Positions 1 through 33,983 of a stretch of DNA of 33,983 nucleotides are shown in pieces. Both the position numbers and the translations under genes were made by a program. A model generated the notes under the pieces. That model made no database searches. It saw nothing but the letters and a program-made list of their open reading frames with translations, and was not told the DNA's origin. The stretch spans positions 1-33,983 of the IMG/VR virus record IMGVR_UViG_3300044631_002249; one strand, written 5' to 3'. The stretch comes from a virus. The stretch's first letter is position 1. Every line of letters starts with the position of its first letter.

Positions 1-72
1 TTGGAGGGTGATGTAAATCACAAAAATACTTTCCCGACACGCCCGAAAAACAGGCTAATTTGTCAGTGGTAG
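1..72 (+). other. Open frame at left edge, possible C-terminal gene fragment
   Basis: Frame 1 is open from the window edge to a TAG at 70-72 and would encode 23 residues ending LICQW. It may be the tail of a gene that begins outside the window, or chance. No family is recognisable from so few residues. It overlaps the candidate promoter at 60-87. Confidence 0.2.
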
Positions 73-87
73 GTGCTAGAATACTAG
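60..87 (+). promoter_or_regulatory. Possible promoter for the small-gene operon
   Basis: TTGTCA at 60-65 and TACTAG at 82-87 are separated by 16 nt, a plausible but weak -35/-10 pair. It lies 33 nt before the first tiny gene at 120, and nothing else upstream in the window could drive the five-gene run. The -10 is poor, so this is tentative. Confidence 0.3.
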
Positions 88-101
88 GTATAGAGATTAA
101 A

Positions 102-215
102 TAAAGAAAGGTCAGATAAATGACACTAGATGAATACAAGGCTTATGTAGAAGCCCAGCGCAAGGAAAGCCTAGCGCAAGCCCTAACCCTACTAAAGAAA
201 GGCTCAGATAAATGA
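102..215 (+). repeat. Direct repeat of a ribosome-binding segment (102-123 and 193-215)
   Basis: A stretch reading TAAAGAAAGG, then TCAGATAAATGA, occurs at 102-123. It recurs at 193-215 with one extra C after AAAGG. Each copy carries the AAAGG ribosome site and the ATG of a tiny gene (120 and 212). In the second copy the repeat is also the 3' coding end of the first gene. This looks like a duplicated translation-initiation module. Confidence 0.6.
120..215 (+). CDS. Hypothetical 31-residue protein
   Basis: ATG at 120 to TGA at 213-215 encodes a 31-residue, charged, probably helical peptide (MTLDEYKAYVEAQRKE...). AAAGG at 107-111 is its ribosome site. The stop overlaps the next start as ATGA. 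It is the first of five small frames joined by overlaps of 1-4 nt, the usual architecture of early-type small phage genes. No family is recognised. Its reality rests on operon geometry rather than length. Confidence 0.5.
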   Translation: MTLDEYKAYVEAQRKESLAQALTLLKKGSDK

Positions 216-358
216 GTACCTATGACAGAATAAGAGCAGAGCAACAGGCTCGCTACGCTAAAGAGCGTGAGGCTAATAAGGCTAAGATAGAGGCTATGTT
301 CTCTAACAATGCTCGCCCACTAAATAACGATTACGAATTAAAGAAAGTAGAAAACTAA
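212..358 (+). CDS. Hypothetical 48-residue protein
   Basis: ATG at 212 to TAA at 356-358 gives 48 residues, rich in Arg, Lys, Glu and Ala in the first 27 (RIRAEQQARYAKEREANKAK), likely a single charged helix. It overlaps the preceding gene by 4 nt (ATGA) and has AAAGG at 198-202 as ribosome site. The next gene starts one base after its stop. No function is recognised. Confidence 0.5.
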   Translation: MSTYDRIRAEQQARYAKEREANKAKIEAMFSNNARPLNNDYELKKVEN

Positions 359-520
359 ATGATAAGTAACAATGAAGTAATTGCAGAGATTAACTCTCTT
401 GCTAAGACACACTATGATGACATGGCACTTGCATGGTCATGGGGTTGTGCAACAGCCCTACTCACAACAGAACAGTTACAGTTAATTCTAGGAATACTAA
501 AAGAGAAAGAGGTCGCATAG
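359..520 (+). CDS. Hypothetical 53-residue protein
   Basis: ATG at 359 directly follows the upstream stop (356-358), and TAG at 518-520 overlaps the next gene's GTG by one base. The 53-residue product contains a Trp-Ser-Trp-Gly-Cys patch (residues 26-30) and a helical TTEQLQLILGILKEKEVA tail. It excludes a longer overlapping frame that would start at 433. No family is recognised. Confidence 0.5.
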   Translation: MISNNEVIAEINSLAKTHYDDMALAWSWGCATALLTTEQLQLILGILKEKEVA

Positions 521-711
521 TGTTAGACTTTGAGATTGCGTTTGCTACTAAGCAATTATTTGATGAGATGTTAGATGAATCCTATCCTGTTATTACTATG
601 GGTCAATTAACTTTCTATCCGTCACAGATTCTAAAAGAGTGTGACCCTATTGCCTACAATGAGGCATTGTTAGACTTCCAAGATGCAGTAACAGAAAACG
701 AGGACAACTAA
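520..711 (+). CDS. Hypothetical 63-residue acidic protein, GTG start
   Basis: The frame is open further upstream to an ATG at 433, but that start would lie inside the preceding gene with no ribosome site. GTG at 520 overlaps the upstream TAG by one base (ATAGTG) and has AGAGG at 508-512 as ribosome site, so it is preferred. The product is acidic, ending DAVTENEDN. Its TAA overlaps the next ATG by one base. Function unknown. Confidence 0.55.
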   Translation: MLDFEIAFATKQLFDEMLDESYPVITMGQLTFYPSQILKECDPIAYNEALLDFQDAVTENEDN

Positions 712-809
712 TGAACGCTATGTACGCACACACCTGCGAGTTTTGCGGGGATACAGGTATCATCATTTTTAGTGAGAAAGAGACCCGCATAGACCCTTGC
801 AAATGTTAG
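711..809 (+). CDS. Small Cys-rich (zinc-ribbon-like) 32-residue protein
   Basis: ATG at 711 overlaps the upstream TAA (709-711). The peptide has Cys-Glu-Phe-Cys at residues 9-12 and a Cys-Lys-Cys ending, a CxxC...CxC layout typical of tiny zinc-knuckle proteins in actinobacterial and phage genomes. A zinc-binding role is inferred from the cysteines only. It is the last gene of the overlapping run and is followed 9 nt later by a strong stem-loop. Confidence 0.5.
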   Translation: MNAMYAHTCEFCGDTGIIIFSEKETRIDPCKC

Positions 810-818
810 ATAATTTGC

Positions 819-856
819 GGGTACTAGTACTAAACTAAACCATGGTACTAGTGCCC
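819..856 (+). terminator. 12-bp stem-loop after the small-gene operon
   Basis: GGGTACTAGTAC (819-830) pairs with GTACTAGTGCCC (845-856) across a 14-nt loop, with 11 Watson-Crick pairs and one G-U pair. It starts 9 nt after the last stop. There is no U-tract, so it is either a U-less terminator or a structured 3' end. The surrounding non-coding 810-1014 otherwise shows only the promoter at 981-1008. Confidence 0.5.
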
Positions 857-980
857 ATTGGCATTGCAATAGGTAGCGATAGGGTTTGAGGTTTTGATCT
901 TGCCTGATAAGGGCACACTATTATTTGTGTACATTCTTGTAAATTATACGTATCATACATCTGGATAAAATATTCCAATT

Positions 981-1008
981 TTGTCTAAATCGGATAGTGT
1001 GCTATAAT
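981..1008 (+). promoter_or_regulatory. Promoter of the HNH gene, predicted leaderless
   Basis: TTGTCT (981-986), a 16-nt spacer and a perfect TATAAT (1003-1008) preceded by TGC (1000-1002). Only 6 nt separate the -10 box from the ATG at 1015, so transcription should begin at or beside the A of the start codon. The box GGATAGTGT at 992-1000 is also found upstream of the minus-strand gene 3019-3906. Confidence 0.75.
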
Positions 1009-1014
1009 TATTAT

Positions 1015-1452
1015 ATGAAAAATGAAATTTGGAAACCAATAACAGAAATTAAAAAGAAAAATGAGATCTTAAAATTCGAGGGATATGAAGTATCCAACTT
1101 TGGCAGGGTACGGACATATAAACAAAAATACGGTAAGGTATCTAAGTCTTTAACTGAATCTGGTTTGAATAGACCATTAAGGAAAACACCAACCCTTATA
1201 ACTGGTCGTCCTGATCCTGCAGGGTATATGCAATTATGCCTATCTGACATAAACAAGAAAAGACATAACATTCGTATACATGTCGTCGTGGCTCAAACAT
1301 TTTTAGGTTTTCCAGAAGAAGGTTTGATAATTTGTCACTATAACGATATCAAAACCGACAATCGACTAGAAAACCTTAGATACGACACACACAGGTCAAA
1401 TATCTTGGACGCTCAGAGAAATGGGACTTTTCCAGTATCAAACAAAAAATAA
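1015..1452 (+). CDS. NUMOD4-HNH endonuclease, homing-type
   Basis: Predicted 145-residue DNA endonuclease. Residues about 6-35 (WKPITEI...FEGYEVSNFGRVRTY) match the NUMOD4 DNA-binding motif that precedes many HNH homing endonucleases. Residues about 90-130 (RIHVVVAQTFLGFPEEG, ICHYNDIKTDNRLENLRY) match the HNH core with its conserved His and the N..N..NL segment. An in-frame ATG at 997 is rejected because codons 997-1014 contain the -10 box. The start at 1015 lacks a Shine-Dalgarno site and fits leaderless expression. It stands alone with its own promoter, as free-standing homing endonucleases of phages do. The nicking target is unknown. Confidence 0.8.
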   Translation: MKNEIWKPITEIKKKNEILKFEGYEVSNFGRVRTYKQKYGKVSKSLTESGLNRPLRKTPTLITGRPDPAGYMQLCLSDINKKRHNIRIHVVVAQTFLGFPEEGLIICHYNDIKTDNRLENLRYDTHRSNILDAQRNGTFPVSNKK

Positions 1453-1467
1453 TTTTCAGGTTTGGTG

Positions 1468-1473
1468 TATAAT
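1468..1473 (+). promoter_or_regulatory. -10 box for the small ORF at 1481
   Basis: TATAAT at 1468-1473, 7 nt before ATG 1481 and 16 nt after the HNH stop (1450-1452). No good -35 is visible. The spacing predicts a leaderless transcript. Confidence 0.55.
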
Positions 1474-1480
1474 TGACGGT

Positions 1481-1690
1481 ATGGGCATATTAGATAATCT
1501 AGAAAACTCCTGGGACATAGAAGTACGCCCAGAACCACAAAACCCTAAATTCGAATCAAGTCCATTCCCAGTAACAGACAACATGGGAAGAGAAGTATTT
1601 TGGGAAGATTTGGGCAGACCAGAAGAGACATCCTTGGCTGTAAAATTATTTTCAGAAACTTGCTGCACGAACTGTAGTTGTGGCAAATAA
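1481..1690 (+). CDS. Hypothetical 69-residue protein with Cys-rich C-terminus
   Basis: The frame extends upstream to 1421, inside the HNH gene, but ATG 1481 sits 7 nt after a TATAAT box and is the better start. The protein (MGILDNLENSWDIEVRPEPQ...) ends with CCTNCSCGK. The cluster of four cysteines suggests metal binding or disulfides. The middle is Pro/Glu-rich. No family is recognised. It runs toward the minus-strand pair and stops 13 nt short of it. Confidence 0.55.
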   Translation: MGILDNLENSWDIEVRPEPQNPKFESSPFPVTDNMGREVFWEDLGRPEETSLAVKLFSETCCTNCSCGK

Positions 1691-1703
1691 AATTTTTCAG
1701 ATT

Positions 1704-1889
1704 TTACTCAAAAACCTTTGCATCTTCAAGTTTTGAATAAATCATACCAAACATATGTTCCAATGCTGGACGCTGGCCCGAAAGAGTTTCTAGAATCTTT
1801 TCATTGTCCATTCCTGATTGGAGCATTAAATTAAAGTTATGCTCATTTACCGTATCGATCATTATTTCTAAAATTTGTTCTTTTGTCAT
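1704..1889 (-). CDS. Hypothetical 61-residue helical protein
   Basis: Minus-strand ATG at 1889 overlaps the upstream gene's stop as ATGA and has AAGG seven bases before it. An ATG two codons earlier (1895) lies too close to that ribosome site. The product (MTKEQILEIMIDTVNEHNFNLMLQSG...) is short and probably all-helical. The coupled start suggests it is made with the phosphoesterase-like protein. No function is recognised. Confidence 0.55.
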   Translation of the reverse strand: MTKEQILEIMIDTVNEHNFNLMLQSGMDNEKILETLSGQRPALEHMFGMIYSKLEDAKVFE

Positions 1890-2656
1890 ACCCATTCCTT
1901 TTCTTGGTCATATGTAACAGAATATTCTCCTGTGAATATTTCTGCATAAGAGATGATATCTCTATTATACCTTATAAGCGTTTCTATGCCAACTTTGTCA
2001 CATACATACTTCATACCCTGGACTAATGGCTCAAACTTCATCTCCTGCCCTGCTAGGGCGTTATTTAGGGTATCTATGTAACGAGTCTTGCCATAACGTT
2101 TTGATGTAAATGATTGATCAACATAATCAAACCTTGCTTGTGCATCATTTCTTTTTGCAATGTCCGAATTGTCTATTATGTACCTTGTTGCATGATGATC
2201 CATCCGTGTAGACCAGTTTCGCATGTTATCGCTGTATTTCTCCATGTTCTTGAGAGTTGAGTCAGCGAAAGCCATGCGTATAAGGTCTTGTTCGGATAGG
2301 TCAGCCTCTATTGCGAACGAAATCAAAAAAGCGGTTGCGAAAGGAAACTTGTCGCTATATGTCGAAACGCCGAAGTGCACATTCGGATTAAACGACTCGA
2401 CTGACATATTATCTTCTAAGAGTCGCATATGGTTGCCGAGAGATACATACTCTTGACGATTCATATCGCAGTCGACGAACAAGCATTCTTCTGGATTGAT
2501 CCCGTCGGCGAGACATAAAATATTTTTGTCATACGAACCCACTATTTTCGAACCGTTAAAACGCTCCAATAATTTTGCGGTCATAAAACCATCCATGTCA
2601 GGGGATATAATTAAATTCTTAGAATACTCTAGTGTGTTAAGTATGTCTGTTTTCAT
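1886..2656 (-). CDS. DHH-like phosphoesterase candidate
   Basis: 256 residues. The N-terminus (KNLIISPDMDGFMTAKLLERF, about residues 13-33) resembles the first DHH-superfamily motif (D-x-D-G after a strand), and LFVDCDMN (about 59-66) resembles the second metal-binding aspartate strand. GNHMRLL and MDHHATRY could supply histidines. DHH proteins include RecJ exonucleases, pyrophosphatases and cyclic-dinucleotide phosphodiesterases. The canonical D-H-H triad is not clear here, so substrate and even activity are uncertain. The minus-strand start lies 32 bp from the plus-strand gene at 2689, a divergent pair. A weak TATTTT lies 6 nt upstream of its ATG, so it too may be leaderless. Confidence 0.45.
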   Translation of the reverse strand: MKTDILNTLEYSKNLIISPDMDGFMTAKLLERFNGSKIVGSYDKNILCLADGINPEECLFVDCDMNRQEYVSLGNHMRLLEDNMSVESFNPNVHFGVSTYSDKFPFATAFLISFAIEADLSEQDLIRMAFADSTLKNMEKYSDNMRNWSTRMDHHATRYIIDNSDIAKRNDAQARFDYVDQSFTSKRYGKTRYIDTLNNALAGQEMKFEPLVQGMKYVCDKVGIETLIRYNRDIISYAEIFTGEYSVTYDQEKEWV

Positions 2657-2673
2657 TTTTGTAAAATACCCCT

Positions 2674-2679
2674 TATAAT
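2674..2679 (+). promoter_or_regulatory. -10 box for the holin-like gene
   Basis: TATAAT at 2674-2679 lies 9 nt before ATG 2689, within the 32-bp divergent gap. No Shine-Dalgarno site is present before the ATG, so a very short or absent leader is likely. Confidence 0.5.
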
Positions 2680-2688
2680 AATCTAGTT

Positions 2689-2958
2689 ATGACAATCCAG
2701 GACTGGGCTTCGCTAATCGTAGCCATACTTACAATTGTATCATCACTTGGACTTGCAATCAAGTGGCTTGTAAAACATTATCTCAGCGAACTTAAGCCGA
2801 ATTCTGGCTCATCGCTAAAAGACCAGGTTAATAGACTTGAAACCGCACTAGATGAGCAAAGGATTGCCTCAGAGAAGTCAAGATTGCGACAAGAAAACAA
2901 ACTCGACGAGATGTATAAGATTTTAATTGAACATATTGCAAAAGTTGAAAAAAAGTAA
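2689..2958 (+). CDS. Small membrane protein with coiled coil, holin-like
   Basis: 89 residues. Residues about 5-27 (DWASLIVAILTIVSSLGLAIKWL) form one hydrophobic membrane helix. It is followed by a charged segment with heptad-like Leu/Ile spacing (SLKDQVNRLETALDEQ...ENKLDEMYKILIEHIAKVEKK) predicted to be a cytoplasmic coiled coil. Class III-like holins and phage membrane proteins of unknown role share this layout. The lysozyme-like gene is about 11 kb away at 13750-14313, so neighbourhood gives no direct support for lysis. Confidence 0.5.
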   Translation: MTIQDWASLIVAILTIVSSLGLAIKWLVKHYLSELKPNSGSSLKDQVNRLETALDEQRIASEKSRLRQENKLDEMYKILIEHIAKVEKK

Positions 2959-3018
2959 TTTTAATAAAGATAGTCTTTGTTTTTGTTTTTTCTTTTAAAA
3001 AAATAAAATTTAATTTTG
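2959..3018. terminator. AT-rich convergent intergenic segment with weak terminators
   Basis: About 60 bp between two converging genes. On the plus strand AAAGA-TAG-TCTTT is followed by GTTTTTGTTTTTT. On the minus strand AAAATT-AAATTTT is followed by ATTTTTTT. Both stems are short, but the T-runs on each strand suit bidirectional termination. Confidence 0.4.
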
Positions 3019-3906
3019 TTAATTATTTTTTTCATATTTTCTTTTCCATTCTTCATAAAGTATTGACGCATAGTACAAATGATATTTTGATCCTAAGTGC
3101 GAAGAGTCTCTTGCTACATTCCAATACTCGTTATCTAGTTTTTCTGGTATAGGGGCGTTTTGTGTTTTGTTATAAATATCAAAATTGTCAAGGCTGGCAT
3201 AGTTATTAAATCCCTTGGTCAATGATATCTTCTTATCTAGCGCCATATCCCATGTTGTCCATACAAGTGGTATACCTAATTCAAAAAGATAGTCTTCTAG
3301 CATTTTGACTGTGTTATAAAACTCAAACATATTTGATTTTTCTGTAATGACCTCTGAAATTTTTGAAGAAGTATTTCTGTAAACTTGCACAAAAATATTA
3401 ACATTTTTATCGTTATTGCCAAGAAAAACTATTTGTCTTTCAATGTTTGGAAAAAGTAAAAATACACCTTTTGGTTTTCCGAAGTTTCTTATGTAATTAA
3501 AAACATCATAAACAATTGTTTTGTAAGACCCACTGTTAATTCCCAAACTTATAAATTTTTCTCCACCTAAGAAAGAGTTTAATTGATGGGCCCATATAGA
3601 TTCAAGCGGTACCCCTATACCAAAAGTATTAGAGCAACCGCTATATAAAAAATTAGATTCAGAATCTCTTATATCAAAATCATCAGACCTATAACCGAAG
3701 TTGTTTATCCTGTAAGAAATTTTTGGATCTAAAGAATTTGTACTTTTTGATTTTTCATTTGATCGACCTCTTTCTGGTAGGCACTCATCGTGGGAGCAGT
3801 CTGGACATACTTGCAAATAGGTCGTGTTTTTATTTATATCCATGTTCATACTTATTGTTGGGCCAATAAGATTGCCAGAAAGATATTCATGATAAACTTT
3901 ACTCAT
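3019..3906 (-). CDS. SGNH/GDSL-hydrolase-like protein
   Basis: 295 residues. SGCSNTFGIGVPLESIWAHQL (about residues 89-109) has the G-C-S-x-T-x-G-x-G form of SGNH block I in viral and bacterial homologues. ISLGINSGS resembles the glycine block, and DSSHLGSKYH near the C-terminus resembles the block V D..H dyad. Family members are esterases, often deacetylating glycans. A Cys pair, CPDCSHDEC, lies upstream near residue 35. AGGAG eight bases before the ATG is a good ribosome site. A paralogue with the same block I layout is at 11724-12674. A role in modifying host surface glycan or virion sugars is inference. The gene is opposite in direction to its neighbours. Confidence 0.55.
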   Translation of the reverse strand: MSKVYHEYLSGNLIGPTISMNMDINKNTTYLQVCPDCSHDECLPERGRSNEKSKSTNSLDPKISYRINNFGYRSDDFDIRDSESNFLYSGCSNTFGIGVPLESIWAHQLNSFLGGEKFISLGINSGSYKTIVYDVFNYIRNFGKPKGVFLLFPNIERQIVFLGNNDKNVNIFVQVYRNTSSKISEVITEKSNMFEFYNTVKMLEDYLFELGIPLVWTTWDMALDKKISLTKGFNNYASLDNFDIYNKTQNAPIPEKLDNEYWNVARDSSHLGSKYHLYYASILYEEWKRKYEKNN

Positions 3907-3979
3907 AAACTCTCCTATATACTATATATAAGATATCTTTTAAAACTATAAAGATACTCTTTTCTCTTATATATTTAAA

Positions 3980-3993
3980 AGTATACACTATCC
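3980..3993 (-). promoter_or_regulatory. Candidate promoter of the minus-strand SGNH gene
   Basis: On the minus strand GGATAGTGT (3993-3985) runs directly into TATACT (3985-3980). This would give a leader of roughly 65 nt before the AGGAG site and ATG 3906. The same GGATAGTGT 9-mer precedes the -10 of the HNH gene at 992-1000. Confidence 0.45.
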
Positions 3994-4020
3994 CAATCTT
4001 GGCATATGGTTCTAAAAGTA

Positions 4021-4080
4021 ACAAATCGGACATTGGCTATTATAACAATTTGATAACTTTAAATATCATGTCCGTTTTGT
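4021..4080. promoter_or_regulatory. 13-bp imperfect inverted repeat, possible operator
   Basis: ACAAATCGGACAT (4021-4033) and ATGTCCGTTTTGT (4068-4080) are inverted copies with 12 of 13 positions matching and a 34-nt AT-rich spacer. It lies between two divergent transcription units, just upstream of the promoters at 4087 and 4159. It could be a repressor binding pair or a structured RNA; neither is shown. Confidence 0.45.
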
Positions 4081-4086
4081 CCTTTA

Positions 4087-4095
4087 TGGTATAAT
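4087..4095 (+). promoter_or_regulatory. Extended -10 box upstream of the hairpin
   Basis: TGG-TATAAT (4087-4095). Predicted initiation near 4102 would start almost exactly at the base of the stem-loop at 4101-4153. No -35 is visible. Confidence 0.5.
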
Positions 4096-4100
4096 TTATT

Positions 4101-4157
4101 ATTGGCTAATACCTTGGTTTGTCCTATACCCACCAACCTTGGTATTAGTCAATTTTT
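4101..4157 (+). terminator. Strong hairpin terminator, or a hairpin-only small RNA
   Basis: ATTGGCTAATACC (4101-4113) pairs with GGTATTAGTCAAT (4141-4153): 13 pairs including one G-U. TTGGT (4114-4118) pairs with ACCAA (4132-4136) inside. TTTTT at 4153-4157 follows, so this is a classical intrinsic terminator on the plus strand. No plus-strand gene lies upstream for over 1 kb, but a TGGTATAAT box ends 5 nt before it. A short RNA of about 55 nt consisting only of the hairpin is therefore possible. Confidence 0.65.
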
Positions 4158-4158
4158 A

Positions 4159-4167
4159 TGGTATAAT
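4159..4167 (+). promoter_or_regulatory. Extended -10 promoter opening the tail block
   Basis: TGG-TATAAT at 4159-4167, 8 nt before ATG 4176, with no Shine-Dalgarno site. It directly follows the terminator, which would insulate it from upstream transcription. Predicted to give a leaderless mRNA. Confidence 0.7.
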
Positions 4168-4175
4168 CAATTATT

Positions 4176-4556
4176 ATGGCTACCCACGGACCTGAAGTAT
4201 TTGGAGCAGATCCTGCTCGTATTAAATGGCAAATAGTTAGAGGAGACACATCTCCGCTCCGTGTGGAATTTTTACAGGATGACGAAACAACATATTTTGA
4301 TACATCTGATTGGACGTATGAGGCTACTTCTTATGATCCTCAGTCTGACTTTCTTGATTCCCTGGAAGTTACACCTGGAATAGGATATGTAGACATTATG
4401 GCTCCATCATCAATTACGTCACTATGGGGAACTGGTTTTAAATCAGTTGTAACAGAGTTAACATTTGATCTACAGGTAACTATTGATTCAGAAACAATCT
4501 GGACACCTTTGATTGGAACTATTTCTGTTCTTGGTGATGTTACAGGAAGTCTATAA
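4176..4556 (+). CDS. BppU-like tail/baseplate protein
   Basis: 126 residues. The N-terminal segment IKWQIVRGDTSPLRVEFLQDD matches the (W)xxVRGDTxxxxV pattern of small beta-sandwich domains at the N-terminus of phage baseplate upper (BppU-type) proteins. The same segment recurs in the products of 5399 ([15 protein letters not shown]) and 14969 (WTVVRGDTSGFKVYV). The remainder is beta-rich with few charged residues. A structural role attaching fibres to the baseplate is inferred. It is first in the block and translated from a predicted leaderless start; its stop overlaps the next tiny ORF. Confidence 0.55.
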   Translation: MATHGPEVFGADPARIKWQIVRGDTSPLRVEFLQDDETTYFDTSDWTYEATSYDPQSDFLDSLEVTPGIGYVDIMAPSSITSLWGTGFKSVVTELTFDLQVTIDSETIWTPLIGTISVLGDVTGSL

Positions 4557-4642
4557 TGGCAGTAGTAAAAATATCAACTCCAAGACCAGAGTTGTCCCCA
4601 ATAGTTAAGATTAAAGATAAAACTTTTAAAGTAAATAAATAA
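4556..4642 (+). CDS. Possible 28-residue basic peptide
   Basis: ATG at 4556 overlaps the upstream TAA (4554-4556) and runs to TAA at 4640-4642. The peptide MAVVKISTPRPELSPIVKIK... is basic. TAATG overlap suggests translational coupling. There is no ribosome site and no recognised family, so it may be only a linker before the promoter at 4648. Confidence 0.35.
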   Translation: MAVVKISTPRPELSPIVKIKDKTFKVNK

Positions 4643-4647
4643 TATCA

Positions 4648-4656
4648 TGAGATAAT
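4648..4656 (+). promoter_or_regulatory. Extended -10 promoter of the collagen-like gene
   Basis: TGA-GATAAT at 4648-4656, exactly 6 nt before ATG 4663 and with no Shine-Dalgarno site; predicted leaderless. Confidence 0.55.
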
Positions 4657-4662
4657 ATCTTC

Positions 4663-5391
4663 ATGGCTGCTTCTAAATCTATGGATTTTCCTGGTGTAAA
4701 AAAATCTTCTTATGCTGCACAAGTAGAACAAAGTCAGGCATCTCATTCTACAGATAATTCTCTTTCATTTCTTCCAGTCCCTGGCCCAGTTGGACCACAG
4801 GGACCCGCAGGTAGAGACGGTAAAGATGGAAAAGAAGGACCTCAAGGCCCAGAAGGAAAATCGGGACCAAAAGGAGCACAAGGATCGCCAGGCAAAGACG
4901 GTCTAAGTTCTCTATCCTCTTCAGGACAGCAAGCAGGATGGGCTTCTTATCATAACAAAGTTGAGAAACCTTTTAAACTTGGCATCTCAGAAGGAGAAGA
5001 TGGTTGGGTTAGCACTTTCTTGTTATCTGAAGGAAGATCAAATGAAAAATATTTACCAAAGGGCTGTACTTCATTATGGAATGACCATGCAAGAGCATTT
5101 AATTTCAGGGGACTTCAAGAGGGTGCTCAAGTATTCATAACCTATAGTTTTGAACTAACAACGCATAGCAGCAACACCGAGGTTTGGGTTAGAACCTACT
5201 CTACTAACGGTGATCTAGATGTTTCTCAGTTTATAGGGTCTCTAAAGTATCAGCACACATATCCAATAACAGTTACTCAGCAAATCTTTATAGAAAATCA
5301 AAAAATTTGGGGTAGTGGGGCAGTGCCTCAAATACGTACAGACTTTGATGCATCAGTAATTATGAAATCTATATACGTCAGCGTGGTATAA
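4663..5391 (+). CDS. Collagen-like fibre protein
   Basis: 242 residues. After a 40-residue polar N-terminus, residues 41-80 form 13 uninterrupted Gly-X-Y triplets ([16 protein letters not shown]...), a collagen-like triple-helix stalk. Residues about 95-242 form a beta-rich head ([17 protein letters not shown]..., [21 protein letters not shown]), compatible with a trimeric jelly-roll. Such proteins form fibres or capsid/tail decorations that contact the host. The last codons GTG-GTA-TAA supply the -10 box of the next gene. Role as adhesin is inferred from architecture and neighbours. Confidence 0.75.
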
Positions 5392-5392
5392 T
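5384..5392 (+). promoter_or_regulatory. Extended -10 box overlapping a stop codon
   Basis: TGG-TATAAT at 5384-5392. Its bases 5389-5391 are the TAA stop of the collagen-like gene. The ATG at 5399 is 6 nt downstream with no ribosome site, so the promoter should yield a leaderless message. Confidence 0.65.
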
Positions 5393-5398
5393 AAAACC

Positions 5399-6712
5399 AT
5401 GGCATTTCCATCAATATATGACTTCAATTACTATAAGGGTGACACCTTTGAATTTCGTATCTACCCGAAAAAGAACGATGGAACGGTTTTTGACTTAAGC
5501 CAATACCAAATTCCAACAAATTTTGCAAATGTTGATGATTATTTTACAGAGTCATCCGCTTTGTATGATAGTGCTCAGTTTACAATTTCAACAGTTCGTG
5601 GCTCTTCTGGAGTTCCTATCAAAGGTTATGCTCGTGTGTCTGACGATGGAACTCATGTTGTTTGTGCTATAAGGCCTTCAGACTCTACAACCTTGGTTGC
5701 TGGAACAGAGTATGTTTATGATGTAGAAGTTAGAAAACCATCTACTGTACCTGGATCGCTTAACAATTATGAGACAGTTCAAACTCTTTTAACAGGAAAA
5801 ATAACAATAACAGATCAGGTTACTGGTGCAACAGCCTCAACAAGCCCAATAACACCTTTGTCAAATGGAAGACTTGTATTAACAAGACCAGTAACAGGCG
5901 CAGTTCCAGTAGCCACAATTATAGATACACCAGAATACTCTGGAACAGTCACTTGGTCTGGAAGCCCATCAAGATTTGCTTCAAATACAGTCTACATAGC
6001 AACAATAAATGTAACACCAAGGCAGTCTAGCGGATACACTCTAAATGGCATTCCATCAAATTTTTTCTCAGTAGAAAATGCTGACTCTACAAATACTGCA
6101 AACTCAGGAGTTGTTACTGCAACATTTCCAGTAACGGCAACAACAATAAGCAACGCATCAATTTCTGGAGTAACAATTCCAGTTTCAGGATTAGTGCCAG
6201 ACTCAAGTGTTGAAACAAATACTCAATTCTCTGGATCAACTGTTTGGAAAAAAAGAGTTAATGGAAAAGACACAACATTTACTGGAAACTTTCAGCCAGG
6301 AGTTACATATGTGGCAACAATAACCCTTGCTCCAAGACTTAAGGACAACGAAGACCCAGAGTCTAAAGATTATACTTTGTATGGAGTTTCTGCAAATTTC
6401 TTTACAGTTCAAGGAGCAGAAGAAGTTACACACTCTGCTCACTCAGGAATTGTTACTGCAGTATTTCCTCAAACATCAACACCAGGACCAACTCCTGTTG
6501 CTCCTGCCCCAATAGCACCAACACCAGTACCAGCACCTATTGCATCTCCAACACCAGTACCAGCACCTATTGCATCTCCAACACCAGTACCAGCACCTAT
6601 TGCAATTCCAACTCCATCACCAACACCAATAGGGGAAACTCCAACTGCCTCTCCAATTGCTGAGCCATCACCAACACCTTCACCAACTCCAACACCATTT
6701 GGAGCAGAATAG
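5399..6712 (+). CDS. Baseplate/fibre protein with Pro-rich C-terminal tail
   Basis: 437 residues. Residues about 1-135 resemble the BppU-like domain ([22 protein letters not shown]). Residues about 150-355 hold two similar beta-sandwich repeats: ([20 protein letters not shown]...[11 protein letters not shown]...[14 protein letters not shown]) and ([20 protein letters not shown]...[11 protein letters not shown]...[14 protein letters not shown]). The last 75 residues are Pro/Thr/Ser-rich, including three copies of [10 protein letters not shown]. The Pro/Thr tail probably forms an extended, possibly glycosylated linker. A predicted leaderless start at 5399 fits the promoter at 5384-5392. The TAG stop overlaps the next GTG. 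Confidence 0.65.
6518..6607 (+). repeat. Three tandem 30-nt repeats encoding [10 protein letters not shown]
   Basis: Units 6518-6547, 6548-6577 and 6578-6607 are almost identical in DNA; the last ends AATT instead of ATCT. They are in frame and encode the Pro-rich tail. Near-identity at third positions points to recent slippage or recombination. Confidence 0.9.
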
Positions 6713-7302
6713 TGGCAGATATACTTTTATCCAATGAAGATCTAACAGTTTTTGGTGGACCAGAAAGCATAAGTCTAGACCTAGATATAGGACCACAAGG
6801 TGATCGTGGAAGTATTATTGTAGGGTCAAACGGAAATCCACAAGATACAAATGTTAATGCTGCAATAATGAGTCAGCCAACTGGCATACAGGCACTAGAT
6901 ATTGCAATTGATTACAACCCATATTCACCAACATATAAAACAGTATTTCAAAAAATAGCAACTCCAAATGGAACACAGTGGACAGAAATGCTTAGTTTAA
7001 AAACAAACTTTTATTCTTCTGTAAAGGATGTTACTGCAGCAAACGGTACACTTGTAATACCTCCAATTAATATAACAGAAATTGCAAGTGATGTAAACCT
7101 TACATCTGCAAACTTTAGTATTCAGTATTCTATTTCATCACCAACTGGGGGCCCTGTTTCAACTAGCCTTGTAGTTAATACTGTAATAGACGATCCAATC
7201 AGAGCATTACCACTTGAAATAAAGGGTGTAGAATATAATGGAACAACCTGGGTGCCCATGGCTGGCCCAAAGCGTGTTCATTTATTTATTACAGTGGTAT
7301 AA
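6712..7302 (+). CDS. Tail-fibre-associated protein, GTG start
   Basis: 196 residues. GTG at 6712 overlaps the upstream TAG (6710-6712). The N-terminal LSNEDLTVFGGPESISLDLDIGPQGDRGSIIVGSNGNPQD resembles the start of minor tail proteins seen in actinobacteriophages. The rest is beta-rich, ending with a strand (RVHLFITVV). GPQGDRGS is a short collagen-like remnant. It is coupled to the gene before it and its own stop forms part of a -10 box. Exact role unknown; a fibre or fibre-attachment component is inferred. Confidence 0.55.
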   Translation: MADILLSNEDLTVFGGPESISLDLDIGPQGDRGSIIVGSNGNPQDTNVNAAIMSQPTGIQALDIAIDYNPYSPTYKTVFQKIATPNGTQWTEMLSLKTNFYSSVKDVTAANGTLVIPPINITEIASDVNLTSANFSIQYSISSPTGGPVSTSLVVNTVIDDPIRALPLEIKGVEYNGTTWVPMAGPKRVHLFITVV

Positions 7303-7303
7303 T
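7295..7303 (+). promoter_or_regulatory. Extended -10 box overlapping a stop codon
   Basis: TGG-TATAAT at 7295-7303, with the TAA stop of the preceding gene at 7300-7302. The next gene starts 18 nt downstream and has an AGAGGTGA ribosome site, so this promoter would make a short-leader rather than leaderless message. Confidence 0.6.
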
Positions 7304-7322
7304 GGCAAGAGGTGATTTATAG
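7302..7322 (+). CDS. Possible 6-codon leader ORF before the large fibre gene
   Basis: ATG 7302 overlaps the upstream TAA (TAATG). Six codons (MARGDL) end at TAG 7320-7322, which overlaps the fibre gene's GTG (TAGTG). The fibre's AGAGGTGA ribosome site lies inside this mini-ORF. It may couple translation across the junction, or it may be chance. Confidence 0.25.
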   Translation: MARGDL

Positions 7323-9340
7323 TGGCAGCAGAGAATATTGATAACACGCCTAACGGTGATGGACTTTTCAATACCAAAATCCCTGGCCTTTCAGATGCAG
7401 CAGATATTCAGGCAGCCTTAAGACTTTATCACTATGGATCTTACACCTATGATGGTGCAAATACAAACACATCACTTCTTTTGGAAGACTCAATTGCAAA
7501 GCACCTTCAGAACCTTGTAGATGCAGATGCAGAAGAGGTAGTAAATAGAAATGCTGCTATTGCTACACATAATGCAGATACTCTAGATGTCCACGGAATA
7601 CCAAACACAGCACTACTTGCAACAACGTCTTATGTAGACTCAGGTATTGCAAATGCTATTGCTGGAGCAGTAGGCGGTTATAATGAACTTGCTGGAGACG
7701 GAATTGACTGGAACATTGTAGATGAAAGGTTTGACCTTAACTATTTATCAACGGTATTAGAACAAACATCTAATTTTTCTTTATTGCCATCATATGCAGG
7801 AAGCACACAACTACTTTCTACGTCATCAGCAATTACACTTACAGTCCCCAAAAATTCTACAACAGCGCTTCAGGTTGGATATAAAATTGATTTAATTGAG
7901 TACGGAACAGGAACAACAACTATTACTCCAGAAATCGGAGTTACAGTTAATAGCAAAAGTGCAAGAATGTATCTTGATGGACAATATAGTAAAGGAACCT
8001 TGTTAAAGGTTGGAACAGATGCTTGGGTTTTTTATGGAGATGTTTATGAAAATATTGCAACTCCAACTCCTGTAGCACCTACACCAGTGCCTGCTGCACC
8101 TACACCAGTACCAGTTGCTCCAACCCCTATTCCTACATCACCAACACCAACACCTGTTGCACCCGTTGCACCTACACCAATTCCTACAACACCAGTTGGA
8201 CCAACACCAGTTCCTGTAACACCAGTTGCTCCTGTAGGACCAACTCCTACTACACCTGTCGCACCTGTCGCACCAATAGCAACAACAGGAACAGCATACA
8301 TTTCGTATTGTTACCAAGGATCTCCAGTACAGGAACAATTTACAGTTGACGCAAACAATGTTGTAACTACTGACATTGGAAACGCATGTTCTGCATATGC
8401 TGCTGTAGTTTCTGGACTTCCAGGCGGAGGCGGAACAAATTACTCTTGCTCAACTACTTCAATGCCTTCTGCGCCAAGTAATTGTCCTGCAGTCCCTACA
8501 ACACCAACACCAGTTCCTGCAACCCCAGTTGCTTGTACACCAAACGTTGACAGTTACACTGAATACCGTGCATCTTGTAATGCAGTTGTTACAATTTACG
8601 TTGACTCTTGTGGAAATGAAACATTTGAATGTCCTAATCCTGTAGCACCTACTCCTGTACCTGCAACACCTGTAGCATGTACACCAAATGTTTCTAACTA
8701 CACAGAATACAGAGCATCTTGTGGTGGACCAGTTACAATTTACGTAGACTCTTGTGGAAACGAGACATTCACATGTCCTTCACCAACACCAATACCAGTT
8801 CCAGTCCCAGTTCCTGTAACTCCAGTAGCATGTACACCAAATGTTTCTAGTTATACTGAATATCGTGCATCTTGTGGTGGACCAGTTACAATTTATGTAG
8901 ACTCTTGTGGAAATGAGACATTCACATGTCCTTCACCAACACCTGTACCTGCATCACCAACACCTGTACCTGCATCACCAACACCTGTACCTGTATCACC
9001 AACACCTGTACCTGCATCACCAACACCTGTACCTGTGACACCTGTAGCATGTACACCAAATGTTTCTAGTTATACTGAATATCGTGCATCTTGTGGAAGA
9101 TCTGTAACTATTTACGTTGACTCTTGTGGAAATGAATCATTTACATGCCCTGAGTCGCCAGTTCCTGCAACACCAGTTCCTGCAACACCAGTTCCTGCAA
9201 CACCAGTTCCTGCAACACCAGTTCCTGCAGCACCAACACCTACAGCACCAACACCTACAGCATCTTCTGGTTATGTGTGCGGTGACGCTACATGCGGTGG
9301 AGAATTTGGTGACTGTTCAACAGGAGACTGCTACGAGTAG
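7322..9340 (+). CDS. Large modular tail fibre with four Cys modules and Pro/Thr linkers
   Basis: 672 residues, GTG start with an AGAGGTGA ribosome site. Residues about 80-100 carry a HN-DTLDVHGIPNTALLAT module, and about 119-140 carry AGDGIDWNIVDERFDL; both recur in the fibre at 20095. Residues about 243-320 and later segments are Pro/Thr/Val linkers (PTPVP, VPATP). Four 36-residue modules (403-438, 451-486, 502-537, 575-610) each have four cysteines: VACTPN..SYTEYRASC..., IYVDSCGNETFTCP. A single copy occurs in the protein at 22134. The C-terminus is also Cys-rich (CGDATCGGEFGDCSTGDCYE). The layout suggests disulfide-stabilised knobs on flexible, possibly O-glycosylated stalks. Receptor binding is inferred. 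Confidence 0.7.
   Translation: MAAENIDNTPNGDGLFNTKIPGLSDAADIQAALRLYHYGSYTYDGANTNTSLLLEDSIAKHLQNLVDADAEEVVNRNAAIATHNADTLDVHGIPNTALLATTSYVDSGIANAIAGAVGGYNELAGDGIDWNIVDERFDLNYLSTVLEQTSNFSLLPSYAGSTQLLSTSSAITLTVPKNSTTALQVGYKIDLIEYGTGTTTITPEIGVTVNSKSARMYLDGQYSKGTLLKVGTDAWVFYGDVYENIATPTPVAPTPVPAAPTPVPVAPTPIPTSPTPTPVAPVAPTPIPTTPVGPTPVPVTPVAPVGPTPTTPVAPVAPIATTGTAYISYCYQGSPVQEQFTVDANNVVTTDIGNACSAYAAVVSGLPGGGGTNYSCSTTSMPSAPSNCPAVPTTPTPVPATPVACTPNVDSYTEYRASCNAVVTIYVDSCGNETFECPNPVAPTPVPATPVACTPNVSNYTEYRASCGGPVTIYVDSCGNETFTCPSPTPIPVPVPVPVTPVACTPNVSSYTEYRASCGGPVTIYVDSCGNETFTCPSPTPVPASPTPVPASPTPVPVSPTPVPASPTPVPVTPVACTPNVSSYTEYRASCGRSVTIYVDSCGNESFTCPESPVPATPVPATPVPATPVPATPVPAAPTPTAPTPTASSGYVCGDATCGGEFGDCSTGDCYE
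8528..9151 (+). repeat. Four dispersed 108-nt Cys-module repeats
   Basis: Copies at 8528-8635, 8672-8779, 8825-8932 and 9044-9151 encode the 36-residue four-cysteine module. Copies 2 and 3 are nearly identical at the nucleotide level; copy 1 is the most diverged. A fifth, more distant copy lies at 22881-22988 in another fibre gene. Confidence 0.9.
8936..9040 (+). repeat. Five tandem 21-nt repeats (PTPVPAS)
   Basis: Units begin at 8936, 8957, 8978, 8999 and 9020 and differ by one to a few bases. They encode the linker between Cys modules 3 and 4. Confidence 0.9.
9161..9235 (+). repeat. Five tandem 15-nt repeats (VPATP)
   Basis: GTTCCTGCAACACCA is repeated four times from 9161 and followed by a fifth copy with one change (9221-9235). 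In frame, encoding a Pro/Thr linker just before the Cys-rich C-terminus. Confidence 0.9.
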
Positions 9341-9342
9341 CA

Positions 9343-9351
9343 TGATATACT
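9343..9351 (+). promoter_or_regulatory. Extended -10 promoter of the enzyme cassette
   Basis: TGA-TATACT at 9343-9351, starting 3 nt after the fibre stop. The first gene starts at 9374 with an AAGGAG ribosome site, so the leader would be about 16 nt. It may drive 9374-11653, whose genes are closely spaced. Confidence 0.6.
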
Positions 9352-9373
9352 TATATAACAATAAGGAGAAAAA

Positions 9374-9787
9374 ATGTACGCATGCATAGTTAAAAATAGT
9401 CAAGACACCTGGGATGTATTTAGCGTGTTTACAGATATTCCTGATGCAAAAAAAGAAAGAGTTGATTTTGCACTAGAAAGTGGACTCCCTATTGTTGGCA
9501 AAAATTTAACAGACTTTGGCTCATCTGTTAGAAGTGGCGCTATTTGGGACGGTACAAAGTTTAACGGAGGAGATCCTACATCAATTACAGAGGGATCGAT
9601 AAGAGGACAGTATTCGTATATTTGTGACGACATGATAATCCTTACAATTATAGGACAGCCAAATACTGAAAAAAATGAACAACTAATATCAATATTCGAA
9701 AGTGAAACAACACTTATAAAAGTTCCAGAAGGCCAGACAGCAAATGTCGGTGATATTTGGAACGGTACAAACATTATTAACATATAA
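9374..9787 (+). CDS. Hypothetical 137-residue protein, probably virion-associated
   Basis: ATG with AAGGAG seven nt upstream. The protein has two similar short motifs, SGAIWDGTKFNGG (about 54-66) and VGDIWNGTNIINI (C-terminus), resembling the W-D/N-G-T patterns common at the ends of phage tail fibres and chaperones. No catalytic motif is evident. It sits between the large fibre gene and the zinc-binding gene. A fibre-tip or fibre-assembly role is only a guess from position. Confidence 0.4.
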   Translation: MYACIVKNSQDTWDVFSVFTDIPDAKKERVDFALESGLPIVGKNLTDFGSSVRSGAIWDGTKFNGGDPTSITEGSIRGQYSYICDDMIILTIIGQPNTEKNEQLISIFESETTLIKVPEGQTANVGDIWNGTNIINI

Positions 9788-9800
9788 GGAGATACAGAAC

Positions 9801-10028
9801 ATGTCAAAGTGGGAAGAATGGAAGCAAGCCCAAGGCGAGACTAAGCCATGGCACATGCTTGACCCAAACAAATATGTAGAGAATGAGGAGTTAGCATCTT
9901 CTAGAATGGCAATATGCAGGGCTTGTCCAGAACTAATAAAATTAACTAAACAGTGCAAAAAGTGTGGATGCCTAATGCACTTAAAGACTAAACTAGAAGC
10001 AGCAACATGTCCGATTGGGAAGTGGTAA
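9801..10028 (+). CDS. Small zinc-binding protein (CxxC...CxxC)
   Basis: 75 residues; ATG 9801 has AAGGAG 13 nt upstream, whereas the longer frame start at 9744 overlaps the previous gene. The C-terminal half ICRACPELIKLTKQCKKCGCLMHLKTKLEAATCPIGKW has six cysteines in a CxxC-x(n)-CxxCxC...C pattern ending CPIGKW. This matches a family of small proteins common in cyanophage and actinobacterial viral genomes, of unknown function and presumed to bind zinc. It stops 2 nt before the next start, suggesting coupling with the oxygenase-like gene. Confidence 0.65.
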   Translation: MSKWEEWKQAQGETKPWHMLDPNKYVENEELASSRMAICRACPELIKLTKQCKKCGCLMHLKTKLEAATCPIGKW

Positions 10029-10030
10029 AA

Positions 10031-10621
10031 ATGAAAGATGCTTTTTTATTAAAAAATATATTTCCAAAGCACGAACATACAAACTTGCAAAATTTAGCAA
10101 TGCATTTGTGGGCAACACAAAAAAACACATTTGAGCCAGGATTTGGAAGACACCAGTGGGCAATATGGGACGGAACGCATGGAGAAAACATTGAACCCCT
10201 AAGAAGGTTTCATGAAATGCTACTTCCTTTAGCAAGAGAAGAGTTTGAATCAAACACACTAGTTCCTTCTTGGTGTCTTCTTAGTATTTATGAAACAGAT
10301 CAGGCAAGACTCTGGAAACATGTTGACGATAACGCCTGTACATATCATATCAACTATACAATTTTTCATAAGACTCCTTGGGATTTTTATGTTGAGGGCG
10401 AAAAGTTTCAGCCTGAAGAAAATGATGCAGTTTTTTCATATGGTAATGATCAACAGCACTGGAGAGAAGAGTTTCCAAATCCAGAAAATAATTTAGTAGC
10501 AAATGCATTTTTCTTTTATACAGAACCAGACCATTGGTTCTTTAAGCATGGACCTCAATATCTATACACAGATATTCGTAAAACGATTACCACTGAAGAG
10601 CCAAAACAAGAAATGATGTAG
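10031..10621 (+). CDS. 2OG-Fe(II) dioxygenase-like protein
   Basis: 196 residues from ATG 10031, which avoids a 22-nt overlap created by the in-frame ATG 10007. LWKHVDDNACTYHINYTIFH (about residues 96-115) contains the H-x-D iron-binding motif (HVD) on the expected strand. FSYGNDQQHWREEF supplies a later His, and the region between has the alternating strand pattern of a double-stranded beta helix. Known relatives hydroxylate prolines, nucleic acids or small molecules using 2-oxoglutarate. A C-terminal Arg for 2OG binding is not certain. The fibre genes nearby are very Pro-rich, so prolyl hydroxylation is one attractive but unproven role. Confidence 0.5.
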   Translation: MKDAFLLKNIFPKHEHTNLQNLAMHLWATQKNTFEPGFGRHQWAIWDGTHGENIEPLRRFHEMLLPLAREEFESNTLVPSWCLLSIYETDQARLWKHVDDNACTYHINYTIFHKTPWDFYVEGEKFQPEENDAVFSYGNDQQHWREEFPNPENNLVANAFFFYTEPDHWFFKHGPQYLYTDIRKTITTEEPKQEMM

Positions 10622-11653
10622 ATGAATAAGTTATTTTTTCAACTATATAATCCAACAGGCTTAATTAATCAAGTTATGAGCCTTGAACTGGCATCTGGTC
10701 TTTCTCATGAATTAAACGCTCCAGCAATAGTTCATTACGCAAGGTATGGTGCAGACCCAAAACTTTATAACACTAAAACTATTCCTATTTTTACTCCAAG
10801 TAGATTTTATAACAAGCAAAGAGAAGGATTTACAGATCCAGAGCAGTATCCTCATCTTTTAGACCTTCTAGACTTTAACGAAAATCTAATATTTATTGAT
10901 GAAAAAATAGATAGTTTTAAGCAGGAAGAATTTGTAATTGATGATATTTTAAATAATTTTTATTATAGTAACAAGCCAGAAATTTCTGATGATGAAAAGT
11001 TTTTTGCAGAAGGAAGAAAAAGACTTCCTCTAGATAAAACGCTTCATCTAAAACTAACTTTAGGATGGTACTCAAGATTTTTTTATGACAGAAGCAAAAG
11101 TCTTGACAAGGCAATATCATCAGTTAAGTTTAAAAAAGAATACGTGGACTTAGCAAACAAGATATATTATTCTATTGGACAATTTCAAGGCATGCATTTA
11201 AGGTTGTCGGATCATGTTCACATGTTTGAAACCAAGCAAGAAATGTTTGAATCGTGGCTAGATAGGTTTGCACAAAATAACCTTCCAATAGTTGTTTCAA
11301 CATGCCAGCCAGGTCACCAGATGGTTCAAGAAAACAAGCATAGGTTTATATTACTAGATGAATATATTGTAAACAATTTTAGAGATGAATTTATGGCACT
11401 TCCATTCCAGGATGAGGTAGTTTTTGGACTTATTTGTAATTTAGTAATGCATAATGCAACAAATTTTGTTGGAACTCCTGGAAGCACATATACTGCCTAT
11501 ATACACAGAAATAGACATCAAAAAGGAATTGAAACATGGGATTTCTTTGATAATTCTAAAAAAGCAATTGGAAAGCCATACTCTTGGAATGAATATCCTA
11601 TTGACAACGGAAAAAAGATGTGGTGGAGAGAATGGCCAGAGTCAATATGTTAA
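10622..11653 (+). CDS. O-fucosyltransferase-like glycosyltransferase
   Basis: 343 residues; ATG directly follows the upstream TAG. The N-terminus PTGLINQVMSLELASGLSHELNAP (about 11-34) matches the G-x-x-NQ-x-x-S-L-E-x-A-x-x-LA-x-x-LN motif of the GDP-fucose O-fucosyltransferase superfamily. HLRLSD (192-197) matches the HxRxxD nucleotide-sugar motif. FVGTPGSTYTAYIHRNR (about 282-298) matches the C-terminal (F)VG-x-x-ST-x-x-x-x-I-x-x-x-R motif. These enzymes use GDP-L-fucose or related GDP-sugars. The same cassette encodes a GDP-mannose 3,5-epimerase, whose product GDP-L-galactose is 6-hydroxy-GDP-L-fucose and so a plausible donor. The acceptor is unknown. Confidence 0.65.
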   Translation: MNKLFFQLYNPTGLINQVMSLELASGLSHELNAPAIVHYARYGADPKLYNTKTIPIFTPSRFYNKQREGFTDPEQYPHLLDLLDFNENLIFIDEKIDSFKQEEFVIDDILNNFYYSNKPEISDDEKFFAEGRKRLPLDKTLHLKLTLGWYSRFFYDRSKSLDKAISSVKFKKEYVDLANKIYYSIGQFQGMHLRLSDHVHMFETKQEMFESWLDRFAQNNLPIVVSTCQPGHQMVQENKHRFILLDEYIVNNFRDEFMALPFQDEVVFGLICNLVMHNATNFVGTPGSTYTAYIHRNRHQKGIETWDFFDNSKKAIGKPYSWNEYPIDNGKKMWWREWPESIC

Positions 11654-11658
11654 AAAGA

Positions 11659-11724
11659 ATGGTATATAAATTTAAAATGTGGAGAAAATATAGAAAAATA
11701 AAGAAAGGGCATGTTATCTACTAA
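11659..11724 (+). CDS. Possible 21-residue basic leader peptide
   Basis: ATG 11659 to TAA 11722-11724, overlapping the next ATG by one base (TAATG). The peptide MVYKFKMWRKYRKIKKGHVIY is strongly basic. An extended-10-like TGG-TATATA (11660-11668) lies within it, 8 nt before an in-frame ATG at 11677, so a leaderless 15-residue version is also possible. It may couple translation to the SGNH gene, which has no good ribosome site. Confidence 0.3.
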   Translation: MVYKFKMWRKYRKIKKGHVIY

Positions 11725-12674
11725 TGCTATTTGACATGTTCAATCCAAGAGTAATTCCAAATCACCTAATTGATAAGAACAATCCCAAAAAAGACTATTC
11801 TCACACAACAGAAGTGTTAGCAGTTCATGCTGAAATACCAAGGCCAGAATATGACTATAAATGGAACAGTGATGACTTAAGGTCTATAGAGTTTTCTACA
11901 AAACCACCAATCGTTGCTCTAGGCTGCTCTATAACGCTTGGGCAAGGCATGCCACAGGATCTTAGGTGGACAGACTTACTCTCTTCTCGCATTGAGGTTC
12001 CTATAGGTAATATATCTTATTCGGGTGCTGCTGCGAATAAACTTGTTTCAAGTTTTTTTGGAATGATTCATCAATATCAATATAAGCCAGAAATTGTTAT
12101 TGCTCATTTTGCTAATTTCGAAAGATTTTATTTTGTTTCGCCAGATGGAGACAGAATGCAGGAGTGGTTTATTAATCATAAGCCAAAAAAGACAAAAGTT
12201 TCTGCCCCTTGGGACTATGAAGAGATACTCCCGTATGAGTGGGTTTACTATCAAAACCTTGATCATATAAAAATGTTAGAAGCATTTTGCGAATCAAACA
12301 ACATAAAACTATACTGGTCGTGTTGGTCAAATGGTCTGACTGATGATCAAGAAGAGTTTCTAAAAAATAACTTTAGACACTATGTTCCAGATACAACAAA
12401 AAAAGAGTTTGCCCCACACTTTGAGTTTCTTGTTAATCCAAAAAATATTGATGCTTTGCCTCCTCATTATGAGATGATAAACTGGCAGGGATGCCATAAA
12501 GAGTACAAGGATCAGTATCCAGAAATATTTGATTATGCTTACGATTACCACAAAATTGCATATGATTATGGAAGATCTGGTAAAGGGCCTGGCGCACATT
12601 GGCCACACCCTGGGCTTCATAAGCACCTGCATATATCGGAGTTTTGGGAAAAACAGATATCGCCAATACTTTAA
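11724..12674 (+). CDS. SGNH/GDSL-hydrolase-like protein (second copy)
   Basis: 316 residues. IVALGCSITLGQGMPQDLRWTDLL (about 56-79) is an SGNH block I (G-C-S-x-T-x-G-x-G). IGNISYSGAAANKL resembles the glycine block, and GPGAHWPHPGLHKH near residue 295 could provide the terminal His. The gene at 3019-3906 has the same block I, position and length, so the two look paralogous, though diverged. In sugar clusters such proteins often remove or transfer acyl groups. It lies between the fucosyltransferase-like gene and the GDP-mannose epimerase, so acting on the transferred sugar is a reasonable inference. Confidence 0.55.
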   Translation: MLFDMFNPRVIPNHLIDKNNPKKDYSHTTEVLAVHAEIPRPEYDYKWNSDDLRSIEFSTKPPIVALGCSITLGQGMPQDLRWTDLLSSRIEVPIGNISYSGAAANKLVSSFFGMIHQYQYKPEIVIAHFANFERFYFVSPDGDRMQEWFINHKPKKTKVSAPWDYEEILPYEWVYYQNLDHIKMLEAFCESNNIKLYWSCWSNGLTDDQEEFLKNNFRHYVPDTTKKEFAPHFEFLVNPKNIDALPPHYEMINWQGCHKEYKDQYPEIFDYAYDYHKIAYDYGRSGKGPGAHWPHPGLHKHLHISEFWEKQISPIL

Positions 12675-12684
12675 AATATTGCTA

Positions 12685-12690
12685 TATACT
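12685..12690 (+). promoter_or_regulatory. Possible -10 box for the epimerase gene
   Basis: TATACT at 12685-12690 in the 42-nt gap before the epimerase ATG at 12717, which has a GAGGA ribosome site. No TG extension and no clear -35, so weaker than the other promoters here. Confidence 0.35.
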
Positions 12691-12716
12691 TTGATTAAGA
12701 GAATTGTGAGGAATAA

Positions 12717-13748
12717 ATGAAGACAGCATTAGTTCTAGGAGCAGGTGGCTTTATAGGTAGCCACATGGTAAATAGGTTAAAGTCAGAAGGATACTGGGTT
12801 AGAGGTGTTGATTTAAAGCATCCAGATTTTTCAGAAACACAGGCAGATGAGTTTATCGAAAGAGATTTGTCTGTTTATGAAAATGTTGAAAAGGCTATTC
12901 AGTTTAAGGGATATCAGGGAAACTTCTACAATGAAATTCCATATAAGTTAATTACGGGGTTTGACGAGATTTATCAATTTGCAGCAGATATGGGTGGTGC
13001 TGGATATATCTTTACTGGAGACAACGATTCTCAAATTATGGAAAACTCTGCTTTAATTAATCTTAATCTTCTTAGAGCGCAGTCAAGACTTAACGAAAAA
13101 TATGAAATCAATAAGACCAAAATATTTTATTCAAGTTCTGCCTGCATGTATCCAGACTACAAACAGTTAGATGTTAATAACCCTGGACTTAAAGAATCTG
13201 ATGCATACCCTGCAGATCCTGATAGCGAGTATGGATGGGAAAAGTTATTTAGTGAAAGAATGTTTTTGGCATTTAATAAAAATAACAAGATACCAGTAGC
13301 AATTGCTAGATACCACAACATATATGGCCCAGAAGGAACTTGGGACGGTGGAAAAGAGAAAGCACCTGCTGCAATGTGTCGAAAAGTTATAAAAGCAGAT
13401 GATTCTATAGAAATCTGGGGGGACGGAGAACAGACTCGTTCATTCTTATACATAGATGAATGCATAGAGGCAACAAGAAGACTTATGCAGTCTGACTTTA
13501 AGGGTCCAGTCAATATTGGATCTGAAGAGATGGTTACTATCAATCAGTTGGTTGACATTGCTTGTAGCATAGAGGGTAAGGTTTTAGATAAGAACCATAT
13601 TCCTGGCCCACTAGGTGTTAGAGGAAGAAATTCCAATAATGACTTGGTTAGAAAAGAATTAGGCTGGGACTATTCTATGACCTTAAAAGAAGGAATTAAA
13701 AATACCTATCTTTGGATTAAAGATCAAATAGAAAAGCCCCAGCACTAA
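12717..13748 (+). CDS. gme: GDP-mannose 3,5-epimerase
   Basis: 343-residue extended short-chain dehydrogenase/reductase. GAGGFIG (8-14) is the NAD-binding loop and YGWEK (172-176) the YxxxK pair. Family-specific segments are unusually well kept: FAADMGGAGYIFTGDN, SSSACMYP (139-146), RYHNIYGPEGTWDGGKEKAPAAMCRK, IWGDGEQTRSF, VNIGSEEMV, PGPLGVRGRNSNN. Cys143 and Lys215 keep the 72-residue spacing of the plant enzyme's catalytic Cys145 and Lys217. It converts GDP-D-mannose to GDP-L-galactose (and GDP-L-gulose) in the cytosol. A stretch of extra residues near 62-80 precedes the FAAD strand. It neighbours a fucosyltransferase-like enzyme that could use the product. The stop lies 1 nt from the convergent lysozyme gene. 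Confidence 0.85.
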   Translation: MKTALVLGAGGFIGSHMVNRLKSEGYWVRGVDLKHPDFSETQADEFIERDLSVYENVEKAIQFKGYQGNFYNEIPYKLITGFDEIYQFAADMGGAGYIFTGDNDSQIMENSALINLNLLRAQSRLNEKYEINKTKIFYSSSACMYPDYKQLDVNNPGLKESDAYPADPDSEYGWEKLFSERMFLAFNKNNKIPVAIARYHNIYGPEGTWDGGKEKAPAAMCRKVIKADDSIEIWGDGEQTRSFLYIDECIEATRRLMQSDFKGPVNIGSEEMVTINQLVDIACSIEGKVLDKNHIPGPLGVRGRNSNNDLVRKELGWDYSMTLKEGIKNTYLWIKDQIEKPQH

Positions 13749-13749
13749 C

Positions 13750-14313
13750 CTACTTAGGGAATTTAGACATCCAGAACTTAGTTCTTGGGGTCATGCCTTT
13801 CCAGGCAGTCCAGTTTTCTCCACCGTTGCTCATGTGGTGTGCAATTTGTGCATTTAAAACTGGGTTAAAAAGTTCAGCATTTGCAGATAACTCAAACTTG
13901 TCTCTACGATCAGGGCCAAGCGAGTCAATCATATTTATCTGGAATATTCCGTATGAGGAGTCTCCAGTGCTTTCATTTCCGTTAAAAGCCAATGGGCGAC
14001 CATTAGACTCTTTCTTTGCTACAGCCCAAGCCTCAACAAGGTTCTGGCCCTTAAATCCAACCAGGGATAGCATTTTCTTTAGTTCTAAGTCAGTAAGAGA
14101 TGTCTTGTTTGCAAAACTCTCCAACATTTTTTCCTTAGAAACCAAAAAAACCTCTTTCGAGGTTGTGTCTACTGTCTGAGCCTGTTCAAGGCTAAGGTTG
14201 TTCTTTGTACTTAGTTCTGGTGTAGCATTAGCAGCATTAGAAAATACACTGACAAGTGCCACGATACTGAGTGTGCTAATGATCTCTTTGTTTCTTTCGA
14301 TAAATTTAATCAT
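13750..14313 (-). CDS. Secreted lysozyme/lytic transglycosylase-like protein
   Basis: 187 residues from minus-strand ATG 14313, which has AGGAGG at 14324-14319. The frame is open upstream to 14370 but that would include the promoter. Residues 1-30 are a Sec signal peptide (basic start, hydrophobic STLSIVALVSVF, cleavage after ANA). Residues about 86-187 are a lysozyme-fold domain: AVAKKESNGRPLAFN with likely catalytic Glu102, then GDSSYGIFQINM (117-128), the ES...S.GIFQIN pattern of SLT/resuscitation-type enzymes. It should cleave peptidoglycan outside the membrane. It could be the endolysin or a host-derived wall enzyme. It is the only minus-strand gene in the fibre region. Confidence 0.75.
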   Translation of the reverse strand: MIKFIERNKEIISTLSIVALVSVFSNAANATPELSTKNNLSLEQAQTVDTTSKEVFLVSKEKMLESFANKTSLTDLELKKMLSLVGFKGQNLVEAWAVAKKESNGRPLAFNGNESTGDSSYGIFQINMIDSLGPDRRDKFELSANAELFNPVLNAQIAHHMSNGGENWTAWKGMTPRTKFWMSKFPK

Positions 14314-14342
14314 AGTTTCCTCCTTAGAAAACAATAACACCC

Positions 14343-14360
14343 TGGTAGGTGTTACTACCA
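14343..14360. promoter_or_regulatory. Perfect inverted repeat at the lysozyme transcription start
   Basis: TGGTAG-N6-CTACCA (14343-14360), a 6-bp perfect dyad, lies immediately downstream of the minus-strand -10 box, over the expected start site. It is either an operator for a repressor or a 5' hairpin in the leader. Confidence 0.5.
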
Positions 14361-14390
14361 AGTATAACATAAAATTATGTCAAAAGTCAA
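14361..14390 (-). promoter_or_regulatory. Promoter of the lysozyme-like gene
   Basis: On the minus strand TTGACT (14390-14385), an 18-nt spacer and TATACT (14366-14361). This is one of the few -35/-10 pairs in the window. It lies back to back with the plus-strand promoter at 14401-14409. Confidence 0.65.
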
Positions 14391-14400
14391 CTTTATAGGG

Positions 14401-14409
14401 TGGTATAAT
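14401..14409 (+). promoter_or_regulatory. Extended -10 promoter of the second fibre block
   Basis: TGG-TATAAT at 14401-14409, 7 nt before ATG 14417, without a Shine-Dalgarno site. Predicted leaderless and divergent from the lysozyme promoter, 11 bp away. Confidence 0.7.
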
Positions 14410-14416
14410 AAATATT

Positions 14417-14956
14417 ATGGCTATATCATCATCTAATTATCCTAGCATGAAGTATCCTGAAGCATCAGATCCCGTTAATGTACACGGAGACTTTAAAGTT
14501 TTAGTTGATGCTTTAAATAATATTTTGCCACCATTAGGAATGACAAGTGTTTCTTCTAAAGTTAAAAATAACTCTGGGGTGTCTTTAATTGCTGGAACTC
14601 CCGTTTTTATTTCTGGAAGCATTTCTGGTTTGCCAACGGTAGAAAAATATAATCCATCAAGCCCTACACATAACCCAGATGTTCCAATTCTTGGAATAGT
14701 ACAAAGCACTATAGCAAACAATGCAGAGGGTGTCGTAGTTGTTTCTGGAGTTTTACAAATGAACCTAACAGGAATAGCCTATACTGTAGGAGCAAAAATA
14801 TATGTTAATAGTCATGGAAACTTAGTTGAAGGTCGTCCAGCAACTGGGCCAGCAAGATATGTTGCTGTTGCTGCAGTTTTGGGTGCACAAGGTTTGTTAA
14901 TTGTTCAAGCAAAAGGAAACGGTACTTGGGGTGCACTCAAAGACGGTTTGTCGTGA
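14417..14956 (+). CDS. Beta-rich structural protein, decoration or fibre-shaft type
   Basis: 179 residues. After a PVNVHGDFKVLVDALNNIL helix (about 19-38), residues about 45-170 alternate short strands and glycines: GVSLIAGTPVFISGS, PILGIVQSTIANNAEGVVVVSGVLQMNL, VGAKIYVNSHGNLVEGRP. This pattern occurs in capsid-cement (DUF2190-like) and fibre-shaft domains. No enzyme motif is seen. It starts the second fibre block from a predicted leaderless promoter. Structural role inferred. Confidence 0.5.
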   Translation: MAISSSNYPSMKYPEASDPVNVHGDFKVLVDALNNILPPLGMTSVSSKVKNNSGVSLIAGTPVFISGSISGLPTVEKYNPSSPTHNPDVPILGIVQSTIANNAEGVVVVSGVLQMNLTGIAYTVGAKIYVNSHGNLVEGRPATGPARYVAVAAVLGAQGLLIVQAKGNGTWGALKDGLS

Positions 14957-14962
14957 TATAAT
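14954..14962 (+). promoter_or_regulatory. Extended -10 box starting in a stop codon
   Basis: TGA-TATAAT at 14954-14962. The TGA is both the stop codon of the preceding gene and the TGN extension of the -10. ATG 14969 is 6 nt downstream with no ribosome site. Confidence 0.65.
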
Positions 14963-14968
14963 AACATT

Positions 14969-15379
14969 ATGGCAAATTTAAGAGGTTCTCAAACATCATA
15001 CGATATTGGCAATAAGCCACCTACAGTTATTTGGACTGTTGTTCGTGGAGATACTTCTGGTTTCAAGGTTTATGTAACAGATGATGCAAAAGAGCCTTTG
15101 ATTCTAAAAGGCGCAGGGTCTGAATGGGATATTGCTATGAAGATTAAAAGACCAACATCAACCCCTGGAATTATTACAGACAATGCTACAACAATTATGG
15201 CATTGCATCCAGTTGCAGACGAAGATGACTTAGTTGGAGAGTTTACAGTTTGGCTTACCGCAGAGGAATCTAATGTTTTGCAGACAGGAGACATCTTTGA
15301 TATTCAGGTTAGTGATCCTTCAAGAGTTTGGACAGTTTGCCAGGGTAGCATGATTATCCTTGAAGATGTAACAGATTAA
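14969..15379 (+). CDS. BppU-like tail/baseplate protein
   Basis: 136 residues. PPTVIWTVVRGDTSGFKVYVTDDAKEPLIL (about 18-47) is the same (W)xVVRGDTxxxKVY domain seen in the 4176 and 5399 products. The rest alternates strands ending TVCQGSMIILEDVTD. It lacks the Pro-rich extension of the 5399 product. A baseplate or fibre-anchoring role is inferred. The TAA overlaps the next ATG by one base. Confidence 0.55.
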   Translation: MANLRGSQTSYDIGNKPPTVIWTVVRGDTSGFKVYVTDDAKEPLILKGAGSEWDIAMKIKRPTSTPGIITDNATTIMALHPVADEDDLVGEFTVWLTAEESNVLQTGDIFDIQVSDPSRVWTVCQGSMIILEDVTD

Positions 15380-15603
15380 TGGCAACAGCAAAACTACTTG
15401 ATACGCTGCAAGGAAAGACAGAAAGAATATTCCCAATAGACTATCCTGAAGTTCAGATAGAAAATTTTACAAGAAAAACAATAATTACTGAGGTTTTGCC
15501 ATTTAGAGTTAAGTTTACGGCCATTCAAATACAGGCTATTGGTTTAGGAAATACACCAGGCATTCCTCTTCAGGTTATTGGCTATAGCAACTATATTCTT
15601 TAA
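15379..15603 (+). CDS. Hypothetical 74-residue protein
   Basis: ATG overlaps the upstream TAA as TAATG and no ribosome site is present, suggesting translation by coupling. The protein has an amphipathic beta-rich body (RIFPIDYPEVQIENFTRKTIITEVLPFRVKFTAIQIQAI). No family is recognised. Position implies a small structural component. Confidence 0.5.
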   Translation: MATAKLLDTLQGKTERIFPIDYPEVQIENFTRKTIITEVLPFRVKFTAIQIQAIGLGNTPGIPLQVIGYSNYIL

Positions 15604-15621
15604 TAGTACTATTAAAAGGGA

Positions 15622-15630
15622 TGATATAAT
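15622..15630 (+). promoter_or_regulatory. Extended -10 promoter
   Basis: TGA-TATAAT at 15622-15630, 6 nt before ATG 15637. No ribosome site; predicted leaderless. Confidence 0.65.
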
Positions 15631-15636
15631 TACGGC

Positions 15637-16083
15637 ATGGCAAAGATATCAATTTCAGGAGTTAAGGGCCTATTCCAAACAGGAGATAGACCTACTCAAG
15701 AAAATTATGTAGATTTAATCGATACCCTTTCTGCTCAGTCAACCGATCTGGGTTCATCAGGTAACAATGAAAACACAATCAATGGTATTGAGAACTTAAC
15801 TGTTATTGATAACTTTGACGCTACAGTTTGGCGTATGGTGAAGTATATTATTTCAATATCAAAGACTTCAGCAGGGGACAACAAGTTCTACGCAACTGAA
15901 ATGACAATTCTTGTTGACGGTACAAATGTATCAGTCAGCGAGTATGGAACAATCGACAATGATGGGAATATTGGCACCATTAATGTCTCTCGCACTGGAA
16001 ATACCGTGGCTATTACAGTCACTCCAGATCCTGCGATCAAGCCAGTCACTGTACGTTACGCACGTATGGGACTTAAGGCATAA
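15637..16083 (+). CDS. Short tail-fibre protein
   Basis: 148 residues. VKGLFQTGDRPTQENYVDLIDTL (about 9-31) is a segment found near the N-terminus of many phage tail-fibre proteins. Residues about 67-148 (KYIISISKTSAGDNKFYATEMTILVDGTNVSVSEYGTIDND...) resemble the C-terminal domain of the next fibre (EYLVKVAYGTHTEISKVLLTLDSSDNIAITEYGIVGTNG...), so both probably end in the same trimeric beta domain. Receptor-binding or capping role inferred. Confidence 0.6.
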   Translation: MAKISISGVKGLFQTGDRPTQENYVDLIDTLSAQSTDLGSSGNNENTINGIENLTVIDNFDATVWRMVKYIISISKTSAGDNKFYATEMTILVDGTNVSVSEYGTIDNDGNIGTINVSRTGNTVAITVTPDPAIKPVTVRYARMGLKA

Positions 16084-16101
16084 TAAAAGGAGATATAAAA
16101 A

Positions 16102-18129
16102 ATGGCAACAGTAAATAAAGATTTTAAAATTAAGAGTGGTTTAATCGTTGAGGGTACAACAGCGACAGTTAACGGTTTTGACGTTCTTACAAAGAAGACA
16201 GCAGACCAAACATACATCGTCAATCTTATTGGTGGAACAGCAACATCTGCTAACGAAGCAAATAAGGTTGTAAAGCGTGATGCTAATGGTGACTTTGCTG
16301 CAGGAACAATTACAGCAAATGTAACTGGTAACTTAACTGGTAATGCAGACACAGCAACAGCACTTGAGACATCTCGTACAATTGAACTTACAGGAGACGT
16401 AACAGGTTCTGTATCTTTTGATGGTACAGCAAACGTACAAATCTCAACAACACTTGGTGGATCTTTTGCAACAGATGCAGAAGTTTCTACAGCAAAAAGC
16501 GAAGCAATAACTGCAGCAGAAGAATACACAGATGGCCGTGAGACAGCAATTACAACTGCTTACCAGTCATATGCTGATACAGCAGAAGCAGATGCTATTT
16601 CTGCAGCAGCAGCAGATGCTACAACCAAGGCAGATGCAGCACTTGCATCAGCAAATTCTTACACAGATGACGAAATTGGATCACTTGATCTTTCGCTAAA
16701 GGCTTATGCAGACCAGGCTGAAACAGATGCTATTGCAACTGCATCAGCAGACGCAACCTCAAAGGCTAACGCTGCACAAGCAGCAGCAGAAGCAACTGCA
16801 TCAGCAGATGCAACTTCAAAAGCAAATGCTGCACAAGCAGCAGCAGAGTTAACTGCATCAAATGCAAACTCATCACTCTATACAACAGTAACTGGAGATA
16901 TTGCTACAGCAAAGTCTGAAGCAATTTTATCTGCTAATGCTTACACAGATGCAGAAGTTGCTGCACTTGTAGGTCAAGCACCAGAACTTCTTGACACTCT
17001 TAACGAGTTGGCAGCAGCAATCGCTGACAATCCAAACTATGCAACAGATGTTGCTAACTTGGTTGCAACAAAGGCTGACACAGCCTATGTAGATGGAGAG
17101 ATCTCTGATCTTGATACAGCAGCACAGGGATATGCATCAGCAGCCCAAACAGCAGCAGAAGCAACTGCATCAGCAGATGCAACTTCAAAAGCAAATGCTG
17201 CACAAGCAGCAGCAGAAGCAACTGCCGCACTAGATGCAACATCTAAGGCTAATGCAGCAGAGTCAGATGCAAATATCTACACTGATGGAAAGATTACACA
17301 AGAAGTGGCAGACCGTAACTCTGCAATTTCTTCAGCAATTGATACAGAGGTTACAAACCGTAACTCTGCGATCAACGCAGCAATTGGCCAGGAAGTAATT
17401 GACAGAAACTCTGCAATTACAACCGCAGTTGACGCTCTTAGTACAACAGACATCGAAGAAGGCACAAACCTTTACTTCACAAACCAGCGAGCAATTGACG
17501 CTGTAGGTGGAACAATCGGTGATGCAATTGATGAACTTGACACAGATGACATTGAAGAGGGTTCAACAAACCTTTACTTCACAGATTCTCGTGCTAAGAC
17601 TTCAGCAGCACAACTTTTAACTGGTGCAGCACTAACAAATATTACAATCACAGGCACAGGTGCAGGACTTACTATTACCGCAGAAAACGGTGTAGCAGAT
17701 TCTGATACTGATGACCTTGTAGAAGGTACAACAAACAAGTACTTCACAGATGCTCGTGCTCGTACTGCGGTAGATGGAACAGATCGTTCATTTACTTCAG
17801 TTGAGTTAAACTCAGTTGCTAAGCAGGTCGCAGCAACACTTTCAGCACCAACAGCAGGAATTCAAGTAGCACACGCCTTCGCAAAGGCTGACTACCGTTC
17901 AGCAGAATACCTTGTAAAGGTTGCCTACGGAACACATACTGAAATATCAAAGGTCCTTTTGACACTTGACTCTTCAGATAACATTGCAATCACTGAATAC
18001 GGAATTGTTGGAACAAATGGCTCAGCGTCATCAATTTCAGCAGGTATTTCAGGAGAAAACGTACAACTACAGGTAACAACCGCTAACAATGACTCAACAG
18101 TTACTGTTATGGGAACACTTCTAGTTTAA
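16102..18129 (+). CDS. Long Ala-rich coiled-coil tail fibre
   Basis: 675 residues with an AAGGAGAT ribosome site. Residues about 1-60 (KDFKIKSGLIVEG...) are shared with the 18165 product. Residues about 130-440 are Ala/Asp/Thr-rich with repeats such as ADATSKANAAQAAAEATA, predicted coiled coil or trimeric helical stalk. About 450-555 hold three copies of an EEG-TNLYFTDxRA motif known from phage and cyanophage fibres. About 590-675 is the terminal beta domain shared with 15637. It is a fibre shaft with a receptor-proximal tip by architecture. Confidence 0.7.
   Translation: MATVNKDFKIKSGLIVEGTTATVNGFDVLTKKTADQTYIVNLIGGTATSANEANKVVKRDANGDFAAGTITANVTGNLTGNADTATALETSRTIELTGDVTGSVSFDGTANVQISTTLGGSFATDAEVSTAKSEAITAAEEYTDGRETAITTAYQSYADTAEADAISAAAADATTKADAALASANSYTDDEIGSLDLSLKAYADQAETDAIATASADATSKANAAQAAAEATASADATSKANAAQAAAELTASNANSSLYTTVTGDIATAKSEAILSANAYTDAEVAALVGQAPELLDTLNELAAAIADNPNYATDVANLVATKADTAYVDGEISDLDTAAQGYASAAQTAAEATASADATSKANAAQAAAEATAALDATSKANAAESDANIYTDGKITQEVADRNSAISSAIDTEVTNRNSAINAAIGQEVIDRNSAITTAVDALSTTDIEEGTNLYFTNQRAIDAVGGTIGDAIDELDTDDIEEGSTNLYFTDSRAKTSAAQLLTGAALTNITITGTGAGLTITAENGVADSDTDDLVEGTTNKYFTDARARTAVDGTDRSFTSVELNSVAKQVAATLSAPTAGIQVAHAFAKADYRSAEYLVKVAYGTHTEISKVLLTLDSSDNIAITEYGIVGTNGSASSISAGISGENVQLQVTTANNDSTVTVMGTLLV
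16781..17216 (+). repeat. Exact 67-nt direct repeat in the Ala-rich stalk
   Basis: 16781-16847 and 17150-17216 are identical over 67 nt, 369 nt (123 codons) apart and in frame. A more diverged copy lies at about 16736-16788. Identity at silent positions points to recent duplication or gene conversion, allowing stalk-length change. Confidence 0.85.
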
Positions 18130-18164
18130 TAAAAAATAAAAATAGTTGGAAGAAGGAGTAGTAA

Positions 18165-18620
18165 ATGGCAATAGTCGATAAAGACTTCAAGGTCAAGAAT
18201 GGTTTAGTCGTTACAAACGGCGGTACATTCGGAGATGCAGTAACAGTAGGAGAACCAACTCTTGCTGATCACGCAGCAACTAAGGCCTATGTAGATTCCC
18301 TAACAGGACCTATGGCTGTAGGCACAACTGCTCCTTCTTCACCAACTAATGGAACACAGTGGTTAGATACTCTTACAAACAGAGTAAACTTCTACTACGA
18401 AGGTTCTTGGTACACCCAGGCAACAATAGAAGACACTAACAATATTCCAGATCACATTCACGACACCGCAATTGATGGCACAGGCCTTATTGTGACAATG
18501 TTTGTTGATTCTGGGTTTTTTGATAGCCCAATGACATCTGAAACAGATTCTGGGCTTGCATCAGACGAGGTTTTTTCATCAGTACATGATGGCGGAATAG
18601 CAATAGATAACTTCAATTAA
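18165..18620 (+). CDS. Short tail-fibre protein
   Basis: 151 residues with an AAGGAG ribosome site. The N-terminus VDKDFKVKNGLVVTNGGTFGDAVTVGEPTLADHAATKAYVDSL parallels the start of the 16102 fibre. ADHAATKAYVDS is a common phage fibre phrase. GPMAVGTTAPSSPTNGTQWLDTLTNRVNFYYEGSWY resembles the W-x-D-T...YYEG-W motif of fibre tips. The C-terminus is acidic. It is probably a short fibre or accessory tip protein. Confidence 0.6.
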   Translation: MAIVDKDFKVKNGLVVTNGGTFGDAVTVGEPTLADHAATKAYVDSLTGPMAVGTTAPSSPTNGTQWLDTLTNRVNFYYEGSWYTQATIEDTNNIPDHIHDTAIDGTGLIVTMFVDSGFFDSPMTSETDSGLASDEVFSSVHDGGIAIDNFN

Positions 18621-18628
18621 AAATTGGA

Positions 18629-18660
18629 TGTTATAATAAGACAATATGGGCAGCACCCAT
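18629..18660 (+). promoter_or_regulatory. Extended -10 promoter and leader hairpin
   Basis: TGT-TATAAT (18629-18637), then ATGGG-CAGCA-CCCAT (18646-18660), a 5-bp hairpin that would form at the very 5' end of the message, 2 nt before the AGGAGG ribosome site of the gene at 18675. It could protect the mRNA end or tune ribosome access. Confidence 0.5.
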
Positions 18661-18674
18661 TAGGAGGCAATTAA

Positions 18675-20033
18675 ATGGCAGTAAGACAACAACAGCGAAG
18701 AGGCACTGCAGCGCAGTGGACATCAGCAAATCCAATTTTATCACCTGGAGAAATAGGTTTTGAAATTGATACTAACAAGTTTAAGATTGGTGATGGAACA
18801 AATCGTTGGGCCACTCTGACATACTTTACAGCAGACGCAGCAGCAGCAATTGAAGAACTTATTGATGGTGCTCCAGGTCTCCTAGATACTCTAAACGAAC
18901 TCGCAGCAGCAGTTGGCGACGACGCAAACTTTTTTGCTACAGTAAATACAAATATTGCAACTGCTAAGACAGAAGCAATTTCTGCAGCCTCAGCAGATGC
19001 CACAACCAAGGCAAACACCGCTAAGTCAGGTGCAGAAGCAACAGCAGCAGCAGATGCTACTACCAAGGCTAACGCCGCTCAAGCAGCAGCAGAGGCTACG
19101 GCAGCAGCAGACGCTACTGCAAAGGTAGCAGCAGAAACAAGTGCTCGCAATACAGCACTTGACCTAAAGGCTCCAAAGGCTTCTCCAACATTTACTGGAA
19201 CAGTGGTTCTGCCTACAGTAACAGCAGGCGGAAATATTGTTCCTTCTGAAGACAACACATACGACCTAGGATCTCCTACAAATATGTGGAAAGATATTTA
19301 TGTTGGTCCAGGATCTCTGTATGTTAACGGACAGAAGGTTCTTCAGGATGAATCAGGAGCAATCGTTGTTTCAGCAGACATTAATGAAAACCTAGGACTA
19401 CGAACAAGCGGAAGCGGTAATATTGAATTTGATCCAACAGGAACTGGTTCTATTAATATAAAGGGACCAGTAGTTGTAGAAGCAGGCGCTAATTTCTCAA
19501 GCGCTGACGGTAACGGAGTGACATTCAGCAATGGACTAAAGTCTGATACAGTTACAAGCAAGACAACAAATACAGATCTGTCTTTGTCAGGTAACGGAAC
19601 TGGAAAGGTTTACGTAAATGATAACGCAGAAGTAGGCGGAAACCTTACAGTTACTGGCAACCTATCAGTTGGCGGAACAGTTACAACAATCAACAGCGAG
19701 ACAATTTCTCTGGCTGATAACCTCATTGACTTAAATAGCAATTTTACAAGTGGAAATCCAACTGAAAACTCTGGAATAAGAGTTATTCGTGGAGATGAGG
19801 CAAATGTTCAGGTTCGCTGGAACGAGACTGCAGATAAGTGGCAGTTTACAAACGATGGATCAGTTTTCTTTGACATCGCACCAGCACAGTCTCCAACATT
19901 TACAGGAACACCTTTAGCCCCTACTGCTGAAGTTGGAACTGACACAACACAGGTGGCTACAACAGCATTTGTTAAGGCAGCAATACAAGATATCGCTTCT
20001 CTTAACCTAGTGCTAGATGGCGGTGGAGTGTAA
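18675..20033 (+). CDS. Tail fibre with QQRRG N-terminal domain
   Basis: 452 residues, AGGAGG ribosome site. Residues 1-50 (RQQQRRGTAAQWTSANPILSPGEIGFEIDTNKFKIGDGTNRWATL) are the widespread phage fibre N-terminal domain. An Ala-rich coil follows (about 55-165), then beta-rich shaft modules: SPTFTGTVVLPTV, NTYDLGSPTNMWKDIYVG, SVGGTVTTINSETISLADNLIDLN, and the ending TQVATTAFVKAAIQDI. It is a tandem paralogue of the gene at 20095. Host attachment role inferred. Confidence 0.75.
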   Translation: MAVRQQQRRGTAAQWTSANPILSPGEIGFEIDTNKFKIGDGTNRWATLTYFTADAAAAIEELIDGAPGLLDTLNELAAAVGDDANFFATVNTNIATAKTEAISAASADATTKANTAKSGAEATAAADATTKANAAQAAAEATAAADATAKVAAETSARNTALDLKAPKASPTFTGTVVLPTVTAGGNIVPSEDNTYDLGSPTNMWKDIYVGPGSLYVNGQKVLQDESGAIVVSADINENLGLRTSGSGNIEFDPTGTGSINIKGPVVVEAGANFSSADGNGVTFSNGLKSDTVTSKTTNTDLSLSGNGTGKVYVNDNAEVGGNLTVTGNLSVGGTVTTINSETISLADNLIDLNSNFTSGNPTENSGIRVIRGDEANVQVRWNETADKWQFTNDGSVFFDIAPAQSPTFTGTPLAPTAEVGTDTTQVATTAFVKAAIQDIASLNLVLDGGGV

Positions 20034-20034
20034 T

Positions 20035-20094
20035 ATGAAAAATTTAAATACAAAAAAGAAAGTGTACGCAAACCGTACAGAAGGAGATAAATAA
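20035..20094 (+). CDS. Possible 19-residue leader ORF
   Basis: ATG 20035 begins 1 nt after the upstream stop with GGTGGAG as ribosome site and ends at TAA 20092-20094, abutting the next ATG. The Lys-rich peptide (MKNLNTKKKVYANRTEGDK) spans the hairpin and ribosome site of the 20095 gene. Translation through it would open that hairpin, so it may be a coupling leader, or chance. Confidence 0.3.
   Translation: MKNLNTKKKVYANRTEGDK
20063..20079 (+). promoter_or_regulatory. Leader hairpin before the ribosome site
   Basis: TGTACG-CAAAC-CGTACA, a perfect 6-bp stem with 5-nt loop, ends 1 nt before AAGGAG of the gene at 20095. It matches in placement the 18646-18660 hairpin before the paralogous fibre gene. 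Confidence 0.5.
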
Positions 20095-22110
20095 ATGGCA
20101 ACTAGAATGCAACAGCGTAGAGGATTAGCAGCCCAATGGACGGCAGCAAACCCAGTTTTAGCAGCAGGTGAAATCGGTTTTGAAACTGATACCAGCAAGT
20201 TTAAGATGGGTAACGGAACATCTACATGGTCCCAATTAGTATATTTTGCTAACGCAACAGAACTTCAGGCAGCCATTGATTCAGTTGTAGGAATGTCTCC
20301 AGAGTCTCTGAATACTTTATCAGAAATTGCAGACGCACTAGGAGACAATCCTGATTTCTTGGCAGCGCTTGCAACAAATGCAAGAGTTGACCTAGTAGTT
20401 TTAGAAGGAGCAGCATCAATTACCCAGGTAAGTAACACTATATCAGGTGCTTTAGAAACTCACAAAGACAAAACAACAAATGTACATGGAATTGCAGACA
20501 CAGCAAACCTTGCAACAAAAAGTTATGCAGACACGGCAGTTTCTGATCACAATCTACAGACATTAGGTGTTCATGGAATTGCTAACACAGCACTTCTTGC
20601 AACTCTTACAAACGTATCAACAGCAAAGCAAGAAGCAATTGATGCAGCGATTGAAGAAGCAGGAGACATCACAGATGCAAAGATTACTGACTTCAATTCA
20701 AGTACTTTAAATGTACACGGAATTGCTGACACAAATGATCTTGCTTTACTTTCAGATGTTTCAGATTCAATTGGGTCTCACAACTCAAGCACAACAGGCG
20801 TACACGGAATCGAAGATACAGCAAACCTTGCTCTACTTTCAGATGTTTCAGACGCAATAACTTCCCATAACTCAACTACTCTAGGCGTACACGGAATTGC
20901 AGATACATCCCTTCTAGCAACTACAGGAAATGTAGCAACAGCAAAGAGTGAAGCAATTTCTGAGGCTGGAACAGAAGCAGATGCAAAGATTTCAACTGCA
21001 ATCGGAATAGTTACAGCAGGTCTCACAAATGTAGATAATACAGCAGATGTAGACAAACCAGTATCAACTGCACAGGCTACAGCGATTGGCACAGCAAAGA
21101 CTGAGGCTATTGCAGATGCAGCAACTGCAGCAGATACAAAGATTTCAGACCACAACCTATTAACAGAAAATGTTCACGGTATCCCAGACACAACAGTCTT
21201 GGTAACTCAAACAGAACTTTCTAACGCTATTACAGGTGTGACAGTAGATCAGTCAGCACTTGCAGGTGTAGGAATTGACTGGAACCTTGAAACAGAAGAA
21301 TTTGATATTGACAGCACAGTCGCAACTAAGACATATGCAGACAGCGCTGTATCAACACACAATTCAGATACTACCGATGTTCATGGTATTTCAGATACCT
21401 CACAGTTAGCATACAAGAATGCAGCAAACCAAACATTTACAGGTAACATGGAAGTTGACGGAAACGTTGTTGTTGACGGAAACCTAACAGTTAACGGTAC
21501 ACAGTTTAGCGCATCTGCAACATCTATCACAATCGAAGATAACCTGGTCCAACTTGCTCACCAAAATGCAGCAAATACAGTTGACCTAGGTATTGTGGTT
21601 GGATACAATGATGGTGCAAACAAGCACTCAGGTATCGTAAGAGATGTTTCTGCAGACAAGTGGAAGTTGTTTAAGGGAGTTACAACAGAACCTTCAACAA
21701 CAGTAGACTTTACAGAGGGATCACTTGATGCACTACAGGTTGGAGCACTTGAAGCAACAACCGTAACTCCTTCATCTGGTATAGTCTTCTCAGACGGTAC
21801 TCAAACAAAGTTGGGAGTTCCATCTGTAACAACATTTGCAACAGCAATCTCATCAAATGCAACATTAGCAGCAGGAGAAGCAGACAAGTTTGTTCCACTA
21901 ACTGGAGCAGTCACAATCACTCTTCCTGCAACAGGATACTCAACTGGACAGTCAATTGACTTCTACCAGGCATCAGGCACAGGAGCCCAGTTCTCTGACG
22001 CTAATGGAGTAGTTGGAACACCAGGAAGAAAGTTTAGAACTACAAACTCAGTTGTAACAGCAATGAAGACTGCCTCTGGTTGGTTGATCTTCGGAGACTT
22101 AGCAGTATAA
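20095..22110 (+). CDS. Long tail fibre with QQRRG N-terminus and VHGI repeats
   Basis: 671 residues, AAGGAG ribosome site. Residues 1-50 (RMQQRRGLAAQWTAANPVLAAGEIGFETDTSKFKMGNGTSTW) match the N-terminus of the 18675 fibre. Residues about 123-440 contain seven copies of a HNxxTxxVHGIxDTxxLA module, with a GIDWNLETEEFDI segment between. About 445-580 resemble the shaft of the 18675 fibre (TFTGNMEVDGNVVVDGNLTV...ATSITIEDNLVQLAHQN). The C-terminus (VPLTGAVTITLPATGYSTGQSIDFYQ...RKFRTTNSVVTAMKTASGWLIFGDLAV) is a compact beta domain. One VHGI module and the GIDWN segment also occur in the 7322 fibre. Its stop lies inside a TATAAT. Confidence 0.75.
   Translation: MATRMQQRRGLAAQWTAANPVLAAGEIGFETDTSKFKMGNGTSTWSQLVYFANATELQAAIDSVVGMSPESLNTLSEIADALGDNPDFLAALATNARVDLVVLEGAASITQVSNTISGALETHKDKTTNVHGIADTANLATKSYADTAVSDHNLQTLGVHGIANTALLATLTNVSTAKQEAIDAAIEEAGDITDAKITDFNSSTLNVHGIADTNDLALLSDVSDSIGSHNSSTTGVHGIEDTANLALLSDVSDAITSHNSTTLGVHGIADTSLLATTGNVATAKSEAISEAGTEADAKISTAIGIVTAGLTNVDNTADVDKPVSTAQATAIGTAKTEAIADAATAADTKISDHNLLTENVHGIPDTTVLVTQTELSNAITGVTVDQSALAGVGIDWNLETEEFDIDSTVATKTYADSAVSTHNSDTTDVHGISDTSQLAYKNAANQTFTGNMEVDGNVVVDGNLTVNGTQFSASATSITIEDNLVQLAHQNAANTVDLGIVVGYNDGANKHSGIVRDVSADKWKLFKGVTTEPSTTVDFTEGSLDALQVGALEATTVTPSSGIVFSDGTQTKLGVPSVTTFATAISSNATLAAGEADKFVPLTGAVTITLPATGYSTGQSIDFYQASGTGAQFSDANGVVGTPGRKFRTTNSVVTAMKTASGWLIFGDLAV
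20461..21414 (+). repeat. Seven diverged VHGI protein repeats
   Basis: Each unit is about 19 residues, e.g. HNLQTLGVHGIANTALLAT, with His-Gly-Ile invariant. Copies are spaced irregularly and diverged in DNA, so they are old compared with the PTP and FGA repeats. Confidence 0.8.
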
Positions 22111-22111
22111 T
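22106..22111 (+). promoter_or_regulatory. -10 box overlapping a stop codon
   Basis: TATAAT at 22106-22111 contains the TAA stop (22108-22110) of the preceding fibre. The next ATG (22134) is 22 nt downstream with an AGGGAG ribosome site, so a short leader is expected. Confidence 0.5.
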
Positions 22112-22133
22112 ACAAAATTAAGGGAGAATAAAT

Positions 22134-23648
22134 ATGTCAAAGCAAGCAGGTAGAATGAGTCAGTCGGCAAACGACTTCTTAGAACCAAAGGCACCAATTA
22201 ATGTTGTTGCAACAGACGTAGGAACAAATCGTCCATTCAACAACGGAGCAGCATCAGTTGCTTTTGAACTACCAGCAGATTCTCCTGCTGCTTCGTCATA
22301 CACAGCAACATCAAGTACAGGACAAATAGCCACAGGTCTATCTTCTCCAATTGTTGTACCTGGAATTGCATCAGGAGCAACTGCAACATTTACTGTAACA
22401 GCAACAAATGCTTCAGGAACTTCCCCAGCATCAGTGCCTTCACTACCTGTACCTATAACAACAGTTCCAGCAACACCATCTGCACCAAGTGCATCAACTC
22501 AGGTCGGTCAAGACAACGTTTCCTGGTCAGCACCAGCAAATGGTGGAAAAGCAATAACAAACTATTTCTGGGCATCTAGCGATGGAAAGAGTGGAAACAC
22601 ATCTTCTACATCAGTAGGTGTAGGTCAAGAAATGGGTTCATCACAAACATACACAGTTCGTGCAGATAACCAAAATGGAAGTTCTGGAACATCGTCTTCA
22701 TCAGGAAGCGTTACAACAGCATTCTCATTTGTTCCATTTGGTTTTACACCATTTGGATTTGTTCCTCTGCCACAGCCAGTGCCAGTACCACAGCCAGTAC
22801 CAGTGCCACAGCCAGTACCACAGCCAGTGCCACAACCAATTCCCGTGCCAGTACCACAGCCAGTACCAGTGCCAGTGCCAGTCGCATGCACAAATAATTA
22901 TGCTTATACCGAGTATCGTGGTTCTTGTGGAGCATCAGTTGCTATTTACGTAAACTCATGTACAGGAGCAGAATCATTTACATGTCCTCCGCCACCATTC
23001 GGTGCCTTCGGAGCCTTCGGTGCATTCGGTGCATTCGGAGCCTTCGGTGCATTCGGTGCATTCGGTGCATTCGGTGCATTCGGTGCCTTCGGAGCATTCG
23101 GTGCATTCGGTGCCTTCGGAGCATTCGGAGCATTCGGTGCTTATGGATTTACGCCATCTGGTCCAAAGTCTGTGAGTGTAAATACATTAATCTTAACTAC
23201 AAACGGATACACTCAAGCATCTAATCTTCAAGTAGGAGATGTTCTTGTTTCTACAGAGGTTCCTGGACTAGGGACGAACTTTACAATGCAAGATGTTCAG
23301 AATTGGGAAGGGGATCCACAAGATCTTTCTATGTTCCCTGATAAAGAAACAACGATCATGCATATAGGAACATCAACAGCACAAGAGTCTGTGTCTATAA
23401 ATGGTGAGTTCTATTCAGGGTCTCACTACATGCTCGTAAAAAGAGACGGTATAGCCAAGATGATTGCATCTATTGATCTATTAGAAACAGATGAACTCTG
23501 GTCAACAGACAATAACTCTTGGGTACCTATTACTGAGTTAATTATCTCTTACCTTCCTCATCAAGTTGTATCTATCAACTGTGAACCTTATGATATGTTC
23601 TACACAGATCATTTCTTGGTTTACGACGGATATCAAACAGAAGAATAA
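22134..23648 (+). CDS. Fibre protein with Fn3-like, Cys, FGA-repeat and Hint-like domains
   Basis: 504 residues. About 25-110 and 112-190 look like fibronectin III-type domains (SAPSASTQVGQDNVSWSAPANGGKAITNYFWASSDG). About 210-249 is a PQPVPVP linker. Residues 250-285 are one copy of the four-cysteine module of the 7322 fibre. Then 16 Phe-Gly-Ala triplets (289-336). Residues about 346-504 resemble a Hint (hedgehog/intein) fold: SVNTLILTTNGYTQASNLQVGDVLVS fits block A with Ser in place of Cys, YSGSHYMLVKRDGIAKMIASIDLLETDELWS fits block B with its His, and VVSINCEPYDMFYTDHFLVYDG fits the C-terminal block but lacks the usual His-Asn. It could self-cleave or have become structural. Confidence 0.6.
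   Translation: MSKQAGRMSQSANDFLEPKAPINVVATDVGTNRPFNNGAASVAFELPADSPAASSYTATSSTGQIATGLSSPIVVPGIASGATATFTVTATNASGTSPASVPSLPVPITTVPATPSAPSASTQVGQDNVSWSAPANGGKAITNYFWASSDGKSGNTSSTSVGVGQEMGSSQTYTVRADNQNGSSGTSSSSGSVTTAFSFVPFGFTPFGFVPLPQPVPVPQPVPVPQPVPQPVPQPIPVPVPQPVPVPVPVACTNNYAYTEYRGSCGASVAIYVNSCTGAESFTCPPPPFGAFGAFGAFGAFGAFGAFGAFGAFGAFGAFGAFGAFGAFGAFGAFGAYGFTPSGPKSVSVNTLILTTNGYTQASNLQVGDVLVSTEVPGLGTNFTMQDVQNWEGDPQDLSMFPDKETTIMHIGTSTAQESVSINGEFYSGSHYMLVKRDGIAKMIASIDLLETDELWSTDNNSWVPITELIISYLPHQVVSINCEPYDMFYTDHFLVYDGYQTEE
22998..23141 (+). repeat. Sixteen tandem 9-nt repeats (Phe-Gly-Ala)
   Basis: TTC-GG(T/A)-GC(A/C/T) repeated 16 times without interruption in the coding frame of the Hint-containing fibre. 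Third-base variants are shuffled among units, typical of repeated slippage. It encodes a 48-residue hydrophobic low-complexity segment. Confidence 0.95.
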
Positions 23649-23654
23649 TCTACA

Positions 23655-24161
23655 ATGATTAAGGTCCTAGATACCTCAAGTTTTAAGGAACTCACATATC
23701 CTAAAGAACTTGAGGGATCTTGGTTTTATTATGTATTTTTTGAAAACCATAAAACTTTAGACGGAATTGCCTGTGTTTATTTTAATGACAAATATCCAAC
23801 TGGATCTGTATGTGTTGGAGATCATATTTTAAATGACTACCCAGATGTATATGCCACATGGAAAAAAGAAGATGATATAGGAAATATTCTAACAGATAGA
23901 ATGTCCGTATCACCAATTTTTAGAATGAAGGGTATTGGTAAAACATCTTTATACTACGGATCAAAAGTTTTAAAGCATTTATTTCATAAAACACTTGTTC
24001 ATGAATATGGGTCTGAAATTGGCAACAAAATGTATTCCTCTGCTTTTAAAACTAATCATGTAAAGAATACGTCTGTGGAACAAGCAATAGATCTAAGAGA
24101 AGACTTTTTTGATCAGCCAGCCTATCCATATGTATTTTTTGGTAAAAGAGTTTCAAGATGA
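23655..24161 (+). CDS. GNAT-like acetyltransferase candidate
   Basis: 168 residues, starting 6 nt after the Hint fibre. DRMSVSPIFRMKGIGKTSLYYG (about 82-103) fits GNAT motif A, a V-x-P strand followed by the R-x-x-G-x-G acetyl-CoA loop. GIACVYFNDKYPTGSVCVGD before it could be the preceding strands. The N- and C-terminal parts are not recognisable. There is no strong ribosome site; an AATAAT at the junction might allow a near-leaderless start. It may acetylate a sugar or a protein N-terminus, but only motif A supports the call. The TGA overlaps the next ATG (ATGA). Confidence 0.4.
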   Translation: MIKVLDTSSFKELTYPKELEGSWFYYVFFENHKTLDGIACVYFNDKYPTGSVCVGDHILNDYPDVYATWKKEDDIGNILTDRMSVSPIFRMKGIGKTSLYYGSKVLKHLFHKTLVHEYGSEIGNKMYSSAFKTNHVKNTSVEQAIDLREDFFDQPAYPYVFFGKRVSR

Positions 24162-24574
24162 TCATTTATAAACTTTCTAATATAGAAGAAAACATTTTGA
24201 ATTCAATAAAAGATCAAGTAATTTTTATGTGCAAAGAAAACAACATAAACTATGAAAAACAAGACTACAAATTATTATTTTCTAATGAAGATGTTCTACG
24301 TAAAAACAACGGCGTAAGATTTACTTCAGGCTTAAAAAAATATCTTTGCTTTTATGGAAAGATTTATTCAGGTAAAACTGGCTTTATTATTGAAAATATA
24401 CACTTACAGGATAATCTCGTTACTGTAAATCCAGAAAGAAACAGTTTTTTGATAATCTCTGGCGGTACTGATAATTCAACAATAGTAGAGCATGATCAAA
24501 AGATAATGCATTTCTATGTTGCTCCAGGTTACATGCTTGAGATGCAGGATTCAGAAACCTGGCAAAACCTTTAA
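24158..24574 (+). CDS. Hypothetical protein, possible cupin-like fold
   Basis: 138 residues, coupled to the preceding gene by a 4-nt ATGA overlap. The C-terminal half (LVTVNPERNSFLIISGGTDNSTIVEHDQKIMHFYVAPGYMLEM) alternates strands and turns, as in cupin/double-stranded beta helix proteins, with a single EHD. A full metal-binding set is not visible. Function unknown. Confidence 0.4.
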   Translation: MIIYKLSNIEENILNSIKDQVIFMCKENNINYEKQDYKLLFSNEDVLRKNNGVRFTSGLKKYLCFYGKIYSGKTGFIIENIHLQDNLVTVNPERNSFLIISGGTDNSTIVEHDQKIMHFYVAPGYMLEMQDSETWQNL

Positions 24575-24576
24575 TA

Positions 24577-24585
24577 TGCTATAAT
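24577..24585 (+). promoter_or_regulatory. Extended -10 promoter
   Basis: TGC-TATAAT at 24577-24585. The gene at 24607 starts 21 nt later with a GAAAGG ribosome site, giving a leader of about 15 nt. Confidence 0.6.
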
Positions 24586-24606
24586 TAATAATAACGAAAG
24601 GCTTAT

Positions 24607-25320
24607 ATGAACACTATTAGATTTTTACAAATGTATCCAGGATTGGCAAATGTTGTTCCAGAACCAGAGCCAGGAACAAAAAATGTTCCTAACTGGTACA
24701 AAGATCAACCAGCAATATCAGGAAGCGATATCCCTGATAGAGGAATAATGAGACTTACTGTAAAAAAATGTCAAGCCTTTTTTGATGCAATGTCAATGGG
24801 GTATATATTAAAAGTTCCATGCGATATCTATATAGATACAACTGATGGAAATATGAATATACAATTACCTATTCATATGGATAAATACCGTAGCGCATTA
24901 ATTAGTGAACATATAGAAGAGCAAGTTTCTCACTTGCCAATAGACAAAGAAATATATTGCAACAAAATATTAAGAATACACCCTACATGGATGGTTCAGA
25001 CAGATGAGGGATATAGTACTTTCTTCACAACTCCAATGCACCAGCCCCCATCTCCTCTAAAGGCAATTGATGCGGTTGTAGATACCGATAATTACTTTAC
25101 TGATGGACATCTTTCATTTTTAGTTAAGAAGAATTTTAAGGGAACTATAAAGCAAGGAACCCCAATGTATCAGGTTTTTCCATTCAAAAGAGAAGAATGG
25201 GCAATGGAGTTAGACAAAAACTTCCCAGCATCAAAAGTAGAAGAGCAAAGATCTAGGGTTAGATCTAGTTTTCAAAATGGTTATAGACTAAAGTTTTGGC
25301 AAAAGAAAAACTTTAAGTAA
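24607..25320 (+). CDS. Conserved phage protein of unknown function (DUF6065-like)
   Basis: 237 residues. PEPGTKNVPNWYKDQPAIS (about 20-38), MRLTVKKCQAFFDAMSMGYILKVPCDIYI (about 47-75) and YCNKILRIHPTWMVQTDEGYSTFFTTPMHQPP (about 118-149) resemble a family of conserved proteins found in marine and freshwater phages, which I believe corresponds to DUF6065. The fold appears beta-rich, and the K-K-C-x-x-F-x-D-A motif is the most characteristic part. Biochemical role unknown. A hairpin and promoter separate it from the reductase gene. Confidence 0.5.
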   Translation: MNTIRFLQMYPGLANVVPEPEPGTKNVPNWYKDQPAISGSDIPDRGIMRLTVKKCQAFFDAMSMGYILKVPCDIYIDTTDGNMNIQLPIHMDKYRSALISEHIEEQVSHLPIDKEIYCNKILRIHPTWMVQTDEGYSTFFTTPMHQPPSPLKAIDAVVDTDNYFTDGHLSFLVKKNFKGTIKQGTPMYQVFPFKREEWAMELDKNFPASKVEEQRSRVRSSFQNGYRLKFWQKKNFK

Positions 25321-25343
25321 AACCATAAACTGTAACTTTAGGT

Positions 25344-25368
25344 AGAGTTTTGCTTTTTTTAAAACTCT
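25344..25368 (+). terminator. Hairpin with T-rich loop between DUF gene and reductase
   Basis: AGAGTTTT (25344-25351) pairs with AAAACTCT (25361-25368), an 8-bp stem with a GCTTTTTTT loop. No T-run follows the stem. It may be a weak terminator; it overlaps the start of the next promoter. Confidence 0.4.
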
Positions 25369-25376
25369 GCTATACT
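25368..25376 (+). promoter_or_regulatory. Extended -10 promoter of the reductase gene
   Basis: TGC-TATACT at 25368-25376, with TTGCTT 15 nt before the hexamer as a possible -35. The leader to ATG 25410 would be about 27 nt and contains GAAAGGA. Confidence 0.55.
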
Positions 25377-25409
25377 TAACACTATTCCGTTTTAGAAAGG
25401 ACGAAACAC

Positions 25410-27443
25410 ATGTCAGATTTTTTTAGTTTTAAACTTCCAGAGGACTTCGTAGAAAAGTACAAGAACCAAGAAAGCCCATTTGGGTTTAAGGATGCAGCAG
25501 AAAATTCACTTGGAGAAATTACTTTTATTCGTACATATTCTCGCATGAAGGAAGATGGAACTAAGGAAAGATGGCATGAAGTTTGTCGTCGTGTAATCGA
25601 GGGTATGTATTCAGTACAAAAGAATCATGCTAAAGAAAACCGCTTGCCATGGAATGACTACAAAGCCCAAAAGTCTGCACAAGAAGCATTCCAAAGAATG
25701 TTTGAATTAAAGTGGACACCACCAGGACGAGGTATGTGGGCATTTGGAACTCCTATGACTATGGAAAAGAAGAACTCAGCAGCATTACAAAACTGTGCAA
25801 TGGTTTCTACAAAGGACCTTGACAAGAATGATCCAGGAGCACTGTTTGCTTGGGTTATGGATGCGCTAATGCTTGGTATTGGTGTAGGGTTTGATACAGT
25901 GGGACAGGATAAGAATTTCTCAATCTATGCCCCAACAGAACCAGAACAGGTGTTCGAAATTCCAGACACTCGTGAAGGTTGGGTAGAGTCAGTCAGACTT
26001 CTAATCAACTCATATTTGAGAGCAAACCAGAGCATTCAGAAGTTTAACTATGATTTGATCAGACCTCTTGGAGCCCCTATTAAGGGCTTTGGAGGCGTTG
26101 CTTCAGGACCTGCACCTCTTATCAAGTTACACGACCAGATAGACCGTGTAATCGGCTCCAGAGGCGGAGAAACACTAGACTCTCGTGCTATTGTAGACCT
26201 TGTAAACCTAATTGGTACCTGCGTAGTATCTGGAAATGTCCGTAGATCAGCAACACTTGCTTTGGGTAATGCAGGGGATGAAACATTTATGAATCTAAAG
26301 AACTCAGAACTATTCCCAGAGCGTAACTCATTTGATCCAGAAAACCCAGGTTGGGCTTGGATGTCTAATAATTCTATTTCAGCAGAAGTAGGAACAAAGT
26401 ACGAAGACTATGTAGATTTAATTACTGAAAACGGAGAGCCAGGTTTTATCTGGCTTGATGTTGCTCGTAATTATGGACGACTAAAGGATGCGCCAGACGG
26501 TAAGGATTATCGTGTGATGGGGTTCAACCCATGTGCGGAGCAGCCATTGGAATCATACGAACTATGTACACTTGTAGAAGTGCACTTGAATCGTCATGAG
26601 TCCAAGGAGGACTTCCTGCGTACCCTGAAGTTTGCATACCTCTATGGAAAGACTGTAACACTTGTTCCAACACATTGGCCACAAACAAATGGAATCATGC
26701 AACGCAACCGTCGCATTGGTACATCACTTACTGGTATTGCATCATTTGCAGACCAAAAGGGTTTGCCAATTGTTCGTGAGTGGATGGATGAAGGATACAA
26801 CAAGATTCGTCACTACGATCATCAATACTCAGAATGGCTTTGTGTTCGTGAATCAATTCGTGTAACAACAGTTAAGCCATCAGGATCAGTTTCAATCCTT
26901 TCTGGTGCAACTCCTGGAGTTCACTGGGGACCTGGAGGAAACTTCTTCCTTCGTGCAGTTAGATTTGGAAACACAGATCCAATGATGCACTTGTTTAAAG
27001 CAGCAGGGTACACAATTGAAGATGACGTAGTATCAGCAAACACATCAGTAGTTTACTTCCCAATCAAGTCAGGTCATCCAAGATCTGAAAAGGATGTTAC
27101 ATTGTTTGAGAAGATTGCTCTTGCAGCAACTGCTCAGAAGTATTGGTCAGACAATGGTGTTTCTGTAACTCTATCATTTGACAAGGAAACAGAATCAAAG
27201 CATGTTGTCCCAGCACTTCATATGTACGAGGGACAATTAAAGGCAGTATCATTCCTTCCAATGGGAAACACTGTTTATCCACAACAGCCATACACTCAGA
27301 TTACTGAAGAGCAGTATGAGTCATATATTGGCAAATTGAAGCACATTGACTTTGGAGCAATCTATGACGGTGTAGATAATCTTGAGGCTCAAGGTGAGGC
27401 ATACTGTACAACAGACTACTGTGAAATTAAAATAAACAACTAG
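25410..27443 (+). CDS. nrdJ: Adenosylcobalamin-dependent (class II) ribonucleotide reductase
   Basis: 677-residue monomeric-type reductase that reduces ribonucleotides to deoxyribonucleotides using coenzyme B12. NPCAEQPLESYELC carries the thiyl-radical cysteine Cys375 and Glu377. Cys129 (QNCAMVS) and Cys386 form the likely reducible pair; the 375-386 spacing of 11 equals that of Cys408-Cys419 in the Lactobacillus leichmannii enzyme. Cys666 and Cys671 (YCTTDYC) match its C-terminal shuttle pair. VKPSGSVSILSGATPGVH is the phosphate-binding loop. Length is near that enzyme's 739. No intein or truncation. Its place between fibre and tail genes, rather than with replication genes, is unusual. Activity would need host-supplied cobalamin. 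Confidence 0.92.
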   Translation: MSDFFSFKLPEDFVEKYKNQESPFGFKDAAENSLGEITFIRTYSRMKEDGTKERWHEVCRRVIEGMYSVQKNHAKENRLPWNDYKAQKSAQEAFQRMFELKWTPPGRGMWAFGTPMTMEKKNSAALQNCAMVSTKDLDKNDPGALFAWVMDALMLGIGVGFDTVGQDKNFSIYAPTEPEQVFEIPDTREGWVESVRLLINSYLRANQSIQKFNYDLIRPLGAPIKGFGGVASGPAPLIKLHDQIDRVIGSRGGETLDSRAIVDLVNLIGTCVVSGNVRRSATLALGNAGDETFMNLKNSELFPERNSFDPENPGWAWMSNNSISAEVGTKYEDYVDLITENGEPGFIWLDVARNYGRLKDAPDGKDYRVMGFNPCAEQPLESYELCTLVEVHLNRHESKEDFLRTLKFAYLYGKTVTLVPTHWPQTNGIMQRNRRIGTSLTGIASFADQKGLPIVREWMDEGYNKIRHYDHQYSEWLCVRESIRVTTVKPSGSVSILSGATPGVHWGPGGNFFLRAVRFGNTDPMMHLFKAAGYTIEDDVVSANTSVVYFPIKSGHPRSEKDVTLFEKIALAATAQKYWSDNGVSVTLSFDKETESKHVVPALHMYEGQLKAVSFLPMGNTVYPQQPYTQITEEQYESYIGKLKHIDFGAIYDGVDNLEAQGEAYCTTDYCEIKINN

Positions 27444-27450
27444 TCTTCTG

Positions 27451-27459
27451 TGGTAAAAT
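27451..27459 (+). promoter_or_regulatory. Extended -10 promoter of the giant tail gene
   Basis: TGG-TAAAAT at 27451-27459, 9 nt before ATG 27469. No ribosome site; predicted leaderless or nearly so. Confidence 0.5.
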
Positions 27460-27468
27460 AGACCTATA

Positions 27469-30400
27469 ATGTCTAGTCCTTCAAACCTATATGCCGAAAA
27501 AGTCTTTGCTGAGCATCCGACTGGTCTATGGGCGTTGGACGATAAGGCAGACTACGTTTCTTTAATTTCAGAGCCCCAAAGAAATCTTTCAAATTGGGTT
27601 GTAACTGGTGGCACTTATCAGCCATACACGCAGTCGGTAGATGAGCCATTTATAAACAGTTATGTAGGTAAAATAACTGCAACACCAACAGAAGAAGAGT
27701 CTTCATCCATAATTGCAGTAAGTAATGACATTATGGATTTAAAAGACCTTAATAAATATCTTAGAACATTTTCGGTAGGAGGATATTTTTATTCTGAAAG
27801 TGCTTACATATCTGGTTTTGAAATTGGGTATCAGTACACAGACACAACAAGTGGTCAAAATATCACACACTTAAAAAACTACGATACAGTAATAAACAGC
27901 AACTGGATTTTTATATCAGAAACATTTGACACTCCTCCAGACGATACAAAGTTAAGGCTTGTTTTTAAAATAAATTTTATAGGTGGATCAGAAACAGAGG
28001 ATGTGTTTTTAGTAAACGGAATAAGTCTTGGTCAGTGGTCAGAAGAGTTTTCTTCCACATCTCTTGGAGTTACTACAATAGACATTCCTTCTTACATATC
28101 TATATCTCCACAAAAGGCCGTAGTTGCAAAGTGCTACGGATTACAAGACTTAGATGCCTACTATTTAGTTTCTGAGAACATGCTTAAAGCAAAAAATTCA
28201 GGAATTCCAATTGTTTATGGAACTTCTGGACTTACAACGCTATACCCAAACGGAGATAACCCTTCTCTTATAGTTCCTGGGGTTGGAATGTTAAATGAGT
28301 CTGGCAAGTTTAAACAATACACTTTTGAGACATGGCTAAGAATAAACTCTTATAGTAACGACAGGAAAAGAATTATTGGTCCACTTGGTTCACAAGATGG
28401 AATTTATGTGGACGGACCATCTATAGGGCTAAAAGTAGGAAATGAATATAGTGCATATTATGTTGGTGAATGGACAAGGCCAATGCTGGTTCACCTGCGT
28501 GTTGGAAAAGATACTGCCTCTCTTGTTATAAATGGTCAAGAAGTTATATCTTTAAACTATTTAACAGACTCTCTTTATTTGCCATCGATGCTAGATGCAA
28601 ACGGAAAAGATCAAGACTGGATAGGATTCTATGCATATGATGACATATACCCAATAGAGATAGACTGTGTTGGAATTTATCCTTATATTGTAGCAACTGC
28701 AGTTGCAAAAAGAAGATTTGTTTTTGGTCAGGGTGTAGATATACCAGAAAACATTAATACCTCTTACAGCGGAACATCTGTATTTATTGATTATTCCTTT
28801 GCCGATTACTCTTCAAACTATTCTTATCCAAAAATTGGTTCTTGGAATCAGGGGTTTAGCGATAATGTGTCTACTGTCAATAGGTCTCTTTCTGTTTTGT
28901 CTCATCCACTTCCAGAAATAGTTTTGTCATCAAGAACAGAAAAAGAACTATTTTTAGATTGTAAGACCGTACAGCCAACAGACACGAGAGAGTTCTTTTC
29001 TTTTAGGCCAAACTCTTCATGGAATTCTGTTTCTGGATACATGTTCTTTAAAAACTTTGACTTTATAAATACACCAGTTTCTGCTTTCTATGGCTGTTTT
29101 AGGTTGCCACAAACATCTACGTCCGCTCAAACACTTTTTAGAATTGAAAAAGAAAACACAGGAAGTTATTTTTTAATACAATTATTAAATAATCAAATAT
29201 CTTACATAATAAACTATAACGGAATTTCAGAAACTATTTACTCTCCAGTAGTAGGAGAACCAGGAGAACTTGTTGATGTAGGTTTAAATATTCCACGGTT
29301 TGTATCAAGATTTGGAAATCCAGCATCAGACTTTTTTGGTTCTTTGTCAGACCTGAGAATGTATGTCGGAGGAGACAAAAATGGACTATCAACATTTACT
29401 GGTAAAATTTATAATGTAGGAATATGTACGGAATACAATTTTCAAAAAATTAGAACACTGTTTAATGAGATAGGAGTTCCAATTTGGAATGAAGATCTGT
29501 TTGCTATTTATCAAAATAATCAATTAATAAACGTGGACGGAGGAGTAGACACAACGTCTATGCCACCTTATGGAGGAACAACAGACACAGCAAACGGAGC
29601 AATTTCTGGTGGTGGTGTCATAATCCTTGACGAGGACTACCTTGTTGATCATATTGCAAGTTATACACTTTTGCCAGATACAGTTTTTGACACATACAAA
29701 CTTACAGTCTCTGCAAGCGCATACTGGGAAGATCAACTACCTCTAACATATTTTGCAGAGTCCGTTCTTGATAAAAGAGGCGACCAGTATTTTGATCTTG
29801 ACTTTATTCAGTTTAACATAGACTACCCAATACCTTCAAAAACAATTGCCATAGAAACAAAGCCAGAAAGTTGGACCTATGCAGAGTTGGCAAATGAATA
29901 TGGCCTTCCAGTTCAAAGAACATACGAGTCGCTAGATAACTACTTGTTTACTGGATACAATGACTACGAAGATTTAAAAAATAAAATATCAAAAGATTAT
30001 CGTTATGATACGGACGGAGCAAATATAAAAACATATGTAACATTTCAGTACACAGAGTTGGGAGCAAATCAAACTTATTTTTATTTTACAAAAACAGAAA
30101 GACCATCAAGGAATGGGGTGCTAATCCCTGGCTCAGACTGGATGACAACAAAATACGAAGTTGTAGACAACATGATTATATATCCGCCATCAGGTGTAGA
30201 TTTTAATGATTTGTCAATTGTTACACATATAGAGATGAATGTTAAAAACTCAGAAACAAACAACGTTTCAATTAAAAAACTTTCATATGCCTCACAAGCA
30301 CTTAACGAATCTGATGCAAGCCCTATTGGAACAAGATTTGGAACATCGATTTATCCATATACAAAGACTGGAATTTATTATGATTTTAAAAGAAATAATC

Positions 30401-31185
30401 CTTTTGCAATCTATACTGGATCATCTCCATATTTATATCTAACCAAAACCAGCGGAATTCAATTAAAGGGAAAGTATGACCCTCTAATAAATAGAGGGCT
30501 TATGATTCCAGTAAACGAAAGTAGGTCTGAAGGATTTAAGGTTATAGCAATGCAAATGGCTGTTAGGTTTGATGGAGACTATTTCCCTTATGCCCCAACT
30601 CAAATATTTGAGGTGCAAAGCAAAGACTCTTACATAAAATTTTATATGGTAGCAAGTGACCCTTCTGGACGAAGAGCAAAAATATATGCAATAGATGCAA
30701 ACACAGGACTTATTCAAAATGGTATTGGATTTTATTGGAATGGAAAGGTAGTAAAAGAGCCAGTAATAACTCTTCAGGAGTGGGGATTCCTTGGAATCAA
30801 TTTCTCAAGCAGTCTAAACTTTTCATTTTTTGAAGGAGCCGTAAGATTAACAGGACCACTATTATTTAATAGCATTTCTTACTATCAATCTACCAACCTG
30901 CAAGAAGTTCAGAACATAGCAGAAAGACCATGGTTCAGAGTAAAGGTTTTGGGATCTTATGAACTTGACTGGGAGTTCTGGGATAGTGGGTCGTTTAACT
31001 GGAATAAAGTCTTAGTTTTGTCAGAAACAAGTTATTATGGTGTCAATCCTTCAGACGTATACAAGAGTTATACGGGAACAAATAAGATAATTGTGGATGA
31101 TGATAGGCCTATTAGTTTTGGAGAATACGCATATACCATCTTTACAGATGTAAATTGGAACCAGTTCGTACAAGATCCAGTGTAA
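27469..31185 (+). CDS. Giant tail protein with LamG/concanavalin-like domains
   Basis: 1238 residues, the largest gene here. Residues about 285-365 (KQYTFETWLRINSY...RIIGPLGSQDGIYVDGPSIGLKVG...VHLRVGKDTASLVINGQEVISLNY) fit a LamG-type jelly-roll. About 495-670 repeats a similar layout (GYMFFKNFDF..., SYFLIQLLNNQISYIINYNGISETIY). The C-terminal third is also beta-rich (FKVIAMQMAVRFDGDYFPYAPTQIFEVQSKDSYIKFYMVA). The start LYAEKVFAEHPTGLWALDD resembles openings of LamG-bearing phage proteins. These domains bind carbohydrates, so it may be a tail-associated receptor-binding or baseplate protein. No peptidase or lysin motif was seen. Confidence 0.65.
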   Translation: MSSPSNLYAEKVFAEHPTGLWALDDKADYVSLISEPQRNLSNWVVTGGTYQPYTQSVDEPFINSYVGKITATPTEEESSSIIAVSNDIMDLKDLNKYLRTFSVGGYFYSESAYISGFEIGYQYTDTTSGQNITHLKNYDTVINSNWIFISETFDTPPDDTKLRLVFKINFIGGSETEDVFLVNGISLGQWSEEFSSTSLGVTTIDIPSYISISPQKAVVAKCYGLQDLDAYYLVSENMLKAKNSGIPIVYGTSGLTTLYPNGDNPSLIVPGVGMLNESGKFKQYTFETWLRINSYSNDRKRIIGPLGSQDGIYVDGPSIGLKVGNEYSAYYVGEWTRPMLVHLRVGKDTASLVINGQEVISLNYLTDSLYLPSMLDANGKDQDWIGFYAYDDIYPIEIDCVGIYPYIVATAVAKRRFVFGQGVDIPENINTSYSGTSVFIDYSFADYSSNYSYPKIGSWNQGFSDNVSTVNRSLSVLSHPLPEIVLSSRTEKELFLDCKTVQPTDTREFFSFRPNSSWNSVSGYMFFKNFDFINTPVSAFYGCFRLPQTSTSAQTLFRIEKENTGSYFLIQLLNNQISYIINYNGISETIYSPVVGEPGELVDVGLNIPRFVSRFGNPASDFFGSLSDLRMYVGGDKNGLSTFTGKIYNVGICTEYNFQKIRTLFNEIGVPIWNEDLFAIYQNNQLINVDGGVDTTSMPPYGGTTDTANGAISGGGVIILDEDYLVDHIASYTLLPDTVFDTYKLTVSASAYWEDQLPLTYFAESVLDKRGDQYFDLDFIQFNIDYPIPSKTIAIETKPESWTYAELANEYGLPVQRTYESLDNYLFTGYNDYEDLKNKISKDYRYDTDGANIKTYVTFQYTELGANQTYFYFTKTERPSRNGVLIPGSDWMTTKYEVVDNMIIYPPSGVDFNDLSIVTHIEMNVKNSETNNVSIKKLSYASQALNESDASPIGTRFGTSIYPYTKTGIYYDFKRNNPFAIYTGSSPYLYLTKTSGIQLKGKYDPLINRGLMIPVNESRSEGFKVIAMQMAVRFDGDYFPYAPTQIFEVQSKDSYIKFYMVASDPSGRRAKIYAIDANTGLIQNGIGFYWNGKVVKEPVITLQEWGFLGINFSSSLNFSFFEGAVRLTGPLLFNSISYYQSTNLQEVQNIAERPWFRVKVLGSYELDWEFWDSGSFNWNKVLVLSETSYYGVNPSDVYKSYTGTNKIIVDDDRPISFGEYAYTIFTDVNWNQFVQDPV

Positions 31186-31187
31186 TA

Positions 31188-31196
31188 TGGTATACT
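31188..31196 (+). promoter_or_regulatory. Extended -10 promoter of the head genes
   Basis: TGG-TATACT at 31188-31196, 7 nt before ATG 31204 with no ribosome site; predicted leaderless. It would start transcription of 31204 and the portal gene. Confidence 0.6.
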
Positions 31197-31203
31197 TATA
31201 GTT

Positions 31204-31590
31204 ATGGATTCGCTAATAGACCCAAAAACTGGTCAACCAATTGTAAAAAATGTTAGAAGACAAGTCATTGAAAAGAACTATGACTGGGGACTTTACGTAT
31301 ATAAGAAAGCAAACGGCAAGTGGTTTACAGATGGTAATGGCTCAGTTCTTAATATTCCATCAGACAAAAACGATATTTCTAGAATTGCGGAATTAAAGAA
31401 GACTGCCATGTATTATGGAGATCCAGGCGATGGTACTTGTGTATTTGTTCCAGGGCTAACAAGAGTAACAGAAGAAGAATATTCAGAGCAAGTTGATCGC
31501 TTAAAGGCTGGACTTATTCCTTCCCTTAACGACCTTGGCGCTGTTCAAGCAGCAAAGGATACAATTGCTAAGTATGGAGACGAGGAGTAA
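31204..31590 (+). CDS. Hypothetical protein preceding the portal
   Basis: 128 residues, mixed alpha/beta: DPKTGQPIVKNVRRQVIEKNYDWGLYVYKKANGKWFTDGNG (about 6-46), then a helical VTEEEYSEQVDRLKAGLIPSLNDLGAVQAAKDTIAKYGDEE tail. It lies 2 nt before the portal start and should be co-expressed. No family is recognised; a head-tail or packaging accessory role is possible from position. Confidence 0.5.
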   Translation: MDSLIDPKTGQPIVKNVRRQVIEKNYDWGLYVYKKANGKWFTDGNGSVLNIPSDKNDISRIAELKKTAMYYGDPGDGTCVFVPGLTRVTEEEYSEQVDRLKAGLIPSLNDLGAVQAAKDTIAKYGDEE

Positions 31591-31592
31591 TC

Positions 31593-33185
31593 ATGCAAGA
31601 TAATGAATATGAAATCGGCGCAAGAATTGATGATGCACCAAAGAAAGATGATACTTTTTCAAAATCAGACCCATTTAATGGTAATTGGGATACACTAAAA
31701 TCTCTTGATGGATTAGATGCAAATTTTAAAAGACGGACAAATAGACTTTCAAGCAAAATGGTTGAGCCAACAACTCAATACACAACAGCAGCACTTGCTG
31801 GAAAAAGCGGTATTGATGGAGCACAGTCAAAAGAGATAAACCCAGGGCTAGTATATGTAAATGGGTATGGAATGTTTGATGTTATTACACCACCATGGAA
31901 TCTATATGAATTAGCAAACTACTACGACACATCATTTGCTAACCACGCAGCAATTGATGCAAAGGTTGAGAACATTGTTGGACTTGGTTATGAGTTCAAG
32001 GTTTCTCCAAGAACAATGATGAGACTTGAAGCATCGGAAGACAACAGTGCAACACAGAAGGCACGAAAGAGAATTGAACGAGCAAAGATTGAAATGCGTG
32101 ACTGGCTAGAGTCTCTTAATGATGACGACTCTTTTACCGCAACAATGGAAAAGGTTTACACAGATCTTCAGTCAACAGGAAATGGCTACTTAGAAATTGG
32201 AAGAACAACTCGTGGAGAAATTGGATACGTTGGACATATACCAGCAACGACAATGCGAGTGAGAAGAATCAAGGATGGATATGTACAGATCATTGGAAAC
32301 AAGATCGTATACTTCCGTAACTTTGGAGCAAAGAACCAAAACCCACTAACAACAGATGCTAGACCAAACGAGATTATTCACTTTAAGCAATACTCACCTC
32401 TTAATACATTCTATGGAGTGCCAGACATTATGTCGGCTATTAACTCATTACATGGAGACTCATTAGCCTCACAATACAATATTGATTATTTTGCAAACAA
32501 GGCAGTGCCACGTTATGTTGTAACGTTGAAGGGTGCTAAACTTTCTGGAGATGCAGAAGACAAGATGTTTAGATTTTTACAGACAAGTCTCAGAGGGCAA
32601 TCGCACAGAACGCTATATATTCCACTTCCAGGTGATAGCGAAAACAACAAAGTTGAATTTAAGATGGAGCCCATCGAAGACGGTATACAGGACGGCTCAT
32701 TTAAAGAGTATCGTAAACAAAACCGTGATGATATCCTGGTAGCACATCAAGTGCCACTATCAAAACTTGGGGGTGGCGATTCTGGATCTATAGCAGCAGC
32801 ACTTGCACAGGATCGTACCTTTAAGGAGCAGGTTGCACGACCAGCACAAAGACAATTAGAAAAAATGATCAACAAAATAATTCGTGAAAAGACAGATATT
32901 ATTGAGTTCGTATTTAATGAACTTACACTAACAGATGAAATAGCACAGTCTCAAATCCTTGAAAGATATGTTAAGAATCAGATAATGACTCCTAACGAGG
33001 CAAGAGTTGTTTTGGATATGCCACAAAGAGACGGTGGAGATGAGGTTCTAGACTTAAGTCCAGCAGCATCATCCGAAGCAAGAACGACAAGATCTAGAGA
33101 TGCAGAAAGAACAAATAACAATTCCGACAGCACTTCAACAGTTGCTGGAAGAGCCCCAAAGGGAGAGGGAAGAAAAACCCCATAA
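31593..33185 (+). CDS. Portal protein, PBSX-type
   Basis: 530 residues with a GAGGAG ribosome site. VITPPWNLYELANYYDTSFANHAAIDAKVENIVGLGYEF (about 89-127) matches the opening of PBSX-family portals (tPPw.p..La.....n..H...I..K...i.G.g). PNEIIHFKQYSPLNTFYGVPDIMSAINSL is the conserved GxP central part. GSIAAALAQDRTFKEQVARPAQRQLEKMINKIIREK fits the long stem/crown helices. It forms the dodecameric DNA channel at one vertex of the capsid. The C-terminal 40 residues are low complexity. It immediately precedes the protease, the normal head-gene order. Confidence 0.85.
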   Translation: MQDNEYEIGARIDDAPKKDDTFSKSDPFNGNWDTLKSLDGLDANFKRRTNRLSSKMVEPTTQYTTAALAGKSGIDGAQSKEINPGLVYVNGYGMFDVITPPWNLYELANYYDTSFANHAAIDAKVENIVGLGYEFKVSPRTMMRLEASEDNSATQKARKRIERAKIEMRDWLESLNDDDSFTATMEKVYTDLQSTGNGYLEIGRTTRGEIGYVGHIPATTMRVRRIKDGYVQIIGNKIVYFRNFGAKNQNPLTTDARPNEIIHFKQYSPLNTFYGVPDIMSAINSLHGDSLASQYNIDYFANKAVPRYVVTLKGAKLSGDAEDKMFRFLQTSLRGQSHRTLYIPLPGDSENNKVEFKMEPIEDGIQDGSFKEYRKQNRDDILVAHQVPLSKLGGGDSGSIAAALAQDRTFKEQVARPAQRQLEKMINKIIREKTDIIEFVFNELTLTDEIAQSQILERYVKNQIMTPNEARVVLDMPQRDGGDEVLDLSPAASSEARTTRSRDAERTNNNSDSTSTVAGRAPKGEGRKTP

Positions 33186-33208
33186 TGTCCAATATGTCCA
33201 ATATGTGA
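33182..33208 (+). repeat. Three tandem 9-nt repeats before the protease gene
   Basis: ATAATGTCC, AATATGTCC and AATATGTGA run in tandem at 33182-33208, directly after the portal stop. Intergenic, so not protein-driven. The ATGTCC core also occurs in the inverted repeat at 4068-4074. Possibly regulator-binding sites. Confidence 0.45.
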
Positions 33209-33212
33209 TATA

Positions 33213-33239
33213 TGTATAAAATGGGGCTTATAATATAAT
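33213..33239 (+). promoter_or_regulatory. Clustered -10 boxes before the protease gene
   Basis: TATAAA at 33215-33220 (after TG at 33213-33214), TATAAT at 33229-33234 and an overlapping TATAAT at 33234-33239. The middle one ends 6 nt before GTG 33241; the first would give a leader of about 11 nt to ATG 33238. Which is used cannot be told. Confidence 0.45.
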
Positions 33240-33983
33240 GGTGAGCAATGTATCCAAAGCCCATTGGAATTCAGATGGGGAAAATCTTCGTCTTTCGATG
33301 CCTTTTAATAAGGTAGACAAAGAACGTCGTATCGTTTCAGGTTTTGCGTCACTAGACAACCTTGATAAGCAGATGGACATCGTTACATCAGAAGCATCAA
33401 TGAATGCCTTCGCAAAATTTCGTGGGAACATTAGAGAAATGCATCAGCCATTAGCAGTAGGCAAGATGATTAACTTTAAAGAAGATAAGTATTTCGATCC
33501 AGATACAAAGAAGTTCTACAAGGGTGTTTTTGTATCTGCATATGTTTCAAAGGGTGCACAGGATACTTGGGAAAAGGTTCTTGATGGAACACTAACAGGT
33601 TTTTCTATTGGCGGAAGAATGAACAAGTGGGATGACGGATACGATGAGAAGTCAGATTCACAAATTAGAATTATTAAGGATTATGATTTAGTTGAGTTGA
33701 GTCTTGTAGATTCCCCAGCAAATCAATTTGCAAATATTGTATCAGTTGAAAAGGTTGATGGCGTAGATGTTATCAAAGCAGATTCAACAGTGCTAGAAAA
33801 TGTTTTTTACGATAAAGAAAGTGGAATTGTTATATCATCTGAAAACGATTCAGAAGTTAGCCCCGTTACTGGAGAGCAGATGGAAAATATAGGGTTCGTT
33901 GAAAAAACGGATGATGAAAAAACAACAATGATAAAATTCTTAGTTGATAGTGCTAAAGGCATTAATACTTCTAAGATTAACAA
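33238..33983 (+). CDS. Prohead protease, XkdF/S78-like, partial at right edge
   Basis: At least 248 residues, cut by the window edge. ATG 33238 or GTG 33241 could start it; neither has a ribosome site. RIVSGFASLDNLDKQMDIVTSEA (about 31-53), REMHQPLAVGKM with His69, VSKGAQDTWEKVLDGTLTGFSIGG with Ser123, and VELSLVDSPAN (152-162) match in order the G..S, catalytic His, catalytic Ser and E-x-SLV-x-x-PAN motifs of HK97-type prohead proteases; the spelling is closest to XkdF. It would mature scaffold and capsid proteins during assembly. The region after residue about 175 may be a scaffold-like extension. The major capsid gene is expected just beyond the window. Confidence 0.85.
   Translation, partial: MVSNVSKAHWNSDGENLRLSMPFNKVDKERRIVSGFASLDNLDKQMDIVTSEASMNAFAKFRGNIREMHQPLAVGKMINFKEDKYFDPDTKKFYKGVFVSAYVSKGAQDTWEKVLDGTLTGFSIGGRMNKWDDGYDEKSDSQIRIIKDYDLVELSLVDSPANQFANIVSVEKVDGVDVIKADSTVLENVFYDKESGIVISSENDSEVSPVTGEQMENIGFVEKTDDEKTTMIKFLVDSAKGINTSKIN

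Follow-up and report, generated by a model that had tools for sequence, protein, structure and literature searches.

What would a phage do with a GDP-mannose 3,5-epimerase (GME) gene lying among its fibre genes? The window analysed here, the whole stretch of 33,983 nucleotides of IMG/VR record IMGVR_UViG_3300044631_002249, probably derives from a freshwater phage with an actinobacterial host. A preliminary description had placed a 2OG-Fe(II) oxygenase-like protein, an O-fucosyltransferase-like enzyme, an SGNH esterase-like protein and a GME between two blocks of fibre genes, and an ORF check located all four there, intact and on the + strand. The cassette is bounded by a Pro/Thr-rich fibre gene (7322-9340) and by the following fibre block (from 14417). 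The oxygenase and transferase genes are separated by a gap of 0, and the remaining cassette neighbours overlap or lie at most 70 bases apart. Since the cassette genes were found again in dozens of viral contigs, their assembly is not due to chance. The features of the locus are as follows.

7322..9340, + strand: fibre/minor tail protein that combines Pro/Thr/Val-rich repeats with four Cys-rich modules, the proposed acceptor
9374..9787, + strand: 137-aa protein, function not assigned (ORF; weak PHROG matches only; retained in some relatives)
9744..10028, + strand: small Cys-rich protein, DUF6171 / phrog_13558 like
10031..10621 (ORF 10007/10031-10621), + strand: 2OG-Fe(II) oxygenase-fold protein
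10622..11653, + strand: fucosyltransferase-like GT-B glycosyltransferase with the O-FucT superfamily fold
11724..12674, + strand: SGNH/GDSL-like protein, an optional cassette member
12717..13748, + strand: GDP-mannose 3,5-epimerase (GME), predicted to supply GDP-L-galactose/GDP-L-gulose
13750..14370, − strand: SLT/lysozyme-like protein (PF18896, 2.2e-15), the downstream border, outside the cassette

The epimerase

The product of 12717-13748 matched the GMEs in the PDB with E-values from 3.7e-96 to 2e-93 and the next family at 2.5e-22, which identifies it as a GME and not as another SDR. The catalytic Cys143 and Lys215, described as intact from the sequence, align with C145 and K217 of the Arabidopsis enzyme (2c59), and R304 corresponds in the alignment with 2c59 to Arg306, whose role in GME is described in PMC6678494. 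Among the distinct phage GMEs covering each position, C143 was kept in 82/82, K215 in 84/84 and R304 in 84/84. The cofactor motif GxxGxxG is present as GAGGFIG at 8-14, with G8, G11 and G14 in all 80 distinct phage sequences covering them. The upstream Ser and the YxxxK motif are also present (S140 in 82/82, Y172 in 83/83 and K176 in 84/84 distinct phage GMEs), and position 141 is occupied by Ser in 62 distinct phage sequences and by Thr in 20. The window GME scored under the NCBIfam cut-off in all models listed (25/27). By family and active site 12717-13748 is a GDP-mannose 3,5-epimerase, predicted to convert host GDP-D-mannose to GDP-L-galactose, with GDP-L-gulose as the by-product.

The motifs and catalytic residues are common to the plant and bacterial GMEs (2c59; MfGM35E, PMC6678494). 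Those enzymes have roles in ascorbate and the cell wall, antibiotics or LPS, whereas here the gene is a phage accessory gene. Relatives of the GME are common in marine cyanophages, where they are labelled UDP-glucose 4-epimerase, nucleotide-sugar epimerase and the like, and galE-type labels are carried by many phage GME relatives in public records.

The transferase

The fucosyltransferase character proposed for 10622-11653 was borne out by its fold, for which POFUT2 gave Z 16.8 and unrelated folds at most 9.1. The 43 best VIA rows comprised POFUT2, POFUT1, NodZ, AtFUT1 and FUT8 (Z 16.8 to 11.3), followed by GT9 at 9.1; in the VIA lists for transferase and oxygenase, the absence of a family was not counted as evidence. 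The fold is common to these five enzymes and the phage transferase over nearly the whole chain, as are the HxRxxD and F.GT..ST motifs, whereas identity is 8-16% in the structural alignments and the phage enzyme lies below the curated cut-off of Pfam O-FucT (PF10250; 12.6 vs 31.5 bits). Among 30 members of the family, Pfam O-FucT matched 22 at E<=1, with 2.9e-4 as the best value. H192, R194, D197, F282, G284 and T289 are invariant in 30 sequences and align with HLRRKD and FIGTSVST of POFUT2; HxRxxD and the C-terminal FxGTxxST are motifs of the GDP-fucose-transferase GT-B superfamily. The profile alignment with POFUT2 spans 155-322 only, and the catalytic Glu of POFUT2 is E54. No relative in bacterial genomes was confirmed among 58 pattern matches, and tblastn at 1e-2 detected none in phage records, though the profile does find gp259 of phage S-SCSM1.

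With POFUT2 as the nearest fold, TSR modules were considered as the target of the transferase and rejected: Pfam TSP_1 matched the fibre of locus L108 weakly (E 0.0088) and none of the other 9 fibres scanned, and the Cys modules of 7322-9340 match nothing thrombospondin-like. Stretches resembling TSRs do occur in a small number of fibres (L108, L295, L336, L093 and L099).

Pairing of epimerase and transferase

L-galactose is 6-hydroxylated L-fucose, and epimerase and fucosyltransferase-like enzyme had been proposed as natural partners. The pair is conserved in relatives, being present in 77 of the 80 loci of a GME-only scan, with 68 O-FucT-like and 9 weakly GT11-like neighbours. At the three GME loci without such a neighbour the sequence ends close to the GME (143 to 1,185 bases away), and two of them show a transferase fragment. 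All 22 distinct GMEs with 2.5 kb flanks were paired (21 O-FucT-like, 1 GT11-like only), and so were all 10 from a scan with the fibre (8 O-FucT-like, 2 GT11-like only). The paired loci show at least four gene orders, the GMEs form two separate lineages, and three non-GME SDRs in the fibre scan (74-96 bits) accompany other GT types. None of the three outcomes named beforehand as refuting the cassette occurred: no other SDR matched 12717-13748 better, 10622-11653 has the fucosyltransferase fold, and the pair is kept together in relatives. Where neighbours are labelled GT11-like, the label is weak (Pfam GT11 matched 2/5 members, best E 0.036; no relevant PDB match), and so is that of a third transferase type (FTL20), which rests on NodZ at E 0.1.

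Fold and pairing together suggest that the fucosyltransferase-like enzyme would transfer L-galactose from GDP-L-galactose. It might instead use host GDP-L-fucose or another GDP-sugar, the GME serving another need and the two genes being neighbours merely through the gathering of sugar genes at this site. GDP-fucose is the classical donor of O-FucT enzymes, and although GMD and GDP-fucose synthase were above cut-off in none of 12 large contigs, and the phages therefore make no GDP-fucose visibly, the host could supply both enzymes. Such independence of the two genes is nevertheless improbable in view of a nearly complete pairing that holds in both GME lineages and whatever the gene order, and of the other transferases with which non-GME epimerases go at this site.

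A fibre-linked swap site

In the fibre 7322-9340, aa 103-243 match PHROG families classed as tail, virion or unknown, and the final 422 aa contain 89 Pro and 24 Cys. Its N-terminal part had no matches in phage records and was present in 275 viral stretches, of which the best 80 were used. The cassette lies directly downstream of this Pro-rich fibre, and the same site is occupied by alternative modules in related phages. Several modules thus replace one another at a single site, the cassette among them, a point that the preliminary description had missed. Its suggestion of the Pro/Thr-rich fibre as a possible acceptor is reasonable given the fibre-linked site of the cassette and the comparison of fibre compositions.

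Transferase distance followed the C-terminal composition of the fibre (r 0.34, p 0.004) in a post hoc partial Mantel test controlling for fibre N-terminus and GME, made on 23 loci with all parts, 19 once near-identical transferases were removed. In the same set the plain GT-GME correlation was 0.01, and GME vs fibre composition gave r 0.20 and p 0.10. At L132 and L045 the fibre may be split, as the ORF used has no Pro-rich part.

Under an earlier, stricter filter, a Pro/Thr-rich ORF was found in the 3 kb preceding the cassette at 30/45 loci; among the remaining 15, several show repeats of the Ala-Pro-Val or Phe-Thr-Pro kind. GME was detected in 25/56 Pro-rich vs 0/8 Pro-poor loci (p 0.018), or 13/36 vs 0/4 when distinct loci were counted (p 0.28), in a set from which 16/80 loci had been dropped (incomplete fibre or <4 kb downstream). 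The 31 other Pro-rich fibres of the 56 are without GME and have other modules. That GME always tracks Pro-rich fibres was rejected, as GME also accompanies the Pro-poor fibres of L093 and L103.

We hold, at slightly better than even confidence, that the cassette is one form of a swappable module with which the phage decorates its own neighbouring fibre. By its linkage, the Pro/Thr-rich fibre with Cys modules, whose gene immediately precedes the cassette, would be the acceptor of the L-galactose, and the coating could shield exposed fibre repeats or alter their binding. The sugar could also be put on a glycan of the host surface, either a cell-wall polysaccharide or a glycolipid, for instance as a superinfection block. 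Comparable genes in S-SCSM1 were read that way by their authors (PMC9602691), cell-wall modification is among the roles suggested for acI phage glycosyltransferases (PMC10202952), and transferases of the same fold act on glycans too (NodZ, FUT8, AtFUT1), as soluble transferases could. However, the module lies among the fibre genes and is swapped at that place, its transferase type tracks fibre composition, and the priming transferase, GtrA and Wzx families were each found in 0/12 large contigs, which may be incomplete; a host-surface acceptor appears unlikely. Glycosylation of the phage DNA would be within reach of soluble transferases, and DNA protection is also among the suggested acI phage roles (PMC10202952), but the fold is that of protein/glycan fucosyltransferases and the transferase, at its site beside the fibre gene, changes together with the fibre, and we consider this very improbable.

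The oxygenase and the SGNH protein

The 2OG-Fe(II) oxygenase label of 10031-10621 agrees with an intact HxD...H motif and a 2OG fold in the model. H105, D107 and H151 (numbered from the Met at 10007) are invariant in a 32-sequence alignment. The model (pLDDT 90.9) had a bacterial prolyl 4-hydroxylase as its best Foldseek match (1e-7) and VIA Z-scores of 14.4-16.5 to several 2OG oxygenases, PHD2 and P4H being tied with other 2OG enzymes. Pfam support is weak, with 2OG-FeII_Oxy_2 in 5/32 members (best 0.0019) and none for the window protein. The eight closest distinct relatives start at the equivalent Met, giving 196 aa, where the ATG nearest the match was taken by script, and a start at 10031 is plausible. 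Ferrochelatase as the identity of phrog_2954 was ruled out, the fold being that of a 2OG oxygenase. The oxygenase may take part in the decoration, a point absent from the preliminary description; its probable targets would be residues, perhaps prolines, within the repeats of the fibre.

The SGNH label of 11724-12674 is plausible but weak: the block I Ser and the block V His stand, while the block V Asp and a match above the Pfam cut-off do not. A GCS block with invariant S69 and an invariant H295-P-G were seen in 12 sequences; at the Asp of block V (DxxH) the window protein has His in an alignment read by eye. It scored 13.9 vs 27 bits for the Pfam cut-off, and Lipase_GDSL_3 was matched by 9/12 members at E<=1 (best 0.013). 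The protein may be an esterase or transferase for O-acyl groups on sugars and would probably tune sugar acylation.

Oxygenases and Pro-rich fibres

Local 2OG genes were found at 79/81 Pro-rich vs 3/16 Pro-poor fibre loci (Fisher 1.2e-11, raw), where the 0.26 cut-off was picked after the data table was seen, the pool came partly from a radical-SAM scan, which enriches one module type, and 26/238 loci (<3.5 kb downstream or short N-terminus) and then duplicates had been dropped, leaving 97. The smaller set of 64 loci gave 54/56 vs 1/8, and 34/36 vs 1/4 when distinct (p 0.0039). Under kinship control the association loses significance (4 pairs, p 0.25), and a second such test, with 4 pairs on well-supported branches, gave a median p of 0.125; the independent pairs are few and none runs in the opposite direction. 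PF13640 oxygenases number 1-12 in each of these phages. L093 and L103, with Pro-poor fibres of the Phe-Thr-Pro type, keep GME and transferase and have 0 local genes of two 2OG families, so hydroxylation is not needed for transfer.

Comparison with known systems

The statement that no well-described phage example was known does not hold. In the cyanophage S-SCSM1, a GME was annotated in 2022 together with GMD, GDP-fucose synthase and three fucosyltransferases, and the set was interpreted as serving the cell wall (PMC9602691), so GME with fucosyltransferases is not new in a phage. What is new is the fibre-linked modular arrangement of the GME/transferase cassette. Like the window, S-SCSM1 (NC_070962) has a GME and an O-FucT gene, gp259 (45 bits to the window transferase profile; PF10250 1.1e-15), there set between 2OG oxygenases with a carbamoyltransferase and more; unlike the window phage, it also has the GMD, the GDP-fucose synthase and many GTs. 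Its 'ferrochelatase' gp260 gave no match to the window oxygenase profile and is a 2OG-FeII_Oxy_3 protein (1.9e-17). None of its ORFs in the 31 kb examined passed the Pro/Thr-rich filter, so such a fibre is not required for the enzyme set. In mycobacteriophages Che8, Corndog and Myrna the phages' own virion proteins are reported to be glycosylated by phage-encoded transferases (PMC12363180); the available portion of that paper names no GME/fucosyltransferase-like pairing, and in the window system glycosylation is a prediction.

In a survey of Baltic Sea viruses, galE ranked third among the most abundant water-column auxiliary genes, and prolyl 4-hydroxylase, whose viral use was called cryptic, was similarly abundant (PMC9301287). 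Epimerases and 2OG oxygenases share one exchangeable locus beside the Pro-rich fibre described here. Should the fibre prove to be the acceptor, genes of this sort would be virion-coating tools and not metabolic helpers, which would explain two puzzling gene types frequent in aquatic phages; we infer that the Baltic galE and prolyl 4-hydroxylase genes are of the fibre-module kind.

In eukaryotes, prolyl hydroxylation is combined with hydroxyproline glycosylation, as in plant HRGPs and Dictyostelium Skp1. The likeness lies in a 2OG oxygenase and transferases by a Pro-rich substrate, with phage relatives carrying a PF11397 GlcNAc-transferase domain at the same site; hydroxyproline belongs to the eukaryotic proteins, whereas in the phage fibres it would be a conjecture. 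It is conceivable, though doubtful, that aquatic actinobacteriophages make plant-like hydroxyproline-rich glycoproteins by 2OG hydroxylation and interchangeable transferase modules acting on Pro-rich repeats, with one swap site setting the fibre coat and P4HA/galE-type genes as module parts. The interchangeable modules would then be GME with an O-FucT-like transferase (L-galactose), the PF11397 type (GlcNAc), GT61 and others. In some relatives the small Cys-rich protein of the 9744-10028 type is fused to a GlcNAc-transferase domain (L286: PF11397, E 5.1e-38).

Organization of the fibre region

In the window, a virus record of 33,983 bases, six genes in operon-like packing separate two fibre blocks. 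The block is ended by a lysozyme-like gene on the strand opposite to the cassette.

Features of the fibre region
7322-9340, Pro/Thr-rich fibre, upstream border of the cassette
between the fibre blocks, + strand, 137-aa protein
9744-10028, + strand, small Cys-rich protein
10031-10621, + strand, 2OG-Fe(II) oxygenase-like (2OG) protein
10622-11653, + strand, fucosyltransferase-like protein
11724-12674, + strand, SGNH-like protein
12717-13748, + strand, epimerase
from 14417, next fibre block, downstream of the cassette

The coordinates of the cassette in the preliminary description were correct. The oxygenase has two candidate starts, 10007 and 10031, the latter plausible rather than fixed. Another fibre-like protein (22134-23648) carries Pro-rich repeats, a Cys module resembling that of 7322-9340 and an extended Gly-Ala-Phe repeat, after which a Hint/intein-like stretch was recognized by eye; no Pfam family matched the protein at E 0.01. 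Visual inspection showed similar Hint-like tails on fibres from two related loci, L106 and L115.

The epimerase and the transferase

The epimerase matched plant GDP-mannose 3,5-epimerases (GMEs) in PDB over its full length (E = 3.7e-96) and another GME entry, 8sg0, at 2e-93, whereas the best non-GME SDR reached 2.5e-22. Its matches to NCBIfam GDP-fucose synthase, dTDP-glucose dehydratase and other models were far under the cut-offs. The cofactor motif, Ser140, Tyr172, Lys176, Cys143, Lys215 and Arg304 were invariant in the distinct phage GMEs covering them (80 to 84 of 84 for a given column); the role of the Arg and the mechanism follow PMC6678494. The earlier assignment as a GME with catalytic Cys143/Lys215 intact is thus held with high confidence, and the enzyme, as judged from its sequence, very likely forms GDP-L-galactose/L-gulose.

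The transferase alone gave no above-threshold match in family-profile searches. A profile with 29 relatives reached POFUT2 in PDB at 3.8e-4, and 22 of the 30 family members had a weak Pfam O-FucT match with E no higher than 1, the strongest being 2.9e-4. HxRxxD and F.GT..ST motifs were conserved across the 30 sequences. With the AlphaFold model (pLDDT 85.3, pTM 0.88), Foldseek found 47 structures with E no higher than 1e-3, every one a GDP-fucose transferase, at modest TM-scores (0.34-0.51 by query). In VIA, the model aligned to POFUT2 with Z 16.8 over 263 residues at 4.3 A, against Z 9.1 for the first unrelated fold, a GT9. Structure prediction therefore agrees with the fucosyltransferase-like annotation made earlier: a GDP-sugar transferase fold is predicted with very high confidence, and by this modelled fold the protein is placed in the fucosyltransferase superfamily, while by cut-off it is not a PF10250 member.

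Pairing of the two enzymes

Loci collected with GME alone (the best 80 of 416) contained a fucosyltransferase-like gene within 4.5 kb of GME in 77 of 80 cases, 68 O-FucT-like and 9 GT11-like only. In the other three the available sequence ended on the transferase side: two stopped at the contig end (L079, L091), and L053 at a break within its own contig, the opposite side of which (L033) has the transferase. A transferase fragment was detected by tblastn in L053 and L091. Under a strict count restricted to distinct GMEs flanked on both sides by 2.5 kb (32 of the 80 loci), the neighbour was present in 22/22 (21 O-FucT-like, 1 GT11-like only), and in 10/10 (8 and 2, respectively) among loci collected with the N-terminal part of the fibre. 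The pair proposed earlier is thus conserved in relatives. Conversely, GME accompanied the transferase in 45/48 loci of one set and 76/80 of another; the remaining loci were fragments, or their sequence stopped, on one side or both, no more than about 2.3 kb from the transferase.

The pairing persisted across at least four gene orders (oxygenase-transferase-SGNH-GME, oxygenase-GME-transferase-SGNH, oxygenase-transferase-GME and GME-transferase) and with uncoupled identities, GMEs near 90% occurring with transferases at 32-44%, and GMEs at 54-56% with transferases at 57-81%. In a quick GME tree, made with no mixture model, the phage sequences formed two separate groups, the label requiring three changes, at least two of them forced by well-supported branches. 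Three non-GME SDRs at the fibre site (74-96 bits) were paired with other transferases, as was a fourth (87 bits, L296) with too short a flank. GMD, a GDP-fucose-pathway enzyme, and GDP-fucose synthase were found at cut-off in 0/12 large related contigs, which may be incomplete. Because of this result and the pairing, GDP-L-galactose is the most economical donor, and the transferase probably uses the GME product.

The oxygenase and the SGNH protein

HxD...H was invariant in the alignment of the 2OG family, and the confident oxygenase model (pLDDT 90.9) was clearly of the 2OG-Fe(II) type in fold. Its best structural matches included bacterial P4H and human PHD2; SnoN and BesD-like enzymes tied with them, so that the fold points to no single substrate. 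The large contigs held 1 to 12 PF13640 2OG oxygenase matches each, which exceeds the apparent need of one fibre. The SGNH protein, a putative esterase-like member of the cassette, scored under the Pfam cut-off, with Ser and His blocks present and the usual Asp absent.

Interchangeable modules and the candidate acceptor

Between a fibre of the 7322-9340 type and the next fibre, alternative modules were found in the fibre scan (the best 80 of 275 loci).

Modules at the fibre site
2OG-transferase-SGNH-GME, the window type
2OG-GME-GT11-like
2OG and a GT8-like gene
2OG-GT61 (match 3e-15)
small Cys-rich protein fused to a PF11397 GlcNAc-transferase domain (match 5.1e-38)
radical SAM and SDR

Sulfotransferase-like genes also occurred, and in L032 a carbamoyltransferase (1.8e-54, 10035-11477) lay between SGNH and GME. 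The PF11397 family, GT60, includes the hydroxyproline-Skp1 enzyme. The fusion (L286, 7607-8794) involves a DUF6171-like homologue of the small protein 9744-10028, and hints that the latter may help to bind the same acceptor.

Local 2OG genes accompanied 54/56 Pro-rich fibres against 1/8 others in the plain fibre scan, and 79/81 against 3/16 among 97 distinct pooled loci; after kinship control the few independent pairs pointed in the same direction, not significantly. Two loci with Pro-poor fibres of Phe-Thr-Pro repeats (L093, L103) kept GME and transferase, with neither 2OG family represented locally. The L073 fibre, with Ala-Pro-Val repeats and little Thr or Ser (5% and 6%), had 2OG genes. 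These small numbers fit a transferase that would act on Thr/Ser or hydroxylated Pro as available. Transferase distance correlated with fibre C-terminal composition (r 0.34, p 0.004, 19 loci) in a post hoc analysis controlled for fibre N-terminus and GME. On balance, the fibre is favoured as the acceptor of the sugar. What the data show directly are the genes, their active-site residues, their predicted folds, the pairing and the link with the fibre; the products, the donor, the acceptor, any hydroxylation by the oxygenase and the part played by the SGNH protein are inferred.

PASTA domains (E down to 1.6e-17) and Phe-Thr-Pro repeats were seen in the fibres of L093, L099 and L104, with GME and transferase adjoining. 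In L323-L329 and L331 the fibre was apparently split into a short 252-aa ORF and, after it, a separate Pro/Thr-rich ORF, of a kind also seen in L101; this may reflect programmed frameshifting or a genuinely divided gene.

Host and relation to known phages

WhiB, for which Corynebacterium was the sole positive of the control set, was present in 10/12 large contigs. The portal was closest to Streptomyces phages (49%), and the ribonucleotide reductase to the lake Actinomycetia phage DSL-LC01 (61.5%), the host of which was assigned by prediction (PMC10611076). From these affinities the phage most likely belongs to a group of freshwater actinobacteriophages, with longest contigs of 100-120 kb, and an LPS target would therefore be unlikely. 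Priming transferase, GtrA and Wzx families were each found in 0/12 large contigs. A 1238-aa protein (27469-31185), encoded between the genes for ribonucleotide reductase and portal, matched no Pfam or PHROG family at the thresholds applied.

GME is not new in phages, contrary to the earlier statement that no well-described example was known: 145 phage records matched it, 38 above 60% identity, and all 37 of these among the matches listed were cyanophages or unannotated marine viruses. S-SCSM1 is described with GMD, GDP-fucose synthase, GME, O-FucT, alpha-1,2-FucT and NodZ, read as cell-wall genes (PMC9602691); like the L032 cassette, it also has a carbamoyltransferase, which in S-SCSM1 lies near the O-FucT. 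In mycobacteriophages, transferases encoded by the phage are reported to glycosylate the virion (as recounted in PMC12363180). Baltic viruses are rich in prolyl 4-hydroxylase and galE genes, the viral use of the former being given as unknown (PMC9301287). No fibre-linked module appeared in the titles and abstract openings listed by searches of open-access papers. The enzyme set is accordingly counted as known and the fibre-linked module as a new form of it. In public phage records, 2OG-oxygenase relatives were labelled ferrochelatase and GME relatives UDP-glucose 4-epimerase, probably as repeated mislabels.
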